Under the pieces are notes generated by a model. That model saw nothing but the letters and a program-made list of their open reading frames with translations. It made no database searches and was not told the origin of the DNA. The translations under genes and the position numbers were made by a program. Of a stretch of DNA of 64,000 nucleotides, positions 1 to 64,000 are shown piece after piece. This stretch comes from Bacillaceae bacterium. Lineage in GTDB: Bacteria; Bacillota; Bacilli; JACDOE01. Location of the stretch: NCBI GenBank assembly GCA_017656255.1, contig JACDOE010000012.1, positions 1-64,000 of the forward strand, written 5' to 3'. Every line of letters begins with the position of its first letter. Position 1 is the first letter of the stretch.

Positions 1-311
1 AAAATGGCTCCCTTTTTTATAGATTTCTTTTTACACAATTATATGGACTTAACTTCATATTATTTATTTGGTGGGGACAAGAAATTCGAATAAAGTTCCA
101 ATAGTTAGATGAACGTATCAGGTTTATTTTCTATGGAAGATAAGTAGGGTTGGTTTGTTGAATATCACCCCGATAATAAGTTATCTACCTGACAAATATT
201 ATTGATGCATTAACCGGTTACAAACATTCCCTCCAGTATGTTTGTAACAAACTGCCCAAGTTGTGAGCAAACCCGAGAACAAGCAATAAGGTCTTGTAGG
301 AGGGGATAAAT
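1..311. other. Intergenic, AT-rich, with repeat copies
   Basis: No convincing gene lies here. Bases 1-27 (AAAATGGCTCCC followed by a T run and TATAGA) recur at 1240-1265. A perfect 11-bp hairpin (GTTACAAACAT / ATGTTTGTAAC, 217-227 and 238-248) precedes the first gene and recurs, slightly degraded, behind it. The pairing of repeats on both sides suggests that the following gene is one unit of a former or continuing duplication extending left of the window. Confidence 0.6.
217..248. repeat. Hairpin repeat, copy 1
   Basis: Inverted repeat with 11-bp arms GTTACAAACAT (217-227) and ATGTTTGTAAC (238-248) around a 10-base loop. A second copy with one mismatch lies at 1165-1196 and a related hairpin at 20555-20586. 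No T run follows, so it is not an ordinary terminator; an operator or a mobile repeat is possible. Confidence 0.7.
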
Positions 312-1109
312 TTGTTAGATAAAGAGAAATTAAAAAAATTAGGTGAAGAGCATAAAGAACTTTTAAAAGAAGACATTTCTCAAATTGAACAAAATCAAGT
401 ACTGAAAAAATTTATGAGTTTAGCTTCGGCCTCTGTATCTTCAAAATTTGAAGTTATAGCTATAGTCGATTATCTACTCTATTCCAACCCCATCAATTCA
501 AAAATACACTTTTATTATTCGGCGAAAATAAGAGAAAGGCTCCTTCATTGGTATGATCATCCTGACCGGGGCATCTCGGTCGATCATTCCTTTGTCGGAT
601 CGGGGCAGTTTGACGACATCTATAAAGCACTGATTAGTGACCATGAAACATTGATACAAAGCTATGCCCGTTTAATAGGGGGAAGGCCCGAAGCAGAGAA
701 AGAACATGGCACGACACTGGGAATCAATCTGGATCACGTGTTAAAGTACTTGATTTTGGACGAGAATGACAAAGCAGAACCTCATGTGAAGACATTAGGG
801 GAAATCAAAGAACAAAAACAAGTCAAACCTTACGTTGGACAAATCATAGCCCTCCAGGGCATATTCGAGGGGGATCAAGCCATATTCCACGAGGGTCTGC
901 AACGCATGATCGAGAGGCACCGGAAACGAAGAGAATATAAACTGACGCCGCTGGAACAATTCAGTATTCCGATTGTGGGGATGGCAAAGTTAGGGATGAG
1001 AAAAGGATTGGCTATAGGTATTGATGATCCCCTTTTACCCGAAGAAATGCTGCAAAAGCACGATATCGATTATCCGGAACTGGCGTTGTTAAAAAGATTT
1101 GAATGCTAA
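312..1109 (+). CDS. Imm49-like immunity protein
   Basis: A 265-residue soluble protein without signal peptide or membrane segment. The start is a TTG placed 6 bases after TAGGAGGGG (297-305). The C-terminal third (leucine/alanine-rich helix, then GMRKGLAIGIDDPLLPEEML near residues 225-250) resembles the end of the Imm49 family, which protects cells against polymorphic toxins delivered by neighbours. Assignment rests on this pattern only, so the family is probable, not proven. No toxin gene is adjacent; the gene stands alone with its own terminator at 1116-1142 and is flanked by hairpin and direct repeats, as expected of an orphan immunity gene kept in a duplicated array. Codon use is more AT-rich than in the efflux genes that follow, which hints at acquisition. 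Confidence 0.6.
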   Translation: MLDKEKLKKLGEEHKELLKEDISQIEQNQVLKKFMSLASASVSSKFEVIAIVDYLLYSNPINSKIHFYYSAKIRERLLHWYDHPDRGISVDHSFVGSGQFDDIYKALISDHETLIQSYARLIGGRPEAEKEHGTTLGINLDHVLKYLILDENDKAEPHVKTLGEIKEQKQVKPYVGQIIALQGIFEGDQAIFHEGLQRMIERHRKRREYKLTPLEQFSIPIVGMAKLGMRKGLAIGIDDPLLPEEMLQKHDIDYPELALLKRFEC

Positions 1110-1115
1110 TAGAAG

Positions 1116-1142
1116 AGCCACCTGTTAAATGGGTGGCTTTTT
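1116..1142 (+). terminator. Intrinsic terminator of the Imm49-like gene
   Basis: A 7-bp stem AGCCACC (1116-1122) / GGTGGCT (1132-1138) is followed by a short T run. It begins just after the stop codon. Confidence 0.8.
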
Positions 1143-1164
1143 CAGTTAATATCAGCCATCATAT

Positions 1165-1196
1165 GTTACACACATTCTTACCGGTATGTTTGTAAC
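1165..1196. repeat. Hairpin repeat, copy 2
   Basis: GTTACACACAT (1165-1175) and ATGTTTGTAAC (1186-1196) pair with one mismatch. It matches copy 1 at 217-248 in arm sequence and loop length. Together with the direct repeat at 1240-1265 it brackets the Imm49-like gene. Confidence 0.65.
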
Positions 1197-1239
1197 AAAA
1201 CGGATCATAGATTTAAGAACATTCTAACTGAGGGATTTG

Positions 1240-1265
1240 AAAATGGCTCCCTTTTTATAGACTTT
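1240..1265. repeat. Direct repeat of window start
   Basis: AAAATGGCTCCC, a T run and TATAGACTT repeat bases 1-27 nearly exactly. No coding potential is seen. Confidence 0.6.
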
Positions 1266-1351
1266 ATTCTTTTCAGACTTATCCGAAAGGTGTCCTCAAC
1301 CCTTCTTATTCCTTTTTCACCCAAAAAACATAAAAAATTTACCCTCACACA

Positions 1352-1405
1352 TTGACAATGCCCATGTCCCACCAGTATGATTTTATTGTTAACAACATCG
1401 TTAAC
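1352..1405 (+). promoter_or_regulatory. Promoter and GTTAAC operator of efflux operon
   Basis: TTGACA (1352-1357), an 18-base spacer and TATGAT (1376-1381) form a strong SigA promoter. Directly downstream, two palindromic GTTAAC boxes (1388-1393 and 1400-1405) are 6 bases apart, the first inside the longer palindrome TTGTTAACAA (1387-1396). This is where a repressor would sit, most simply the GbsR/MarR protein encoded next. Confidence 0.7.
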
Positions 1406-1451
1406 GTTCTTAATACAAACAAAAATCCATAAAAGGAGTCCAATAAATCCT

Positions 1452-1946
1452 ATGAGTCAAAATTCAAAGGCATTACAGGAATACGTCAGTAACCAGCTGG
1501 CACTCATGTTTGAGAAAAATGGCGCCAGCGCGCTGGCAGGCCGGATTTTTTCCGAATTACTCTTTTCCTCTGATCCCATGAGCCTGCAGGATCTGGCCGA
1601 TCAGCTGGAAGTCAGCAAGGCCGCCGTCAGCGTTCAGGTTCGCAGCCTGCACCAGACCGGCCTGTGCCAGAAAATGGCCAGAAGCCAGGACCGCCGGGAT
1701 TACTACCAGATCTCGGACGATTTCGTCATGCATATCATGCAGTCCCATACCCGTTCCATGAACGAATTCCATTCATTCCTCAAAGAAGCCCTGAGGCAAT
1801 CCACCATACAACAGCCCAACGATCGGACCGCCATCCGAAGACTCAAAGAACTGCTCGCTCTGCATGAGCTGCTTTTTGAACGGTTGGACGGCCTCGAACA
1901 GGAATGGGAACAACGAAGAAAAAAACTGCTGGAAGAGGAATCCTGA
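1452..1946 (+). CDS. GbsR/MarR family transcriptional regulator
   Basis: A 164-residue winged-helix regulator. The ATG at 1452 follows AAAAGGAGT; an in-frame upstream ATG at 1377 lies inside the promoter -10 box and cannot be used. Residues about 15-80 contain the DNA-binding domain (GASALAGRIFSELLFS, then SLQDLADQLEVSKAAVSVQV as recognition helices and RDRRDYY-type wing), followed by a charged helical C-terminus for dimerisation. This arrangement is typical of the GbsR/OpcR group of the MarR superfamily. It is the first gene before an RND pump and 61 bases upstream of it, so it probably controls the pump and itself through the GTTAAC palindromes behind the promoter. The inducer is unknown. 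Confidence 0.85.
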   Translation: MSQNSKALQEYVSNQLALMFEKNGASALAGRIFSELLFSSDPMSLQDLADQLEVSKAAVSVQVRSLHQTGLCQKMARSQDRRDYYQISDDFVMHIMQSHTRSMNEFHSFLKEALRQSTIQQPNDRTAIRRLKELLALHELLFERLDGLEQEWEQRRKKLLEEES

Positions 1947-2007
1947 AACCCGTAAACCTTCCGTTTCGTAATAAGACAAGAATCCAGATGATGAAGGAGA
2001 GTCGGAG

Positions 2008-3336
2008 ATGAAGCGCAACATAAAAAGTCTTTCCCTGATTGGAATCATATCCATTTTACTTTTCACCGCCTGCAGCCAGTCGCAGGAAACAGGCGCCACA
2101 CCCGAAGAGGAAAAATACGTCCCGGTCACCACAGCGGAGGTCCAGAAAGGAAGCATCGTGGAAACCACCCGCCTGTCCGCCAAACTCGAACCCGTCGAAC
2201 AGGCATCCCTCGCCCCTATGGTGTCCGGCAAAGTGGAAGACATATTCGTCGAAATCGGCGACAAAGTTGAAAAAGGACAAAAGCTGGTCGCCCTCGATAA
2301 AGATAACATTCAAAATCAGGTAAACAACGCCCGCGCCAGCCTTCAGGTAGCCCAGGCAGGTTACCAGCAGTCCCTCGAAAGTGCCAAACAGCGGGTCATC
2401 CAGGCACAGACCAACTATGCCACCGCCAAACAGGCCTATGAAGATGCCAAACGCAATGCAGAACGGATGCAACAGCTCTATGAAGCCGAAGCCATCTCCA
2501 GGCAGCAGTGGGAACAGGCCCAGACCCAGCTCACCCAGGCGGAAAGCCGCTATCTGCAGGCCAAACAGGAGTATGAACACGTCTTCGGCACTCAGCCCAC
2601 TCCGGATACCGGCAACAGTAACATTAACCCGGCTGAACTGGCTCCCACCCTGGAATCCGTCCGGATGTCGGCCGCCCAGGTGGAACAGGCCAGAGCCCAG
2701 CTGCAAAGTGCGATGAATCAGCTGGAGCAGACCGTGCTGACCTCCCCCATTACCGGTGAGGTGGCCAACGTCGATGTCCATGCCGGCGAAATCGCTTCTC
2801 CGCAGATGCCTATTATGTATGTCGTCAATCTCGATCAAATGATCATCCGCCTGAACGTGCCGGAAAGCCTGATTGGAAACATCCGGCAGGGTCAGGAAAT
2901 CGACGTGGACATTCCGACCCTGAATCAGACCGTCAAGGGAAAAGTGACGGCAGTCAGCGCCGCAGCCGATCCGAACACCCTGACCTTTCCGGTCAAAATC
3001 CAGATCGACAACCCGGATCATACACTGAAAGGCGGCATGATTGCCCGCGTCTCGTTAAAACAGAAATCCAGTGAAAATACACTGACCATCCCCACTTCCG
3101 CCCTGCTTGAAAACAACGGTCTTTACCGTGTTTTCGTCGTGACCGATAAAGACGGAAAAAAAGTAGCGGAAGAACGAATCGTGCAGAGGGGAATCCTGAC
3201 CAGCGATAAAGTTGAAATCACCGACGGCCTTGAGGAAGGCGAACAGGTTGTCGTCAAAGGGAAAAACCTTTTAAGTGACGGTGCCACCGTTAAAATCGTT
3301 ACCGATCAACCGACTCAGGACGGTGACAGTCAATGA
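2008..3336 (+). CDS. RND efflux periplasmic-type adaptor lipoprotein
   Basis: A 442-residue HlyD/AcrA-type adaptor. The signal peptide ends in the lipobox LLFTAC, so the protein is anchored outside the membrane. Residues about 45-95 form the first half of the biotinyl-lipoyl domain (GKVEDIFVEIGDKVEKGQKL), 100-240 a long glutamine/alanine-rich coiled coil, 245-270 the second lipoyl half (VLTSPITGEVANVDVHAGE), then beta-barrel and membrane-proximal domains. The start has GGAGAGTCGGAG upstream. The stop overlaps the start of the transporter gene by 4 bases, so both are translated together. It would couple the transporter to the cell envelope and make a two-part pump without an outer-membrane channel, as in Gram-positive relatives. 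Confidence 0.93.
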   Translation: MKRNIKSLSLIGIISILLFTACSQSQETGATPEEEKYVPVTTAEVQKGSIVETTRLSAKLEPVEQASLAPMVSGKVEDIFVEIGDKVEKGQKLVALDKDNIQNQVNNARASLQVAQAGYQQSLESAKQRVIQAQTNYATAKQAYEDAKRNAERMQQLYEAEAISRQQWEQAQTQLTQAESRYLQAKQEYEHVFGTQPTPDTGNSNINPAELAPTLESVRMSAAQVEQARAQLQSAMNQLEQTVLTSPITGEVANVDVHAGEIASPQMPIMYVVNLDQMIIRLNVPESLIGNIRQGQEIDVDIPTLNQTVKGKVTAVSAAADPNTLTFPVKIQIDNPDHTLKGGMIARVSLKQKSSENTLTIPTSALLENNGLYRVFVVTDKDGKKVAEERIVQRGILTSDKVEITDGLEEGEQVVVKGKNLLSDGATVKIVTDQPTQDGDSQ

Positions 3337-6300
3337 AACTGACCAACTTCTCTGTCGAACGTCCGGTCACCACCATGATGTTTATGCTGGCCCTGGTGAT
3401 TCTGGGCGCCATATCGCTGAGCAAACTGACGCTAGATCTCTATCCCAAATTAAATTTTCCCATCGCCGTGGTGGCCACCAGCTACGAAGGGGCTGCCCCC
3501 AAAGAAGTGGAAAACCTGGTCACCCGTCCCATGGAAGAAGTGATGGGAACCGTCCCCGGTGTTAAAAACATTCAATCCAATTCCGCACCGGGAGCGTCTC
3601 AGGTCATCGTCGAGTTTGAATTCGGCACCGACATGGATTTCGCCACCCTCGACATGCGGGAAAAAGTGGACCTGATCCGGGAAGCCCTGCCTGATGGGGC
3701 CAATGATCCCAGGGTCCTCAAACTGGATCCCAACTCCATGCCGATCATGTGGCTCGCCCTCGGCGGTGAAGATGTCGTGGAAATGAAACGGCTGGCCGAA
3801 GAAGACATCCAGCCCGCCCTGGAAAAAATCAACGGTGTCGCCTCCGTCAACATTGTCGGCGGGAAAACCCGTGAAGTCCAGGTGCAGGTGGACCCGATTC
3901 GCCTTCAGGCCCATGGCCTCTCCGTCGGCCAGGTCGTTCAGGCCATCCAGGGAGAAAATATCGCGGCCAGTGCCGGTGCCATCCGCAAAGGGCAGCAGGA
4001 TCTGTTGCTCCGGGTGGACAACGAATTTGATTCCGTCGATGAAATCGAAGAGATCCTGATTCCGCTTCCCCGCGGGGGACATGTCAAAGTATCAGATGTT
4101 GCCGAAGTAGAAGATACTTTTAAAGAAGTGACGCAACTCAGCTATCTGGATGGAAACCCAAGTGTCACGCTGGAAATTTTAAAACAGACGGACGCCAACA
4201 CAGTGGAAGTGTCCAACCAGGTCAAAGAAGCACTCGAAGACGTCAAACAGAAACTTCCGGAAGGGGTCGCCATCAAAGAGGTTTTTGACCAGGCCAAATT
4301 CATCAACGATTCCATTTATAATATGCGAAATAACATGTTGATCGGAGCCGTTTTCTCCGTCCTGGTCCTGTATGCTTTTCTGGGGTCGGTCCGTAGCACC
4401 ATGGTCATCAGTCTGGCCATGCCGATCGCCATTATCGGGGCTTTTACCATGCTCTATTTTGCAGACCAGACCTTAAATATTCTCACGCTCGGTGGTCTGG
4501 CGCTGGGAATCGGCATGATGGTGGACAGTGCCATCGTGGTCCTGGAAAGTATTTTCCGATACCGGCAACAGGGCTATTCCATGCTCGAAGCAGCTAAACA
4601 GGGAACAGAAGAGGTCGGGACTGCTGTTATCGCCGCCTCTCTGACCACCGTCGCCGTATTTATGCCGATCGTGTTCGTGGAAGGGATTGCGGCCATGTTC
4701 TTTAAACCCATGGCGCTGGCCGTCTCCTTTTCGCTGATCGCATCGCTGATCGTGGCCATCACCCTGGTTCCCATGCTTTCATCCAAGCTGTTGCATAAAG
4801 TGGAAGCGGGAGAAGAAGGCATGGTCAAAATGCAAAACATCGTGGCCCGTTCCCTGACCCGTTTGAACCATCATTACGGAAAATTGCTCAACTGGGCCCT
4901 CGGCCACCGCAAGACGATTGTATTCGGAACCATTGGCCTGTTGATTCTCTCTTTAGCTCTGGTGCCGTTGATCGGAGCCGAGTTTACCCCGGAAATGGAC
5001 CAGGGTATCATCATCGTGGATGTTGAATTGCCCACCGGTTCTCAATTGGAAGAAACGGAAGAAGTGGTCAGCCGCATCGAACAGATGGCACTTCAAATTC
5101 CGGAAGTACAGCTCATCTCCTCCAATGTGGGAAGCCCGGGAGGATTCAGCTTCGATCAAGTGGCGACCACCGAGTTTGCCCAGATGTTTATCAGGTTGAC
5201 TCCCGTTTCGGAACGGGATCGCAGCATCTATGACATCGTGGCTCAACTCCGTGAAGGGGTCAAGGATATTCCCGGTGCAGACATCACCGTCGACAATCTC
5301 GACAATTCCGGCGGACCGCCTAACGCGCCGCTCGAAGTCAGCATCCAGGGGGATGATCTGGACACCCTGAAAGAGCTGGGAGATATCGTTGCGGAAGAAG
5401 TGAGAAAAGTCCCGGGCGCCGTTGAAGTGGAAACCAGTTTCGGAGACGGGCGTCCCGAGATGAACCTGACGGTAGATCGGGAAACAGCGGCATTTTACGG
5501 CATCAACACGTCACAGGTGATCTCCACCGTCCGTGCGGCGTTTGACGGGCAACTGTCCACCCGGATGAAAACCGGGGACACCGAGGTTGACGTGACGGTT
5601 ATCCTGCCCGAAAACTACCGGGAAAACATTCAAAACTTAAAAGAACTGATGATCGCCTCCCCCACCGGGGCACTGATTCCCATCACCCAGATTGCGGAAT
5701 TCCACGAAGAACTGGGACCCGACATGATCAAACGCCGCAATCAATCCCGGGAAGTTCTGGTCTCCGGCGATATCCAGGGAAGGGACTTGAACAGCGTCAT
5801 CACCGATATTAAAGAGAGACTGAAAGGGATCTCTATCCCGGACGGCTATACCATTGATTACGGCGGCCTGAGTAAAGAAATGGCGGAATCATTCAGCAGC
5901 CTGACACTGGCGCTGGTCCTGGCCATCGTGCTGGTCTATATGATCATGGCCTCCCAGTTTGAATCGCTGCTCTATCCGTTCATCATCATGTTCAGTCTGC
6001 CGCCGACTCTGATCGGGGTGATCGTGGGACTCGCCCTGACCGGCCGCGCCCTGAGTGTCCCGGCCTTTATCGGGATGATTATTCTGGCAGGGGTCGTGGT
6101 CAACAATGCCATCGTTCTGGTGGATTACATTAATACCCTGCGCAAACAGGGCATGTCCCGCGATGAAGCGATTAAAAAAGCTGGTCCGGTCCGGTTGCGG
6201 CCGATCCTGATGACCGCCCTGACCACCATACTGGCCCTGATCCCGATGACCCTGGGAATCGGTGAAGGTTCGGAAGCCCAGGCACCGCTTGCAACGGTCG

Positions 6301-6458
6301 TCGTATTCGGACTGTCTTTTTCCACCCTGATTACTCTGGTCCTCGTCCCCGTCATCTACACCATTCTCGATGACCTTGGCCAGAAAACCAGGCGTTTCTT
6401 CCGGCGTATCCTATCAGGAAAAAGTGGAAAAAATGTCGGTAAAGAGCAAACGGTGTAA
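3333..6458 (+). CDS. RND family efflux transporter (AcrB/SwrC-like)
   Basis: A 1041-residue inner-membrane proton/drug antiporter of the HAE1 type. Two repeats are visible, each with one N-terminal membrane helix, a large extracytoplasmic porter region and a cluster of five to six helices (about residues 330-490 and 850-1020). GIGMMVDSAIVVLE in the fourth helix region and the matching GVVVNNAIVLVDYI in the second half are family hallmarks; the aspartate of MVDS is the predicted proton relay. The closest familiar Gram-positive example is SwrC/YerP, which exports surfactin-like lipopeptides in Bacillus, but the substrate here cannot be read from sequence. Ends shortly before a terminator at 6476-6520. 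Confidence 0.95.
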   Translation: MKLTNFSVERPVTTMMFMLALVILGAISLSKLTLDLYPKLNFPIAVVATSYEGAAPKEVENLVTRPMEEVMGTVPGVKNIQSNSAPGASQVIVEFEFGTDMDFATLDMREKVDLIREALPDGANDPRVLKLDPNSMPIMWLALGGEDVVEMKRLAEEDIQPALEKINGVASVNIVGGKTREVQVQVDPIRLQAHGLSVGQVVQAIQGENIAASAGAIRKGQQDLLLRVDNEFDSVDEIEEILIPLPRGGHVKVSDVAEVEDTFKEVTQLSYLDGNPSVTLEILKQTDANTVEVSNQVKEALEDVKQKLPEGVAIKEVFDQAKFINDSIYNMRNNMLIGAVFSVLVLYAFLGSVRSTMVISLAMPIAIIGAFTMLYFADQTLNILTLGGLALGIGMMVDSAIVVLESIFRYRQQGYSMLEAAKQGTEEVGTAVIAASLTTVAVFMPIVFVEGIAAMFFKPMALAVSFSLIASLIVAITLVPMLSSKLLHKVEAGEEGMVKMQNIVARSLTRLNHHYGKLLNWALGHRKTIVFGTIGLLILSLALVPLIGAEFTPEMDQGIIIVDVELPTGSQLEETEEVVSRIEQMALQIPEVQLISSNVGSPGGFSFDQVATTEFAQMFIRLTPVSERDRSIYDIVAQLREGVKDIPGADITVDNLDNSGGPPNAPLEVSIQGDDLDTLKELGDIVAEEVRKVPGAVEVETSFGDGRPEMNLTVDRETAAFYGINTSQVISTVRAAFDGQLSTRMKTGDTEVDVTVILPENYRENIQNLKELMIASPTGALIPITQIAEFHEELGPDMIKRRNQSREVLVSGDIQGRDLNSVITDIKERLKGISIPDGYTIDYGGLSKEMAESFSSLTLALVLAIVLVYMIMASQFESLLYPFIIMFSLPPTLIGVIVGLALTGRALSVPAFIGMIILAGVVVNNAIVLVDYINTLRKQGMSRDEAIKKAGPVRLRPILMTALTTILALIPMTLGIGEGSEAQAPLATVVVFGLSFSTLITLVLVPVIYTILDDLGQKTRRFFRRILSGKSGKNVGKEQTV

Positions 6459-6475
6459 ACTTAATGGTAAAATGG

Positions 6476-6520
6476 AAGGAGCACAGGCATTTTTTACAAA
6501 GTCCTCTGCTCCTTTCTTTA
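6476..6520 (+). terminator. Terminator of efflux operon
   Basis: AAGGAGCA (6476-6483) pairs with TGCTCCTT (6507-6514) around a 23-base loop and is followed by TCTTTAT. The T run is interrupted, so strength is uncertain. Confidence 0.6.
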
Positions 6521-6549
6521 TATCCCCCAAAAAGTCAGGGTGATTATAC

Positions 6550-7998
6550 ATGAACCACATTGATGTCGTCATTTCCATCATCGCCGGGATCCTGGTGCTA
6601 TCCACCTGGATCATCGGATTTTTAATCGTCCTGGAAAACAGACATCCGTCCAAAACCATAGCCTGGCTCACCGTCCTGATTGCGTTCCCCTTAATCGGCT
6701 TTATTTTCTATGTCATGCTGGGACGCAACGTACGAAAAGGCAGGCTGTTCGAACATAAATCGATGGACCGTACCGAAATGGAGACACTCTCGTCCATCGT
6801 CCAGTGGAAACTCAACAAGGGCCGAAAACAGCTGGAACCCGTGCTGAGCCCACACATGAGCAAACTGCGCAACCTGGTCTCCCAAAATTCCCGCGCGCCG
6901 CTCACCTCCAACAATGCAGCGGAAATCTATATCGACGGCGATCCTCATTTTGAGGCCCTGAAGGAAGCGCTGCAAAAAGCGACCCATCATATCCACATGG
7001 TCTATTACATTCTGCGCGATGATGAGGTCGGCAAGGATATTCAGGAAATCCTGATGCAAAAAGCCCGTGCCGGCGTCCGTGTCCGCGTATTGTATGACGG
7101 CGTGGGCAGTCACAAACTGAGTCGAAAATATGTGGAAGACTTGAAGGCAGCCGGCGTGGAAGTCGCCGTGTTTCTGCCGGTGGTCTTTCCCTATTTCAAC
7201 AGCAAAATCAATTATCGCAATCACCGTAAAATCGTGGTGGTGGACGGGAAAATCGGCTTCGTCGGCGGCATGAACATCGGTGATGAATACCGGGGACTGG
7301 GTCCGCTCGGCTACTGGCGCGACACCCATATGAAGGTGGAGGGCGAGGCCGTCTACCAGCTGCAGATGATCTTTATGAAAGACTGGTATGTCGCGACCAA
7401 TCAGTTTATCCAGGATCTGACCTATTTTCCGGAACAGGAGAAAATCGGCGATGAGCAGATTCAAATCGTCGCCAGCGGCCCGGACTCCGACTGGGAATTT
7501 ATCCTGCACACTTATTTTTTGATGATTACCAACGCCAAACACTATATTTATCTGACGTCACCCTATCTGATTCCCGATGAGAGCATCCTGACGGCGTTAA
7601 AGACGGCGGCCCTGAGCGGCGTGGACGTTCGCCTGATTCTCCCGTCTTATCCCGATCACAAGATTGTTTTCTGGGGTTCCCGGTCGTATTATGAAGAATT
7701 GCTCGAATCCGGCGTGAAAATTTTTGAATATGAAAAAGGGTTTGTCCACGCCAAGACCATTATTGTAGACGGCGAGATCGCGTCGCTGGGGACGGCCAAT
7801 ATGGATATGCGCAGTTTTGAGCATAATTTTGAAGTGAATGCGATTATTTATCAGGGCGAATCGATTGCCACGCTGGAAAAGAACTTTTTTGATGATCTGA
7901 TGAACTGTCGCCAGGTTTATTATAAGGAGATCAAAAACCGATCCCTCGGCCGTCGCATGAAGGAGTCGGGGGCACGCCTGCTGTCGCCGCTGTTGTAA
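6550..7998 (+). CDS. cls: Cardiolipin synthase
   Basis: A 482-residue membrane enzyme that joins two phosphatidylglycerols to give cardiolipin and glycerol. Two N-terminal membrane helices (residues about 5-25 and 37-57, PLDc_N type) precede two phospholipase-D catalytic motifs: NHRKIVVVDGKIGFVGGMN near residue 223 and VHAKTIIVDGEIASLGTANM near residue 398, each with the H-x-K-x4-D core. Length fits the family. It is transcribed alone, just after the efflux terminator. Its last 68 bases overlap the end of the convergent transposase-like gene. Confidence 0.95.
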   Translation: MNHIDVVISIIAGILVLSTWIIGFLIVLENRHPSKTIAWLTVLIAFPLIGFIFYVMLGRNVRKGRLFEHKSMDRTEMETLSSIVQWKLNKGRKQLEPVLSPHMSKLRNLVSQNSRAPLTSNNAAEIYIDGDPHFEALKEALQKATHHIHMVYYILRDDEVGKDIQEILMQKARAGVRVRVLYDGVGSHKLSRKYVEDLKAAGVEVAVFLPVVFPYFNSKINYRNHRKIVVVDGKIGFVGGMNIGDEYRGLGPLGYWRDTHMKVEGEAVYQLQMIFMKDWYVATNQFIQDLTYFPEQEKIGDEQIQIVASGPDSDWEFILHTYFLMITNAKHYIYLTSPYLIPDESILTALKTAALSGVDVRLILPSYPDHKIVFWGSRSYYEELLESGVKIFEYEKGFVHAKTIIVDGEIASLGTANMDMRSFEHNFEVNAIIYQGESIATLEKNFFDDLMNCRQVYYKEIKNRSLGRRMKESGARLLSPLL

Positions 7999-8593
7999 AT
8001 TGAGATGTGGCGGCAATGAGCAGGGGAAGGAATTGGGATTGGCGGTTAAATCGGTTGAACCAGTGAAAATAAAATTCGTCTATATAATTTTGAAAAGATG
8101 CTGGATGAATGCGGCGGTAGGTTGAACGAATGAACCTCGCCGCTTTTTTGATCATGATCCGGCGGGCGCGGGTGACGGCAGGGCTGGGATCGGTGTGAGA
8201 CTGAAACACGCCGGCGAGCAGGTGGGAACCATTTTCTTTTCGCATGGTGCGGCGGACGGCGTTAAGCATTCGCAGGGCGGTCCGGTAGTTGAGGCGGAGT
8301 GTGGTTGCCAGCCAGCGGGCGGAATAGGGCTGTCCGGAAGTGACGATGAAAAAGGTGAGAAACCAGTAATGGAGGGGCAGGCGGGTGCGGTGCATCACGG
8401 TTCCGGCTGTAAGCGATGTTTGCGATCGGCAGATGGCACATTCGTAGAGGTTGCGGGTTTTGATATAATAGTAGGCTGTGTGGTCGCAGTGGGGACACTG
8501 GAAGCCTTTGGGCCAGCGTCGGGAGAACAGAAATTTGCGGCAGGCTTTTTCGTCGGGAAAGCGGTTTTGAAATTCTTTTAGCGTCATGTTCAT
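7931..8593 (-). CDS. IS1595-type transposase derivative without DDE core
   Basis: A 220-residue protein. Residues about 10-105 match the N-terminus of IS1595/ISXO2 transposases: FPDEKACRKFLFSRRWPKGF, a zinc ribbon CPHC...CAIC, then SLTAGTVMHRTRLPLHYWF and a helical segment. Residues about 165-200 (ASFQNYIDEFYFHWFNR) match the very end of the catalytic domain. The DDE segment between them, normally well over 100 residues, is replaced by about 50 residues, so the protein cannot be an active transposase. The frame is nevertheless open, and its tail runs antisense into cls. Either an internally deleted remnant or a small protein that reuses the DNA-binding half. No clear terminal inverted repeats of an intact IS were found. 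Confidence 0.7.
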   Translation of the reverse strand: MNMTLKEFQNRFPDEKACRKFLFSRRWPKGFQCPHCDHTAYYYIKTRNLYECAICRSQTSLTAGTVMHRTRLPLHYWFLTFFIVTSGQPYSARWLATTLRLNYRTALRMLNAVRRTMRKENGSHLLAGVFQSHTDPSPAVTRARRIMIKKAARFIRSTYRRIHPASFQNYIDEFYFHWFNRFNRQSQFLPLLIAATSQFTTAATAGVPPTPSCDGRGIGF

Positions 8594-8692
8594 TTTAAAT
8601 CATCACCACCAGGAGAGTTTTGAGGTGATTTTTATTGTACACGAACAAACGTTCTAATTCTACAAAAAATTTTTTCTAATATTTGCGTTTAA

Positions 8693-8777
8693 TTTTTTCT
8701 GAGTTAAATGCAGATAACAGTCCATAACACTGAACTGATGGCTTTTTATCAGATATGTGTACTTAACTCAGGAAAAA
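8693..8777. repeat. 85-bp element with 15-bp inverted ends
   Basis: TTTTTTCTGAGTTAA (8693-8707) and TTAACTCAGGAAAAA (8763-8777) are inverted repeats matching at 14 of 15 positions, 55 bases apart. The interior has a smaller CTGAT/ATCAG hairpin and no ORF. It could be a miniature inverted-repeat element or a pair of operator half-sites; no convincing target duplication flanks it. The rest of the stretch 8594-8906 holds only the promoter of the following gene. Confidence 0.5.
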
Positions 8778-8835
8778 TATAATCCGAAACACGAAATTTT
8801 TTTCTGGAATGGATTTCTTCCCCCTCGCAAAACTT

Positions 8836-8864
8836 TTGCCATTTATTAAACATAATATTATAAT
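8836..8864 (+). promoter_or_regulatory. SigA promoter of FMN reductase gene
   Basis: TTGCCA (8836-8841), a 17-base spacer and a perfect TATAAT (8859-8864) lie 42 bases before the start codon. Confidence 0.7.
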
Positions 8865-8906
8865 AAGTATATAAAATCAAAACAACCAACAGGAGGATTT
8901 CTCATT

Positions 8907-9455
8907 ATGATCAAAATCATAGGAATCAACGGAAGCACCCGCCAGGGATCCACCACCCTCAAAACCTTGAAAATCGCCCTGAACGCCGCCAAAGACGCAG
9001 GCGCCGAGATCGACCTGATCGACCTGCGCGAATGGCAGCTCCCAATCTACATCGATGACGAACCACACCCGGAAATCGTGCAACGCTTCAAAGAAAAAGT
9101 CCAGCAGGCCGACGGCATCATCCTCGCCTCCCCGGAATATCACGGCACCCTCACCGGCGCCATGAAAAACGCCCTCGACTACCTCAGCCGGGAGGAGATT
9201 CAGGATAAAGCCATCGGAGCCGTCGCCACCGCCGGCTCCCAGTTTGGAGCCGACCGCACGCTGACCGCCCTGCAGCAGATCGGTCAGAAACTCCGCGGCT
9301 GGCCCGTCAAGACTGCGGCCTCCGTCCAATCTGCCTACAACATGTTTGACGGCGACCGGCTCAAAGACAAACGTCTCGAAGAACGCATCCAGAACGTCGG
9401 ACAGGAAGTCGTTTTCCTGGCCAAATCCCTTGCTTCCAACAAAACAGCCGTCTAA
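8907..9455 (+). CDS. NADPH-dependent FMN reductase / azoreductase-like
   Basis: A 182-residue flavodoxin-fold flavoprotein. INGSTRQGSTT at residues 5-15 is the phosphate-binding loop for FMN, and SPEYHGTLTGAMKNALDYLS (about 75-94) is the signature of the NADPH-dependent FMN reductase family that includes YhdA-type azoreductases. Such enzymes reduce FMN, quinones, azo compounds or chromate in the cytoplasm. Start ATG at 8907 follows AGGAGG with good spacing. The gene has its own promoter and is followed 73 bases later by a heavy-metal-binding-like gene that may share the transcript. Confidence 0.88.
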   Translation: MIKIIGINGSTRQGSTTLKTLKIALNAAKDAGAEIDLIDLREWQLPIYIDDEPHPEIVQRFKEKVQQADGIILASPEYHGTLTGAMKNALDYLSREEIQDKAIGAVATAGSQFGADRTLTALQQIGQKLRGWPVKTAASVQSAYNMFDGDRLKDKRLEERIQNVGQEVVFLAKSLASNKTAV

Positions 9456-9528
9456 AACATAACAGCATAGGTTTCCTTTTCCATGGAAATACTAACAGGG
9501 ACTAAGAAATCCATGGAGGAGGATCAGC

Positions 9529-9855
9529 ATGAACAAAACCTTAATTTTTGCCGCAGGATTTCTCATCATCGCCCTGATCGCCCTGCAAATCAATACTTCC
9601 AATATATCATCCACCGAGGAAAAACAGGAAACCGTCCTTTTTCAGGGGGTGGATGTGAGCTGCGACGGATGTGAAGACAAGTTGCATCAGGCGATGGAAA
9701 ATATCATCGGCATCCAGCAGTACCAGCTGGACCCGCCCGCCGGGGAACTGACCGTCACCTATGAAACAGACGACATGCAGGCCGAGTGGATTAAAAATTC
9801 CCTCGAAGCCGCCGGCTTTACCATCAAGGACTGGGACAAGGTACAACCCGAATAA
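9529..9855 (+). CDS. Membrane-anchored HMA-like protein
   Basis: A 108-residue protein with one N-terminal membrane helix (residues 4-21) and an extracytoplasmic domain that resembles heavy-metal-associated (HMA, ferredoxin-like) domains. It has CDGC at about residue 45 where HMA domains carry the metal-binding C-x-x-C, followed by the usual helix, and a strand GELTVTYETDD near the end. Metal binding (copper or similar) outside the membrane is inferred. The start ATG at 9529 follows GGAGGA. The gene lies behind the FMN reductase gene and before a bidirectional terminator. Confidence 0.75.
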   Translation: MNKTLIFAAGFLIIALIALQINTSNISSTEEKQETVLFQGVDVSCDGCEDKLHQAMENIIGIQQYQLDPPAGELTVTYETDDMQAEWIKNSLEAAGFTIKDWDKVQPE

Positions 9856-9869
9856 CCCGATTCCATGAC

Positions 9870-9907
9870 AAAACCCCTTTTGCAAACCCGAAGCAAAAGG
9901 GGTTTTT
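9870..9907. terminator. Bidirectional terminator
   Basis: AAACCCCTTTTGC (9871-9883) pairs perfectly with GCAAAAGGGGTTT (9893-9905) and has T-rich flanks on both strands. It serves the plus-strand HMA-like gene and the convergent kinase-STAS gene. Confidence 0.88.
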
Positions 9908-9914
9908 CGCGTTT

Positions 9915-11465
9915 TTATACCTCCTGTTTTTCCTCCGTAATCCCGTATTCCTCCAGCACTTGCTGCAGGTCTCCGAACGTCTCGATCTTGTCCGACAGCG
10001 AAATGCCCATATCAATCATTGTGTTGACGATCTCCGAGCGGACCCCGGTAATCATTGTCTTACAACCCATCATTTTAAAACCGTCCACCAGTTTCAACAG
10101 ATGGTCAATTACAGCGGTATCCATATAGGCCACGCCGGACAGGTCCAGAATCATGCGCTTGATTTTCAGCTTCTCAATCTGGGCGAGGGCGCGTTCCTGA
10201 ATTTTTTTGGCGCGGTATGTATCGATCGACCCGATCACCGGCAGAATCGCAATCGTTTTGGAGAGCGGGATGATCGGCACCGAAAGCTCTTCAATGATTT
10301 CCCGCTGCGAGCGGAGCATCTCATTTTTATAATCATTGTAGCTGGCAAAATAATTGTTCAGAAAAATATCGAACAGGTAGTTGGTCTTCTTCTCCTGGGT
10401 GAAAAAGGTGTCCAGCTCAAACGTCGTTTGCCTGTAATAGTTGTAAAGGAAATCCCAGTAGACTTCACGAAATCCGCGGAACCATTCCAGATACAGAATC
10501 GCGGGGAGGTCCGATTTGGCCCAGGCCACGCCGTCATCTTTGGCCAGTGTAATCAACTCGTGCTCGGCATCATTCAGAATACAGTTGATGATCGTAAAAC
10601 CGTTTTCCAGTAGACGGTCCTCTGAGAGCAGCTCTGAATTTTCTACGTTTTCTGCGACGGAGTGGGTGGTTCGCGAATTCAGCTGTTCCTTAAACTGTTT
10701 TTTGTTGTGATTGAGAAAATCTCTGAAATCGTGCCCCTCTACATATTCCAGTGAATCCAACGTTATAACCTCCATTTCTTTCGTTTCCACCACCGGAAAT
10801 TGAATCGAAAACTTAGTTCCCACATTGACTTCACTGTAAACATTTACGCTGGCGCCGTGCTGGGAAAATGCTGAAAATGCCTGAGTCACCCCCATGCCGG
10901 TTCCGCTTTCTTTGGTTGAGTAAAACGGGGTCTCGATCAACCTGATCTGATCGTCCGGAATCCCGATCCCCGTATCGATAATGTTGACCCAGATCCGTTC
11001 ATCCCGGTAGAAATGCTCGATGGTGATGGTGCCTTTGTCTGGAATCGCTTCCACCGCATTTTTGATTAAATTGAAGAATGCCTTTTTTAAAATGTTCCTT
11101 TTGCCAAAAATGGTCTTGTCGGGGTGCTGAAATTTTGTAACGAAGTCGATGCGATAGACCTGATCCTGAAACAAATGGAGAATGGACTCCAGTTCGGAAC
11201 AGAGATGAATGGATGTAAACGGCTCATTGTCCAGGTCGGGCCTGGCCACCTGCAGCAGGTTGTTGAGTGTGGACAGGGCATGATCCAGTTCGGAAGACGC
11301 CAGTTTCAGATAATCGTGCTCATTTTCTTCATTTAACAATTCCAGAAAGCCTTTGACTGCCGTCAGCGGATTTTTGACCTCATGGGCAATGCCGGCGGCC
11401 ATTTCCCCGATGGCTGCCAGACGATTCAGTCGTTCCTTCTCTTCCTGTTTTCGCATGTGTTCCAT
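9915..11465 (-). CDS. Histidine kinase fused to RsbR-like/STAS region
   Basis: A 516-residue soluble protein with an unusual order of domains. Residues about 10-75 form a HisKA dimerisation domain with the phospho-acceptor in GIAHEVKNPLTA. Residues about 115-235 are the ATPase domain (NLIKNAVEAI, DTGIGIPDDQI, GTGMGVTQAFSAF). A helical region (about 270-385) resembles the N-terminal sensor part of RsbR proteins, and residues about 395-505 are a STAS domain with LDLSGVAYMDTAVIDHL, where RsbR proteins carry a phosphorylatable site. The 5' end overlaps the RsbT-like gene by 40 bases; a second ATG at 11456 is possible. The neighbour suggests a stressosome-like partner switch directed by a kinase within the scaffold protein. 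No RsbS gene or response regulator is adjacent. Confidence 0.85.
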   Translation of the reverse strand: MEHMRKQEEKERLNRLAAIGEMAAGIAHEVKNPLTAVKGFLELLNEENEHDYLKLASSELDHALSTLNNLLQVARPDLDNEPFTSIHLCSELESILHLFQDQVYRIDFVTKFQHPDKTIFGKRNILKKAFFNLIKNAVEAIPDKGTITIEHFYRDERIWVNIIDTGIGIPDDQIRLIETPFYSTKESGTGMGVTQAFSAFSQHGASVNVYSEVNVGTKFSIQFPVVETKEMEVITLDSLEYVEGHDFRDFLNHNKKQFKEQLNSRTTHSVAENVENSELLSEDRLLENGFTIINCILNDAEHELITLAKDDGVAWAKSDLPAILYLEWFRGFREVYWDFLYNYYRQTTFELDTFFTQEKKTNYLFDIFLNNYFASYNDYKNEMLRSQREIIEELSVPIIPLSKTIAILPVIGSIDTYRAKKIQERALAQIEKLKIKRMILDLSGVAYMDTAVIDHLLKLVDGFKMMGCKTMITGVRSEIVNTMIDMGISLSDKIETFGDLQQVLEEYGITEEKQEV

Positions 11466-11863
11466 TTTTCCACGATGACCTTTGTCCCTCCCCCCTCACG
11501 TGACGTTTCGATCTGGAAATAATCCATCAGCCGTTTGACCCCGGCAAGTCCCATGCCCAGGCCTTTGGACAGCGGACTTTTCCGGCCGTTCAGGATCTCA
11601 TCCAGATCCTCAATCCCCGGTCCCCTGTCTTCAAAAGTGAGACGCAATTTGTTTCCTGTAACCTCAGCGAGAAACGTTCCGTGCTCCGAGTAGTTTAAAA
11701 TATTTCGGCATAATTCCGATATACTGACTATCACCTTCTGCTGATCCACCTTGTTGAAATCCAGACGGTTCATCAGGTGTCGTGCGGCACTGATAGCCAG
11801 GTACAGATCATCTTCGGTCTGGATCGTAATCTTCTGGATCGGTTTTGTGGAATCGGTTGTCAT
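11426..11863 (-). CDS. RsbT-like serine/threonine kinase (anti-sigma type)
   Basis: A 145-residue GHKL-type kinase. SISELCRNILNYS (N box), FEDRGPGIEDLDEIL (G1 box) and KGLGMGLAGVKRLMD (G2 box) match the RsbT/SpoIIAB group. In stressosomes RsbT phosphorylates RsbS and RsbR and then activates the phosphatase RsbU. The ATG at 11863 is chosen because AAGGTGA lies 5 bases upstream; the in-frame ATG at 11869 is too close to that site. The downstream gene encodes an RsbR-like STAS protein fused to a histidine kinase and overlaps by 40 bases, which makes a joint function very likely. Confidence 0.82.
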   Translation of the reverse strand: MTTDSTKPIQKITIQTEDDLYLAISAARHLMNRLDFNKVDQQKVIVSISELCRNILNYSEHGTFLAEVTGNKLRLTFEDRGPGIEDLDEILNGRKSPLSKGLGMGLAGVKRLMDYFQIETSREGGGTKVIVEKWNTCENRKRRND

Positions 11864-12029
11864 GACCATCACCTTTTTTTGGAAGGGAAACGGCATCTTT
11901 GGGTCGAAAGTCCGAGGATTTTTATATTAAATAACGATTCTATACTAGCATACTTTTTGAAATCTATAAAAGGAAGGGATGCCGGGGAGCGCTGGTTCGA
12001 CACATTTTTACATCACTTTACACCTGTGT

Positions 12030-12058
12030 TTGTGAGGATTGCAAAATTATGGTATATT
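12030..12058 (+). promoter_or_regulatory. SigA promoter before stalk-domain gene
   Basis: TTGTGA (12030-12035), a 17-base spacer and TATATT (12053-12058) lie 62 bases before the start codon, in the gap between divergent genes. Confidence 0.55.
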
Positions 12059-12120
12059 GAAACTATCAATAGACCGAAGGAAAAGATTTCCTCGCAACCG
12101 CAAAATGGGGAGGCGTAATC

Positions 12121-13101
12121 ATGAAACGACGTGTTTTATTACTGACCATGTTTGTTTTGATCTTCGGAATCACAACGGTGTATGCGGCTACATCTCCGTA
12201 CGGTACGCTGTTCGGATTCAATCTGGCCAAAATCAACATCAATAATCAGGAAGCGCCGCTGCGCGCCATTGATGTGAACGGGCAGATCTACGTGCCGATT
12301 CAGCTCTATGTTCAGGAAATGAACGGCACCTATACCTATGATTTTAACAATTATGTCGTCAATATTACCCGGGGAACGGGGCAGCCGGCCGGATATCAGC
12401 CCGGAACCGGAACGGCAAATCCGCAGGATCCCTACGGTTACAATACACCCGGTCAATCCGGAAATCTCGGCAATCCATATAATCCTTACGGGTACGGAAC
12501 GCCGACAGGTTCTGGTCAGCCGACCAACCAGACCTCCGGCTATCAGAACTATCAATCTTCTTTTTACGACCCGCGTTATGATTTTGAGATTCTGTATGAT
12601 ATCATTCCGTACCGGGATCCCGGCGAACGGTATCATATCGGGTTTATAGAAGAGGACCTGGAATCGCTGGAAGCCTATATGGAAGAAATTGAGCGGATGC
12701 ATGAAGAAATGCAGGCAGTGTTTGAATCGACGCTGGACAAATACAATCAGGAAATGACACTGGAAGAAGCGGAGCGCCGTTATCAGATCCGGATGAATAC
12801 GTTCAAGGTTCTGGAGGAGCGATTTGATGATCTGGTGGATGAAGTGGAGGATATGGAAAAGCGCCATCAGGACTATGAAGACCATCTGGAAGATGCCCTT
12901 AAGGAACTGGAAGACGCCATGGATGATCAGGAAGATGCATTGAAAGAACTGCGTCGTTATCTGGATTACAAGAAGACCCGGGATCTGGAAGATTTCAAAG
13001 ATAAACAGGATGATACGATCAACAACCTGAATCAGGCCGAGAATTACCTGGATCAGGCCATGGATGGCATCGAGGATGCCCTGGATCGGATCAATGATTA
13101 A
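12121..13101 (+). CDS. Exported stalk-domain coiled-coil protein
   Basis: A 326-residue protein that I cannot name. It has a signal peptide (residues 1-22, ending in VYAAT). Residues about 35-80 resemble the copper-amine-oxidase N-terminal 'stalk' fold often found on Firmicute surface proteins (NGQIYVPIQLYVQEM). Residues 85-145 are a Tyr/Gly/Pro/Asn-rich linker. Residues 175-326 are a long, strongly acidic coiled coil with repeated LED/ALKEL units. A role as spacer or scaffold on the cell surface is only inference. The start has GGGGAGG upstream. A terminator follows at 13117-13146, so the gene is monocistronic. Confidence 0.7.
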   Translation: MKRRVLLLTMFVLIFGITTVYAATSPYGTLFGFNLAKININNQEAPLRAIDVNGQIYVPIQLYVQEMNGTYTYDFNNYVVNITRGTGQPAGYQPGTGTANPQDPYGYNTPGQSGNLGNPYNPYGYGTPTGSGQPTNQTSGYQNYQSSFYDPRYDFEILYDIIPYRDPGERYHIGFIEEDLESLEAYMEEIERMHEEMQAVFESTLDKYNQEMTLEEAERRYQIRMNTFKVLEERFDDLVDEVEDMEKRHQDYEDHLEDALKELEDAMDDQEDALKELRRYLDYKKTRDLEDFKDKQDDTINNLNQAENYLDQAMDGIEDALDRIND

Positions 13102-13116
13102 AAACTAAGGAAATGA

Positions 13117-13146
13117 GGCGGTGTCGGGAGACGCCGTCTTTTTTTG
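13117..13146 (+). terminator. Terminator of stalk-domain gene
   Basis: GGCGGTGTC (13117-13125) pairs with GACGCCGTC (13130-13138) with two G-T wobbles around GGGA, followed by eight Ts. Confidence 0.85.
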
Positions 13147-13286
13147 TGGTACAGGAAATTGTTGTTGGAGATGCGAAAGGAAAGAGAGAACATGGTTTCC
13201 TTCCGAATCTCCAGGAGATGCGTCAGGGGCAGCGATGACGGGATGACCAGAAAATAGGCAACGTGTGACTGTTGAAGGCTTAAAAC

Positions 13287-13331
13287 ATAGCGGAAATTCT
13301 TTTCGCTGATAGGGGAAAATTTTTCGTTATA
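13287..13331. repeat. Intergenic palindrome cluster A
   Basis: Two units of the family CGGAAA...TTTCCG lie side by side: ATAGCGGAAATTC with TTTTCGCTGAT (about 13287-13310) and GGGGAAAATTTTTCGTTAT (13312-13330). Relatives occur at 20224-20441 and 62166-62303. The rest of the gene-free stretch 13102-13577 holds the terminator at 13117 and otherwise low-complexity C-rich sequence without a supported gene. Confidence 0.65.
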
Positions 13332-13577
13332 TTAAATCAGAACTTTTGATTCTTACCTCTGCCCCCCGGTAGATTCAACCCGTAATCTCCCCTATAATTC
13401 TCATGGCCTCCCTGATCAACTGGCTATTCCCTCTTGCCCCCTCATTATAAACACCACCCCCATCAATCCCCCCACCACCCCCATTTTTCCAATGTACAGA
13501 AAAAACAGGAGGAATCCCTCTCATTCTGTCGAAAAAAGTACAAAGCAGCGATAGAGAGAAGGGATTGATGTTTACAC

Positions 13578-15011
13578 ATGCAGACAAACAAATGGAACCT
13601 CAAATGGATCAATGGATGGCTGAGTCTTCTTCTGGCCGTGTCGATACTGCTGATTCCGGTATCCGTATCGGCAGAAGAAAACCTGACCGAAGATGAAAAA
13701 CGAATGCTGGAAATTTACCGGCTGTTAAACGAGTATCATGTCGATTCCCCTGATGCGGACGAACTGGCGGACGCCGGCATCGAAGGCATGATCGAAAGTC
13801 TCAATGATCCCTACACCGTTTATATGTCGGCTGAAGAATACCAGGCGTTCCTCAATCAGATCAACGGCTCCTATTCCGGGGTTGGCATGGCAGTCGAAAT
13901 GAAAGATGACCAGATTGTCGTCGTCAATCCGTTTCAGGGATCGCCGGCAGCCGAGGCGGGGATTGAACCGGGTGACATCATAATTAAAGTGGACGGACAG
14001 AGTGTGATCGGGATGCCCCTCGAGGAAGTGGTCACCCTCATAAAAGGACCGCAGGGCACGAACGTCTCATTGACCGTCCTGCGTGGAGAAACTCAAAAGA
14101 CCTTTGAACTGACCCGTGAAACGATCGAGATCCCGCTGACCGAGGCTTCCAGGCTGGACAGCGGAACGGGGTATATTGGCATTTATTCATTCGGACAAAA
14201 TGTGGACGAAGAAGTGGACAAGCACAAGCAGCAACTGGAAGAACAGGGCGTAAACGGACTGATCATCGATCTTCGTAACAATCCCGGTGGCTTGCTGGGA
14301 CCCACGTTGACCATGGCGGAAAACTTTGTAGCCGCCGGGAAAGACCTGTTACATGTGAAAGACAGCAAAGGACAAATGCAATCCTTTATTTCTGAAGGAA
14401 CACAGTATGAAAAACCGATGGTCATTCTCATTAACCAGAATTCAGCCAGTGCCTCGGAAGTGTTTACCGGTGCCCTGCGTGACAATGGTGTCGCGAAAGT
14501 CGTCGGCATGCCCTCATTCGGAAAAGGTGTGGTGCAAACCACCGTACCCCTGGAAACCGGCGGCGTACTCAAACTAACCATTGAAGAATTTTTCACGCCC
14601 AATCACACCAAGATTCACGGAGTCGGCATCATGCCCGACATTGTCGTGGAAAACCCGCAGCAACAGCTGGCCGTGGCGGAAGCCCTCGTCGCAGGGAATC
14701 CGACCCTGACCCTTTCCGGGAATAGCAACATACAGATCGGCGACACGCAGGTAACCTCCCCATTACCGCCAGCACTCAACAAAAACGGGGAATGGTACGT
14801 GAGTACCCGGGCTGTGGCGGCGCTCTACGACGGGGAAGTAGGCTGGGATCCGACCACCCGTTCTATTACCCTGACGTTTGCAGGGCAAACCCGGTCCTAT
14901 TCTGTCACGGATACAACGGACATTTTCATCCAAAACAAGTTGTCATATATCAAACTTTCTGTGCTCAAGCAAGATTTTGTGCAACTTTCTGACCGGATCA
15001 TCGTCAAATAA
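13578..15011 (+). CDS. ctpA: S41 C-terminal processing peptidase
   Basis: A 477-residue exported serine protease. A signal peptide covers residues 1-32 (VSVSAEE). A PDZ domain spans about 95-165 (SGVGMAVEMKDDQIVVV, AEAGIEPGDIIIKVDG). The S41 catalytic part spans about 190-360, with the nucleophile in NSASASEVFTGALRDN near residue 290 and the catalytic lysine in GKGVVQ near 315. Residues about 385-470 form a stalk-type domain (WYVSTRAVAALYDGEVGWDP) as in the neighbour at 12121. Family members trim C-termini of envelope proteins and take part in signalling. The ATG at 13578 gives a complete signal peptide; its ribosome site (AAGGGA) is rather distant, so the start is slightly uncertain. It stands in a row of exported proteins. 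Confidence 0.92.
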   Translation: MQTNKWNLKWINGWLSLLLAVSILLIPVSVSAEENLTEDEKRMLEIYRLLNEYHVDSPDADELADAGIEGMIESLNDPYTVYMSAEEYQAFLNQINGSYSGVGMAVEMKDDQIVVVNPFQGSPAAEAGIEPGDIIIKVDGQSVIGMPLEEVVTLIKGPQGTNVSLTVLRGETQKTFELTRETIEIPLTEASRLDSGTGYIGIYSFGQNVDEEVDKHKQQLEEQGVNGLIIDLRNNPGGLLGPTLTMAENFVAAGKDLLHVKDSKGQMQSFISEGTQYEKPMVILINQNSASASEVFTGALRDNGVAKVVGMPSFGKGVVQTTVPLETGGVLKLTIEEFFTPNHTKIHGVGIMPDIVVENPQQQLAVAEALVAGNPTLTLSGNSNIQIGDTQVTSPLPPALNKNGEWYVSTRAVAALYDGEVGWDPTTRSITLTFAGQTRSYSVTDTTDIFIQNKLSYIKLSVLKQDFVQLSDRIIVK

Positions 15012-15107
15012 ACAAAATCATCCTGTTGAAAACAGCCCGTATATGTGAAACGATGAAGGGGAATAAAACGTATTTATAGTAAGATCATGTAACTTAGAAA
15101 GGGATCG

Positions 15108-18044
15108 ATGGCTATGACTGTACCAGTCGTTCAAACCGATAAAAAAAGACGGCGGCCCTTATTGGCCCTGTCACTCATCGTGCTCTTTACATGTTCCACG
15201 TTTTTATTCCCGTATCGTTTCACCCTGCCGGTCCATGCGAGTGACAGTCAGGCTCAACAACATCCGGCCGTAGACTCGGAGATCACCCGCATCGAAGGCG
15301 AGTGGATTCTCAAATGGGAAAAAGGGGTCACCCGGGATCAGGTACACCGGGTGTTGCAACAGGACATCGGCGACGTTAAGCTGATCCATGTCCACGACGC
15401 ATACCGGGTGATGGTTATCCGGGTACCGGACGATACGCCTGCCGGTCGCATTCCGGAACTCCACCAGCAAAGACCCGGTCTGTTTGCGTATATTCAGCCC
15501 AATTATACCTATCAGGCCCAAATCAAAGAAAAAACACTGGTCGTACCGGATGATCCGAAGTTCATGCAGCAGAAACATCTGGCGATGATTAAGGCCAGTG
15601 AGGGCTGGAATGTCGCCAGGGAGAACACAGACATCGTGATTGCCCTGCTCGATACCGGGGTGGATGCGACGCACCCCGATCTCAAAGGGAACCTGATTCC
15701 CGGCATCAATATGCTGGATGAAAGCCGAAAACCGGTGGATGACAACGGGCACGGAACCAAAGTAGCCGGGATTCTCGGCGCCGTCGGCAATAATGAACAG
15801 GGGGTTTCCGGGATTCTCTGGAAAGCCCGTATGATGCCCGTCAAGATTTTGAACCAGAACGGCGTGGGGCGGGATTTTACCGTTGGCATGGGCATACGCC
15901 GCGCTGTGGATGAAGGGGCCCGCATCGTTGTGATGCCACTGGGGCTGCCCCAGTATTCCCCTCACCTTCAGGATGCCGTTAAGTATGCCCGTTCCAAAAA
16001 CGTTTTGATTGTAGCGGCAACCGGAAATGATCGTACCCGTGTTCATTATCCGGCCTCTCTGCCCGGCGTGCTGGCGGTGGGGGCGGTGGATAACAACAAG
16101 CACACCCTGTCCTATGCCAATGTGGGACCGGAACTGGACGTGGTCGCACCCGGGAAAAATATCCTGACCACGGCGCCCGGAGGCGGTTATCAGCTCGTTG
16201 AAGGGACCTCCATGGCAGCACCCCAGGTCGCCGGCCTGGCCGCCCTGCTCCTGAAGCAGCACCCTTCCTGGACACCGGATCAGCTTATCGCCCACATCCA
16301 GGCGACAGCTGAAGATCTTTATACCCCGGGTTGGGACCTGAAAAGCGGATACGGACTGATCAATCTGGCCAGTGCCCTCAATACAGCAAGCACACCGGAT
16401 CTATCCGAACCCAATAACAGCAGGCAACAGGCAGCCACGGCCTCCATTGCTGGTGAATGGTCCGCCCGCCTGTCGGGTGATGATCGATCCGACTGGTATA
16501 AGATTGAGTCCCCGTATGCCGGAACCCTGGAGGTCCGGGTTTCATTCAACGGGTCACCAACAAAGCCTGTACACATGACCCATTATGTCGGCAATGAACC
16601 CGATGCACGCAAAACGGATCAACTGCGAACGGATGGGACCTTCACACTGACGGTACCCAAAGGGGTCTCCTATCTGGTCCTGTCCACAGACACCCCGCCA
16701 TCCGGTCCGATCACCTACACCGTGAAAAACCGGTTTCGCATCGGGGCGGATAAATACGAAGACAACGATGATAAATTAAAAGCTTACCCGATCGCCCGCA
16801 ATGGCAGTATCACCGGGACTTTACACCGGGACAACGATCAGGACTGGTATGTTACCTATATTCCCACTCGTGGAAAACTGGATATCGGGGTGACCGTCGA
16901 CACCATCCGCATGGATACCGTTCTGGTTATCCAGAAGGAGGGCGAGGCGTCCATCATGGTGGATGAGGGCAATATCCAGAACGGCCAGTCCGAATACACC
17001 AGCCAGGAAGTGGAGCCGGGCAAATACTACATTTTGATTCATCAGTATGACGGCCATCCCGTCAACGGCGAATATCAATTAAGCCTGCATTATCAGGCGG
17101 AAAAAACGGATGGAAACGAGCCCAACAATTCACTGGACGAGGCGACAGCCCTGACATATGACCGGACTTATTTTGGGACGCTCCCCAAACTGAGTGATTT
17201 TGACTGGTTCCAATTCGAGGCAAAAGAGAAAGGTGCCATCAAACTCGCGATTAACAATGTCGAGCAGGGAGCCGAGCTTCGTGCCGTACTGTATGACAGG
17301 GAATTTACCATGCTGGAATACAAACATTTTAAACCCACCGAAACCAATTGGACACTGGTTCGCAACCTGGATCCCGGCACATATTACCTGCGGCTCGACG
17401 CCCTGGAGGAAATTCGCTTTCAGCAATATCAGTTAACGGTTCAGTGGGGGTCACCCATCGTGTATGAGGATACCTGGGGGCATTGGGCCCGCGAAAGCAT
17501 CGAAAAACTGAGCCGGAAAGGCATCATTCATGGCTATGAAGACGGGACATTCCGGCCCGGTAAGACACTGACCCGTGCCGAGTTTATGGCGATGCTCCAC
17601 CGGGCGGTTCAGGATCAATCCCTGGAGCTCCCCCGGGAAGAGGTACTGGCCGAGCGCGACAGGCAATTCGCCGCCATGAAAGATGCTGATCCCGATCACT
17701 GGGCCTATGAAGCAATGAAAACGGCGGTCCGATACGGCTGGATCGTGGGGTATCCCGATCAGACCCTCAAAATGAACCGGCCGGTCACCCGTGCTGAGAT
17801 GGCAGTGATCGTCAATCGGGTGATCAGACAGGTGGAGTCCCTGCCTCCAACGGAAAAAGGGAACCGTCAGACTTTTGCAGATGTTCCGGATGACAGCTGG
17901 ATGTATCCCGATGTGATGGCCCTGCGTGAAAAAGGATACCTGCAGGGATACCTCGAGGGTGTGGAACAGAACCATTTTTATCCGGCACGAAACGTGACCC
18001 GTGCCGAGTTTGCGGTCATGGTCGATCTGATTTTTGTCGAATAG
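15108..18044 (+). CDS. Subtilisin-like protease with SLH anchor
   Basis: A 978-residue cell-wall-bound S8 protease. An N-terminal signal segment (residues about 15-45) is followed by an inhibitor-like prodomain, then the catalytic domain with all three residues: Asp in IALLDTGVDATHPDL (near 182), His in DDNGHGTKVAGILG (near 214) and Ser in EGTSMAAPQVAGLAALLL (near 367). Three pre-peptidase C-terminal type repeats occupy about 430-780 (motifs EPNNS, DWYKIE, DQDWYVTY, DFDWFQFE). Three SLH repeats end the protein (HWARESIEKLSRKGIIHGY, DHWAYEAMKTAVRYGWIVGY, and the last from about 925), binding it to pyruvylated wall polymer. Start ATG at 15108, or 15114. Probably processes or scavenges surface proteins. 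Confidence 0.93.
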   Translation: MAMTVPVVQTDKKRRRPLLALSLIVLFTCSTFLFPYRFTLPVHASDSQAQQHPAVDSEITRIEGEWILKWEKGVTRDQVHRVLQQDIGDVKLIHVHDAYRVMVIRVPDDTPAGRIPELHQQRPGLFAYIQPNYTYQAQIKEKTLVVPDDPKFMQQKHLAMIKASEGWNVARENTDIVIALLDTGVDATHPDLKGNLIPGINMLDESRKPVDDNGHGTKVAGILGAVGNNEQGVSGILWKARMMPVKILNQNGVGRDFTVGMGIRRAVDEGARIVVMPLGLPQYSPHLQDAVKYARSKNVLIVAATGNDRTRVHYPASLPGVLAVGAVDNNKHTLSYANVGPELDVVAPGKNILTTAPGGGYQLVEGTSMAAPQVAGLAALLLKQHPSWTPDQLIAHIQATAEDLYTPGWDLKSGYGLINLASALNTASTPDLSEPNNSRQQAATASIAGEWSARLSGDDRSDWYKIESPYAGTLEVRVSFNGSPTKPVHMTHYVGNEPDARKTDQLRTDGTFTLTVPKGVSYLVLSTDTPPSGPITYTVKNRFRIGADKYEDNDDKLKAYPIARNGSITGTLHRDNDQDWYVTYIPTRGKLDIGVTVDTIRMDTVLVIQKEGEASIMVDEGNIQNGQSEYTSQEVEPGKYYILIHQYDGHPVNGEYQLSLHYQAEKTDGNEPNNSLDEATALTYDRTYFGTLPKLSDFDWFQFEAKEKGAIKLAINNVEQGAELRAVLYDREFTMLEYKHFKPTETNWTLVRNLDPGTYYLRLDALEEIRFQQYQLTVQWGSPIVYEDTWGHWARESIEKLSRKGIIHGYEDGTFRPGKTLTRAEFMAMLHRAVQDQSLELPREEVLAERDRQFAAMKDADPDHWAYEAMKTAVRYGWIVGYPDQTLKMNRPVTRAEMAVIVNRVIRQVESLPPTEKGNRQTFADVPDDSWMYPDVMALREKGYLQGYLEGVEQNHFYPARNVTRAEFAVMVDLIFVE

Positions 18045-18049
18045 CGTAA

Positions 18050-18078
18050 GGAGGCGGTTATCAGAATCAACCGTCTCC
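18050..18078 (+). terminator. Hairpin behind protease gene
   Basis: GGAGGCGGTT (18050-18059) pairs with AACCGTCTCC (18069-18078), 10 bp with one wobble. No T run follows, so it may only protect the message or stop transcription weakly before the next gene. Confidence 0.5.
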
Positions 18079-18125
18079 CTCAACATATAAAATAGGCATG
18101 GCGACAGGAGAGGAGAATGAGAACG

Positions 18126-18620
18126 ATGAAGCAATCACGCTGGAAAATGACAGCCATTGGTATCATGATTGTACTGGGTATTCTGACATCAACCGCCCTG
18201 GCGGCGGATTCCACCGGGCAGCCGGGGTCTGCCGACGATCCGATCGTCACAAAAAGTTACGTCGATCAGGTGAAAGAAGAAATCCTGCAGGAAGTCCGTG
18301 AGGGAAGCCCGACACAGGGAACCGGCAGTGCCCTGGTTGTGGAAGCCCTCAATCCCGGTGAGAGCATCATCGGATTCAGCGGAACCGAATTTATTGTACG
18401 GACCGGCACAGTCACCGCCATCGAAGGCTCAAACGGGGACGGCCTTCCGGACATCACCAGTGGAACGAATATTTCACAGGGACAGACGGTCGCACACAAT
18501 CATCTGTTGTTAATCCCCCGTGACGATGGCCGGGGCCTGAAAGTAGAAGGGAACCAGACCTCCTACATCATGATTCGGGGAGAATATACCATTCCAGGCA
18601 GAGAAGTACAGTCTCAATAA
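18126..18620 (+). CDS. Exported protein of unknown function
   Basis: A 164-residue protein with a signal peptide (residues 1-27, ending STALAAD), a short segment PIVTKSYVDQVKEEILQEV and a C-terminal beta-rich domain (ALVVEALNPGESIIGFSGTE, then NISQGQTVAHNHLLLIPR). The C-terminal part resembles a small domain seen in exported proteins near S-layer or SLH proteins of Firmicutes, but I do not know a function. ATG at 18126 is preferred to 18117 because GGAGAGGAG (18107-18115) is then about 10 bases away. It lies 81 bases after the SLH protease gene and may belong to the same surface module. Confidence 0.72.
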   Translation: MKQSRWKMTAIGIMIVLGILTSTALAADSTGQPGSADDPIVTKSYVDQVKEEILQEVREGSPTQGTGSALVVEALNPGESIIGFSGTEFIVRTGTVTAIEGSNGDGLPDITSGTNISQGQTVAHNHLLLIPRDDGRGLKVEGNQTSYIMIRGEYTIPGREVQSQ

Positions 18621-18633
18621 ACGCGTCTATTTA

Positions 18634-18662
18634 TTGACATCGGGCGACAAATCATATATTCT
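18634..18662 (+). promoter_or_regulatory. SigA promoter of metK
   Basis: A perfect TTGACA (18634-18639), a 17-base spacer and TATTCT (18657-18662). It lies 171 bases before the start codon, leaving a long leader. Confidence 0.75.
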
Positions 18663-18685
18663 TATGCCACAGTGGTTGCTTGTGC

Positions 18686-18717
18686 ACCTTTTCCTTACCG
18701 GGAAAAGGTTTTATTTT
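18686..18717 (+). terminator. Terminator-like hairpin in metK leader
   Basis: ACCTTTTCC (18686-18694) pairs with GGAAAAGGT (18701-18709), followed by TTTATTTT. It sits downstream of the metK promoter, so besides ending the upstream transcript it could attenuate metK. No S-box (SAM-I) core was recognised in the leader. Confidence 0.6.
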
Positions 18718-18833
18718 GCAGACAGAATGCAAAAAACCCTTCAATATAAAGAGATGCTTCGGTTTTCAGCCATGTCGAGGTACCGGGGTTACTATCTCTT
18801 GATCGTTATGAGAATAAAAGGAGGTCTTAGGCG

Positions 18834-20045
18834 ATGGCCCTGAAAAAAGGACGTTATCTTTTTACTTCGGAATCCGTCACGGAAGGACATCCGGACAAAA
18901 TGTGCGACCAGATCTCGGATGCCATTCTGGACGCGATTATTGAACAGGATCCCAATGCGCGGGTAGCCTGTGAAACGGTGGTCAGCACCGGACTTGTACT
19001 GGTAACGGGTGAAATCACCACCAGCTGTTATGTGGACATTCCCCGGGTGGTACGTGATACCGTGATGGACATCGGATACAACCGTGCCAAATTTGGATTT
19101 GACGGGGAAACCTGCTCTGTCCTGACTTCAATTAACGAACAGTCACCGGACATTGCCCAGGGTGTGAATAAAGCCCTGGAAGCGCGGGAAGGACAGATGA
19201 CAGACGACGAAATTGAAGCGATTGGAGCGGGGGATCAGGGGTTGATGTTCGGATTTGCCACCAATGAAACCCCCGAGTTGATGCCGCTGCCGATTTCGCT
19301 GGCTCATCAACTGGCGCGCCGTCTGGCTGAGGTCAGAAAAAACGGTACGATCCCCTATCTGCGCCCCGATGGGAAAACGCAGGTCACGGTGGAATATGAC
19401 GAGGGTAAACCGGTACGGATCGACACCATCGTCATCTCGACCCAGCATTCGGAAGACACCACGCTGGACCAGATTAAGCGTGATCTTGAGGAACATGTGA
19501 TTAAACCGATTGTTCCGGCTGAGTTCCTGGATGCAGAAACCAAATACTTTATCAACCCCACCGGACGGTTTGTGATCGGCGGGCCTCAGGGAGATGCCGG
19601 ATTAACCGGGCGTAAAATCATCGTTGATACTTACGGCGGTTATGCCCGTCACGGCGGAGGAGCATTTTCCGGAAAAGATCCGACCAAGGTGGACCGCTCC
19701 GCTGCCTATGCCGCCCGTTATGTTGCCAAAAACATTGTGGCTGCCGGACTGGCGGACAAATGTGAAGTACAGCTTGCCTATGCCATCGGCGTTGCGCGGC
19801 CGGTGTCCATCAGTGTCGATACGTTTGGAACAGGAAAAGTGGCGGAAGAGGTACTGGTTGACCTGATCCGCAAACATTTTGATCTGCGTCCGGCAGGGAT
19901 AATCAAAACCCTGGATCTGCGCCGGCCCATTTACAAGAAAACGGCCGCGTACGGTCATTTTGGAAGGCATGACCTGGACCTGCCCTGGGAACGTACGGAC
20001 AAGGCGGAGCTCCTCAAACAGGATGCCGCTGCATACATGAAATAG
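18834..20045 (+). CDS. metK: S-adenosylmethionine synthetase
   Basis: A 403-residue cytosolic enzyme that makes S-adenosylmethionine from ATP and methionine. Family motifs are complete: [20 protein letters not shown] at residues 12-31, [12 protein letters not shown] near 130 and [19 protein letters not shown] near 278-296, with metal- and ATP-binding residues in place. Length matches the family. The ATG at 18834 follows AAAAGGAGGT (18816-18825). It has its own strong promoter, a 171-base leader with a terminator-like hairpin, and a terminator behind it, so it is a single-gene unit. Confidence 0.97.
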
Positions 20046-20083
20046 ATCGATAGATCTGAAAAAAGATGCCTGCTTTTTCGAAT

Positions 20084-20115
20084 CGCCTGCTCGTTTTGAG
20101 GCAGGCGTTTTTTTA
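20084..20115 (+). terminator. Terminator of metK
   Basis: CGCCTGC (20084-20090) pairs with GCAGGCG (20101-20107), the stem extending through TC/GA, followed by an unbroken run of Ts. Confidence 0.9.
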
Positions 20116-20223
20116 TTGGTGGGGAAATTATCGTTTGAGATTGTAAATGGAGGGACGGACATGAAGGGCGGGCAGGGTGTCTAAATTTAGACAGGGGTGA
20201 TGAGCTAAGGGGGGAGCGTGATT

Positions 20224-20441
20224 GAATACTTCGCATAATATCGAGAAACGCAAAAAATAACGGAATTTTTTTCCGCAATTTCTCAAAAACGCGGGAGTTC
20301 AAAAATAATGGCGGAAAAGTTTTCCGTTATTTGTGGTCGAATACTTCGCATAATATTAAAAGTGGCACATTGCGGAAAAATTTTCCCTTAAAATTTCAAC
20401 ACAGTGGAAAACCGTATAATAACGGAAAATTTTTTCGCTAT
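20224..20441. repeat. Intergenic palindrome cluster B
   Basis: At least four palindromic units of the type AACGGAAA...TTTCCGTTA occur (about 20258-20279, 20308-20331, 20371-20395, 20419-20441), together with two identical copies of GAATACTTCGCATAATAT at 20224-20241 and 20339-20356. The same two motifs recur at 62166-62303. No gene is supported in 20116-20554. The motif ACTTCGCATAA resembles the XerC half of dif sites, but the XerD half is missing. Confidence 0.75.
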
Positions 20442-20554
20442 CATCTCATCCCCCACCCCGCAACACGCAAGATTCCACCAGGATCTTCCGGTGGAAGAAA
20501 TAGGCTCTGCCATTCAACCAGCTTCCGACATCCGACCTCTGACCTCCGACCTCT

Positions 20555-20592
20555 GTTACAACCATACCCGCGAGTATGGATGTAACATTTTT
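20555..20592 (+). terminator. Terminator-like hairpin before deacetylase gene
   Basis: GTTACAACCATAC (20555-20567) and GTATGGATGTAAC (20574-20586) form 6+6 bp with one A-A mismatch around CCGCGA, followed by a run of Ts. The arms share the GTTACA/TGTAAC and CAT/ATG elements with the hairpins at 217 and 1165. Confidence 0.6.
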
Positions 20593-20733
20593 TATGTCTG
20601 ATAACGGGATATGCCGTAAACAAAGGCAGGAATTTACTAGAAATTGTAGAATACCTATGAATGATGTTTTTTATTGGATTTTATCGGATTTTATGTCGTT
20701 TAACAGGCATGGGAGCACAGGGAGGGGAGCCGG

Positions 20734-21780
20734 GTGAATTTCCGACAAAACCTGTTGATTTATGTGGCATTAACGATCCTGGCTTTGCTTACACTGACCG
20801 GCTGCGGGATGGCAGGCGTGCACTGGGAGACGCCACCGGCCATAGCTGTGGACGAACAGGTGAATACGGGTTCTTCGGCTCAACTGAATCATGTCGAAAA
20901 ATCCGGCAATCATCCGATGACCACCGGTACAGAAACGCAAAGCACCTCCCCGCAACTTGATAAGGACAGTTCAGAAGCCCGGGAGGCGCATCCGATCCAC
21001 TACCGGAATCAGGTGGTCGTTCTCACCTATCATCATATCAGCCGGGATTTTACGTCTAATTTTACCATTACCCCCCAAAAATTCCGTTCTCATGTCGAAC
21101 TTTTGCATGATGAGGGATTTCAACCGATTCATTTTGACACATTCGTTCATTTTTTGGAGACGGGACATCTGAAAGAAGAAAATGCGGTTCTCATTACCTT
21201 TGATGATGGTTACGAGAGCTATTACCGCTATGCGTTTCCTGTTTTGCAGGACTATCAGTTTCCATCTGTACAGTTCGTCGTACCCAGTAAATTGAAGTAT
21301 TCACCTGAACGGGGAGAGGGTGTGATCAGCACGCTGTCCTTCTATCAAATGAAACAACTGCTTGCTTCAGAACTGGTATCGGTGCAGTCCCATACCTATG
21401 CGTTGCATGCCAAAAAAATTGACTCCGGCGGGAAACATATACCCGTAACCGCACCTGATCCGGAAAATGAGCGACATGAAGTCAACCCGCACTATCAGGG
21501 ACGATTGTATGTTGATCTCATGATGGCAAAAGCGGGACTTGAACAAAAGCTGGGCCGGGAAGTCACCGCCCTCTCCTTTCCCTATGGATTCTACAACAGC
21601 CGCATGATTGAAATGGCACAAAAAGCAGGCTATCAATATGGTTTTACCACCCGGGAGGGTGCCGTGATCGCCGGGACGAATCCCTTATTAATTCCCCGGA
21701 TTCATGCCGGAACACCGGACGTGGATCCCCAAACACTCAAAGAGATGATATTGCTGCAGGTTGAAGCGGACAAGGAGTGA
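20734..21780 (+). CDS. Polysaccharide deacetylase family lipoprotein
   Basis: A 348-residue secreted lipoprotein starting at a GTG (GGGAGGGG upstream at 20720-20727). The signal peptide ends in the lipobox LTLTGC (cysteine near residue 25), followed by a polar linker. The NodB-type deacetylase domain covers about 90-340: VVVLTYHHIS, ITFDDGYESYYRYAFPVLQ (catalytic and metal-binding Asp-Asp) and SVQSHTYALH, with ALSFPYGFYN near the end. Family members remove N-acetyl groups from peptidoglycan or exopolysaccharide. It lies 4 bases before degS, so it may be co-transcribed with the two-component system. Confidence 0.9.
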   Translation: MNFRQNLLIYVALTILALLTLTGCGMAGVHWETPPAIAVDEQVNTGSSAQLNHVEKSGNHPMTTGTETQSTSPQLDKDSSEAREAHPIHYRNQVVVLTYHHISRDFTSNFTITPQKFRSHVELLHDEGFQPIHFDTFVHFLETGHLKEENAVLITFDDGYESYYRYAFPVLQDYQFPSVQFVVPSKLKYSPERGEGVISTLSFYQMKQLLASELVSVQSHTYALHAKKIDSGGKHIPVTAPDPENERHEVNPHYQGRLYVDLMMAKAGLEQKLGREVTALSFPYGFYNSRMIEMAQKAGYQYGFTTREGAVIAGTNPLLIPRIHAGTPDVDPQTLKEMILLQVEADKE

Positions 21781-21784
21781 TCAC

Positions 21785-22933
21785 ATGACCGAAGAGACGC
21801 ATCAGAGCCGCATTGAATCTGTTTTGAAAAAAGTGATTAGTACCGTTGAACGAAGCAAGCAGCAAATTTTTGAAATCACCGAAAGTTCCCGGCGGGAAGC
21901 GATGGCGATCCAGAAGGAATGGCAGCAGGTCAAAATGCAGGTGGCGGAAATCATCCAGCGGGTGGATGAACTGGAAAAAAAACTGCGGCTGTCACGGCGC
22001 CGTCTGGCGGAAGTGAGTCGTAACCTTCGCCATTTTAACGAACAGGACATTCGGGACGCCTATGAACAGGCCTCGCAGTACCAGACCGAGCTAACCCTGT
22101 CCCGGGAAAGAGAAGTTCATTTGCGTAATAAACGGGACGAACTGGAGCGGCGCCTGCGTGATGTCATGGATACCATCAAAAAGGGAGAAGCGATCATGTC
22201 CCAGGTGGGCGTGGTCCTCGACTTTTTGACCGGGGACGTCATGGAAATGGAGGAAGAACTGGAAACCGCCCAAAGCCGGCAACTGCTGGGTCTTAAAATT
22301 ATTCAGGCCCAGGAAGAAGAGCGCAAGCGTGTGGCCCGTGACATTCATGACGGCCCGGCCCAATCGATGGCCAATGTCGTCATGCGAAGTGAAGTGCTGG
22401 AACGCCTGCTGACCAGGCAAAAAATTCAGGACGCCCATGAGGAGTTGAAAGAACTGAAAGAGATTGTGCGTGACAGCCTGTCTGAAATCCGAAAAATTAT
22501 TTTTGACCTGCGTCCGATGGCGCTTGATGACCTGGGGTTGATTCCCACCCTTCGCAAATTTGTCGATGAATTTCAAAAGCGTTACCAGCTCAACACGGGC
22601 CTGGTGGTAAGCGGACAGGAATATCCGATGCCGTCCTCACTCAAAACCGCTTTGTTCCGACTGATTCAGGAATCGCTGGTCAACGCTGCTAAACACGCTT
22701 CCGCCGACTATGTGGAAGTGAAACTGGAATTTTCAATCGGCAGCATCAAGGTGTATGTCAAAGATAACGGAATCGGTTACAAACCGGGCAAGAAAAAAGG
22801 GGAACATCATTACGGCATCATGGGCATGCAGGAAAGAACCGAATTGCTGGAAGGGATCATGGAAATTGATTCCGAAGAAGGCAAAGGAACGGAAGTCTAT
22901 TTTTACATTCCATTCTCACCGGAAGAGGATTAA
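21785..22933 (+). CDS. degS: Sensor histidine kinase DegS
   Basis: A 382-residue cytoplasmic kinase of the NarL/DesK class. The N-terminal half (residues about 15-170) is coiled coil, the DegS sensor region. The phospho-acceptor is in EEERKRVARDIHDGPAQSMA (near residue 185) and the ATPase domain follows (ESLVNAAKHA, DNGIGY, HYGIMGMQERTELLEG). The ATG at 21785 is chosen because AAGGAGTGA precedes it; an in-frame ATG at 21761 would overlap the deacetylase gene. With DegU 15 bases downstream it controls exoenzymes, motility and competence in Bacillus. Confidence 0.96.
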   Translation: MTEETHQSRIESVLKKVISTVERSKQQIFEITESSRREAMAIQKEWQQVKMQVAEIIQRVDELEKKLRLSRRRLAEVSRNLRHFNEQDIRDAYEQASQYQTELTLSREREVHLRNKRDELERRLRDVMDTIKKGEAIMSQVGVVLDFLTGDVMEMEEELETAQSRQLLGLKIIQAQEEERKRVARDIHDGPAQSMANVVMRSEVLERLLTRQKIQDAHEELKELKEIVRDSLSEIRKIIFDLRPMALDDLGLIPTLRKFVDEFQKRYQLNTGLVVSGQEYPMPSSLKTALFRLIQESLVNAAKHASADYVEVKLEFSIGSIKVYVKDNGIGYKPGKKKGEHHYGIMGMQERTELLEGIMEIDSEEGKGTEVYFYIPFSPEED

Positions 22934-22948
22934 GGAGGTTAAAGGCAC

Positions 22949-23674
22949 ATGGAAACTAAGGGAAACAAGGTATCGGTCCTGATCATTGATGATCACAAGC
23001 TGTTTCGTGAGGGAGTCAAACGGATTCTCGAAATGGAAGATAATTTGACCGTTGTCGGAGAAGCGGCAGACGGGGAAGAAGGGTACCGCATGGCGCTGGA
23101 AATGAAGCCTGATGTTATTTTGATGGATATTAACATGCCGCATAACAACGGTGTTGAAGCTACGGTCCGCATAAAACAGGAATTGCCGGACACCAAAATC
23201 ATTATTTTATCGATTCATGATGATGAGAACTATGTGTTTCAAACCCTTCGCTCCGGCGCATCCGGTTACCTGCTGAAGGATGTGGACTCCGACTCCCTCG
23301 TCACCGCCGTTCAGAGCACCAGCCGCGGGGAAAGTTACGTCCACCCCAAAATAACCGGGAAATTAATTGATGAATTCCGCCGGCTCAGTGAAAATCAGGA
23401 TCAGCAACAGATGATCGCCGGCGTTGTGACCGCCTCGCAAACAAATGTAGAAATCTATCAGGACGACAAAAAATTTCGCTCCCTGACCACCCGCGAACAG
23501 CAGGTGCTGGCGTTGATGGCATCCGGTTACAGCAATCGCCAGATCGGCATTGAACTGAGTATCAGTGAAAAGACCGTCAAAAATCATGTGAGCAGCATCC
23601 TGCAAAAATTAGATGTTCAGGACCGTTTACATGCTGTGGTATTATCAGTGAAGAACGGCTGGGTTAAACTTTAA
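22949..23674 (+). CDS. degU: Response regulator DegU
   Basis: A 241-residue LuxR/NarL-type regulator. The receiver domain (residues 8-125) has the acidic pair in LIIDDHKLF, the phosphorylated aspartate in DVILMDINMPHNNGVEA (near residue 58) and the conserved lysine in SGYLLKDVD. The C-terminal helix-turn-helix (about 170-235) reads LTTREQQVLALMASGYSNRQ and KTVKNHVSSILQKLDVQDR. AAGGAGG lies upstream. Slightly longer than the Bacillus subtilis protein between the domains. It is the cognate partner of DegS and precedes the comF genes, as in Bacillus. Confidence 0.96.
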   Translation: METKGNKVSVLIIDDHKLFREGVKRILEMEDNLTVVGEAADGEEGYRMALEMKPDVILMDINMPHNNGVEATVRIKQELPDTKIIILSIHDDENYVFQTLRSGASGYLLKDVDSDSLVTAVQSTSRGESYVHPKITGKLIDEFRRLSENQDQQQMIAGVVTASQTNVEIYQDDKKFRSLTTREQQVLALMASGYSNRQIGIELSISEKTVKNHVSSILQKLDVQDRLHAVVLSVKNGWVKL

Positions 23675-23722
23675 TATTTTTCCGGAAGAATGGAATAGGC
23701 TTTCACACCAACACGTGTGCTG

Positions 23723-23755
23723 CGGCATATCCTGAGAGTAAGGAGGGGTATGCCG
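23723..23755 (+). promoter_or_regulatory. Hairpin enclosing a ribosome binding site
   Basis: CGGCATA (23723-23729) pairs with TATGCCG (23749-23755), and inside it TCCT (23730-23733) can pair with AGGA (23741-23744), which is part of the ribosome site AGGAGGGG of the next gene. The GTG start follows directly. The structure could damp translation of the comF operon. Confidence 0.5.
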
Positions 23756-24213
23756 TGGTCAAATTCTGGATTGTCTGGATGCTTGCCAGTTATGGATGTG
23801 CGGCTCTTCTTATATCGGCCTGGAGTCGAATGGCCTGGGGAAACTTTCGTCGAACCCGGGAACCCTGTCAGGTCACTCTGCTGTTATACAACTCCCAGGG
23901 TTCCATCGAGTGGGTGGTACGCACCCTTGACCAAACGTCCAGAGTGGACGGCAGGCCGGTTCAAATCATTGTTCAGGATTACGGTTCTCGTGACCACACT
24001 CAGAAAATGCTTCAGATTCTGCAACGGGAGAATCCGTTTTTGTTTTACCGTGTTCAGGAAGGTCATTCTGAAGAAACCACCCCTGTTTATCAGAAGGCGT
24101 CGGTTGTTTCCGGAAAGCTCCCCGATCTGTCACCCGTCTGTCACCGAGTGATTGATTTAAGGAAATATGCGGGTTCATCCAGCCGGACCGGGAGGTTTTC
24201 GGAGCTGTTATGA
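23755..24213 (+). CDS. Membrane protein with glycosyltransferase-like segment
   Basis: A 152-residue protein I cannot name, starting at GTG with AGGAGGGG 6 bases upstream. One N-terminal membrane helix (residues 4-22) is followed by a short domain whose beginning (CQVTLLLYNSQGSIEWVVRT, then QIIVQDYGSRDHTQKMLQIL) looks like the first strands of a family-2 glycosyltransferase, where a D-x-S/GS-D-x-T nucleotide-binding stretch occurs. The fold is cut short; no catalytic D-x-D region follows. The stop codon overlaps the comFA start (TTATGA), so it is translated in the comF operon. A role in competence is suggested by position only. Confidence 0.65.
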   Translation: MVKFWIVWMLASYGCAALLISAWSRMAWGNFRRTREPCQVTLLLYNSQGSIEWVVRTLDQTSRVDGRPVQIIVQDYGSRDHTQKMLQILQRENPFLFYRVQEGHSEETTPVYQKASVVSGKLPDLSPVCHRVIDLRKYAGSSSRTGRFSELL

Positions 24214-26084
24214 ATGTTCGGATATACAGGATTATAGAGTCCCGACAGGGAAACTCACATCAATCCTTTTTTGTCACCCCTCATCCTCCTCTGGATTTCA
24301 CGTACTGGCAGTTAAAAGGGATCCGTCAATGCGGGCTGTTTGCCCGTTCCCTTTCGGTTGGACAGGCCTTCGAGCGTATCAGGCAATTGTCGGAACAATG
24401 GGACTTGATGCAAACCCGGGAACTGAACCAGGAATCGGCTAAATGGTCGGGTCGATCGGAGACGGGTTCGGTTCAATTTGTCAGTTTGCCTGAGTTCCCC
24501 TCCTCATTTTCACCTCACCATCTTGACCACCTGTTACAGGAGTCCTTTTCATTTCTTCCCTTGATCGCCGGTAGAGCCCTGTTATGGCATGAAGTTCATA
24601 CAATTGCGGCCGGATACCGGAGCAAAGAATGGGCGGATCAGAATCTGTCCCACCTGATGCAACTTTTATACCTGGAAGGAAAACTGCACGTGTCAGGTGC
24701 CGTGGAAAAAAGGGGCCCGGAGAAAGGGCGTCGGTTTCAACGTTTGATATCACGGATACAGCGGGACACCGGGGCATCATCCGGGTATATCTGCCACCGG
24801 TGCGGCGAGACGGGTAGCGGGGCGATTCGTGTCTCATACTGTGCCGGATGCGGACAGGATTGTGCCTATTGTGAATCGTGCATTCAGATGGGACGAAGCC
24901 GTCAGTGTACGCCGCTTTATTTGATTCCGGAAACCGGTGCCGTTACGGATCGGGAAAGCTGTAAGGCATGTGCGTTACCGGAAGGATTGCAACTCACGCC
25001 TCAGCAGCAAAAGGCCTCCGATCAGGCGGTTGCCATGCTGACAGACGATTCTTCTGATTCCCCCACACCCACGCCTCTGCCGCCGAGAAAACTGTTAATC
25101 TGGGCGGTGTGCGGGGCGGGTAAAACGGAAGTGATGTTTCCGGTGATGGCGGAAGCGCTGGGCAGGGGACTGAAGGTTCTGGTGGCGATCCCCCGCCGGG
25201 ATGTGGTGTCGGAACTGGTGCCACGCTTCAGAGAGGCTTTTCCAGACGTAACGATGGCGGAATTGCACGGTAACAGCCGGGAAAAATGGACCAGAGCTGC
25301 GTTGACGGTTGCCACCACTCACCAGTTGCTCCGTTTTTATCAGAATTTTGACCTGGTGATCGTCGATGAGGTAGATGCTTTTCCGTATCATAATAATCCT
25401 TTGTTGTATCGGGCCGTTGACCGGGCACAGCGTCCCGGGGCCAGGGTGATTTACCTTAGTGCGACGCCGCCCCGGTCACTGCTTCGGTCACTCCGTCAGC
25501 AGGAGGGAAGTATTGTCAGGATTCCGGCCCGGTATCACGGCCATCCGCTTCCGGTTCCCGAGATTAAGATCCGGCCTGATCTTGACCGGCGGATCCGGAA
25601 CGAACGGAATATGCCGGTGTTGCGGGAATTTCTTCATCATGTGGCGGAAGAGGAGAGACAGGCCTTTCTGTTTGTTCCTTACATTGAAGAAGCAGAGAAG
25701 ATGAGGCGATATATCGCGAGCTGTTTTCCGGCGTTTCGGGAGGGTGTATGCGAGGTTCATTCCCGGCATCCAGAGCGGGCGAAGATTGTGGAGCAATTTC
25801 GGGAAGGGATGGTCAGGGTGCTGGTGACCACAACCATCATGGAACGGGGTGTAACGGTTCCCCGAACGGATGTGATTGTGTGGCGGGCGGATGCCACGGT
25901 GTTTGACGAGGCGTCGCTGGTGCAGATCGCCGGAAGGGCGGGAAGGTCGGCCCGCTTTCCGGAAGGACGGGTGTGGTTTGTGGCGGAACAGCGGACCCGG
26001 GGACAGGTGGCAGCTGTGCGGCATATTCGGCAGATGAACCGGCTGGCTTCGCAGCAGGGATTGTTGAAGGGAGAAGGAGATTGA
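24210..26084 (+). CDS. comFA: Competence protein ComFA, DNA translocase helicase
   Basis: A 624-residue helicase-type ATPase needed for pulling transforming single-stranded DNA into the cytoplasm. Residues about 195-260 hold a zinc finger with repeated cysteines (CHRCGETGSG, CAGCGQDCAYCESC). Then follow helicase motifs: WAVCGAGKTEVMFPV (Walker A, near 300), VIVDEVDAFPYH (DEVD-type Walker B, near 390), YLSATPPRSLL and the C-terminal MERGVTVPRTDVIVW and QIAGRAGRSA. The N-terminal 190 residues are specific to the longer Bacillales forms. It overlaps the preceding small gene by 4 bases and is 4 bases from comFC; no comFB gene is present between them. Confidence 0.94.
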   Translation: MNVRIYRIIESRQGNSHQSFFVTPHPPLDFTYWQLKGIRQCGLFARSLSVGQAFERIRQLSEQWDLMQTRELNQESAKWSGRSETGSVQFVSLPEFPSSFSPHHLDHLLQESFSFLPLIAGRALLWHEVHTIAAGYRSKEWADQNLSHLMQLLYLEGKLHVSGAVEKRGPEKGRRFQRLISRIQRDTGASSGYICHRCGETGSGAIRVSYCAGCGQDCAYCESCIQMGRSRQCTPLYLIPETGAVTDRESCKACALPEGLQLTPQQQKASDQAVAMLTDDSSDSPTPTPLPPRKLLIWAVCGAGKTEVMFPVMAEALGRGLKVLVAIPRRDVVSELVPRFREAFPDVTMAELHGNSREKWTRAALTVATTHQLLRFYQNFDLVIVDEVDAFPYHNNPLLYRAVDRAQRPGARVIYLSATPPRSLLRSLRQQEGSIVRIPARYHGHPLPVPEIKIRPDLDRRIRNERNMPVLREFLHHVAEEERQAFLFVPYIEEAEKMRRYIASCFPAFREGVCEVHSRHPERAKIVEQFREGMVRVLVTTTIMERGVTVPRTDVIVWRADATVFDEASLVQIAGRAGRSARFPEGRVWFVAEQRTRGQVAAVRHIRQMNRLASQQGLLKGEGD

Positions 26085-26088
26085 AGCG

Positions 26089-26856
26089 TTGGGGTTGATT
26101 TCCAGGTTGATGACCGGACTTCTGTTTCCCGAACGTTCTTCCTGCCGGCTCTGCGATAAAACAGCTGACCGGGCCTCGACATGGCGACTCTGCCGTACCT
26201 GTTACCAGGACCTGCAGTGGCTGGGCGAGCAGATTTGTGATGTCTGTGGCCGTCGTCTTGATTCTGGCTCCGTAACCGGCCAGAACACGGGCGGCTCCTG
26301 CTCTGATTGTGTGAGGCGCAGCCGTGAAAACACGTTTTTTGTCACCAGCCGCAGTGCGGTCGGCTACAATGACAAAATGAAAGAGATCCTGGGCCTCTAT
26401 AAATACCGGGGAAAGGAAAGTCTGGAGCCATTTCTGATCGATTTGCTCTTTCATGCTTTTCAACGTTATTATCGGGAAATACCTTTCGATAAGATCACGT
26501 ATGTCCCTCTTCATCCGCAGAAACAGAGAGAGCGCGGCTTTAATCAGACGGAGCGGTTTGCGACAGCGTTGTCGGAGCGCATCTCGATCCCCGCCGTACC
26601 GCTTTTGATTCGCAGGAAACAGACGGAAATGCAGAGCCAGAAATCCCGCCGCCAGCGGATCAAAAGTTTACGTCATGTGTTTGCAGGCCAGCCGCTGCAT
26701 CGGCATTTTGCTGGTGTTTCACAGGAAGGGCAGGACGTGCGGCGGGTGTTGTTGCTGGATGATGTTTACACCACCGGCAGTACGGCGAATGAATGTGCCA
26801 GGGTTTTGCAGGCCGGCGGGGTGGGGGAGGTGTATGTGCTGACGGTGGCGAGGTAA
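26089..26856 (+). CDS. comFC: Competence protein ComFC, phosphoribosyltransferase-like
   Basis: A 255-residue protein starting at TTG with GGGAGAAGGAGA upstream (a second TTG lies at 26095). The N-terminus carries zinc-binding cysteine pairs (CRLCDK, CRTCYQ, CDVCGR, CSDC), and residues about 105-250 form a type-I phosphoribosyltransferase fold with the PRPP loop RRVLLLDDVYTTGSTANECA near 220-240. ComFC is required for DNA uptake and binds single-stranded DNA in related species. It closes the comF operon, and a low-GC segment with a toxin-antitoxin pair follows. Confidence 0.94.
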   Translation: MGLISRLMTGLLFPERSSCRLCDKTADRASTWRLCRTCYQDLQWLGEQICDVCGRRLDSGSVTGQNTGGSCSDCVRRSRENTFFVTSRSAVGYNDKMKEILGLYKYRGKESLEPFLIDLLFHAFQRYYREIPFDKITYVPLHPQKQRERGFNQTERFATALSERISIPAVPLLIRRKQTEMQSQKSRRQRIKSLRHVFAGQPLHRHFAGVSQEGQDVRRVLLLDDVYTTGSTANECARVLQAGGVGEVYVLTVAR

Positions 26857-26932
26857 AGGGTTAGAATAGGCTTTTAAATTAAAAAACAATAACTTATCTG
26901 AATACAATAAAATAAGAATGTTATTATATGAT

Positions 26933-26971
26933 AACAAATTTGTTGACAGCAGGGGAACATATGTTTAAAAT
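26933..26971 (+). promoter_or_regulatory. Promoter and palindrome of toxin-antitoxin operon
   Basis: TTGACA (26943-26948), a 17-base spacer and TAAAAT (26966-26971) form a good SigA promoter. The perfect 12-bp palindrome AACAAATTTGTT (26933-26944) overlaps the -35 box, a likely autorepression site for the antitoxin. Confidence 0.65.
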
Positions 26972-27009
26972 GGCGGTGGAAAAATAGGTAAACTCAGGAA
27001 GTTAATAAT

Positions 27010-27192
27010 GTGATAGCTTCTGTCGAGGAGATCAATTCCGTTCTGCGTCTATATATCTGGATTTTCGGTGAAGATATTGACGGTATGGAAGTTTACATGA
27101 AAATCCATGTCATTCCTACTAAACGTGAAACACAATGTATTTGTATTTCATTTCATGAAGCTGAATATGAGTTGATATATCCATATCGGTAA
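27010..27192 (+). CDS. Small putative toxin, MqsR-like C-terminus
   Basis: A 60-residue protein starting at a GTG with AGGAAG about 9 bases upstream. The frame is closed by a TAA at 26989-26991, so it is not the end of a longer gene. VYMKIHVIPTK and CICISFHEAE, separated by a short turn, recall the last strands of MqsR toxins (VYLKITVI ... LIVSFKE). It lies 39 bases before an antitoxin-type gene with an MqsA-like zinc finger, has its own promoter and is AT-rich. A ribonuclease toxin of the RelE/MqsR fold, strongly shortened, is the working idea; about 40 N-terminal residues of MqsR have no counterpart. Confidence 0.55.
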   Translation: MIASVEEINSVLRLYIWIFGEDIDGMEVYMKIHVIPTKRETQCICISFHEAEYELIYPYR

Positions 27193-27231
27193 AGGACAGA
27201 ACCCAAAGACCTGTATAAAGGAGGGCTAAAA

Positions 27232-28254
27232 ATGGAACAGACTGTAGAAAAGTTCTGTCCGGAATGTATGGATTATACAATTTGTGACCCTTTTTATGAT
27301 GATAAAGAATATCAGGTTCGAGGTGAAGTAATAACCGTAAAGTCTCATTTTCTAAAGTGCAGAAGTTGTGGAGAAGTCATACCTGATAAGGTATTGCAGG
27401 ATAAAAATTTAGAGGCGGTATATACAGAATTTAGGAGAAGAAAGAATTTACTTCAACCTCGTGAAATTGAAGACATCAGAAAAAAGTATGATGTGAGCCA
27501 GAGACAATTGGCAAGGATACTGGGGTGGAGTCATGCAACCCTTTCCAGATATGAGAATGGCGTGGTTCAAAGTGTTAGTCATAACAATGAACTCGTGTTA
27601 TTAAAAGACCCCTGCAATATGTTGAGTCTTTTGGAAAATAATAAAGAAAACATACCGGAAAATGAGCATGCGGCCATATTGAAGAAAGTACGAAGTGTTA
27701 TAGAAGAAGAGCAGACTAAAACATTGAAAAACTTACTGCTATCAGTTGTCAAATTTGAGGAACCCAACATCTACAATGGCTACCGCACACTTGACCTGGA
27801 TAAACTGGCTAATACCATTAAATATTTTGCATCAAAGGATCACCAATTATGGAAAGTAAAGTTAATGAAATACTTGTTTTACACAGACTTTCTTAATTTT
27901 AAACGCTATACAACATCGATAAATGGGTTGAAATATGTTCATTTGCCCATGGGACCAGTTCCTGACCGATACGATGAATTACTGCTTATATTACTGAATG
28001 ATGAAACGGGAATTAACAGGGAGTATGTCACTTTTTCAGAAGGAGCAGGAGAACGATTCAGTACGTCGACACAATTTGACCCGTCGATGTTTACGCCCGA
28101 GGAATTGGATACCATGTCAACGGTATTCAGGTTTATATCTCCTCATTCAAGCAGCAGTATATCTGATCGGTCTCATCAGGAAGATGCCTGGCTTAAAACG
28201 AAAGAAAAAGAATGGATTTCATATGAATTTGCGACCACATTGTCTATTGATTAA
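27232..28254 (+). CDS. Panacea-domain antitoxin with MqsA-like zinc finger
   Basis: A 340-residue protein in three parts. Residues 8-65 hold a YgiT/MqsA-type zinc finger (FCPECM ... KCRSCG). Residues about 80-125 are a helix-turn-helix (KYDVSQRQLARILGWSHATL) for DNA binding. Residues about 195-320 match the Panacea/DUF4065 (SocA) domain, with LWKVKLMKYLFYTDF and LKYVHLPMGPVPDRYDELL. In PanAT systems this domain neutralises very different small toxins, and the DNA-binding part autoregulates. AAAGGAGGG lies before the ATG. The 60-residue gene upstream is the probable toxin. The pair interrupts the comF-yvyF order usual in Bacillus. Confidence 0.88.
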   Translation: MEQTVEKFCPECMDYTICDPFYDDKEYQVRGEVITVKSHFLKCRSCGEVIPDKVLQDKNLEAVYTEFRRRKNLLQPREIEDIRKKYDVSQRQLARILGWSHATLSRYENGVVQSVSHNNELVLLKDPCNMLSLLENNKENIPENEHAAILKKVRSVIEEEQTKTLKNLLLSVVKFEEPNIYNGYRTLDLDKLANTIKYFASKDHQLWKVKLMKYLFYTDFLNFKRYTTSINGLKYVHLPMGPVPDRYDELLLILLNDETGINREYVTFSEGAGERFSTSTQFDPSMFTPEELDTMSTVFRFISPHSSSSISDRSHQEDAWLKTKEKEWISYEFATTLSID

Positions 28255-28288
28255 TCGGTTTCCATCACATTGGGACCGATTTTTTTTA
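28253..28288 (+). terminator. Terminator of toxin-antitoxin operon
   Basis: AATCGGT (28253-28259), beginning within the stop codon, pairs with ACCGATT (28275-28281) and is followed by seven Ts. Confidence 0.88.
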
Positions 28289-28408
28289 AAGGAAGGGAAT
28301 GAAGTGAGGTGATCCGACATAACCAGGAGACTGGAATGCTACGATCACCATCAAAAATAACCAACAAGACAATCACACTGTCCCCTCCCGAGTTACCTTT
28401 AACCCCGA

Positions 28409-29104
28409 TTAAACCATAAACCGGTACCCGGCGCCCCAGACCGTCCCGATATACTGGGGCCGTGACGGATCTTCCTCAATTTTTTCCCTGATTCGGGCAA
28501 TGTGTACCGTCACCGTTGACGCATCGCCAAGGGCGTCCATTCCCCAGACTCTCTCAAAAAGCTCTTCTTTGCCGAAGACCCGATTGGCATTTTGCATCAG
28601 AAACAAAAGCAGGTCAAATTCCCTGTGAGCCAGGGTCACTTCTTTTCCATTGACAAAAACCCGTCTGGAATCGATGTGAACCTCCAGCCCTCTCACACTC
28701 AGTTTGTTGCCTTCGCCTGCCCTGCCAAATCGCTCTTTCATTCGCTCAAACTTGTTTAAATGGGCATTGACCCGGGCGACCAGTTCACCGGAACTGAACG
28801 GCTTTGTGATATAATCATCCGCACCGAGGCCCAGTCCTTTAATTTTATACAGTTCCTCAGATCTGGCCGACAGAAGAAGGACCGGAATATCTTCATGTTC
28901 GCGTATGGTTTTTAACACGTCAAATCCATCTATGCCGGGCAGCATGATATCCAGGATAACAAGGTCACTTTTTTCCTTCTCAAAGGCGGCCAGACCGTCT
29001 GCTCCGCTGTTTACGATTTTAACCGAAAAATCGCTCAGTTCCAGGTAATCTTTCAGCAGATTGGCAATGCTTTGATCATCTTCAATTATCAGGATCCTTT
29101 TCAT
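28409..29104 (-). CDS. OmpR-family response regulator
   Basis: A 231-residue regulator. The receiver domain (residues 3-118) has IIEDDQSI, the phosphorylated aspartate in LVILDIMLPGIDGFDVL (near residue 52) and the lysine in GADDYITKPFS. The C-terminal winged helix (about 130-230) ends in DPSRPQYIGTVWGAGYRF. The start overlaps the kinase stop by 4 bases; here the kinase precedes the regulator, the reverse of the common order. It is the last gene of a five-gene minus-strand operon with an ABC transporter and an exported protein, which it probably controls. Confidence 0.93.
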   Translation of the reverse strand: MKRILIIEDDQSIANLLKDYLELSDFSVKIVNSGADGLAAFEKEKSDLVILDIMLPGIDGFDVLKTIREHEDIPVLLLSARSEELYKIKGLGLGADDYITKPFSSGELVARVNAHLNKFERMKERFGRAGEGNKLSVRGLEVHIDSRRVFVNGKEVTLAHREFDLLLFLMQNANRVFGKEELFERVWGMDALGDASTVTVHIARIREKIEEDPSRPQYIGTVWGAGYRFMV

Positions 29105-30558
29105 CTTGGACCTCCCGCAACCTCTCCATACTTTTTCAGTGAGATCATCATGCGCGTTCCTTTACCATCCGTGCTGATCGCCCATATCTTTCCTTCATGA
29201 TCCTCTACAATTTGCCTGGCGATGGCCAGCCCCAGTCCACTGCCGTCAGCACTCGTTCTGGACGGATCCGCACGATAAAATTTATCAAAAATATGGGGTA
29301 GATCTTTTTCGGGTATGCCTTTCCCATTGTCCCTGATTTCGATGATGGCCGACGTTCCGGTTTCCCTTAACAGGATATCAACCTGTCCATCGTCTCGATC
29401 CACGTATTTTTTGGCATTGTCCAGGACATTTTGAATCACCCGTTTTAATCGCTCCCGATCAATTTGAACATAGACTCTTTCTTTCAATTCACAGACCAGG
29501 GACAGTTTGATATTCATTTTTTCAAATTCATAGCGATAATCCGAGAGGCAATCCTCAAAGTATTTTTGCAGGTCCGTTTTCTCAAAATGATAGGGAATTT
29601 GATTCAAATCAAGTTTCGCGTATAAAAGCAGATCATCAATCATGGTGTTGACCAGGACCGCCCTCGATCGTGCGGTCTCCAGATATTCGTTTATTTTGTC
29701 CGGGGTCCTGGCCACGCCGTCCATAATCCCTTCGATATAACCGATGATGGATGTGACCGGTGTCTTAAGGTCGTGTGAGATACTTGAGATGAGAAACTTT
29801 CTGTTTTCATCGTATTTTTGTTGCTGATAAATGGATTCCTTCAGCTTAATGCGCATGAGTTCAAGCGTTCGTGCCAGTTCTCGGACCTCACCGTCACCTT
29901 CTTCGGCAATCCCGTGATTCAAGTCCCCTTCGCTAATTTTAACGGCGGCCTCTTTTAATCGGGAAACGGGTATCATGATCCCTCTTGAAAATCGGTAAGA
30001 AACCCAGAAGTTCATGATTAAAAAAGTAATCGTAAAAAAACTGACCGTAAAAATACCCAGAAAAAGATAGAATTTGGATTTTAGTTGAATCGGTGCCAGT
30101 AGCAATAGAACCCCTTCATCCCCCGAAGGGAGGTCATAGTCTGCTCTGGCAAATATAAAGGTTCTGCCGTCAAGTTCCAGCGTGTCTGAATCCGGCTCAT
30201 TTTTGGACAGCATCAGACTTTTGTTGATGTCGATGTCATTAAACAGGGTGGTTCCGTATACCACTTCCCTGTTTTTAAAAATAAAAGCATGAGATCCCAG
30301 ATGCTTGACCCTTTCCGCCAACACGTCTTGATAGCCTGTATCCAGCAGTTGTTCAAACTCAAGGGATTCAGCCGTATTCTTAATATGACTGATGCCCGAT
30401 CTCACTTCAAATATTCGACTGAGATTGTTAATGTCTGCGTCAGGGTCAAACAGTTTGGTATAAATCGCAATAAATACGATAACAGCTAGAACGGTGAGCG
30501 CAATAGAAACCAGGACGGCCAGCGCATTCATGATAAAAAAGCGTCGGGTTAGTTGCAT
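29101..30558 (-). CDS. Membrane sensor histidine kinase (HAMP type)
   Basis: A 485-residue kinase. Two membrane helices (residues about 10-32 and 172-195) enclose an extracytoplasmic sensor domain of about 140 residues. A HAMP domain follows (MIPVSRLKEAAVKISEGDLN), then the phospho-acceptor in LISSISHDLKTPVTSIIGYI (near 270), the N box in IQNVLDNAKKYV, and DNGKGIPEKDLPHIFDKFYR and GSGLGLAIARQIV for ATP binding. The partner regulator overlaps its end by 4 bases. The large extracytoplasmic domain means that a signal is sensed directly; it does not have the short loop of BceS-type kinases that sense through their transporter. Confidence 0.93.
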   Translation of the reverse strand: MQLTRRFFIMNALAVLVSIALTVLAVIVFIAIYTKLFDPDADINNLSRIFEVRSGISHIKNTAESLEFEQLLDTGYQDVLAERVKHLGSHAFIFKNREVVYGTTLFNDIDINKSLMLSKNEPDSDTLELDGRTFIFARADYDLPSGDEGVLLLLAPIQLKSKFYLFLGIFTVSFFTITFLIMNFWVSYRFSRGIMIPVSRLKEAAVKISEGDLNHGIAEEGDGEVRELARTLELMRIKLKESIYQQQKYDENRKFLISSISHDLKTPVTSIIGYIEGIMDGVARTPDKINEYLETARSRAVLVNTMIDDLLLYAKLDLNQIPYHFEKTDLQKYFEDCLSDYRYEFEKMNIKLSLVCELKERVYVQIDRERLKRVIQNVLDNAKKYVDRDDGQVDILLRETGTSAIIEIRDNGKGIPEKDLPHIFDKFYRADPSRTSADGSGLGLAIARQIVEDHEGKIWAISTDGKGTRMMISLKKYGEVAGGPR

Positions 30559-30573
30559 GTGAAAATGCCCTTT

Positions 30574-31326
30574 CTATATTTCCTTATGGTCAAATAAATA
30601 ATAGCCGGCGGAAAATAACATGGTCCCCAGTCCCGCCATGATCAAGGCCTGACGGAAAATTTTAAAAAAGTTGATCTGGTCAGAAATCCAGAGCGTATAC
30701 CACTCAAACATGGACGTAATTAAAAAACTGGCATAATTGGCAAAAAGAATACCCAGAAAATTTAATCCGATATAAATAAGAATTGATAGAAAAAAGACCG
30801 CCAGACCCCCTCGAATCATATTTGACAGCAAAACGACGAAAAGGGCAAATACAAATACAGGAAAAAAAGTAACCACATAGGACAGAACTACCTTTATCAT
30901 TCCCATCAGACCGGCGGATGAAGGGTTAAATAGGAGACCGGCCAGTAAAGACAGTATCATGACAAACATCAAGTTGGCCAAAATAAACAGCGCAACATTC
31001 AACACCTTCGCACTGAATACGCCGAATCTGGAAACAGGACGCGTAAGCGTCAGTTTCATCGTATTGGATGAAAATTCGCCATTAAACATATCAATGGCCA
31101 CAAAAGTGGCAAAGAGGGGCAGGATGGTGTATGTAAACACAGAAAGAACCACCAGCGGAAATTCCGTACTTCCCACAACCCGTAATCCCAGGCCGTGTTT
31201 AATTGCCGTGACCGCGACTTGCCCAATGATGACAGCAAGAATGGATAAAATGGCTGCTGCCATGATCTTTTTCTTTTTCATTAACTTGACGGTTTCGTTG
31301 AAAAATGCCGTTTTAAACCCTGCCAT
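30574..31326 (-). CDS. ABC-2 type transporter permease
   Basis: A 250-residue integral membrane protein with six predicted helices and the start MAGFKTAFFNETVKLMKKKK, typical of ABC-2 permeases whose N-terminal amphipathic stretch is cytoplasmic. GAGGTGG lies 6 bases before the ATG at 31326; an upstream in-frame ATG at 31395 lies deep inside the ATPase gene and is unlikely. It overlaps the end of the ATPase gene by 14 bases. Together they form an exporter or membrane-protective transporter such as those against lantibiotics. Substrate unknown. Confidence 0.88.
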   Translation of the reverse strand: MAGFKTAFFNETVKLMKKKKIMAAAILSILAVIIGQVAVTAIKHGLGLRVVGSTEFPLVVLSVFTYTILPLFATFVAIDMFNGEFSSNTMKLTLTRPVSRFGVFSAKVLNVALFILANLMFVMILSLLAGLLFNPSSAGLMGMIKVVLSYVVTFFPVFVFALFVVLLSNMIRGGLAVFFLSILIYIGLNFLGILFANYASFLITSMFEWYTLWISDQINFFKIFRQALIMAGLGTMLFSAGYYLFDHKEI

Positions 31327-32050
31327 TTCGGTCCACCTCACTGACAAAATAATTTTCGAGCGACGCATAATTGGCGAGGATGTTCTGCACATCATCTATG
31401 TTAATCAACTTTCCGTTATAAACGACTCCGACCCGGGTGCAGGTCAGCTCGATATCATGAATCAGGTGGCTGGAAATAAAGAATGTCGTCCCTTCTTCCT
31501 CTGCAAGGTGCTTTATCAGCCTGCGCATATCCAGCATCCCTTCCACATCAAGTCCGTTCAAAGGTTCGTCCAGAATTAGCAGCCTGGGCCTGGATAAAAT
31601 CGCGGCCGCGATCCCCAGTCTTTGCTTCATGCCCAGAGAAAATTTTCGTGACTTTTCATGTTTGTATGCCGACAGGCCGGTGATTTCCAGGACTTCATCG
31701 ATCCGATTTTGATCCACTTCGGGGTAAAATCTGGCAAAAAGCTTCAAATTCTCGTTGGCTGTCAGATAGGGATATGATTCGGCTGTCTCGATCATGCATC
31801 CAACATGTTTCATGGCGTTGACATAGTCTTCCGTAATGCTGGACCCAAAAATGTTGACATCGCCGCGGTCCGGTTTCATCAGTCCCACCATGATTTTCAT
31901 GGCGGTTGTTTTCCCGGCACCGTTCGGACCCAGAAAACCGAATATATCGCCCTGATTAATCTCCAGATTCAAATCGATGATGCCCCGACCGTTTTGATAT
32001 ACTTTTGTCAGATCAGAAATGATGATTGCTTTGTTCGTCAATGATACCAT
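31313..32050 (-). CDS. ABC transporter ATP-binding protein
   Basis: A 245-residue ATPase. Walker A is GPNGAGKTTAMKIMVGL (near residue 40), the signature FSLGMKQRLGIA near 137, Walker B RLLILDEPLNGLDVEG near 155 and the switch histidine in FFISSHLIHD. The sequence is of the BcrA/DrrA group that pairs with ABC-2 permeases. It lies between the exported-protein gene and the permease gene in one operon, 83 bases after the former with a hairpin in the gap. Confidence 0.94.
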   Translation of the reverse strand: MVSLTNKAIIISDLTKVYQNGRGIIDLNLEINQGDIFGFLGPNGAGKTTAMKIMVGLMKPDRGDVNIFGSSITEDYVNAMKHVGCMIETAESYPYLTANENLKLFARFYPEVDQNRIDEVLEITGLSAYKHEKSRKFSLGMKQRLGIAAAILSRPRLLILDEPLNGLDVEGMLDMRRLIKHLAEEEGTTFFISSHLIHDIELTCTRVGVVYNGKLINIDDVQNILANYASLENYFVSEVDRNGRV

Positions 32051-32073
32051 CCTCTCATGAATATAAAACGGCT

Positions 32074-32102
32074 TACCCCCGGGTGAGCGACACTTGGGGG
32101 TA
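32074..32102 (-). terminator. Intercistronic hairpin
   Basis: TACCCCC (32074-32080) and GGGGGTA (32096-32102) form a perfect 7-bp GC-rich stem between the exported-protein gene and the ABC genes. No T run is present on either strand, so it more likely sets relative expression or message stability than full termination. Confidence 0.5.
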
Positions 32103-32133
32103 TAGCCTGTTTGATTGATGTGTGTGTCTGTCT

Positions 32134-33414
32134 CTATTCGTCTTCAAATACGCGATCAAGTTCTCCGTTAAAAATGTAATCCTGGTCGATGTTGGAAGAG
32201 TACGAATGACTGTCCACCATCTCCAGGTTAAGATCGAGATAAACATTTCCCAGTCTGCCTGGATGGAGATGACCGTGTTCCTGCTCTCCCTGAGGATTGG
32301 TATAAGTGAAGAAAGAGAACGGTTTTGAGTCGTCCGGCTCATATTCAAATGTAAAATTATAGGGCTCCGGATATTCAGACGCATATTCCGGCTTGATGGT
32401 TTCATAATACCTGCCGGTTACCTTATCGTTTTCGACACGGGTGATTTCAAGGGTTCTCTCTCCGATCTTCACGAATTCCCCGTTCTTTTCCATCACAATG
32501 TTATTTTTGTAAGTGCCGATATACTTGCTGGTAAAGCCGCTCCTGTGGTTAACCGTAACCGTTTCAACGTCCGCACCCGAGAGGTCGGGCATGGAGACGC
32601 GTGTATTTCCAATATCGGACAACTTAAAGACTGCACTCAGTGTGATATCATGCTGAACTCCGCTTTTGTCCGTTCCGGACATTACCACTTCACCCGCCAG
32701 GTTTTCCAGCAGACCCGCTTTGTTTTCAACAGCCGTACCCGAAATCTTTTTGACAAAGATATCACTTTCGATGACGGGAAGATTTGAGTTGCTTACCCTG
32801 CGAAATTCGTCGTTTATGACCTGTTTTGTATAGAAGGATGAAACAGCATTGATCAGGGCCGGCACCTGCATTTCAGAAAGGCTTCCCGAATAGATGCGAC
32901 TGCCATCCGGTTTTTCTTCAACCTGTACTTCATCTTTTAAATTCCCAACCAGGGCATCTATGATTTTTTCCATTTCAGGTGCCCCGTCTTCGTTAAAGGG
33001 ATCGGTAAAAATTTCCCGATCATCCATTCTTTCAGGAAATTCGCTCACAAAATATTTGTTGTCTGTTCCATTTTTGCTGATGGAGCGTTTGTTATCCGAG
33101 TAATAGTAATGGGATGTCATTTTGCCATTTAAATTTTGAGATGTTGTCGCTCTTTCAATCGCCTGTTTGTCATGATCATATTTACCAACCTCGGTCCTTT
33201 GATATAACGTCTGATCGTTAGCTTTCAAGGTTATCAGGGATTCCACCGTATAGTTGTTCAAATCCTGCTCCATCTGGGCAGTGGTATTTTTGATAGCCGA
33301 TTTTAACCGGTCGTATCCTGAACCCAGTGCCATATCAGCAAAAGCCGTGGATACAAAGATACTTGTTCCGATGGCAAATGAGAGAATGGTAAACGCTTTT
33401 TTTCCGAGTTTCAT
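32134..33414 (-). CDS. Exported protein of unknown function in ABC/TCS operon
   Basis: A 426-residue protein with a signal peptide (residues 1-26, VSTAFAD) and no further membrane segment. Residues 30-230 look like a beta-rich fold of the LolA/RseB kind (QMEQDLNNYTVESLITLKAN, YFVSEFPERMDDREIFTDP), the remainder is beta-rich and acidic; this is impression, not proof. The start has AAAGGAGA upstream. It is the first gene of an operon with an ABC transporter and a two-component system, so it could bind the transported ligand or act as accessory sensor for the kinase. Confidence 0.7.
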   Translation of the reverse strand: MKLGKKAFTILSFAIGTSIFVSTAFADMALGSGYDRLKSAIKNTTAQMEQDLNNYTVESLITLKANDQTLYQRTEVGKYDHDKQAIERATTSQNLNGKMTSHYYYSDNKRSISKNGTDNKYFVSEFPERMDDREIFTDPFNEDGAPEMEKIIDALVGNLKDEVQVEEKPDGSRIYSGSLSEMQVPALINAVSSFYTKQVINDEFRRVSNSNLPVIESDIFVKKISGTAVENKAGLLENLAGEVVMSGTDKSGVQHDITLSAVFKLSDIGNTRVSMPDLSGADVETVTVNHRSGFTSKYIGTYKNNIVMEKNGEFVKIGERTLEITRVENDKVTGRYYETIKPEYASEYPEPYNFTFEYEPDDSKPFSFFTYTNPQGEQEHGHLHPGRLGNVYLDLNLEMVDSHSYSSNIDQDYIFNGELDRVFEDE

Positions 33415-33442
33415 GTCGATGTCTCCTTTACTTTATTTTGAG

Positions 33443-33468
33443 GAAACGTTTCCTTGCTACCCATTATA
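33443..33468 (-). promoter_or_regulatory. -10 box with GGAAACGTTTCC operator
   Basis: On the minus strand TATAAT (33468-33463) is followed about 8 bases later by the perfect palindrome GGAAACGTTTCC (33454-33443), at the expected transcription start of the five-gene operon. The central CG and half-site AAACG resemble LacI-family operators, including cre sites of CcpA, without matching cre fully. No good -35 box is visible. Confidence 0.55.
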
Positions 33469-33594
33469 ACCGGCGCTTATTGAATCGATCTTAATAAAAT
33501 ATTAACAATCTATTAACGGGATGGTTTTGACACGATCATCTTTTGTCTGCGAAAAAAAGGAATTCTTTCAGATCATGTAGAATTCTAGAAATGA

Positions 33595-33622
33595 TAAACA
33601 AAGATTGACATAAACCGAATAT
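33595..33622 (+). promoter_or_regulatory. SigD promoter of yvyF
   Basis: TAAA (33595-33598), exactly 15 bases, then ACCGAATAT (33614-33622), close to the SigD -10 GCCGATAT with one inserted A. It lies 47 bases before the start. A TTGACA (33605-33610) in between may serve SigA. Confidence 0.5.
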
Positions 33623-33668
33623 CGATTAGACTAGAGATAAGATAGATGACGGGAAGGGGAGACATTGG

Positions 33669-34091
33669 ATGAGTCTGCCGAATTTGAGTAACTGCCCGCG
33701 ATGTGGCGGATTGTTCATTCAGGGAAAAGATGACGTATGTCAGAAATGCGTACAAGAAGTAGAAGAAGAATATCAGAAATGTGTCGAATATCTGCGGGAG
33801 AATAAGGGCGCCAATCTTTATCAGGTGAGTGAGGATACCGGCGTCAGCGTCAAACAGATTACCCGTTTTATCCGGGAAGGGCGGTTGTCCGTCACAGACA
33901 ATCCCAATATCGGAATCCCCTGCGAAAGCTGCGGCACGCCGATCAAATCAGGACGTTTTTGTAAAGATTGTACAGATCGCCTGAAGCGGGAAGTGGGAGG
34001 TATCCTCGGGGAAAACGACGCTCATCATACCAGCAAACATGACCCCAATCACATTTATCATGTGAAGGATCTGTACAAAAAAGAAGATTGA
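33669..34091 (+). CDS. yvyF: Flagellar operon protein YvyF
   Basis: A 140-residue protein of the YvyF/TIGR03826 family that opens the late flagellar block in Bacillales. Two zinc-binding cysteine clusters (CPRCGG ... CQKC and CESCGT ... CKDC) flank a helix-turn-helix-like centre (LYQVSEDTGVSVKQITRFIR), so it may bind nucleic acid. GAAGGGGAGA lies before the ATG. Its exact role is unknown. A terminator hairpin separates it from flgM. Confidence 0.9.
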   Translation: MSLPNLSNCPRCGGLFIQGKDDVCQKCVQEVEEEYQKCVEYLRENKGANLYQVSEDTGVSVKQITRFIREGRLSVTDNPNIGIPCESCGTPIKSGRFCKDCTDRLKREVGGILGENDAHHTSKHDPNHIYHVKDLYKKED

Positions 34092-34140
34092 CCATTCTTT
34101 TTCGACAACAGCAGGAAAAATTTTGTGCATAAAAAAAACT

Positions 34141-34167
34141 TAAAGTTTTTGAACAGAATGCCGATGT
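34141..34167 (+). promoter_or_regulatory. SigD promoter of flgM
   Basis: TAAA (34141-34144), exactly 15 bases and GCCGATGT (34160-34167) match the SigD consensus TAAA-N15-GCCGATAT at all but one base. The -10 box lies within the left arm of the terminator at 34158-34195, so the transcript should begin within the loop or right arm. Confidence 0.8.
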
Positions 34168-34195
34168 TACTATTAAGAGTAACTCGGCATCTTTT
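34158..34195 (+). terminator. Terminator between yvyF and flgM
   Basis: ATGCCGA-TG-TTACT (34158-34171) pairs with AGTAA-C-TCGGCAT (34178-34190) with a small internal loop, followed by CTTTTTAT. Transcripts started in the SigD -10 box inside this hairpin would lack the left arm and escape it. Confidence 0.75.
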
Positions 34196-34221
34196 TATGT
34201 TCAGACAGGGGGGAGTCAGTG

Positions 34222-34494
34222 ATGAAAATCAACGGACCCGGCCGGGTACCCGGTCCCAATCCGTATCAGCAAACGGCCCGTTACGAAAAAGAGGCCGTCA
34301 GAAAACAGCAGAAGAAAGATGAGGTTCAGATTTCACCGGAAGCGAAATCGATGCTGCAAAGTGAAGAGGCTCAGCCGGTAAGCCGGGAACAGAGAATACA
34401 ACAATTGAAAGAACAGGTACAGTCCGGTACCTACCATGTGAGCAGCGAGAAGATTGCAGAAAAGTTGATTCAGTACTGGAGAAATCAATTATAA
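34222..34494 (+). CDS. flgM: Anti-sigma-D factor FlgM
   Basis: A 90-residue protein that binds SigD and keeps it inactive until the hook is complete. The N-terminus is unstructured and basic (MKINGPGRVPGPNPYQQTAR), followed by VQISPEAKSML and a C-terminal helix ending KIAEKLIQYW, the family pattern. ATG at 34222 after AGGGGGGAG is preferred to the GTG at 34219. It is driven by its own SigD promoter, which gives feedback on the sigma factor, and is followed by flgN in the usual order. Confidence 0.93.
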   Translation: MKINGPGRVPGPNPYQQTARYEKEAVRKQQKKDEVQISPEAKSMLQSEEAQPVSREQRIQQLKEQVQSGTYHVSSEKIAEKLIQYWRNQL

Positions 34495-34556
34495 AAATCA
34501 AGTCATGGGAGCAAAGCGGTAACAGGCTGGATTCTAACGTAAAGAAGGTGGATCGA

Positions 34557-35066
34557 TTGGAAAATCTGTCTGTGCTTGGGGAAGTATTGGGGGATTTGAT
34601 CGGCCAGCATCGCCAGTTGCTGGAACTGGGCAAACAGAAAAAATCAGCGTTGATCAAAGGTGATCTGGACAGGCTGTCCGGTGTCATTCAGGAAGAATCC
34701 CGGGTGATACGGGAAATCAGCCAACTGGAAAGTGAACGGCAAAAAGAGGTATCCCGTTTTCTTGATCAAAAGAACATTCATGTCGATTCCATCACCATGA
34801 GTGACATTATCGACATGGTGGATGATGAGCGGCAAAAGAATATGTTGCGCACGGTACAGGAAGAGTTGTACGGTGTGATGGCGGAATTGCGTGAGTTGAA
34901 CCAGTTGAACCGGGAACTGATTGAGCAATCGCTGGATTACGTCAATTATTCGCTGGAACTGATGACAGAAGAGGATCCATCGGTTACGTATCATAAGCCT
35001 GATCAGGGTGATGCGCGAAAAGGCAAGGGCAAACCCGGTGGGAGTATTTTTGATACGAAAGCGTGA
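34557..35066 (+). CDS. flgN: Flagellar chaperone FlgN
   Basis: A 169-residue, mostly helical export chaperone for the hook-associated proteins FlgK and FlgL, whose genes follow. Motifs of the FlgN family include LLELGKQKKSALIKGDLDRL and QLNRELIEQSLDYVNYSLEL near the C-terminus. The TTG at 34557 is chosen since AAAGAAGG lies 8 bases upstream; the GTG at 34548 would overlap that site. It belongs to the flgM operon. Confidence 0.88.
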   Translation: MENLSVLGEVLGDLIGQHRQLLELGKQKKSALIKGDLDRLSGVIQEESRVIREISQLESERQKEVSRFLDQKNIHVDSITMSDIIDMVDDERQKNMLRTVQEELYGVMAELRELNQLNRELIEQSLDYVNYSLELMTEEDPSVTYHKPDQGDARKGKGKPGGSIFDTKA

Positions 35067-35121
35067 CATGATAGATTAAACAGAATTTGCGATAAGGAAT
35101 TCAACAGAAGGGGTGGACAGC

Positions 35122-36675
35122 ATGCGATCCACATTTCATGGGCTGGAAGTGAGTAAGCGGGCGTTGTTTACGCAGCAGAATGCTTTATATACAACGGGGC
35201 ACAATATTTCCAACGCCAACACGGAAGGCTATACCCGGCAGCGGGTGAATATGACGGCGACCAATCCGCTGGAAAGACCGGCGTGGAACCGCAGTACGGC
35301 TCCGGGGCAACTGGGGCAGGGGGTTGAAGTCCAGGAGATTCAGCGTATCCGGGAAGAATTTCTGGACATTCAATTCCGCGGAGAAAACAAAAAACTGGGA
35401 TATTACGAGATGACAAGTGATACGCTTGATAAAATACAGCGTATTCTCAACGAGCCCTCTGATGACGGTCTGCAATCCGTTATTGACCAGTTCTGGCAGT
35501 CCTGGGAAGACCTGAGCAAGGAGCCGTCCAGCCAGGCGGCGCGTGAAGTCGTCATTCGCCGGGGGATTGCCGTTGCCGAAACATTTTCCTATATCAATCA
35601 ATCTTTGCAAGATTTGCAGCAGGATTTAAATGATGTAGTCAGAGTGAAAGTTTCCGAAATCAACTCTTACGCCAGACAGATCAGTGAATTGAACCAGCAG
35701 ATTACCAAATCGGTATCCATCGGCGATCAGCCTAATGACCTGCTGGATAAACGGGATCTATTACTGGATAAGTTGTCGGAACTGGTTAATGTTCAAACGG
35801 TGAAGTATGACAATGGGTCGATTGATGTTTTAATTGGAGACAATCAGACACTTGTGGAAGGTCAAACCGCCATTCCGGTAACGGCTGATCCCGACCCTGC
35901 CAATAACGGATTCTATGCCGTTAAATTAGGAGGGGGAGATCTGGAACTGGAGTCCGGTTCCCTCTATGGCACGATTCAGTCCCGGGGTTATGTTGAAGAT
36001 GGTCAACCAAAAGGGATCATTGTGGAATTTCAACACCGGATCAATCAACTGGCGGTCCATTTTACACAGGAATTGAACGCCGTGCATGAAAGCGGATTAA
36101 ACCTGGATGATGTCAACGGTGGCAAATATTTTGGTGCAACGGATCCGGCTCTCCAACCGGACAGCCTGAAGTTTTTCGTCGATCGCTCGACCTATGAAGC
36201 GACGAAAGATGAAACACCGCCGACCTTTATCGATCCGACTTCCGCATTTGAGATCATGGTTAACCCTGAAATACAGAACAATACCAACAAGGTCGCAGCG
36301 GCCACACCTTCGTCTTCCCATCCCGACGGCTCTTCCTATGCGGGTGACGGAAGTAATGCTCTCAAAATTGCGGAGCTAAAACAGTTGTCCATTACGATTG
36401 AAGGGGAAAATACAACATTTGACGACTATTATCGTTACACTCTTTCCAGACTGGGTGTACAGGCCCAGGAAGCCATCCGGATGCGGGACAATACAGAACT
36501 TCTGTTGGGATCAGTTGAAGAGAAAAGACAATCCGTTTCCGGGGTCTCGCTGGATGAAGAAATGAGTAATATGATCAAATTTCAGCATGCCTATAATGCA
36601 GCGGCCCGAATGGTTACGGCGCTGGATGAAGTGCTGGACAAAGTGATTAACGGGATGGGTGTTGTCGGGCGTTAA
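35122..36675 (+). CDS. flgK: Flagellar hook-associated protein 1 FlgK
   Basis: A 517-residue exported structural protein joining hook and filament. The N-terminus has the rod/hook signature STFHGLEVSKRALFTQQNAL and TGHNISNANTEGYTRQRVN; the C-terminus (EEMSNMIKFQHAYNAAARMV, TALDEVLDKVINGMG) forms the second half of the D0 coiled coil. ATG at 35122 with AGAAGGGG upstream is preferred over GTG at 35113. Located between its chaperone gene and flgL. Confidence 0.96.
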   Translation: MRSTFHGLEVSKRALFTQQNALYTTGHNISNANTEGYTRQRVNMTATNPLERPAWNRSTAPGQLGQGVEVQEIQRIREEFLDIQFRGENKKLGYYEMTSDTLDKIQRILNEPSDDGLQSVIDQFWQSWEDLSKEPSSQAAREVVIRRGIAVAETFSYINQSLQDLQQDLNDVVRVKVSEINSYARQISELNQQITKSVSIGDQPNDLLDKRDLLLDKLSELVNVQTVKYDNGSIDVLIGDNQTLVEGQTAIPVTADPDPANNGFYAVKLGGGDLELESGSLYGTIQSRGYVEDGQPKGIIVEFQHRINQLAVHFTQELNAVHESGLNLDDVNGGKYFGATDPALQPDSLKFFVDRSTYEATKDETPPTFIDPTSAFEIMVNPEIQNNTNKVAAATPSSSHPDGSSYAGDGSNALKIAELKQLSITIEGENTTFDDYYRYTLSRLGVQAQEAIRMRDNTELLLGSVEEKRQSVSGVSLDEEMSNMIKFQHAYNAAARMVTALDEVLDKVINGMGVVGR

Positions 36676-36709
36676 TCATCATAATTGAATGTAAAAGGTG
36701 GTTATCATC

Positions 36710-37594
36710 ATGCGGGTGACACAGACAATGTTATCAAATAATATGTTGCAAAACTTGAATAAAAACATGGAGCGGATGAGCCAAACCCAGTACAAGTTAT
36801 CAACCGGAAAAGAAGTCCGCTTTCCCTCCGATGATCCGGTTCGGGCCGTCCGGGGGATCAAGCATCGCTCCGGTCTGACCGAGATTCATCAATATCAGGA
36901 TAATATCAAGGACGCCAAAGCATGGAATGAATATACGGATTCGGTGCTGATGGATATTACCAGTGCCCTGCAGCGTTTTCGGGAACTGGTTGTCTATTCC
37001 GGGGATGAGGCGCTGGAACAGACTTCGCTTGAATCCATCGCCAAGGAATTGAATCAGTTGATCGATCATATCGGAGCGGCAGCCAATGCCCAGATGGGAG
37101 GGCGGTATATCTTCGCCGGAACCGATACCTTAAACCCGCCCTATGACCCGGCAACCCGAACCTGGGTCAATACCAACACGGATAAAATTCAGGTAGAGGT
37201 GGGCCGCGGAACTAAGCTGGATATGAATTTGAATGGGGTGGACATTTTTGGACCGAGTGCGGGTCCAACCCCGATGTTTGATCTGCTTACTGATATAGCC
37301 AACCAGGTGCAAAGCGGCCAGAGTGCGGCGGATCATCTGGAAGAACTGGATGGGTTAATCAATAATATGCTGTCGTTGCAGGCCCGTGTTGGAGCCAATT
37401 ACAACCGTCTGGAAATGATTGAATCCCGGCTGGGCAAAATGGAAATTCAGACGACAAAATTAATGTCCAGGGCTGAGGATGCGGATCTGGCGGAAGTTAT
37501 TATGGATTTGAAAAACCAGGAAAATGTACACCGGGCTTCTCTCGCAGCCGGCGCACGTATCATTCAGCCGTCTTTAATGGATTTCCTCCGATAA
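36710..37594 (+). CDS. flgL: Flagellar hook-associated protein 3 FlgL
   Basis: A 294-residue junction protein related to flagellin. The N-terminus MRVTQTMLSNNMLQNLNKNM and GKEVRFPSDDPVRAVRGI and the C-terminal DLAEVIMDLKNQENVHRASL are characteristic. ATG at 36710 lies about 10 bases after AAAAGG; the upstream GTG at 36698 overlaps that site and is unlikely. It lies 34 bases behind flgK in the same operon. Confidence 0.95.
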   Translation: MRVTQTMLSNNMLQNLNKNMERMSQTQYKLSTGKEVRFPSDDPVRAVRGIKHRSGLTEIHQYQDNIKDAKAWNEYTDSVLMDITSALQRFRELVVYSGDEALEQTSLESIAKELNQLIDHIGAAANAQMGGRYIFAGTDTLNPPYDPATRTWVNTNTDKIQVEVGRGTKLDMNLNGVDIFGPSAGPTPMFDLLTDIANQVQSGQSAADHLEELDGLINNMLSLQARVGANYNRLEMIESRLGKMEIQTTKLMSRAEDADLAEVIMDLKNQENVHRASLAAGARIIQPSLMDFLR

Positions 37595-37621
37595 TTATCG
37601 ACTAGAAGGCAGGAACAGACC

Positions 37622-38203
37622 ATGAAAATAGGACAGGTCATGATTCAGCAACAGTTTGCCCGGATTGGGATTCGACAAAAACCCGCTCAATGGCAGATGG
37701 AAGTAGGTCATGCCAGAACGGAACACCATGTTTCACCTGCGAAAATTGAGATGGAACGAACGGATTCAAAACTGCAGATTAACGCAGACAGGATGCGGGC
37801 GGATTTTCATCTGAAACCTCTAACTGATTTTTTGAGGGATGAAGGAAAGAAAGCGTACCAGAAAGGTCTCGGAGCCATTCAGGAAATCGCGGCTGAAGGA
37901 GATGATTTCGCCCGGATTGAACTGGGACGCAGTGTCCGTCAGGTGATTGCCGATCAGGCCAGGGCTGATTTTAATGAAACACCGGAATTCGGCCTGGGAG
38001 TGGTCCCCAGTTTTAACAGCATACAAATTTCATATCAGCCCGGAACTTTAAAAATGAATGTGGATCCGGGAGGCGTAAAAGTGGATGCGGAACCCCGCTA
38101 TCCTGTCTCATCCTATCAGCGCGGATCCCTGGAAGTCTATTTAAAGCAGAAACATGCCGTTCAGGTTGATACGAATCTAAGACCGGTAGATATGAAAGTC
38201 TAA
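37622..38203 (+). CDS. yviE: DUF6470 family protein YviE
   Basis: A 193-residue soluble protein of the YviE/DUF6470 family, always found between flgL and fliW in Bacillales. It begins with MKIGQVMIQQQFARIGIRQK and has repeated stretches with alternating charged residues (KIEMERTDSKLQINADRMRA, PGTLKMNVDPGGVKVDAEPR), consistent with a beta structure. The function is unknown; position suggests flagellar assembly. It starts 27 bases after flgL. Confidence 0.85.
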   Translation: MKIGQVMIQQQFARIGIRQKPAQWQMEVGHARTEHHVSPAKIEMERTDSKLQINADRMRADFHLKPLTDFLRDEGKKAYQKGLGAIQEIAAEGDDFARIELGRSVRQVIADQARADFNETPEFGLGVVPSFNSIQISYQPGTLKMNVDPGGVKVDAEPRYPVSSYQRGSLEVYLKQKHAVQVDTNLRPVDMKV

Positions 38204-38225
38204 TTTTTTAAGACAGGTGATCAGA

Positions 38226-38687
38226 ATGAAAGTAAAAACGAAATTTTTGGACGAGATTGAGGTTGACGAGAAGGACATATTGCGATTTGAGAAACGTTTG
38301 CCGGGCTTTCCCGAGGAGGATCGGTTTGTGATGGTTCCGATTCAGGAGGGAAGTCCTTTTTATTTGCTGCAGTCTGTCAAGACGACCCCGGTGGCGTTTG
38401 TGGTCCTCAATCCGTATCTGTTTTACACCGATTATGAGTTTAAACTGCCCGGATCGGTGCAGAAGGAATTGCAGATCAATGAATCATCGCGAATCGAAGT
38501 CTGGACGATGGTGGTGTTAAAGGACGAACTGAAAAAGAGTACGGTTAATTTAAAAGCCCCGATCATTATTAACCGGGACGTTGGGAAGGGTCAGCAGATT
38601 ATTCTTGAAAAAGAGCAATATGAGACCCGGCACCTGCTTTTTGCCGGAAATCAGGAAGAATCTCCCGTGGCGGAGGGGGAATCTTAA
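38226..38687 (+). CDS. fliW: Flagellar assembly factor FliW
   Basis: A 153-residue protein that binds flagellin and, when free, binds CsrA and relieves its repression of hag. Hallmarks are [19 protein letters not shown] near the start, [20 protein letters not shown], and [20 protein letters not shown] near the end. ATG at 38226 after AGGTGAT is preferred to the GTG at 38217. The stop codon is 1 base before csrA, so FliW and its target are made together. Confidence 0.95.
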
Positions 38688-38688
38688 C

Positions 38689-38934
38689 ATGCTGGTACTG
38701 ACAAGGAAACCGCAGCAGTCGATCATGATCGGGGATGAGATTGAGATTATCATTATCAGTGTAAACAAGGATCAGGTGCGGATCGGGATTAACGCACCGG
38801 AGCATATTGAGATACATCGGAAGGAAATCTATGTCTCGATTCAGGAGGAGAACCAGAACGCGGCACGTGGAGAAAATGTCCTGGATCTTGTTCAGGGGAT
38901 TACCCGATTGATTAAAAAACAATCGGATCAATAA
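38689..38934 (+). CDS. csrA: Carbon storage regulator CsrA
   Basis: An 81-residue RNA-binding repressor. [20 protein letters not shown] and [18 protein letters not shown] carry the beta strands and the arginine of the RNA-binding surface. Longer than the 61-residue Gram-negative form at the C-terminus, as usual where FliW is the antagonist. AGGGGGAATC (within fliW) serves as ribosome site. Its target is the hag leader 150-190 bases downstream, which has a GGA hairpin and a GGA-containing ribosome site. Confidence 0.96.
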
Positions 38935-39014
38935 AACGAGGCAAAAAACAAAGAATGAGAGAGATAATGATAGAAAATGAAAGATATTTGGCTATAAACG
39001 TCTAAAATTAGGGT

Positions 39015-39041
39015 TGAACAGGTGCGTGATTAGGCCGACAT
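39015..39041 (+). promoter_or_regulatory. SigD promoter of hag
   Basis: GCCGACAT (39034-39041) is a near-consensus SigD -10 box; 15 bases upstream is TGAA (39015-39018) in place of TAAA. The transcript would have an untranslated leader of about 80 bases. Confidence 0.6.
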
Positions 39042-39088
39042 AACAAATAGAGAGGGAAAGGAAAATGGGCCCATTGAATTTCCCTTGA

Positions 39089-39123
39089 TTAGCAAGGATG
39101 CTAAATACACATTTCAGGGAGGA
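39089..39123 (+). promoter_or_regulatory. CsrA binding sites in hag leader
   Basis: TTAGCA (39089-39094), loop AGGA, TGCTAA (39099-39104) is a perfect 6-bp hairpin presenting GGA in the loop, the classic high-affinity CsrA site. The second site is the ribosome binding site AGGGAGGA (39116-39123). A CsrA dimer could bridge both and block translation. Further upstream the palindrome AATGGGCCCATT (39064-39075) forms another hairpin. Confidence 0.8.
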
Positions 39124-39131
39124 AGATGTAC

Positions 39132-40367
39132 ATGATTATCAATCACAATTTAAGTGCGATCAACGCACACCGTCAATTGCTCGTCAGTAACTCGATGGGA
39201 CAGAAGTCTCTGGAGAAATTGTCTTCCGGTCTTCGCATCAACCGTGCCGCAGACGATGCAGCCGGACTGGCTATCTCCGAAAAAATGCGCGGACAGATTC
39301 GCGGACTGCAGCAGGCTGCTCGGAATGCTCAGGATGGTATTTCCTTGATTCAGACTGCTGAAGGTGCTTTGAATGAGTCTCACTCCATCATTCAGCGGAT
39401 GCGTGAACTGTCTGTTCAGGCTGCCAACGACACGAACACCGATACAGACCGTGCCAAGCTGCAACAGGAAATGGACCAACTGGCGCAGGAATTAGCTCGG
39501 ATCGGAGATACCACTGAATTTAACACAAAGAAACTTCTCGATGGTTCATATCAGGGAACGTTCCAGATCGGCGCTAATGAAGGTCAAACCATGAGTGTCA
39601 CAATTAATGATATGCGTTCTTTCGAATTAGGCGTAGCTGGTAATGTAAAATACACTGAAACAGTTACACCAAGTGGTACCACTGATTTTGTTGATGGGGA
39701 ATATACCATTGATGGTACTGACTTGAAAGACGCTAATGGTAATGTTGTAGCTACAACTGCTGATGGTGGTGTAACCTGGACATCTTCGGCCAATTCCGAG
39801 ACCATTACTTTTACTCAGGCTGTTGATTCCGGTAAAATCGTTATTGAAAACGGTGAGGCTACCGGAACTGCTGAATTCACAAACGATGGGTTGGAAGCAG
39901 GTAGTTATACAATAAAATATGCTGCGGGTGCTTCTGAAATTGTAGATGCTAACGGAAATGTTATTGCTACATCAACTGATGACACCAACTTTGTTGATGC
40001 AGATGGAACCACTGTTTTAACACTTGATGCAGCTGCAACGGCTGATATGGATATTACAGTTGGTGGTGCTGATATTACCAGCCAATCTGCTGCTGGCTCT
40101 ACCATCACCACAGTCAACAACGCACTCGACACCATCTCCCAGCAGCGTTCTGAACTGGGTGCAATCCAGAACCGTCTCGAACACACCATCGCCAACCTGG
40201 ATACCGCTGCAGAAAACCTGCAGGCTGCGGAATCTCGTATCCGTGACGTCGATATGGCCAAAGAGATGATGGAATTCACGCGGACCAACATCCTTCAGCA
40301 GGCTGGTACGGCTATGCTGGCTCAGGCCAATGCTCGTCCGCAGACAGTTCTTCAACTTCTCGGATAA
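39132..40367 (+). CDS. hag: Flagellin
   Basis: A 411-residue filament protein. The N-terminal D0/D1 part (MIINHNLSAINAHRQL, LSSGLRINRAADDAAGLAIS) and C-terminal D1/D0 part (LGAIQNRLEHTIANLDTAAE, FTRTNILQQAGTAMLAQANA) are conserved. In between, residues about 165-320 form an inserted surface domain that is more AT-rich at DNA level and contains two similar blocks around DANGNVVATTADG and DANGNVIATSTDD. ATG at 39132 is preferred to 39126, which lies too close to AGGGAGGA. Controlled by SigD at transcription and CsrA/FliW at translation. Confidence 0.96.
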   Translation: MIINHNLSAINAHRQLLVSNSMGQKSLEKLSSGLRINRAADDAAGLAISEKMRGQIRGLQQAARNAQDGISLIQTAEGALNESHSIIQRMRELSVQAANDTNTDTDRAKLQQEMDQLAQELARIGDTTEFNTKKLLDGSYQGTFQIGANEGQTMSVTINDMRSFELGVAGNVKYTETVTPSGTTDFVDGEYTIDGTDLKDANGNVVATTADGGVTWTSSANSETITFTQAVDSGKIVIENGEATGTAEFTNDGLEAGSYTIKYAAGASEIVDANGNVIATSTDDTNFVDADGTTVLTLDAAATADMDITVGGADITSQSAAGSTITTVNNALDTISQQRSELGAIQNRLEHTIANLDTAAENLQAAESRIRDVDMAKEMMEFTRTNILQQAGTAMLAQANARPQTVLQLLG

Positions 40368-40387
40368 TAAACGCATCATCAATATTC

Positions 40388-40414
40388 GGGCCGGCCAATA
40401 CGGGCCGGCCTTAT
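40388..40414 (+). terminator. Terminator of hag
   Basis: GGGCCGGCC (40388-40396) and GGGCCGGCC (40402-40410) form a strong GC stem of at least 8 bp, followed by a short TTAT. The position after the flagellin stop supports the call in spite of the weak T run. Confidence 0.7.
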
Positions 40415-40455
40415 CCATATTTACCCCTCAATAAAGGGAAAGGGGGAGGACTGGA

Positions 40456-40836
40456 ATGAAAATCGAATCCGGTAATACACCTTTCGTGCCAAACGGCAAA
40501 CAGGTCGAAAGTATAAACAAGTCCGTTCCGTCAGCAGAAACCAACCCGCATCAGGAAAAACAACAACTCCAGACATCGGGCGAGGAGAACAAAGATAAAA
40601 ATCAGCTTCTAAATGAAGAACAGTTGCAGGCCAAATTGGATAAAATCAATCATACCGTGGCCCTGTACAACAAACAATTAAAATTTGAATTCCACAAAGA
40701 TGCCAATCAACTGATGGTTAAAGTCATCAATAAAGAAACCCACGAAGTCATCCGTGAATTGCCACCGGAAGAAATCCTCGACCTTGAGGCCCGTATTCGT
40801 AATATGATCGGCATCCTGATCGACGAGAAACTGTAA
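40456..40836 (+). CDS. flaG: FlaG family protein (YvyC)
   Basis: A 126-residue protein. The first 60 residues are polar and disordered; the conserved FlaG domain (about 62-125) includes LKFEFHKDANQLMVKVINKE and VIRELPPEEILDLEARIRNM. FlaG proteins influence filament length; mechanism is unclear. AAAGGGGGAGGA lies before the ATG. First gene of the flaG-fliD-fliS-fliT operon, 15 bases before fliD. Confidence 0.92.
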   Translation: MKIESGNTPFVPNGKQVESINKSVPSAETNPHQEKQQLQTSGEENKDKNQLLNEEQLQAKLDKINHTVALYNKQLKFEFHKDANQLMVKVINKETHEVIRELPPEEILDLEARIRNMIGILIDEKL

Positions 40837-40850
40837 AGGAGGGACAGGTT

Positions 40851-42260
40851 ATGGCAGGAGAAATCGGTTTTTCCGGATTAGCATCAGGTATTGATACACA
40901 GGCCCTGATCGACCAGTTGATGGCCATCGAACGACGCCCTCTGGTCAGAATGAATGGGCAACTGAGTGACCTGGAATCCACCAAAAAAATCTGGCAACAG
41001 ATCAACACAAAATTGAAAAATCTGGAACAGTCACTGGCCGATTTGAAATCAGCATCCACTTATACCAGCAAAGCTGTTACCAGCACCAGTGATAATGTCG
41101 CCACAGCCACGGCGGAAAGTACAGCAGCCGATACCACTTACAACCTGGAAGTCATCGCCCTCGCTGAAGCTCACTCCATCGCTTCTGCATCTGATCAGGT
41201 GGATCCCAACAATTATTTTGCGACCAATGCCACCGCCAATTTGAGCCTGACCGTCGGTTCACAGGCCCAGAGCATTGACATCACGATCAATGACACCGAT
41301 ACCATGGAAGACATCCTGGACAAGATCAATAATCAGGTGGCCACCCTGCAGGAAGCGGATTCCAGTTTTATTGGCGTCGAGGCGTCGATCATCAACGGGC
41401 AACTGGTACTGGTAAGTGAAGAAACGGGATTGAGCAATGCCATTACGGTTAATACCGATGATCTGGGATTGTTGTATGATTCCGGCGCAGCTGCTTTTGT
41501 CAATGAACTTCAGGCGGCCAAAGACGCTTCCTTTGAAATCAATAACCTGCAGATGACACGTTCCACCAATACTGTAGATGATGCTGTCAGTGGTGTTACC
41601 TTCACATTAAAAGAGACCGGTACCACGTCGATTACGGTGGATAAGGATGCGGACAAGACAGTTGATGCGGTCAAGAAATTTGTTAAAGCGTATAATGACG
41701 CTTACGAATTTATCTATGACCAGTATGATATATCCGGGGACGACAATGCCGCTGGAAATCTGAAAGGGGATTATTCTGTTTCCTTAATCCTGGACAACCT
41801 TTGGCGGAAAGTCACACAGGAAGTCAACAATAGTGGAGCCTTAACTCACTTGTCCCAGATTGGTATTCAGACAGAAGGTTTAACCGGTGACAGCGTGTCC
41901 GGTAAACTGAAAGTGGATGAAACCAAATTAAAGGAAGCCCTGCAGGAGGACCCGTCATCCGTTCAACAACTGTTTTCCAACAGTAACGAAACGGGTATTG
42001 CCGACTCCCTTGAAGAATATCTGAATTCATACATTGAGTATGGGACCGGTATCATTTCGGAGAGACAAAAATCGATCGAGCGGCAGATAGAAGCGATGAA
42101 AGACCAGATTGAACGGTTCTCTGATCGTATGGATATCCGTGAACAAAATCTGATCCGGCAATTTACGGAAATGGAGAAGGCGTTGTCTGCCATGAGTGCA
42201 CAGTCCAACTGGTTTGCATCACAAATGGCATCGCTCCCGTCATACAGTCAACAAAAATAA
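40851..42260 (+). CDS. fliD: Flagellar cap protein FliD
   Basis: A 469-residue filament cap that helps flagellin fold at the tip. FSGLASGIDTQALIDQLMAI at the start and the C-terminal coiled coil (SIERQIEAMKDQIERFSDRM, REQNLIRQFTEMEKALSAM) define the family. AAAGGAGGG precedes the ATG. Operon with flaG, fliS and fliT. Confidence 0.96.
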   Translation: MAGEIGFSGLASGIDTQALIDQLMAIERRPLVRMNGQLSDLESTKKIWQQINTKLKNLEQSLADLKSASTYTSKAVTSTSDNVATATAESTAADTTYNLEVIALAEAHSIASASDQVDPNNYFATNATANLSLTVGSQAQSIDITINDTDTMEDILDKINNQVATLQEADSSFIGVEASIINGQLVLVSEETGLSNAITVNTDDLGLLYDSGAAAFVNELQAAKDASFEINNLQMTRSTNTVDDAVSGVTFTLKETGTTSITVDKDADKTVDAVKKFVKAYNDAYEFIYDQYDISGDDNAAGNLKGDYSVSLILDNLWRKVTQEVNNSGALTHLSQIGIQTEGLTGDSVSGKLKVDETKLKEALQEDPSSVQQLFSNSNETGIADSLEEYLNSYIEYGTGIISERQKSIERQIEAMKDQIERFSDRMDIREQNLIRQFTEMEKALSAMSAQSNWFASQMASLPSYSQQK

Positions 42261-42275
42261 AAGGGGGATCTTATC

Positions 42276-42674
42276 ATGAACGTAAATCCATACCAACAGT
42301 ATCGGCAGACGCAGATTACCACAGCATCGCCCCAGGAGTTAGTCTTGATGCTCTATGACGGAGGCATTAAAGTATTGAAGGAAGCGATCAGGCATATTGA
42401 CAATGAGGAGCCGAATCAAGCCCATGAATCCCTGATCAAGGGACAGGAAATCATTATGGAACTTCATGCCAGCCTTAATCATGATGCCGGTGAACTGACT
42501 GACCATCTGGGAAGGTTATATGATTATATGTATCGCCGGCTCATCGAAGCCAATCTGCAAAAGGACCGTGCCATGATTGAAGAAGTTCTGGGATTCCTTC
42601 AGGATCTGCGCACGACCTGGAATGAAGCGATGAAACTGGCAAAAGAAAAAGAAGGAAAGGTCATCAATGGATAG
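42276..42674 (+). CDS. fliS: Flagellin export chaperone FliS
   Basis: A 132-residue helical chaperone that binds the flagellin C-terminus. YQQYRQTQITTASPQELVLM and LYDGGIKVLKEAI at the start and LGFLQDLRTTWNEAMK near the end are diagnostic. GGGGGATC lies upstream. The end overlaps fliT by 8 bases. Confidence 0.96.
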   Translation: MNVNPYQQYRQTQITTASPQELVLMLYDGGIKVLKEAIRHIDNEEPNQAHESLIKGQEIIMELHASLNHDAGELTDHLGRLYDYMYRRLIEANLQKDRAMIEEVLGFLQDLRTTWNEAMKLAKEKEGKVING

Positions 42675-43089
42675 ATCGATCGCCGAGCAAATCCATTCAC
42701 TCTACCAGAAAAAATGGGAACTGCTTGAATCTATCGAACATCGGTTAAAACAACAAAACCAGCACGCTGATCTCGATATCTATCAGAAGACACAGCATGA
42801 CATGAAACAATTTTCGCAACTGGATCAACCTATCCACACGCTTATTCAACTCGATACAGAACAGCAATGCCGTCCGCTGGTAGAAAAGTGGAATCATAAA
42901 ATCGAAAATAAGCTGCAGGAACTTAACCAACTTAATGAACAAAATTTAAAACAGATGAAACAAAAATTTGACGGTACCCTTCATGAAATCAAATCGTTTC
43001 GTAAAATGCGACAGGGGATTCAGAAGTACGCCAGTATGGGACTGGAAAACCAGACACCCAATCCCTACTATTTTGACGATAAACGTTAA
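42667..43089 (+). CDS. fliT: FliT-like flagellar protein
   Basis: A 140-residue, strongly helical, glutamine- and charge-rich protein without signal or membrane segments. Sequence identity to FliT is low in all Bacillales; the call rests on helical make-up (LYQKKWELLESIEHRLKQQ, LNQLNEQNLKQMKQKFDG) and position directly after fliS, overlapping by 8 bases. Such proteins are chaperones for FliD. The C-terminal GLENQTPNPYYFDDKR is typical of Bacillus homologues. A terminator follows. Confidence 0.8.
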   Translation: MDRSIAEQIHSLYQKKWELLESIEHRLKQQNQHADLDIYQKTQHDMKQFSQLDQPIHTLIQLDTEQQCRPLVEKWNHKIENKLQELNQLNEQNLKQMKQKFDGTLHEIKSFRKMRQGIQKYASMGLENQTPNPYYFDDKR

Positions 43090-43090
43090 A

Positions 43091-43130
43091 AATACACCTC
43101 ATTCTAATAACAGGTGTATTTTTTATTTTT
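43091..43130 (+). terminator. Terminator of fliD operon
   Basis: AATACACCT (43091-43099) pairs perfectly with AGGTGTATT (43112-43120) and is followed by a long T-rich run. Confidence 0.9.
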
Positions 43131-43252
43131 TATTAAACGGTGACAGTTGTTAATAACCTGTGCACAACCTGATAACAACCACCCTCCCCCCTGTGGAAAA
43201 CCCACCTCCCCCTGTTCTCCCCAAATCTACCATTTTCGCAACTTTCTATCAC

Positions 43253-43281
43253 TTGAAAACATATGCATTCATATGTATAAT
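43253..43281 (+). promoter_or_regulatory. Promoter with palindrome, amino-acid ABC transporter
   Basis: TTGAAA (43253-43258), 17 bases and a perfect TATAAT (43276-43281). The whole spacer is the palindrome ACATATG-CATT-CATATGT (43259-43276), an obvious repressor site. In the register 43262-43279 it also fits the ARG-box consensus TNTGNATWWWWATNCANA at 12 of 14 defined positions, so ArgR/AhrC is one candidate. Confidence 0.75.
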
Positions 43282-43295
43282 TTATTCTGTTAGAC

Positions 43296-43351
43296 GGCTT
43301 TTTCTATCAACACACAAATTGCGTCAATTACATAGAAAAAGCCATTTTTTA
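43296..43351 (+). terminator. Terminator-like attenuator in transporter leader
   Basis: GGCTTTTTCTAT (43296-43307) pairs perfectly over 12 bp with ATAGAAAAAGCC (43332-43343), followed by ATTTTTTATT. The loop holds a second small hairpin AATTG/CAATT. It lies between the promoter at 43253 and the gene at 43402, so full-length transcription requires read-through or antitermination. Confidence 0.75.
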
Positions 43352-43401
43352 TTAATGTTATCAATTTTACGACATTTATTTTTAAAAGGGGGATACAAAA
43401 A

Positions 43402-44256
43402 GTGAAAATCGGCAAAAAAATGTTGATGATCATGCTGGTTGCCATGCTGGCCATCGTAACTGCCGCATGTGGAACCGGTACAACTGAAACCGGAGGACAG
43501 GAAGCCAACAACCAGGAAAACACCGGGGGAAGCGAATCCGGACAAAACGGAGAAGCTACCGAACAGGAAGAGCCCCTGAAAATCGTCGTTGGAACCGATG
43601 CTGCCTACGCACCGTTTGAATATGTTGATACAAACGGAAACATTGTTGGGTTTGACATCGAAGTGATGAACGCGATTGCGGAAGCAGCCAACCTGGAAGT
43701 TGAATATAAAAACACTGCCTGGGACGGAATTTTCCTGACCGTTCAAAACGGTGAGCGGGATGCCCTGATTTCCGCGATCACCATCACCGAAGAACGGGCC
43801 AAGAAAATGGATTTCTCCGAGCCGTACTTTGAGGCGACTCAATTGATCGCGGTCCCGAAAGACTCTGACGTGACCAAGTTTGAAGACCTCAAAAACGACT
43901 ACAAAATCGGGGTACAGAACGGTACAACCGGTGATGAAGCCGTATCCGACCTGATCGGACGCACCAACGGCAACATCGCACGTTTTGAAACCACACCGCT
44001 GGCTCTGAAAGAACTGGAGAACGGTGGCGTTGAAGCAGTCGTAGCCGACAACGCGGTGGTTCTGGAATACATCAAAAATAATCCGGACGCCAACTTTAAA
44101 TCCGTATCCGATGACAACTTCCCGAAAGAATACTACGGCATCGCGGTCAAAAAAGGAAATACCGAATTGCTCGACCGGATCAACGCCGGCCTGAAAGAAA
44201 TTCAGGAAAACGGAACTTATGACGAGATTTTCAATAAATACTTCGGAACTGAATAA
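43402..44256 (+). CDS. Amino-acid ABC transporter substrate-binding lipoprotein
   Basis: A 284-residue lipoprotein starting at GTG after AAAAGGGGG. The signal peptide ends in the lipobox VTAAC (cysteine near residue 26), followed by a Gly/Glu/Asn-rich linker to about residue 55. The family-3 solute-binding domain has KIVVGTDAAYAPFEYVDTNG, GFDIEVMNAIAEAANLE, AITITEERAKKMDFSEPYFE and the closing EIQENGTYDEIFNKYFG. Binds a polar amino acid, perhaps arginine, glutamine or cystine; this cannot be decided from sequence. A terminator hairpin lies before the permease gene, so the binding protein is made in excess. Confidence 0.93.
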   Translation: MKIGKKMLMIMLVAMLAIVTAACGTGTTETGGQEANNQENTGGSESGQNGEATEQEEPLKIVVGTDAAYAPFEYVDTNGNIVGFDIEVMNAIAEAANLEVEYKNTAWDGIFLTVQNGERDALISAITITEERAKKMDFSEPYFEATQLIAVPKDSDVTKFEDLKNDYKIGVQNGTTGDEAVSDLIGRTNGNIARFETTPLALKELENGGVEAVVADNAVVLEYIKNNPDANFKSVSDDNFPKEYYGIAVKKGNTELLDRINAGLKEIQENGTYDEIFNKYFGTE

Positions 44257-44295
44257 TTCAAGCAAAGACGAGAATAGCCTTAGTTTGAGAAAAGT

Positions 44296-44326
44296 CAGCG
44301 TAACAGACCTGTTACGCTGCTTTTCT
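44296..44326 (+). terminator. Hairpin between binding protein and permease genes
   Basis: CAGCGTAACA (44296-44305) pairs perfectly with TGTTACGCTG (44310-44319) and is followed by CTTTTCTT. Such partial terminators commonly lower permease expression relative to the binding protein. Confidence 0.75.
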
Positions 44327-44384
44327 TGAGCAGGCATGTTTGATAAGATAGATGCAACAAATATCGAAGTTTGAGGTGGAAAAC

Positions 44385-45035
44385 TTGCTGGATTGGTCGA
44401 TTATCTACGATTACCGATGGTTTTATCTGAAAGGCGCACTGGTAACGGTGGAAGTCACGTTCATTGCCATTTTGCTGGGGACCCTGTTGGGACTGTTATT
44501 CGGACTGGCCAGGCTGTCCAAAATACCTTTTCTGCATTATCCGGCCGTCTGGTACATTGATCTGATTCGTGGAACCCCGCTACTCGTTCAGATTCTGATC
44601 ATTCATTTTGCGTTGTTGCCAAGTCTGTTGGGTTCTTCACCGGGTGTCTGGGTGTCGGCGATTATGTCTCTTACCATTAATAGTGCCGCATACATCGCCG
44701 AGATATTCCGAGCCGGAATTCAGTCCATTGACAGAGGTCAGATGGAAGCCGCCCGATCCCTCGGCATGAAACACAGTCAGGCCATGTATTACATCATCCT
44801 GCCTCAGGCATTCAAGCGGATGTTGCCTCCCCTGGGTAATGAATTTATCACGCTTTTGAAGGACTCATCCTTATTAATGGTTATTTCATTCAGCGAATTG
44901 ATGTACTCGGGGAAAACCATACTCGGAGCGACGGCAAGTCCCTGGGAAGCCTACCTGCCTGTGGCGTTTCTGTATCTGGTCATCACCCTCGGACTTACAC
45001 GCTTCGTTAACTATCTTGAACTGCGATACAAATAA
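44385..45035 (+). CDS. Amino-acid ABC transporter permease
   Basis: A 216-residue membrane protein of the His/Glu/Gln/Arg/opine permease family with five predicted helices. YLKGALVTVEVTFIAILLGT opens the first helix; YIDLIRGTPLLVQILIIHFA and the ATPase-contact motif EAARSLGMKHSQAMYYIILP are diagnostic. TTG at 44385 follows GAGGTGGA by 4 bases and gives a typical length; an ATG at 44352 (227 residues) has no ribosome site. No ATP-binding gene follows: the next gene encodes a cold-shock protein, so the ATPase must be encoded elsewhere or shared. Confidence 0.9.
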   Translation: MLDWSIIYDYRWFYLKGALVTVEVTFIAILLGTLLGLLFGLARLSKIPFLHYPAVWYIDLIRGTPLLVQILIIHFALLPSLLGSSPGVWVSAIMSLTINSAAYIAEIFRAGIQSIDRGQMEAARSLGMKHSQAMYYIILPQAFKRMLPPLGNEFITLLKDSSLLMVISFSELMYSGKTILGATASPWEAYLPVAFLYLVITLGLTRFVNYLELRYK

Positions 45036-45138
45036 AACGCTTACAAATTATTGTCAGGTTGCCAGCCCTTCCCTTGCTGTCGAATTTTAGCTTTTTTGTC
45101 AGAGAATCCACTAATTTTGTAGAAACCGAAGGATTTGT

Positions 45139-45193
45139 TTGACTTCGGGTTGCGAATCGATTATAGTCAAGATATGAGAAAAAGCTTCTCATA
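45139..45193 (+). promoter_or_regulatory. Promoter and leader hairpin of cold-shock gene
   Basis: TTGACT (45139-45144), 17 bases and TATAGT (45162-45167). Right at the start of the leader TATGAGAA (45173-45180) and TTCTCATA (45186-45193) form a perfect 8-bp hairpin, which could stabilise the message. Confidence 0.65.
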
Positions 45194-45222
45194 AAAGTTC
45201 ATTTAAGAAAGGAATGTATTAC

Positions 45223-45420
45223 ATGCAAGGGAAAGTAAAATGGTTTAACGCAGAGAAAGGGTACGGATTTATCGAAAGAGAAGACGGAGATGATGTATTC
45301 GTACACTACTCTGCCATTCAGTCTGAGGGTTTTAAAACGCTTGAAGAAGGTCAATCCGTTGAGTTTGACATCGTAGAAGGAGCGAGAGGCCCGCAGGCAG
45401 CTAACGTTATCAAGTTATAA
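45223..45420 (+). CDS. Cold-shock protein (Csp family)
   Basis: A 65-residue single cold-shock domain, an RNA chaperone. [20 protein letters not shown] holds RNP1 (KGYGFIE) and [11 protein letters not shown] holds RNP2. ATG at 45223 is used since an upstream ATG at 45214 touches AAAGGA. Closest in pattern to CspB/CspD of Bacillus. Transcribed alone with promoter at 45139 and terminator at 45464. Confidence 0.95.
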
Positions 45421-45463
45421 AGGCTACACAACATATAACGAAGCGTTATAATTTTGATAACAC

Positions 45464-45492
45464 ACCCCCGGGAGGAACCCCGGGGGTTTTTT
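45464..45492 (+). terminator. Terminator of cold-shock gene
   Basis: ACCCCCGGG (45464-45472) pairs with CCCGGGGGT (45478-45486) and is followed by six Ts. Confidence 0.92.
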
Positions 45493-45598
45493 AAAATAAT
45501 TTCTTCACAAAAATTTTAAATGGATTCCCTTTCAGGCAGGATTTTACACCGGGGAATAGTGTATAATGGTATATATAAAGAGAAAGGAGGCCTCTTCC

Positions 45599-46156
45599 AT
45601 GAATTACAACATCCGAGGAGAACAATTAGATGTGACTCCTGCATTAAGGGAACATGTGGAAAAGAAATTGGGGCGCCTGGAAAAGTACTTTGACAACATG
45701 GACAACACGGATTGTCACGTCACCCTGCGTGTCATCCGGGACGAACAAATTGTGGAAGTAACCATTCCATTAAAAGGCCTGATTCTCCGTGCCGAAGAGA
45801 GCCATGGAGACATGTACGCCGCCATCGATCTGGTGGTGGAAAAGCTGGAGCGCCAGATTCGCAAGTATAAAACCAAGGTTAACCGCAAAAACCGCCAGAA
45901 CGGAAGCATCAAGGAAATGAATGAAGAAATCCGCCTGGATCGCGACCTGGCTGAAGGAGAAGATGCCGGGGAGGATGAATTCGAGATCGTACGAACCAAG
46001 CGGTTTAACCTGAAACCGATGGATGCGGAAGAAGCCATTCTCCAGATGGATATGCTGGGACATAATTTCTTCGTCTTTTCCAATGCGGATACCGACCAGG
46101 TGAACGTCGTCTACCGCAGAAAAGACGGGAAATACGGGTTGATTGAACCGGAATAA
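45599..46156 (+). CDS. hpf: Long-form ribosome hibernation promoting factor
   Basis: A 185-residue protein that pairs 70S ribosomes into inactive 100S dimers. The N-terminal S30AE domain (residues 1-100, MNYNIRGEQLDVTPALREHV and HGDMYAAIDLVVEKLERQIR) blocks the decoding site; the C-terminal domain (about 125-185, IVRTKRFNLKPMDAEEAILQ and LIEPE at the end) dimerises. ATG at 45599 follows GAAAGGAGG; the in-frame ATG at 45566 overlaps the -10 box TATAAT (45562-45567). The place before secA matches Bacillus. Confidence 0.95.
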   Translation: MNYNIRGEQLDVTPALREHVEKKLGRLEKYFDNMDNTDCHVTLRVIRDEQIVEVTIPLKGLILRAEESHGDMYAAIDLVVEKLERQIRKYKTKVNRKNRQNGSIKEMNEEIRLDRDLAEGEDAGEDEFEIVRTKRFNLKPMDAEEAILQMDMLGHNFFVFSNADTDQVNVVYRRKDGKYGLIEPE

Positions 46157-46210
46157 ACGGAATAAACAGCGGGCCGGTCTACATAAGAAACGCCGGGATA
46201 CCGCACCGGA

Positions 46211-46239
46211 GGACTTGGTTAACAAGTCCTCTTTTATTT
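46211..46239 (+). terminator. Terminator of hpf
   Basis: GGACTTG (46211-46217) pairs with CAAGTCC (46223-46229), followed by TCTTTTATTT. Confidence 0.82.
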
Positions 46240-46310
46240 AGCCGAAAACATTGATACAATGATAGATTAGGAAGTATGGGTGAGTAACCGAAAGAGGAGG
46301 CCCCACGTTT

Positions 46311-48821
46311 ATGAGAGGACTAGTGAAAAAAATATTCGGCGATTCCAATGATCGCGAAGTGAAACGGCTGATGAAGCAGGTGGAGCAAATCAACGCCCTC
46401 GAACCTGAAATCAGTCGATTATCTGACGATGCTTTACGCAACAAAACGGAAGCATTTAAAGAACGGTTAAAAAAGGGAGAAACCCTTGACGATATTCTGA
46501 ATGAAGCGTATGCTGTGGTGCGGGAAGCATCGAAGCGGGTACTGAACATGCGCCATTTTGATGTCCAGCTGATGGGAGGCATCGTTCTGCATCAGGGGCG
46601 GATCGCAGAGATGAAAACCGGGGAAGGGAAAACCCTGGTGGCCACCCTGCCGGTTTATCTCAATGCCCTCGAAGAAAAAGGGGTGCATGTCGTCACCGTC
46701 AACGATTATCTGGCCCGCCGCGACAGTGAACAGATGGGACAGGTGTATGAATTCCTCGGACTGAAAGTGGGACTGAATGTTCACGGCCTGTCCCCGGAGG
46801 AAAAACGGGAAGCCTATCAGGCGGACATCACCTATGGAACGAACAATGAATTCGGATTTGATTACCTGCGGGACAATATGGTGCTCTATAAAGAGCAGAT
46901 GGTGCAGCGTCCGCTCAACTATGCCATCATTGACGAGGTGGACAGCATTCTGATCGATGAAGCCCGTACCCCGCTGATCATCTCCGGTCAGGCCAGCAAA
47001 TCCACCGATCTGTACTATGTGGCGGCCCGTTTTGTCACCCAGCTCAAACCGGAAGAAGATTATACCGTTGATGAAAAAGCACGCAACGTGACCCTGACCG
47101 AATCCGGGGTCAGCAAAGCCGAGAAAGCCTTTAACGTCGACAACCTGTATGACCATGAACACATGATGCTTAATCATCACATCAACCAGGCATTAAAAGC
47201 ACGGGTGATCATGAAGCGGGATGTCGACTATGTGGTGGAAAACGGTGAAGTGGTCATCGTCGATGAATTTACGGGACGCTTGATGCAGGGACGCCGTTAC
47301 AGTGACGGCCTGCATCAGGCCATCGAAGCCAAGGAAGGGCTGAAGGTCCAGAATGAAAGCATGACTCTGGCCACCATCACCCTGCAGAACTATTTCCGCA
47401 TGTATCAGAAACTGGCCGGGATGACCGGAACCGCCAAAACCGAAGAAGAGGAATTCAGAAAAATCTACGGAATGGATGTCGTGGTCATTCCAACCCACAA
47501 ACCAATGATCCGTGAGGACATGCCCGACGTCATCTATAAAACTGAAGAGGCCAAATTCCGCAAAGTAGTGGAGGAAATTGCCCGGCGCCATGAGAAGGGG
47601 CAACCCATCCTGGTGGGAACGGTTTCTATCGAAAATTCAGAAAAACTCTCTTCCATGCTCAAGAAAAAAGGCATTCCGCACAATGTCCTTAACGCCAAAA
47701 ACCATGAGCGGGAAGCGGAAATCATCGCCCAGGCCGGACAAAAAGGGGCGGTAACCATCGCCACCAACATGGCCGGGCGTGGAACCGACATCATGCTCGG
47801 AGAGGGTGTCGCAGAGCTCGGCGGACTTCATATTATAGGTACAGAACGGCACGAAAGCCGCCGTATCGACAACCAGCTTCGCGGCCGTTCCGGACGTCAG
47901 GGAGATCCCGGCTCCTCACAGTTTTTCCTCTCCCTTGAGGATGAATTGATGCGCCGGTTCGGATCCGATAATATTATGAGCATGATGGATCGGCTGGGCA
48001 TGGAAGAAGATCAGCCCATCGAAAGCAAAATGGTCTCCCGAGCCGTGGAATCGGCCCAAAAACGGGTGGAAGGCAACAACTTCGACATGCGCCGCATTGT
48101 CCTCCAGTATGACGATGTGATGAACCAGCAGCGGGAAATTATTTACAAACAGCGTCGTGACGTACTGGAATCCGACAACCTGCGTGACGTCGTGTTCAAC
48201 ATGATCATGTCCGTCGTGGAAAGACTGGTGGAGATCCACTGTCCGAAAGAGCAGGTACCGGAGGAATGGGACCTCAAAGCGATCATCGATCATGCCAACG
48301 GTACCTTCCTGCATGAAGGGGAACTGACTGAAAAAGACATCTGGGGCAAAGAGCCGGAAGAAATCATCGACGTCTTCCGTGACCTGTTGAAGAAAAAATA
48401 CGACCGCCGTGAACAGGAAATCGGCGAAGAGATGATGCGCGAATTCGAAAAAGTGGTCGTGCTCCGTGCCGTCGACAGCAAATGGATGGACCACATTGAC
48501 GCCATGGATCAACTTCGCCAGGGGATTCACCTGAGGGCTTACGCCCAGAACGATCCACTGCGTGAGTATCAGATGGAAGGGTTCCAGATGTTTGAGGAGA
48601 TGGTGGCCCGTATTGAAGAAGAAGTGGCGACCTATATAATGAAAGCGGAAGTCTCCCAGAATATTCAGCGGCAGGAAGTGGCCAGGGGAGAAGCGGTCAA
48701 TCCGAAAAAAGAAGGCGGAAAGAAAAAACCGGTCCGCCGGGAGCAAAAAGTGGGACGCAACCAGCCCTGCCCGTGCGGAAGCGGTAAGAAATACAAGCAC
48801 TGTTGCGGCAAAGCCGTATAA
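46311..48821 (+). CDS. secA: Preprotein translocase ATPase SecA
   Basis: An 836-residue motor that pushes preproteins through SecYEG. Walker A is [17 protein letters not shown] (near residue 105) and the DEAD-type box [20 protein letters not shown] near 208. The preprotein cross-linking and helical scaffold domains follow, with [13 protein letters not shown] and [20 protein letters not shown] of the second ATPase half. The C-terminal zinc finger [13 protein letters not shown] binds SecB or ribosomes. AAAGAGGAGG lies before the ATG. Located between hpf and prfB as in Bacillus. Confidence 0.98.
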
Positions 48822-48871
48822 TTTTCAACGAATCACGTGAAAATAAACAGACTTCAAAGGAGGATTCACAT

Positions 48872-49982
48872 ATGTCACATCAAGATTTGACCGAAGTGAA
48901 ACAGGATATGTCGACCCTGGGTGGAAAACTGGATGAATTAAGGGGGTCTCTTTGACCTCGAAGGGAAGCAGAAACGCATCGCAGAACTGGAAGAACAAAT
49001 GTCGGCCCCGGATTTCTGGGATGACAATGACGCCGCACAGAAGGTTATCAGCGAAGTCAATCATTTGAAGGACCTGGTGAAAACAATGAAAGACCTGGAA
49101 ACCTCCCATGAGGACATCCAGGTGATGATGGAACTGGCGGCGGAAGAAAATGACGAATCCCTCTATCCTGAGATCATCGAAGGGGTCAAGACCCTGAACA
49201 AAAGGGTATCCGAATTTGAACTGGAGCTCATGCTTAACGAGCCCTACGACAAAAACAATGCCATTCTGGAACTGCATCCAGGCGCCGGAGGAACGGAATC
49301 CCAGGACTGGGCCTCCATGTTGCTTCGCATGTACACCCGCTGGGCGGAAAGCCACGGTTACAAGGTGGAAACACTGGATTACCTGCCCGGTGACGAAGCG
49401 GGTGTTAAAAGTGTCACCCTGTTGATCAAGGGACATAACGCTTACGGCTATTTGAAGACAGAAAAAGGGGTGCACCGCCTGGTTCGTATTTCGCCGTTTG
49501 ATTCATCGGGACGCCGGCATACCTCATTCGTCTCCTGCAATGTGATGCCGGAGATGGATGATGACGTCGAGATTGAAGTGAAGCAGGAGGACCTGAAAAT
49601 CGATACCTACCGTTCCAGCGGAGCGGGGGGACAGCACGTCAATACCACTGATTCAGCGGTCCGGATCACGCATATTCCGACCGGGGTCGTCGTCACCTGC
49701 CAGTCGGAGCGTTCCCAGATCAAAAACAGGGAAAAAGCGATGAAGATCCTCAAAGCCCGTTTGTACGAAAAGAAACTGGAAGAGCAGGAGAAGGAATTGA
49801 ACGAACTGCGCGGCGAACAGAAGGAAATCGGCTGGGGAAGTCAGATTCGTTCCTATGTGTTTCACCCGTACAGCATGGTGAAGGATCATCGTACCGGCGT
49901 GGAAACGGGTAATATTCAGGCCGTGATGGATGGTGAAATCGACCCGTTTATCAATGCCTATCTCAGACAGACGATGAAGTGA
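48872..49982 (+). CDS. prfB: Peptide chain release factor 2 with programmed frameshift
   Basis: Reading begins at ATG 48872 (AAAGGAGGA upstream) and runs 27 codons to an in-frame TGA at 48953-48955. A +1 shift on CTT (48950-48952) continues with GAC at 48954 to give 369 residues in total. The shift site has the internal Shine-Dalgarno-like AGGGGG (48941-48946) three bases before CTTTGA, exactly the autoregulatory arrangement known for RF2. The product has the RF2 tripeptide region ([13 protein letters not shown]) and the GGQ motif in [17 protein letters not shown] for peptide release. It recognises UGA and UAA. Confidence 0.97.
48941..48955 (+). promoter_or_regulatory. Programmed +1 frameshift site in prfB
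   Basis: AGGGGG-TCT-CTT-TGA. The internal ribosome-pairing sequence, a slippery CTT and the weak UGA C stop make low RF2 levels favour the shift, so the protein regulates its own synthesis. Confidence 0.95.
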
Positions 49983-49988
49983 TCTCCT

Positions 49989-50846
49989 ATGATGCAGCAA
50001 CGGATTTTAAACCTTTCCTTTAAACAGACAAAAGAATATGTCTACCTTTTTGCAGGGGCTTTCATTATAGCCGTGGCGTTCAACCTGTTCATGAACGATT
50101 TTAACATTGCCTCCGGCGGGGTAAGCGGGATCAGCGTTATCGTGGAGGACGTCCTTCACATCAAACCCGCTTACACCCAGTGGGGGTTGAACATTTTGTT
50201 TGTTCTGCTTGGATTTGTGTTGCTCGGACGGCAATTTGGCCTTAAGACCATCATTGGGACGCTGGTCCTTCCTTTTTTTGTGCTTTTAACGGAAAACTGG
50301 CGGACGATTACAGATGAACCGCTTCTGGCGGCACTTTTCGGCGGCGTGGGTCTCGGCCTGGGGCTGGGACTCGTTTTTCGTGGACAGGCCTCCACCGGTG
50401 GTACGGATCTGGTGGCCCAGATCATACATAAATACACCGGACTCAGCCTGGGAGTTGCCATCCTGCTCATCGACGGCATCGTCGTGACCACAGCCGGTGT
50501 GGTCTATGGCCCGGAACAGGCTTTATATGCGATCATTGCTTTATTTACCACCGGGCGAACCATCGATCTGGTTCAGGTGGGTCTCGGGTATGCCAAACTG
50601 AGCTTTATCATTTCCGATCAAGAGGAAGCGATTCGCGAGGCCATTTTGCATCACCTCGACCGGGGGGTTACCCGTCTGTCCGGGTACGGCGGCTACACTA
50701 ACCAGTCCAAATCCGTTTTGCTGTGTGTGGTGGAACAGAAGGAAATTGCCCGCCTGAAAGAACTGGTCACCCGTCACGATCCCGATGCGTTTGTGATCGT
50801 ATCTGATACGGCAGAAGTGATGGGGGAAGGGTTCAGGCGGTATTAG
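49989..50846 (+). CDS. YitT family membrane protein
   Basis: A 285-residue protein with five to six N-terminal membrane helices (residues about 15-190; NLFMNDFNIASGGVSGISVI and GLGLGLVFRGQASTGGTDLV are family marks of DUF161) and a cytoplasmic DUF2179 domain at the C-terminus (AILHHLDRGVTRLSGYGGYT, then LCVVEQKEIARLKELVTRHD). Function is unknown; transporters or signalling proteins have been suggested. It starts 6 bases after prfB, so co-translation with RF2 is possible. Confidence 0.92.
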   Translation: MMQQRILNLSFKQTKEYVYLFAGAFIIAVAFNLFMNDFNIASGGVSGISVIVEDVLHIKPAYTQWGLNILFVLLGFVLLGRQFGLKTIIGTLVLPFFVLLTENWRTITDEPLLAALFGGVGLGLGLGLVFRGQASTGGTDLVAQIIHKYTGLSLGVAILLIDGIVVTTAGVVYGPEQALYAIIALFTTGRTIDLVQVGLGYAKLSFIISDQEEAIREAILHHLDRGVTRLSGYGGYTNQSKSVLLCVVEQKEIARLKELVTRHDPDAFVIVSDTAEVMGEGFRRY

Positions 50847-50917
50847 AACTTTTTTTGCGCTCTACTGGCTTATGCCGGGTACAATATAAAACAAGATAGC
50901 TGAAGGAGGATTTATAA

Positions 50918-52927
50918 ATGAAGGTGGATCACGCACTTGAACAAAAATGTATTAATACGATTCGCACACTGTCCATTGATGCGATTGAAAAGGCGAACTC
51001 TGGGCATCCCGGACTTCCCATGGGTGCTGCTCCGATGGCGTATGCGCTCTGGTCCCGTTTTCTAAAACATAATCCGGCGGACCCCAACTGGTTCGATCGT
51101 GACCGTTTTATTCTGTCGGCGGGGCATGGTTCCATGCTGCTCTACAGTCTGTTGCATCTGAGCGGTTATGATCTGTCCATGGATGAGATCAAGAATTTCC
51201 GCCAGTGGGGAAGTGCCACACCGGGGCATCCTGAATTCGGACATACCGTCGGCGTTGAAGCGACGACTGGACCGCTGGGTCAGGGTGTCGCTATGGCTGT
51301 GGGGATGGCAATGGCGGAACGTCATCTGGCGGCCGTCTATAACCGGGACGGACATGACATTATCGACCATTACACTTACTCCATCTGCGGTGATGGGGAT
51401 CTGATGGAAGGGGTCTCGGCCGAAGCGGCTTCGCTGGCCGGACATCTGAAGTTGGGCAAGCTGATTATCCTGTATGATTCCAATGATATTTCCCTCGATG
51501 GTGAAACCAGCTTTGCGTTCACAGAAGATGTATTAAAACGTTACGAAGCATACGGCTGGCAGGTTCTGCGTGTCGAAGACGGGAATGACGTGGATGAGAT
51601 CAGCCGTGCCATTGAGCAGGCACAGGCGGAGCCAAACAAACCGACCCTGATCGAGGTTCGGACGGTGATCGGTTATGGTAGTCCGAACAAGGCGGGTACT
51701 CATAAAGTACACGGGGCGCCCCTCGGTGAGGATGAGGCGAAGTTGACCAAGGAAGCCTACGAATGGCCCCATGAACCGTTCCATGTGCCGGATGACGTGC
51801 GGGAACATTTTGCCGCACTAAAGGAACAGGGGGCCCGTGCTCAGGCGGATTGGGAAAAGAATTGGGAAGCCTATCAAAAAGCTTTTCCGGAACTGGCCGC
51901 TCAATTGAAATTGGCGATGGCGGGTGAACTTCCCGAAGGATGGGATCAGGATTTGCCGCTCTATGAAGCGGACCATAAACCGCTGGCGACCCGTTCCGCA
52001 TCCGGGGAAGCCCTCAATGCCATTGCCAACCGGGTACCCTGGTTTATCGGGGGATCGGCGGACCTGGCTTCGTCCAACAAGACCGAGCTTAAAGATGCGG
52101 GCGTGTTCCATGCGGAAGACTACAGCGGACGCAACATCTGGTTTGGGGTACGCGAGCACGCCATGGGTGCCGCACTGAACGGGATGATGCTGCACGGCGG
52201 TGTACGGGCATTCGGTGCCACGTTCTTTGTCTTTTCCGATTACCTGCGTCCGGCCATTCGTCTGTCTGCCCTGATGAAGCAGCCGGTGATCTATGTATTT
52301 ACCCATGACAGCATCGCCGTGGGTGAAGACGGACCGACGCATGAGCCGATCGAACAGCTGCCTTCCCTGCGGGCGATGCCGGATCTGACCGTGATTCGTC
52401 CGGCGGATGCCAATGAAACGGTGGAAGCTTACCGTTATGCCCTGGAGAAAAGCGAGCAGCCGGTGGTGCTGGTACTGTCCAGACAGAATTTACCCGTCCT
52501 CGCACCCACTGCCACGATTGCCCGGGAAAACCTGTCCCGTGGTGCTTATGTGATCGCCGATCCGGACGGCCAGGAACCGCAGGCGATTCTGATGGCATCC
52601 GGTTCTGAGGTCAGCCTGGCACTGGAAGCACAGAAAGTGCTGGCGGATAAAGGGGTGCCGGTACGCGTCGTCAGTATGCCCAGCTGGGAGTTGTTTGAGG
52701 AACAGTCACCTGAATATAAAGAATCCGTCCTGCCGTCACAGATCAAGACCCGTCTTGCCATCGAAATGGCACATCCGCTCGGATGGGAAAAATATGTCGG
52801 TGATCAAGGCGCGGTGATGGGAATTGAAACCTTTGGTGCTTCAGCCCCCGGTAACAAAGTGATCGAAGAATTCGGCTTTACCGTCGATCATGTGGTCGCC
52901 CGTGTAGGGGAAATCCTGAACAAGTAG
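50918..52927 (+). CDS. tkt: Transketolase
   Basis: A 669-residue thiamine-diphosphate enzyme of the pentose phosphate pathway that transfers two-carbon units between sugar phosphates. Residues about 150-185 hold the cofactor motif [20 protein letters not shown], the central domain has [19 protein letters not shown] and [18 protein letters not shown], and the C-terminal domain ends near residue 669, a full-length enzyme. AAGGAGGA lies before the ATG. It appears monocistronic. Confidence 0.97.
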
Positions 52928-53020
52928 CATTTCATAAAACTGTCAAACCTTGTCGGGATAATTAATGGATAAGTTTGGTATACTACACGTGGAAATAGAA
53001 GACCAAAAGGAGGGTTTATC

Positions 53021-53458
53021 ATGAAGCTCAAAGGCTGGAAGACCATGATTGTAACAGCTCTGGCCCTGCTGGTTGTGTCCGGATGCGGCGCTGCCAACGA
53101 TCAGGCTGACGATCAGCCGGCTGATGAAAATGATCAGCAAACCGAGCAACCGGCTGATAACGGAGAGGCTGATGGTGGCGAAGCAGATGGTGATGCAGCT
53201 GAAGGTGGCGACGAAACAGTGGATGCGGATTTTGACGCTGCTGCCGCTGAACAGGCATATCAAGCCAACTGCCTGGCCTGCCACGGAGCCGAACTGGAAG
53301 GGACAGTCGGACCCGGTCTGACTGATGTTGGAGCTCGCCTGAGCCAGGATGAAATTTATAACATCATTGTTAATGGCCAGGGACAAATGCCGGCACAGGC
53401 TCAACTATCTGAAGATGAAGCTCAAAACATGGCTGCATGGCTGGCAGCTAAAAAATAA
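53021..53458 (+). CDS. Cytochrome c lipoprotein (c551 type)
   Basis: A 145-residue electron carrier. The signal peptide ends in the lipobox LLVVSGC (cysteine near residue 23), so the protein is lipid-anchored outside. An acidic Asp/Glu/Gly/Ala linker (about 25-75) leads to a class-I cytochrome c domain with the heme motif CLACH near residue 86, PGLTDVGARLSQDE and the distal methionine in GQGQMPAQAQLSEDEA. Similar to CccB of Bacillus, which delivers electrons to cytochrome oxidase. AAAAGGAGGG lies before the ATG. Confidence 0.93.
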   Translation: MKLKGWKTMIVTALALLVVSGCGAANDQADDQPADENDQQTEQPADNGEADGGEADGDAAEGGDETVDADFDAAAAEQAYQANCLACHGAELEGTVGPGLTDVGARLSQDEIYNIIVNGQGQMPAQAQLSEDEAQNMAAWLAAKK

Positions 53459-53477
53459 ATGAAACACTGACCAACCG

Positions 53478-53508
53478 ACTCCCGTGTCTACGAGGCACGG
53501 GAGTTTTT
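53478..53508 (+). terminator. Terminator of cytochrome c gene
   Basis: ACTCCCGTG (53478-53486) pairs perfectly with CACGGGAGT (53496-53504), followed by a T run. Confidence 0.9.
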
Positions 53509-53603
53509 ATATTTATTAATTTTTATCCATCATCACTTGGCAGATTCACTTTTTCAGATCAATAAAAAAGAACGTTCCTGACTAAATGTTTAATTAAAAA
53601 GGT

Positions 53604-53641
53604 CTTGAATTAATATACTTAAATACGTATAATAATACAAA
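53604..53641 (+). promoter_or_regulatory. arg operon promoter with tandem ARG boxes
   Basis: TTGAAT (53605-53610), 17 bases and TATAAT (53628-53633) form the promoter. Two 18-base stretches fit the ARG consensus TNTGNATWWWWATNCANA: CTTGAATTAATATACTTA (53604-53621, mismatches at positions 1 and 16) and TACGTATAATAATACAAA (53624-53641, mismatch at position 3). They lie 2 bases apart and cover both promoter boxes, the layout expected for the ArgR/AhrC hexamer with arginine as co-repressor. Confidence 0.75.
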
Positions 53642-53670
53642 AGTCGTAAACGGAAATGGGAGAGAAACTG

Positions 53671-54708
53671 ATGAAAGTATCAATTATCGGAACCACCGGT
53701 TACGGTGGCGTGGAACTCATTCGTTTTCTGGAAAATCATCCTCATGCTGAAATCGCCACGCTATATGCCAATTCTCAGGAAGGAAAATGGTTAAATGAAG
53801 TGTTTCCCCACCTGACGGACATCCGTGATGTAAAACTGGCTGCTTTTGATCTCGATCGGATTGAAGCTGAATCCGACCTTGTTTTTTTTGGCACTCCGTC
53901 GGGTGTCAGCGGCAGTATGGCCCCGGCACTGCTGGAGCGCGGGCTCAAAGTGATCGATCTGAGCGGAGACTTCCGGCTGCATGATCCGGAACAGTATCGC
54001 ACCTGGTACGGAAAGGATCCAGCCGATAAAAAATGGCTGGATCAGGCCGTCTACGGATTGAGTGAATGGGCCCAGCCATCCATTCAACAGGCGCAGCTCA
54101 TTGCCAACCCGGGCTGTTACCCGACGGCGACATTACTGGCTCTTTTGCCCCTTTTAAAAAAGGGAGCGATCCATCCCCGCAGCATCATCGTCGATGCCAA
54201 ATCCGGGGTTTCCGGAGCGGGACGTGCGCCGTCACAGGCGACCCATTTCTGTGAGACCAATGACAGCATTTCGGCCTATAAGGTGGGACGCCATCAGCAC
54301 ATTCCGGAAATGGAACAGGTGCTGGGAGAATGGACGGGGCAGGATGTGCTACTTTCTTTTACACCGCACCTGACGCCGATGACCCGTGGCATTCTGGCTA
54401 CAATTTATGCCGATCTGACACAGGATGTCACCTGGGAAACCATCGATGCCTGGTACCGCGAGGTCTATGAGGACCGTCCGTTTGTCAGGCTGCGTCCGCA
54501 GGGGAGCCATCCGAAGACCAAAGAAGTCTATGGTTCCAACTACTGCGACATCGCCTATCACGTGGATGAGCGGACCGGTCGCGTCATGATCCTGTCTGTC
54601 ATCGATAATCTGGTTAAAGGGGCGGCCGGCCAGGCGATTCAGAACATGAATATCATGATGGGCTTGCCGGAAGAGACCGGACTGCCGAAAGTACCGGTAT
54701 TTCCTTAA
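53671..54708 (+). CDS. argC: N-acetyl-gamma-glutamyl-phosphate reductase
   Basis: A 345-residue NADPH enzyme for the third step of arginine synthesis. The N-terminal nucleotide fold opens with KVSIIGTTGYGGVELIR; the catalytic cysteine is in NPGCYPTATLLALLPL (near residue 149), and HQHIPEMEQVL and FTPHLTPMTRGILATIY are family motifs. ATG at 53671 (GGGAGAGAAACTG upstream) is used; the upstream in-frame ATG at 53656 overlaps that site. First gene of the arg operon. Confidence 0.96.
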   Translation: MKVSIIGTTGYGGVELIRFLENHPHAEIATLYANSQEGKWLNEVFPHLTDIRDVKLAAFDLDRIEAESDLVFFGTPSGVSGSMAPALLERGLKVIDLSGDFRLHDPEQYRTWYGKDPADKKWLDQAVYGLSEWAQPSIQQAQLIANPGCYPTATLLALLPLLKKGAIHPRSIIVDAKSGVSGAGRAPSQATHFCETNDSISAYKVGRHQHIPEMEQVLGEWTGQDVLLSFTPHLTPMTRGILATIYADLTQDVTWETIDAWYREVYEDRPFVRLRPQGSHPKTKEVYGSNYCDIAYHVDERTGRVMILSVIDNLVKGAAGQAIQNMNIMMGLPEETGLPKVPVFP

Positions 54709-54734
54709 TTGTGTGTGGGAACGGGGGAGAAACC

Positions 54735-55535
54735 ATGGGAAAAGAGTTACTGGTGATTAAAAGTGGCGGAAGTATCCTGAGTGAATTGCCTGATTCATTT
54801 TTTCAAGAGGTTGCCGAACTGAAAAACGAGGATGTGCATCCGGTCATTGTACATGGTGGCGGACCGGCGATATCCGGCATGCTGGAGGCTCTGAATATCG
54901 AGCCCCGTTTTAAGGACGGGTTGCGTATCACCGATGAATCGACACTGGATGTGGTTCAGATGGTACTGGCCGGCAAGATCAACAAGCAGATTGTGGTGCG
55001 GATTCAGCAGGCCGGGGGAGAAAGTGCAGGAATCAGCGGGATTGACGGAGACATATTGCGTGTGGTACCGGCGGATCCTGAACTGGGATACGTTGGCAAG
55101 ATCACGTCCATTGACACCGGTTTGATTGAAGCCCTGCTGGAACAGTCGTACATACCGGTTATCGCTCCGCTGGGGATTGATCGTGAGGGTCGGATCTACA
55201 ACATCAATGCCGACACAGCTGCCGGTGCGATTGCAGCCGCGCTGGGAGCAGAACGTATGGTTATGGTCACCGACGTAGACGGCATTATGAAAGAGATTGA
55301 CGGGAAAAAGGAAATCCTTTCTTCTCTAACGCCGGATGAGATTCAGTCATTAATCAAAGACAAAACCATCTACGGCGGCATGATCCCGAAGGTCACCGCT
55401 GCTCTGGACGGACTGGCGGAAGGGATTCGAGAAGTGGTGATTGTAAACGGCAAAAATCCCGGGATTTTAACCCGGGTTGTCCGCCGAGAACACGCAGGAA
55501 CACGCATTGTGAAAGGAGAGGTGACGGCAGGATGA
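54735..55535 (+). CDS. argB: Acetylglutamate kinase
   Basis: A 266-residue amino-acid kinase, second step of arginine synthesis and usual target of arginine inhibition. VIKSGGSILSELPDSF, VHGGGPAISGMLEAL and NINADTAAGAIAAALGAERM are the phosphate and substrate sites. The common glycine pair KxGG is kept. ATG at 54735 after GGGGGAG. It directly follows argC; the argJ gene normally present between them in Bacillus is missing. The stop overlaps argD (ATGA). Confidence 0.95.
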   Translation: MGKELLVIKSGGSILSELPDSFFQEVAELKNEDVHPVIVHGGGPAISGMLEALNIEPRFKDGLRITDESTLDVVQMVLAGKINKQIVVRIQQAGGESAGISGIDGDILRVVPADPELGYVGKITSIDTGLIEALLEQSYIPVIAPLGIDREGRIYNINADTAAGAIAAALGAERMVMVTDVDGIMKEIDGKKEILSSLTPDEIQSLIKDKTIYGGMIPKVTAALDGLAEGIREVVIVNGKNPGILTRVVRREHAGTRIVKGEVTAG

Positions 55536-56722
55536 GCCATTTGTTTCCGAATTATGCAAGGTGGCCGCTGGCCATTGTACGGGGAGAAGGAAATTATGTC
55601 TGGGACGAACAGGGCAACAAATACCTGGACTTTGTGTCGGGGATTGCCGTGACCTCTTTGGGGCATGCGCCGGCCGCTGTCAAAGAAAAGCTCAAGCAAC
55701 AACTGGACCAGTTATGGCACAGTTCCAATCTGTTCCAACATCCGCTGCAGGAACAACTGGCCGACAAACTGGCGGAAATCAGCGGTCTGGATCGCGTTCT
55801 TTTTTGCAACAGCGGTGCCGAAGCCAATGAGGCAGCGATCAAACTGGCCCGGCGTTATGCCCAAAAGGTCCTGAACCAGGATCGTTATGAGATCATAACC
55901 TTTACCGGTTCGTTTCACGGAAGGACGCTGGCCACATTGACCGCCACCGGACAGGAGAAAGTCAAGGACGGTTTCGCCCCCCTGCCGGAAGGATTCGTCA
56001 CCGTCCCGTTTCAGGATATCGAGGCACTTAGAGAAGCGATTAGCTCCAAAACCTGCGCGGTGATGCTGGAACTGGTGCAGGGTGAAGGGGGCGTCAATCC
56101 TGCCGATCCGGAATGGGTGGCTCAGGTCGCCGAACTGTGCCGCGAACACGATCTGCTTTTGATGATCGACGAGGTGCAGACGGGAATCGGCCGGACCGGA
56201 TCCTGGTTTGCCTTTCAACAGTATGGCATTGAGCCTGACGTGGTCACGGTGGCCAAAGGACTGGGAAGCGGTTTTCCCGTCGGTGCCATTCTGGCGAAAG
56301 AAAAAACAAACGAAGCCTTCGGTCCCGGAAGCCACGGCACCACCTTCGGCGGAAATCCGCTGGCGATGGCAGCCGGCCTGGGGACGCTGGAAGAAATCGA
56401 GACACATAACCTGCTCTCCCGGGTTCAGGAACTGGGAGATTATTTTAAAGAGCATCTGAACCGGCTGGTCGCCCAATCTTCCCTTGTGAAAAGTGTCCGG
56501 GGAAAAGGACTGCTGCTGGGACTGCAGTTGACGATTCCGGTCCAGGAGGTCCTGGAAACAACCAGGGAGAAGGGTGTTCTGTTTCTGCCTGCAGGTCCTG
56601 ACGTGTTGCGGATTCTCCCTCCTTTTACCACCAATCGCTCGGAGATTCAACACGCTGTCGACGTGTTATCCGATGTGCTTGAGGAACTGGAGGACAAACA
56701 GAAACAGCATCATTCAGCTTAA
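55532..56722 (+). CDS. argD: Acetylornithine aminotransferase
   Basis: A 396-residue class-III PLP enzyme, fourth step of arginine synthesis. NSGAEANEAAIKLARRYAQK binds the cofactor phosphate, LLMIDEVQTGIGRTGSWFAF holds the PLP-contacting aspartate, VTVAKGLGSGFPVGAIL the Schiff-base lysine, and HGTTFGGNPLAMAAGL follows. Start ATGA overlaps argB by 4 bases, with GGAGAGG within argB. Confidence 0.95.
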   Translation: MSHLFPNYARWPLAIVRGEGNYVWDEQGNKYLDFVSGIAVTSLGHAPAAVKEKLKQQLDQLWHSSNLFQHPLQEQLADKLAEISGLDRVLFCNSGAEANEAAIKLARRYAQKVLNQDRYEIITFTGSFHGRTLATLTATGQEKVKDGFAPLPEGFVTVPFQDIEALREAISSKTCAVMLELVQGEGGVNPADPEWVAQVAELCREHDLLLMIDEVQTGIGRTGSWFAFQQYGIEPDVVTVAKGLGSGFPVGAILAKEKTNEAFGPGSHGTTFGGNPLAMAAGLGTLEEIETHNLLSRVQELGDYFKEHLNRLVAQSSLVKSVRGKGLLLGLQLTIPVQEVLETTREKGVLFLPAGPDVLRILPPFTTNRSEIQHAVDVLSDVLEELEDKQKQHHSA

Positions 56723-56742
56723 CTTTTCGGAGGAGTGGAACA

Positions 56743-57831
56743 ATGGATAAACCAGCAAAGACGGGATATCTCATCTTGAATACAGGAGATGTTTTGGAAG
56801 GAAAATGGTTCGGTGCCGACGTGGACCGGGAAGGGGAAATGGTGTTTAACACGGGGATGACCGGTTATCAGGAAGTGATGACCGACCCTTCTTATGCCGG
56901 ACAGATCGTCACCTATACTTACCCGCTGATCGGAAATTACGGTGTGAACGACATCGACTATGAGAGTCTGCGACCTGCCCTGGAAGGCATCGTGACCGCC
57001 GAATTATGCCGGCAACCCAGCCATTTTCAATCGATTCAGTCCCTGGATGAGATGGCCAGACATTTTGACATTCCGGGACTTTATGATGTGGATACACGTG
57101 TCCTGACCCGCATCATCCGGGAACATGGGGAGGTCTACGGCCGCTTGACGACAGACCCGGCCAGGACCCGTGAGACGTTCTCCGGTCTGAGTCGAACCGA
57201 TCTGGTTCCATCGGTATCGTCTAAAGAAATCACACAGTATGACGGTAACGGCCCGCATGTGGTCCTGTTTGATTTCGGATATAAGACATCGATCCGGGAT
57301 GCCCTGCTTGACGCAGGTTGCCGTGTGACGGTCGTTCCCTACAACACCACTCCTGAACAGGTGTCCTCCCTCCAGCCGGACGGCGTGCTGTTTTCCAACG
57401 GACCGGGGGATCCCAAGCATCTGACCCCTGTGTTACCGCAGTTAAAAGAAGTCATCGACCGTTATCCGACCATGGGGATCTGCCTGGGGCACCAGTTGAT
57501 TGCCCTGGCTTCCGGTTGTGATACGGAACGACTGCCCTTCGGTCACCGGGGAAGTAATCATCCGGTGAAAGAAATCGAGAGCGGAAAAGTTTACATCACA
57601 TCGCAAAACCATGGTTATACCGTACGGGAATCATCCGTTGACGACAAAACATGGAGGGTCTCTTTCCGGAATGTGAATGACGGGTCGGTAGAAGGGCTTC
57701 AACACCGGTACCGTCCGGTGTGGGGCGTCCAGTTCCATCCGGAAGCCCACCCGGGTCCCTCCGACACGGCGCACCTTTTTGAACGATTCATCGAGACATG
57801 CGAGGCGACAGGAGAGAAGAGTTATGCCTAA
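56743..57831 (+). CDS. carA: Carbamoyl-phosphate synthase small subunit
   Basis: A 362-residue glutaminase subunit that supplies ammonia to CarB. The N-terminal CarA domain (GDVLEGKWFGADVDREGEMV, VFNTGMTGYQEVMTDPSYAG) is followed by a class-I amidotransferase domain with the nucleophile in MGICLGHQLIALASG (near residue 245) and the His-Glu pair in VWGVQFHPEAHPGPSDT. Lying within the arg operon, it is probably the arginine-specific enzyme; a separate pyrimidine copy may exist elsewhere. Confidence 0.96.
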   Translation: MDKPAKTGYLILNTGDVLEGKWFGADVDREGEMVFNTGMTGYQEVMTDPSYAGQIVTYTYPLIGNYGVNDIDYESLRPALEGIVTAELCRQPSHFQSIQSLDEMARHFDIPGLYDVDTRVLTRIIREHGEVYGRLTTDPARTRETFSGLSRTDLVPSVSSKEITQYDGNGPHVVLFDFGYKTSIRDALLDAGCRVTVVPYNTTPEQVSSLQPDGVLFSNGPGDPKHLTPVLPQLKEVIDRYPTMGICLGHQLIALASGCDTERLPFGHRGSNHPVKEIESGKVYITSQNHGYTVRESSVDDKTWRVSFRNVNDGSVEGLQHRYRPVWGVQFHPEAHPGPSDTAHLFERFIETCEATGEKSYA

Positions 57832-60800
57832 GTTAAGTCATATCAAAAAAGTACTGGTGATCGGCTCCGGTCCGATCGTAATTGGCCAGGCGGCTGAATT
57901 TGATTATGCCGGAACCCAGGCCTGTCTCGCCCTGAAAGAAGAGGGTGTGGAAGTGGTCCTGGTCAACAATAATCCGGCAACCATTATGACGGATACGGAA
58001 ATCGCGGACCGGATCTACATGGAACCACTCACCCTGGAATCCGTGACCCGAATTATCGAAAAAGAGAGACCGGACGGCATCCTGCCTACCCTGGGCGGAC
58101 AAACCGGACTTAATCTGGCGGTGGCCCTCTCAGATGCAGGGGTTCTGGAACAATATGACGTGGAGCTTCTGGGGACGCCGCTCGATACGATTCAGCGGGG
58201 GGAAGACCGGGAAGCCTTTAAAGCGATGATGAAAGAGATCGGGGAACCGGTTCCGGAAAGCCGTACCGTCACAACCGTAGACGATGCACTTCAGTTTGCG
58301 GATACGATCGGATACCCGGTCATCGTACGGCCCGCTTACACTCTCGGGGGTGCCGGCGGTGGTATCGCCGCAGATGAGGAAGAACTTCGCCGGGTCGCAC
58401 GGCGGGGGCTGGAAGCGAGCCCCATCCGGCAGATCCTGATTGAAAAAAGCGTCAAGGGTTGGAAAGAGATCGAGTATGAAGTGATGCGGGATGCCAATGA
58501 TACCTGCATCATTGTCTGCAATATGGAAAATATGGACCCAGTGGGGATACACACGGGGGACAGCATCGTGGTCGCTCCGTCCCAGACCCTGAATGACCGG
58601 CAATACCAGATGCTGCGTTCCGTGGCCTGCAAGGTGATCCGTGCCCTGGGCGTGGTCGGGGGTTGCAATATTCAGTATGCCCTGGATCCGGAGAGCGATC
58701 AGTACTATTTGATTGAAGTCAATCCGCGGGTTAGCCGTTCCAGTGCCCTGGCCTCCAAAGCGACCGGATATCCCATCGCCCGCATCGCGGCCAAACTGGC
58801 ACTGGGCTATCATCTGGATGAGGTGATCAACCCGATTACCGGTTACACCTATGCCAGTTTCGAACCGTCCATCGATTATGTGGTGGCGAAAATTCCGCGC
58901 TGGCCCTTTGACAAGTTTCCGCTGGCCGACCGCAAATTGGGCACCCAGATGAAAGCAACCGGGGAAGTGATGGCGCTGGGGCGCAACCTGGAGACCGCCC
59001 TGCTCAAAGCGGTGCGTTCTCTGGAAATCGGCCTGCATCATCTGTCCCATCCGGCGATTGCCCGACTGAGCAACGAACAGCTTGAGAAAGGAATGGTGGA
59101 GGCGACGGATGAACGCATTTTTCTGATCGCGGAAGCGTTCCGCCGTGGATACGGGGTGGCGGACATTCACCGTTTGACAGAGATCGATCCCTTTTTCCTC
59201 CAGGCCATCGAGCTGATCATCCAGCTGGAAAAAAAGTTAAAGGCGTCCGATTGGGACCAGGTTGATGATGAATTGCTTGTGGAGGCGAAAAAGCGCGGCT
59301 TTGCCGATGAAACGCTGGCAGACATCTTTGGTATTTCCCTGAAAGACGTACGGGAGCGCTGGAAAGAGCGAGGACTGGCACCGGCTTATAAACAGGTGGA
59401 TACCTGTGCCGCTGAGTTTGTCGCACAGACCCCGTATTACTATTCTTCCTGGCACGGCCTGGATGAAGTCGAGGTTCAAGACGGGCGGAAAAAGGTGCTG
59501 GTCATCGGATCCGGTCCGATTCGCATCGGGCAGGGTGTCGAATTCGATTACTGTTCCGTTCATGCCGCCAAGTCCCTGCGACGCCAGGGTATCGAAGCGG
59601 TAGTGATCAATAATAATCCGGAAACGGTCAGCACCGATTTTAATACAGCGGATCAGCTGTATTTTGAACCGTTGACGGTGGAAGACGTGCTGCAGGTGGT
59701 AGAAAAGGAAAAAGTGGATGGTGCCCTGGTTCAGTTCGGAGGCCAGACGGCTGTCAATCTGGCCGGTCCGCTTGCTGAGCATGGCGTACACATTTATGGG
59801 ACGGATATTCAGGCGATTGATGATGTGGAGGACCGGGACCTCTTTTATCAGATGCTTAAGGAGCTGGAGATTCCCCATATTCCGGGCCGTGGCGTGCGTC
59901 ATCAGGAAGAAGCGTTTCAGGCGGCGGCGGATATCGGCTATCCGGTCCTGATCCGGCCTTCCTACGTGATCGGCGGCCGGGGCATGGTCGTCGTTTATGA
60001 CGAGGCACAACTGGCCGACTATTTTACAGAATGGAGCAAAACATCGACGGATCGCCTGTTCCCCCTTCTGATCGACAAATACGTTCCTGGCATTGAAGTG
60101 GAAGTGGATGCGGTATGTGACGGGGAAGACGTGTTAATTCCCGGCATTTTTCAACACGTTGAGCGAGCAGGTGTCCATTCCGGAGACAGCCTCGCCGTTT
60201 TTCCCGCTCCGGGCCTGACCGATACACAGAAGCAGACAGTGGCCCGTTATACCGGGGCGATTGCCCGGAAAATGAAGGCCGTTGGGCTGATGAACATCCA
60301 GATGGTCATCGACCGGCGGGATCAGACGATTTACGTTCTGGAAGTAAATCCCCGGGCCTCCCGGACCGTTCCCATCGTCAGCAAAGTGACCGGCGTGCCG
60401 ATGGTTCATCTGGCGACACGCTGCCAGATGGGAGACAGGTTGCAAGATATTGCCGGGGAAACCGGTTTGATGCAGGAGATCCCGTTTTATGCGGTGAAAG
60501 CGCCCGTGTTTTCCACCGTGAAGTTGAACGGTGTGGATCCGGCTCTGGGGCCGGAAATGAAATCAACCGGGGAAAGCCTCGGCCTGGGATTGACCGCAGA
60601 AGAGGCGATGGCCAAGGCCCTCTACTGGAAAGAGGATGCCTGCGTGCCGCTGATTCAGGGAGATGTGGTGCTCCTTTCCCTGTCAGATCCGGATAAAAAG
60701 GAGCTGGAGCGAATCTTGCCGGGCATTCAGCGATTTGACCTCCAGGTAGCCGCAACGCCGGGAACGGCAGAAGTGCTTGCCGAACATGGTGTTTCTGTGA

Positions 60801-61069
60801 AATGGATTCTCGATGACCGAGAAAAGGCGCAGGAATGGTTGCTGGAAAACAAGGTGAAAGCGATGTGCATCACCCCGACGCGGGGGAATGATATGAAGCG
60901 ACCCGGTTTTGCTCTCAGACAGCTTGCGCTTCAGTTTGATGTTCCCTGTTTTACGTCGCTGGATACGTTTATGGCTTACACCCGGCTGTCAGGAGATAAA
61001 GTGACGGAACCGAGAGAATTGCAAAAATATCTGAGTATGAATCGGGAGAAGGAGGGTGTTTCAAAATGA
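57824..61069 (+). CDS. carB: Carbamoyl-phosphate synthase large subunit
   Basis: A 1081-residue enzyme that makes carbamoyl phosphate from bicarbonate, ammonia and two ATP. Two homologous ATP-grasp halves are visible: KVLVIGSGPIVIGQAAEFDY with VEVNPRVSRSSALASKATGY in the first, KVLVIGSGPIRIGQGVEFDY with LEVNPRASRTVPIVSKVTG in the second. An MGS-like allosteric domain ends the protein (about 935-1070). ATG at 57824 overlaps carA by 8 bases and GGAGAGAAG lies upstream. Confidence 0.97.
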   Translation: MPKLSHIKKVLVIGSGPIVIGQAAEFDYAGTQACLALKEEGVEVVLVNNNPATIMTDTEIADRIYMEPLTLESVTRIIEKERPDGILPTLGGQTGLNLAVALSDAGVLEQYDVELLGTPLDTIQRGEDREAFKAMMKEIGEPVPESRTVTTVDDALQFADTIGYPVIVRPAYTLGGAGGGIAADEEELRRVARRGLEASPIRQILIEKSVKGWKEIEYEVMRDANDTCIIVCNMENMDPVGIHTGDSIVVAPSQTLNDRQYQMLRSVACKVIRALGVVGGCNIQYALDPESDQYYLIEVNPRVSRSSALASKATGYPIARIAAKLALGYHLDEVINPITGYTYASFEPSIDYVVAKIPRWPFDKFPLADRKLGTQMKATGEVMALGRNLETALLKAVRSLEIGLHHLSHPAIARLSNEQLEKGMVEATDERIFLIAEAFRRGYGVADIHRLTEIDPFFLQAIELIIQLEKKLKASDWDQVDDELLVEAKKRGFADETLADIFGISLKDVRERWKERGLAPAYKQVDTCAAEFVAQTPYYYSSWHGLDEVEVQDGRKKVLVIGSGPIRIGQGVEFDYCSVHAAKSLRRQGIEAVVINNNPETVSTDFNTADQLYFEPLTVEDVLQVVEKEKVDGALVQFGGQTAVNLAGPLAEHGVHIYGTDIQAIDDVEDRDLFYQMLKELEIPHIPGRGVRHQEEAFQAAADIGYPVLIRPSYVIGGRGMVVVYDEAQLADYFTEWSKTSTDRLFPLLIDKYVPGIEVEVDAVCDGEDVLIPGIFQHVERAGVHSGDSLAVFPAPGLTDTQKQTVARYTGAIARKMKAVGLMNIQMVIDRRDQTIYVLEVNPRASRTVPIVSKVTGVPMVHLATRCQMGDRLQDIAGETGLMQEIPFYAVKAPVFSTVKLNGVDPALGPEMKSTGESLGLGLTAEEAMAKALYWKEDACVPLIQGDVVLLSLSDPDKKELERILPGIQRFDLQVAATPGTAEVLAEHGVSVKWILDDREKAQEWLLENKVKAMCITPTRGNDMKRPGFALRQLALQFDVPCFTSLDTFMAYTRLSGDKVTEPRELQKYLSMNREKEGVSK

Positions 61070-62046
61070 GTGCGGAAGTGGTAAAACTGGTGGCGGATCA
61101 GGACCAGCAAATAAAAGAGGGATTGAAGGGACGCGACTTCTTGACGTTGGCCGATTTTACGGAGGAGGAGCTTTCCTATTTACTGGATCTGGCGGCACGC
61201 CTTAAAGCGATTCAGCATTCGGGTGCGACGTTCCAGCCGCTGAAAGGAAAAACACTGGGAATGATTTTTGAAAAGTCCTCGACCCGGACCCGGGTCTCCT
61301 TTGAAGTGGGGATTTATCAACTGGGCGGACAGGGCATGTTTTTGAGCAGCCGTGATCTGCAGCTGGGGAGAGGGGAGCCGATCTCCGATACGGCCCAGGT
61401 GTTGTCCCGTTATCTCGATGGGATCATGATCCGCACCTTCTCCCATAAAGATGTGGAGCAACTGGCGGCTCATTCCTCGGTGCCCGTGATCAACGGATTG
61501 ACCGATGAATATCATCCCTGTCAGGTGATGGCGGACCTGCAGACGATTCAGGAACAGAAGGGTCAGTTGAAAGGGCTGAAACTGGCATTTGTAGGGGATG
61601 GCAATAATATGGCCCATTCGCTGCTGCTGGGTGCGGCGACGTTTGGGGTGGACATTTATATGGCATCACCTGAAGGGTACCAGCCTGATCCAAAGGTGGT
61701 GGAACTGGCGAAAAAGAGAGCAGAAAAGTACGGCAGCCGTGTGGTGATTACCGATGATCCGAAGGAAGCGGCACAGAATGCTGATGTGATCTATACGGAT
61801 GTGTGGGCCAGTATGGGGCAGGAAGATGAGCAGGAGGAGCGGGCGAAGACATTTGCGCCGTTCCAGGTGAATGCGGAACTGGTCCAGCTGGCGAAGCCGG
61901 ATTATGTGTTTATGCACTGTCTGCCGGCACATCGTGGGGAAGAAGTGACAGCGGATGTGATTGACGGGGATCATTCGGTGGTGTTTGATCAGTCTGAGAA
62001 CCGGTTGCATGCGCAGAAGGCGATTATGGCGTCGATTATGGTGTGA
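61066..62046 (+). CDS. argF: Ornithine carbamoyltransferase
   Basis: A 326-residue enzyme joining carbamoyl phosphate and ornithine to citrulline. The carbamoyl-phosphate motif is EKSSTRTRVSFEVGIYQLGG (near residue 70), then DEYHPCQVMADLQTI and the ornithine-binding MHCLPAHRGEEVTADV near 285-300. Its ATG overlaps the carB stop by 4 bases with GGAGAAGGAGG upstream. The N-terminus is about 15 residues longer than in many relatives. Last gene of the operon; no clear terminator follows. Confidence 0.96.
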   Translation: MSAEVVKLVADQDQQIKEGLKGRDFLTLADFTEEELSYLLDLAARLKAIQHSGATFQPLKGKTLGMIFEKSSTRTRVSFEVGIYQLGGQGMFLSSRDLQLGRGEPISDTAQVLSRYLDGIMIRTFSHKDVEQLAAHSSVPVINGLTDEYHPCQVMADLQTIQEQKGQLKGLKLAFVGDGNNMAHSLLLGAATFGVDIYMASPEGYQPDPKVVELAKKRAEKYGSRVVITDDPKEAAQNADVIYTDVWASMGQEDEQEERAKTFAPFQVNAELVQLAKPDYVFMHCLPAHRGEEVTADVIDGDHSVVFDQSENRLHAQKAIMASIMV

Positions 62047-62165
62047 GGGGTTTGGTTTGATAAGTTAGGTGGCGTGATGAGGCTGATTTTTCATGAGGGA
62101 AAAGGTTATTTTTAAGTGAATCGCATCATATAACGGCCGTGATGGTTGGTCGGGCGGGCTGAAAA

Positions 62166-62303
62166 AATAGCGGAAATTGTTTCCGCTATTTTATCTTTTT
62201 TCTATATTTTCTAAAATTTATAGGAAAAAGTTTCCGTTAAATGACCGGTTTTAATATTATGCGAAGTATTGGGGGTGAACAGCGGAAAGGTTTTCCGCTA
62301 AAT
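62166..62303. repeat. Intergenic palindrome cluster C
   Basis: AATAGCGGAAA (62166-62176), TTG, TTTCCGCTATT (62180-62190) is a perfect palindrome with 11-bp arms. Related units follow at 62222-62239 and 62281-62302 (AGCGGAAAGGTTTTCCGCT). Between them AATATTATGCGAAGTATT (62253-62270) is the reverse complement of the GAATACTTCGCATAATAT motif at 20224 and 20339, except for one end base. The gene-free stretch 62047-62503 holds nothing else but the tRNA promoter. Confidence 0.75.
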
Positions 62304-62447
62304 TTTTAAAATCTCTCTTTTTCGGCGAATAGAGGAAAAAAAGGACGTTATTTTTCCGGCACACGGATCCGAGAAATCTTTCGACAGGCAGGGTGTGAGG
62401 TTGGCCCGTTATCACGAGATTTTTCACCATCCCACACGGATTTCCAC

Positions 62448-62477
62448 TTGATGTCCGACAGGGTTATGGTGTATTCT
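62448..62477 (+). promoter_or_regulatory. Promoter of tRNA cluster
   Basis: TTGATG (62448-62453), 18 bases and TATTCT (62472-62477), 27 bases before tRNA-Leu. Confidence 0.5.
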
Positions 62478-62503
62478 ATTTAATGTTCACACCTTCAATA
62501 TGT

Positions 62504-62593
62504 TGCCCGGGTGGCGGAATTGGCAGACGCACAGGACTTAAAATCCTGGGTCTCGTGAGGGACGTGGGGGTTCAAGTCCCCCCCTGGGCACCA
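62504..62593 (+). tRNA. tRNA-Leu (anticodon TAA)
   Basis: Class-II tRNA of 90 bases with acceptor GCCCGGG / CCTGGGC, anticodon stem CAGGACT-TAA-AATCCTG, a long variable arm (GGTCTCGTGAGGGAC) and T arm GGGGGTTCAAGTCCCCC. CCA is encoded. First of three tRNAs read in the same direction. Confidence 0.95.
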
Positions 62594-62633
62594 TTTTAAT
62601 CCTGTCGAAGTCTCATCGGGACACAGAAAACAA

Positions 62634-62708
62634 TCCGCAGTAGCTCAATGGTGGAGCAACCGGCTGTTAACCGGTAGGTTGCAGGTTCGAGTCCTGCCTG
62701 CGGAGCCA
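62634..62708 (+). tRNA. tRNA-Asn (anticodon GTT)
   Basis: 75 bases, acceptor TCCGCAG / CTGCGGA, anticodon loop CTGTTAA in CCGGCTGTTAACCGG, T arm with GGTTCGAGTCC, encoded CCA. It lies 40 bases behind tRNA-Leu. Confidence 0.95.
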
Positions 62709-62711
62709 TAC

Positions 62712-62804
62712 GGAGGAGTACCCAAGTCTGGCTGAAGGGAGCGGTCTTGAAAACCGCCAGGGCGTTCGCGCGCCGCGGGGGTTCGAATCCCTCCTCCTCC
62801 GCCA
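62712..62804 (+). tRNA. tRNA-Ser (anticodon TGA)
   Basis: 93 bases, class II, acceptor GGAGGAG / CTCCTCC, anticodon loop TCTTGAAAA with TGA, long variable arm, T arm GGGGGTTCGAATCCCTC, encoded CCA. Its last 15 bases (62790-62804) recur at 62988-63002 and 63185-63199 as the boundaries of a tandem repeat. Confidence 0.95.
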
Positions 62805-63199
62805 TTTTTTTATGGGATGAAAAACAAAGTGAAGCTCAAGATACATACTCGGCAGGGATTCGAACCCCCTCTCCGAAAGGAGAGAGTGCGGGGTTCGTTG
62901 GAAACACGGCGAGGATAGGGCGGAGCCCGTACCGAGTCGATGTTGGATTCCGGAGCCGAGCCGTGAAACGGCGAAGGGGAAGGTATGCCTCCTCCTCCGC
63001 CATTTTTTATGGGATGAAAAACAAAGTAAAGCTCAAGATACATACTCGGCAGGGATTCGAACCCCCTCTCCGAAAGGAGAGAGTGCGGGGTTCGTTGGAA
63101 ACACGGCGAGGATAGGGCGGAGCCCGTACCGAGTCGATGTTGGATTCCGGAGCCGAGCCGTGAAACGGCGAAGGGGAAGGTATGCCTCCTCCTCCGCCA
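62790..63199. repeat. Tandem 198/197-bp units bounded by tRNA-Ser 3' ends
   Basis: Two units (62805-63002 and 63003-63199) follow tRNA-Ser. They differ by one T in a T run and one G/A (62831 against 63028). Each ends with CCTCCTCCTCCGCCA, the last 15 bases of tRNA-Ser. Within each unit lies a nested hairpin: CGAACCCC (62861-62868), inner CTCTCC-GAAA-GGAGAG (62869-62884), closing GGGGTTCG (62890-62897). AGGGATTCGAACCCCC (62854-62869) is the exact complement of 16 bases of the tRNA-Ser T arm (62777-62792). A third small hairpin GCCGT-GAA-ACGGC lies at 62960-62972. Open frames on the minus strand span the repeats but look like by-products of repeat structure, not proteins. Confidence 0.9.
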
Positions 63200-63221
63200 T
63201 TTTTTTATACCAAAAAATAAA

Positions 63222-63249
63222 GGACCCTCCATCAGCAAGGGTCCCTTTT
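63222..63249 (-). terminator. Terminator of small membrane protein gene
   Basis: GGACCCT (63222-63228) and AGGGTCC (63238-63244) pair perfectly. A T run follows on the plus strand and a T-rich tract on the minus strand (rc of 63210-63221), so it can act both ways. Confidence 0.8.
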
Positions 63250-63423
63250 TCAATCCTTATCCTGATCCTTATCCTTATCCTCATCACCCGCATATCGCTT
63301 CAAATCCGCCTCATCCTGCTTCTTCACCTCATCCATCACACGATACGCCCGGGTGGTCGCCATCACCGTCAACCCGATCACCACCACCGTAATCACGATC
63401 GAAATAAAAAGAACCATGCCCAT
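63250..63423 (-). CDS. Small single-pass membrane protein
   Basis: A 57-residue protein that is short but well supported: AAAGGAGAAC lies about 6 bases before the ATG (63423) and a terminator directly follows. Residues 3-22 form one membrane helix (MVLFISIVITVVVIGLTVMA), then a charged tail ending in a lysine/aspartate repeat (DEDKDKDQDKD). General make-up recalls the YtzI-type small membrane proteins of Bacillales, without certainty. The tail is encoded by a short repeated GATAAG stretch. Confidence 0.7.
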   Translation of the reverse strand: MGMVLFISIVITVVVIGLTVMATTRAYRVMDEVKKQDEADLKRYAGDEDKDKDQDKD

Positions 63424-63542
63424 AACCTGTTCTCCTTTGTATAAAATTTACGAACAAAGTAAAATGAACTTACACCCCATTTTAACAAACAAACCCGTCC
63501 CGGCCATACATTCATTTATAAAATAAATGGGAGGACAGCCCG

Positions 63543-63725
63543 ATGACAGATTCACCCTTAACCCCACAACAAAAAACCATCCTCAAAAAATTCGGATTCG
63601 ACATCACCATCACACCATTTAAACATCAAAAATTAGAGGTTGAAATAAATATACGAGATGTGCAACAATATCAACAGCCTGACGAACTGGCTGAATATAT
63701 AAAAGAAAAATTGAGAAATCGCTGA
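63543..63725 (+). CDS. Small hypothetical protein
   Basis: A 60-residue soluble protein with GGGAGGA 7 bases before the ATG. It begins with a polar helix (LTPQQKTILKKFGFDI), then a predicted beta strand pair and an acidic/basic helix ending YIKEKLRNR. I recognise no family. It is divergent from the small membrane protein gene and lies 165 bases before argG. The good ribosome site is the main support. Confidence 0.5.
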   Translation: MTDSPLTPQQKTILKKFGFDITITPFKHQKLEVEINIRDVQQYQQPDELAEYIKEKLRNR

Positions 63726-63787
63726 CAGAATTGCCAATAACACCAGGTCTGGTGTCAAAACAAAACCTGATATTTTTTAAAATAACG

Positions 63788-63825
63788 GTTGAATTTTTAT
63801 TAATAATATTGCATAATTATTTCAT
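63788..63825 (+). promoter_or_regulatory. argG promoter with tandem ARG-like boxes
   Basis: TTGAAT (63789-63794), 17 bases and CATAAT (63812-63817). GTTGAATTTTTATTAATA (63788-63805) fits the ARG consensus except positions 1 and 15; ATTGCATAATTATTTCAT (63808-63825) fits only in its left and central part. The boxes are 2 bases apart, and their position relative to the promoter is identical to that before argC. Confidence 0.65.
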
Positions 63826-63890
63826 ATTGGATCAAACAAACGGAGTGAACCATCACTTTTTAAGAATATGGGTAAAAGGAGAGGAGTACT

Positions 63891-64000
63891 GTGGCAAAGG
63901 AAAAGGTTGTGCTGGCGTATTCGGGAGGACTTGATACTTCCGTTGCGATTAAATGGCTTCAGGATACTTATAACTATGATGTGATTGCTGTGGCGGTTGA
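63891..64000 (+). CDS. argG: Argininosuccinate synthase (start only)
   Basis: Begins at GTG 63891 after GGAGAGGAG and runs off the window; 36 codons are visible. [20 protein letters not shown] is the diagnostic PP-loop ATP-binding motif of ArgG. The enzyme joins citrulline (product of ArgF) and aspartate. The promoter matches that of the argC operon, so both parts of the pathway should be regulated together although separated by tRNAs and repeats. Confidence 0.95.

Follow-up and report, generated by a model that had tools for sequence, protein, structure and literature searches.

Tandem structured units behind tRNA genes of Bacilli have the architecture of the tRNA-linked repeats of Escherichia coli

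Near the end of the window, by which we mean the whole 64,000-nucleotide stretch of contig JACDOE010000012.1 of a Bacillaceae bacterium (assembly GCA_017656255.1), a tRNA-Ser(UGA) gene is followed by two almost identical units that each end in a copy of the 3' end of that tRNA. One could ask whether such an array records the integration of a mobile element, or whether it encodes an RNA that belongs to the tRNA transcript. Genomic islands and prophages that integrate at tRNA 3' ends are likewise bordered by a direct repeat of the tRNA 3' end; in contrast to them, the units described here are only about 200 bp long, lack an integrase, contain a structured RNA core, and carry at each site the tail of the local tRNA. 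Judged from sequence, it is quite probable that they are tRNA-linked repeats (TLRs), that is, non-coding RNA that forms a tRNA 3' trailer or the spacer between the tRNAs of an operon.

Two tandem units follow tRNA-Ser(UGA)

The host gene of the array (62712-62804, detected by ARAGORN and Rfam RF00005; coordinates are those of the + strand unless stated otherwise) belongs to a small Leu-Asn-Ser tRNA cluster at the window end, which is flanked by argF and argG. Unit 1 (62805-63002, 198 nt), delimited by repeat comparison, fold, and covariation, is followed by unit 2 (63003-63199, 197 nt), which repeat comparison showed to be 99% identical to it; the direct repeats themselves measure 197 nt each (62806-63002 and 63003-63199, 99% identity). 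A core probe matched the two units and nothing else within the window, where the chance expectation is 0. A first-pass annotation had described two near-identical 198/197-bp units, each closed by the last 15 bases of the tRNA (CCTCCTCCTCCGCCA), with a GAAA-loop hairpin, 16 bases exactly complementary to the T arm, and no credible open reading frame, and our analysis agrees on every point: the units are 99% identical across 62805-63199, CCTCCTCCTCCGCCA closes both, and hairpin and complement are present in each. We found no credible open reading frame in the window units, because the lengths of 198 and 197 nt break the reading frame and the crossing frames (62747-63115 on the + strand and 62810-63253 on the - strand) traverse tRNA and non-coding DNA. 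The possibility that unit 2 is an assembly artefact, also raised in that annotation, is unlikely, since the two units differ in one base and in a T run, and three further tRNA genes of the genome carry the design as well.

Unit 1 consists, in order, of an AT-rich spacer, the T-arm complement (P1a plus P2a), a hairpin, P2b, the core helices P3 and P4, and P1b. P2b repeats the 5' half of the T arm, and P1b the tRNA 3' end. The T arm itself (62777-62792) has its 16-base exact complement at 62854-62869 and again at 63051-63066. P1a (GCAGGGAT, 62852-62859), assigned from the sequence and from the tracking test described below, has as its partner the tRNA 3' end copy within unit 1, and P2a (CGAACCCC, 62861-62868, from the fold) has as its partner P2b (GGGGTTCG, 62890-62897, from sequence and fold); the CTCTCC-GAAA-GGAGAG hairpin with its GAAA loop (62869-62884) was likewise read from the fold. 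P3 (62903-62944, covariation columns 13-60) is a core helix with a tandem G.A internal loop and double changes in 6 of 10 pairs, and P4 (62950-62983, columns 67-102) shows three pair types at one pair. The original 3' end of the tRNA (ATCCCTCCTCCTCCGCCA, 62787-62804) is copied at the end of each unit, at 62985-63002 in unit 1 (ATGCCTCCTCCTCCGCCA) and at 63182-63199 in unit 2. The copy matches ATCCCTCCTCCTCCGCCA over 18 bases with one C-to-G change (17/18), and because of this change P1a has one mismatch in the window locus.

Behind unit 2 lies a GC-rich stem-loop flanked on each side by a T run (63219-63247, no strand assigned), which is probably the end of the tRNA transcript, although the terminator scan listed it for the - strand only and at no more than the chance number. 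A weak Rfam sX4 match takes in the tRNA together with a portion of its trailer; a group I intron or another known ribozyme was rejected in view of the lack of an Rfam match.

Related units follow other tRNA genes of the same genome

A whole-genome search revealed seven close copies behind four tRNA genes, namely tRNA-Ser(UGA) twice, tRNA-Ser(GGA), and tRNA-Arg(UCU). Behind tRNA-Arg(UCU) on contig 6 there are three tandem units of 207 bp, and contig 1 carries single units behind tRNA-Ser(GGA) and behind the second tRNA-Ser(UGA), so that the main type is present in 1, 1, 2, and 3 copies at the four loci; at the C1 locus the unit lies between tRNA genes of one cluster. The cores at the different loci were 88-94% identical to that of the window unit, and the AT-rich spacers had no clear similarity between loci. 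Every close copy in this genome carried the tail of its own preceding tRNA, whether Arg or Ser, with an identity of up to 18/18 bases in the units of the other loci. One additional unit, with another core, was found by eye behind tRNA-Ser(GCU) on contig 1 (L022:2381-2510). It has the same frame, composed of the T-arm complement GCGGGATTCAGAACCCGCG, a split T arm, and the tRNA tail, and its core is recognised by neither of the two covariance models (R1 and R2) described below.

The T-arm complement can pair within the unit

All units of this genome hold the core between two partial T-arm copies, the 5' half in front of it and the 3' half, continued by the acceptor strand and CCA, behind it. The upstream complement therefore has partners inside the unit: P2 can form between the 3' part of the complement and the copied 5' half, and P1 between its 5' part and the copied 3' half. 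In the best predicted folds of the Glu unit of a related genome (G022) and of the E. coli tyrT unit, P1 closes around the P2 hairpin. This closure by the tRNA tail copy, which is also a mark of RtT RNA, was clear in the G022 Glu unit and had one mismatch in the window units. P2 in the Ser-GGA unit has a U-A pair in place of C-G. The unit folds of this genome also include competing helices.

The duplex energies of P1a with the tail of its own tRNA type summed to -147.6 kcal/mol, compared with -115.6 ± 8.0 kcal/mol for permuted labels (3 of 20,000 permutations), a frequency that serves as a guide and not as an exact probability because the units are related. P1 ranked its own tRNA first in 7 of 14 units and was weak for the G063 and G030 Arg units. 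The P1a strand facing the tail copy changes with the identity of the tRNA. The T-arm complement is best read as supplying two strands of the unit's internal fold, each paired to the copy of one T-arm half in that unit.

Covariation supports the core fold

Fifteen distinct cores and 13 pairs of P3 and P4 were used for covariation analysis. The pairs were formed in 94.9% of the cells, a percentage that leans in favour of the structure because some of these sequences had served to derive it. Cells in which both bases had changed numbered 36, compared with 10.9 ± 3.0 in shuffles (0 of 500), and only 0-3 such cells were left when the partners were slid by 1-3 columns. Changes on both sides were detected at seven of the pairs, with GC/AU/CG/GU/UG at columns 19-53, CG/UA/AU at 20-52, and CG/AU/GC at 68-101; several pair types in one column are hard to obtain without real pairing. 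Tandem G.A positions were present in both helices. The core fold is thus supported by covariation. The wobble cells of the core comprised five G-U and zero A-C, and therefore the tRNA-sense strand is the RNA. Core covariation, tRNA-sense wobbles, and the location of units inside multi-tRNA operons all support one of the readings offered in the first-pass annotation, that of a structured RNA co-transcribed with the tRNA.

Homologues are sparse in Bacilli and lie directly behind tRNA genes

R1, the covariance model of the seven close copies, found homologues in genomes G063 (Bacillales bacterium UBA6259) and G022, and R2, a core-only model holding just a few T-arm bases, added G007 and G030 together with second sites in G063 and G022. 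The 18 R2 matches with E < 1e-8, distributed over five genomes, all (18/18) lay directly behind tRNA-Ser, -Arg, or -Glu, those in the four other Bacilli genomes being located behind tRNA-Glu and tRNA-Arg(ACG). In G063, G022, and G030, units were placed between tRNA genes of one cluster. The copy numbers of G063 are lower bounds, because its contigs end inside such arrays. The annotation's own test, a search for copies elsewhere and for changes in copy number, thus left its claim standing, with one to three copies per locus and with copies in other genomes.

The family is sparse, being present in 5 of the 399 Bacilli genomes that we sampled. An arrangement of T arm, 40-70 bases, and T-arm complement was absent from all 398 of the other Bacilli genomes in the sample, and nucleotide searches of 100 same-class genomes, plasmids, and phages gave no match because the core diverges too fast. 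In a scan of genome contigs for the core pattern, only the match in Bacillales UBA6259 was genuine, and viral contigs gave no match to this pattern. The core-pattern matches in Lysobacter and Phycisphaerae were unrelated sequence without a tRNA, and the one in Planctomycetaceae had no nearby tRNA. Weak R1 or R2 matches in G380, G371, G344, G035, and G669, which are without a tRNA, were left out of the counts, as were R1 matches with E > 0.001, most of which lacked a tRNA and some of which lay within ordinary tRNA clusters. The weak R2 matches of G380, G371, and G344 (L086-L093) are 68-70 nt long, occur in several copies in two of the three genomes, and are possibly an unrelated dispersed repeat. 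A match in viral contig L062 was a T-arm-like stretch facing an oppositely oriented tRNA-Arg, with no unit.

Incomplete units were also observed. On contig 15 of G007, a decayed unit behind tRNA-Glu (L081:1501-1593) has lost the tail copy and part of the P3 pairing. A truncated relic in G022 (L085:1220-1375) lies between tRNA-Gly(GCC) and tRNA-Gly(TCC), not behind a Glu gene, and resembles the 5' part of the G007 Glu unit. One array unit of G063 (L051:1420-1491) stops after P2 and runs into tRNA-Phe.

The units share their architecture, but not their core, with E. coli TLRs

TLRs have been on record in E. coli since 1978 (Egan and Landy 1978; Rudd 1999; in PMC8144298). They number 22 at ten loci of that species, and their last 18-19 bp are identical to the 3' end of the tRNA or rRNA gene that precedes them (PMC8144298). 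Like the Bacilli units, E. coli TLRs are about 180-200 bp long, lie directly behind tRNA genes in one to five tandem copies per locus and at several loci per genome, and have a 3' end identical to that of the upstream gene. We found the Bacilli units immediately behind the gene in 18 of 18 strong matches, with a 3' identity of 17/18 in the window, of up to 18/18 elsewhere and absent from one decayed copy, and with copy numbers per locus and loci per genome within the range of TLRs. When we read the MG1655 sequence directly, one unit was located between tyrT and tyrV and three in tandem behind tyrV, and the order of the parts was that of the Bacilli units. The RtT RNA (RttR) of the E. coli tyrT operon (RF00391) is composed of P1a, GAGAA, the P2 hairpin, a copy of the T-arm 5' half, the core, and (T)AATCC with the tRNA tail, which is again the order in Bacilli, and the predicted fold of the tyrT unit is closed by P1.

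The Bacilli units differ from E. coli TLRs in that they belong to Bacillota, follow Ser, Arg, and Glu genes, and have a different core; GAGC and GUUGCC hairpins occupy the E. coli core where the Bacilli units have P3 and P4. The Rfam RtT model (RF00391), which scored 133-138 bits on the E. coli units, gave no match to the Bacilli units at E up to 1, nor up to 10, and R2 gave no RtT match better than E 0.06 in E. coli. Because the core is not detectably homologous to RtT, we do not claim common descent with E. coli TLRs, and the common design could be convergent. The Bacilli units conform to the architectural definition of TLRs and lie outside the Rfam RtT family. What is new is a Bacillota variant of the enteric TLR class with its own core; the class itself was already known, and the first-pass annotation, whose structured-RNA reading is supported, whose pairing with the tRNA is unnecessary, and whose mobile-element reading is less likely, had missed it.

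No function of TLRs was known at the time of PMC8144298. An early claim for the tyrT unit, concerning amino acid starvation, was withdrawn (PMC8144298), and we therefore dropped the stringent-response role that had first been claimed for rtT RNA. The three rRNA-operon TLRs are reported to be transcribed, processed, and bound by Hfq and CsrA, and are the only members with reported protein partners (PMC8144298). In Actinobacillus, RtT-type RNAs adjoin tRNA genes and give Northern signals (PMC4986893), and covariation and tandem G.A have been noted for RtT (PMC8250186). There has been no agreement on the function of the class since 1978, and the covariation in Bacilli provides a testable structure in a second phylum. 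The occurrence of the same frame with a different core, the compensatory changes, and a closing helix that varies with the host tRNA speak for selection on the frame itself. The Bacilli units also demonstrate that such repeats can escape Rfam and pass for integration sites.

Proposed transcription and processing, and alternative explanations

Architecture, recurrence, covariation, tRNA-sense strand, and the tracking of the tRNA by P1 are the observations that our proposal has to accommodate. We propose that the units are transcribed as a tRNA 3' trailer or as a spacer between operon tRNAs, a co-transcription suggested by their location inside multi-tRNA clusters. P1 and P2 pairing would close a compact fold around the conserved core, with P3, P4, and the tandem G.A loops. 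Since a tRNA-like 3' end with CCA closes each unit, tRNA 3' maturation would likely cut the array there, and cutting at the tails could yield RNAs of one unit length (about 197 nt), similar to E. coli RttR. Unequal recombination between the repeated tRNA tails would account for tandem copies with 98-100% identity.

The units could instead be a mini-element that uses the tRNA 3' end as its attachment site and is moved by a tyrosine recombinase acting in trans, tandem copies being repeated insertions; the first-pass annotation had suggested such mobilisation, and we judge it improbable. The direct repeats of the tRNA 3' end are what this reading expects, and in G022 the direct repeat reaches 24-36 bases past CCA, which is the expected trace of insertion with duplication but equally of tandem duplication. 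In addition, the Glu-Val slot is empty in G030 and occupied in G007, G063, and G022, and the Arg-Pro slot is empty in G007 and occupied in G030 and G063, and a Pseudomonas-like prophage contig (see below) has an array that adjoins tyrosine integrases. Occupied and empty slots in related genera show gain or loss as discrete events; a slot common to different orders favours an old element with losses over repeated gain. No integrase was detected among the genes tested in the immediate flanks in this genome, plasmids and phages lack similar DNA, and viral contigs lack a core match. Moreover, each of the Ser and Arg units has the acceptor sequence of its own site; a fixed attP could not provide this and leave the tRNA intact. 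Core covariation and G-U wobbles point to selection at the RNA level. Given that no integrase was found in the flanks and that operon slots are common to orders, we consider a structured RNA co-transcribed with the tRNA more likely than a mobile mini-element.

A neutral by-product, in which slippage duplicates tRNA tails with spacer DNA to no function, has a similarly small chance of being correct. The sparse distribution, the decayed copies (the G007 unit without a tail copy and the G022 relic between two Gly tRNAs), and the E. coli TLRs without a known function (PMC8144298) are consistent with it, yet the spacers have diverged while the cores have stayed close within the genome, and compensatory changes keep base pairs across orders. 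Very improbable, in our opinion, is an antisense device, in cis or in trans, in which the complement binds the T arm of the tRNA and governs how the tRNA folds or decays. The 16-base exact complement suggests such a device, and complementarity to the tRNA was above that of shuffles in most units, but the same bases serve the internal P1 and P2, the complementarity to the tRNA is broken in the C1 Ser-TGA unit (GGGATGAAGAACC), in the G007 Glu unit (GATTCGAAACC), and in E. coli (GGATGAGAA), and several units have a better partner than their own tRNA. The pairing of unit RNA with the tRNA considered in the first-pass annotation is not needed, since the complement pairs with the unit's own split T-arm copy.

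The co-transcribed structured RNA that we prefer could be part of a TLR class that crosses phyla, with several unrelated cores in one frame and a tail renewed from each host tRNA by an undescribed copying process. We consider this extension doubtful; renewal might occur, for example, by RNA-mediated insertion or templated repair at tRNA 3' ends.

A scan of viral contigs for a T arm with its complement revealed a tandem array behind a tRNA-Ser tail on the Pseudomonas-like prophage contig (L063:9971-10797, IMGVR_UViG_2521172693), two units of which match RF00391 with E of about 2e-8. As in the Bacilli units, tRNA-Ser tail repeats close units of about 186 bp that contain a T-arm complement and a split T arm; unlike the Bacilli units, the array has an RtT-like core and two alternating unit types, and adjoins tyrosine integrases. 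The spacers of this array are terminator-like, and the contig carries two tyrosine integrases.
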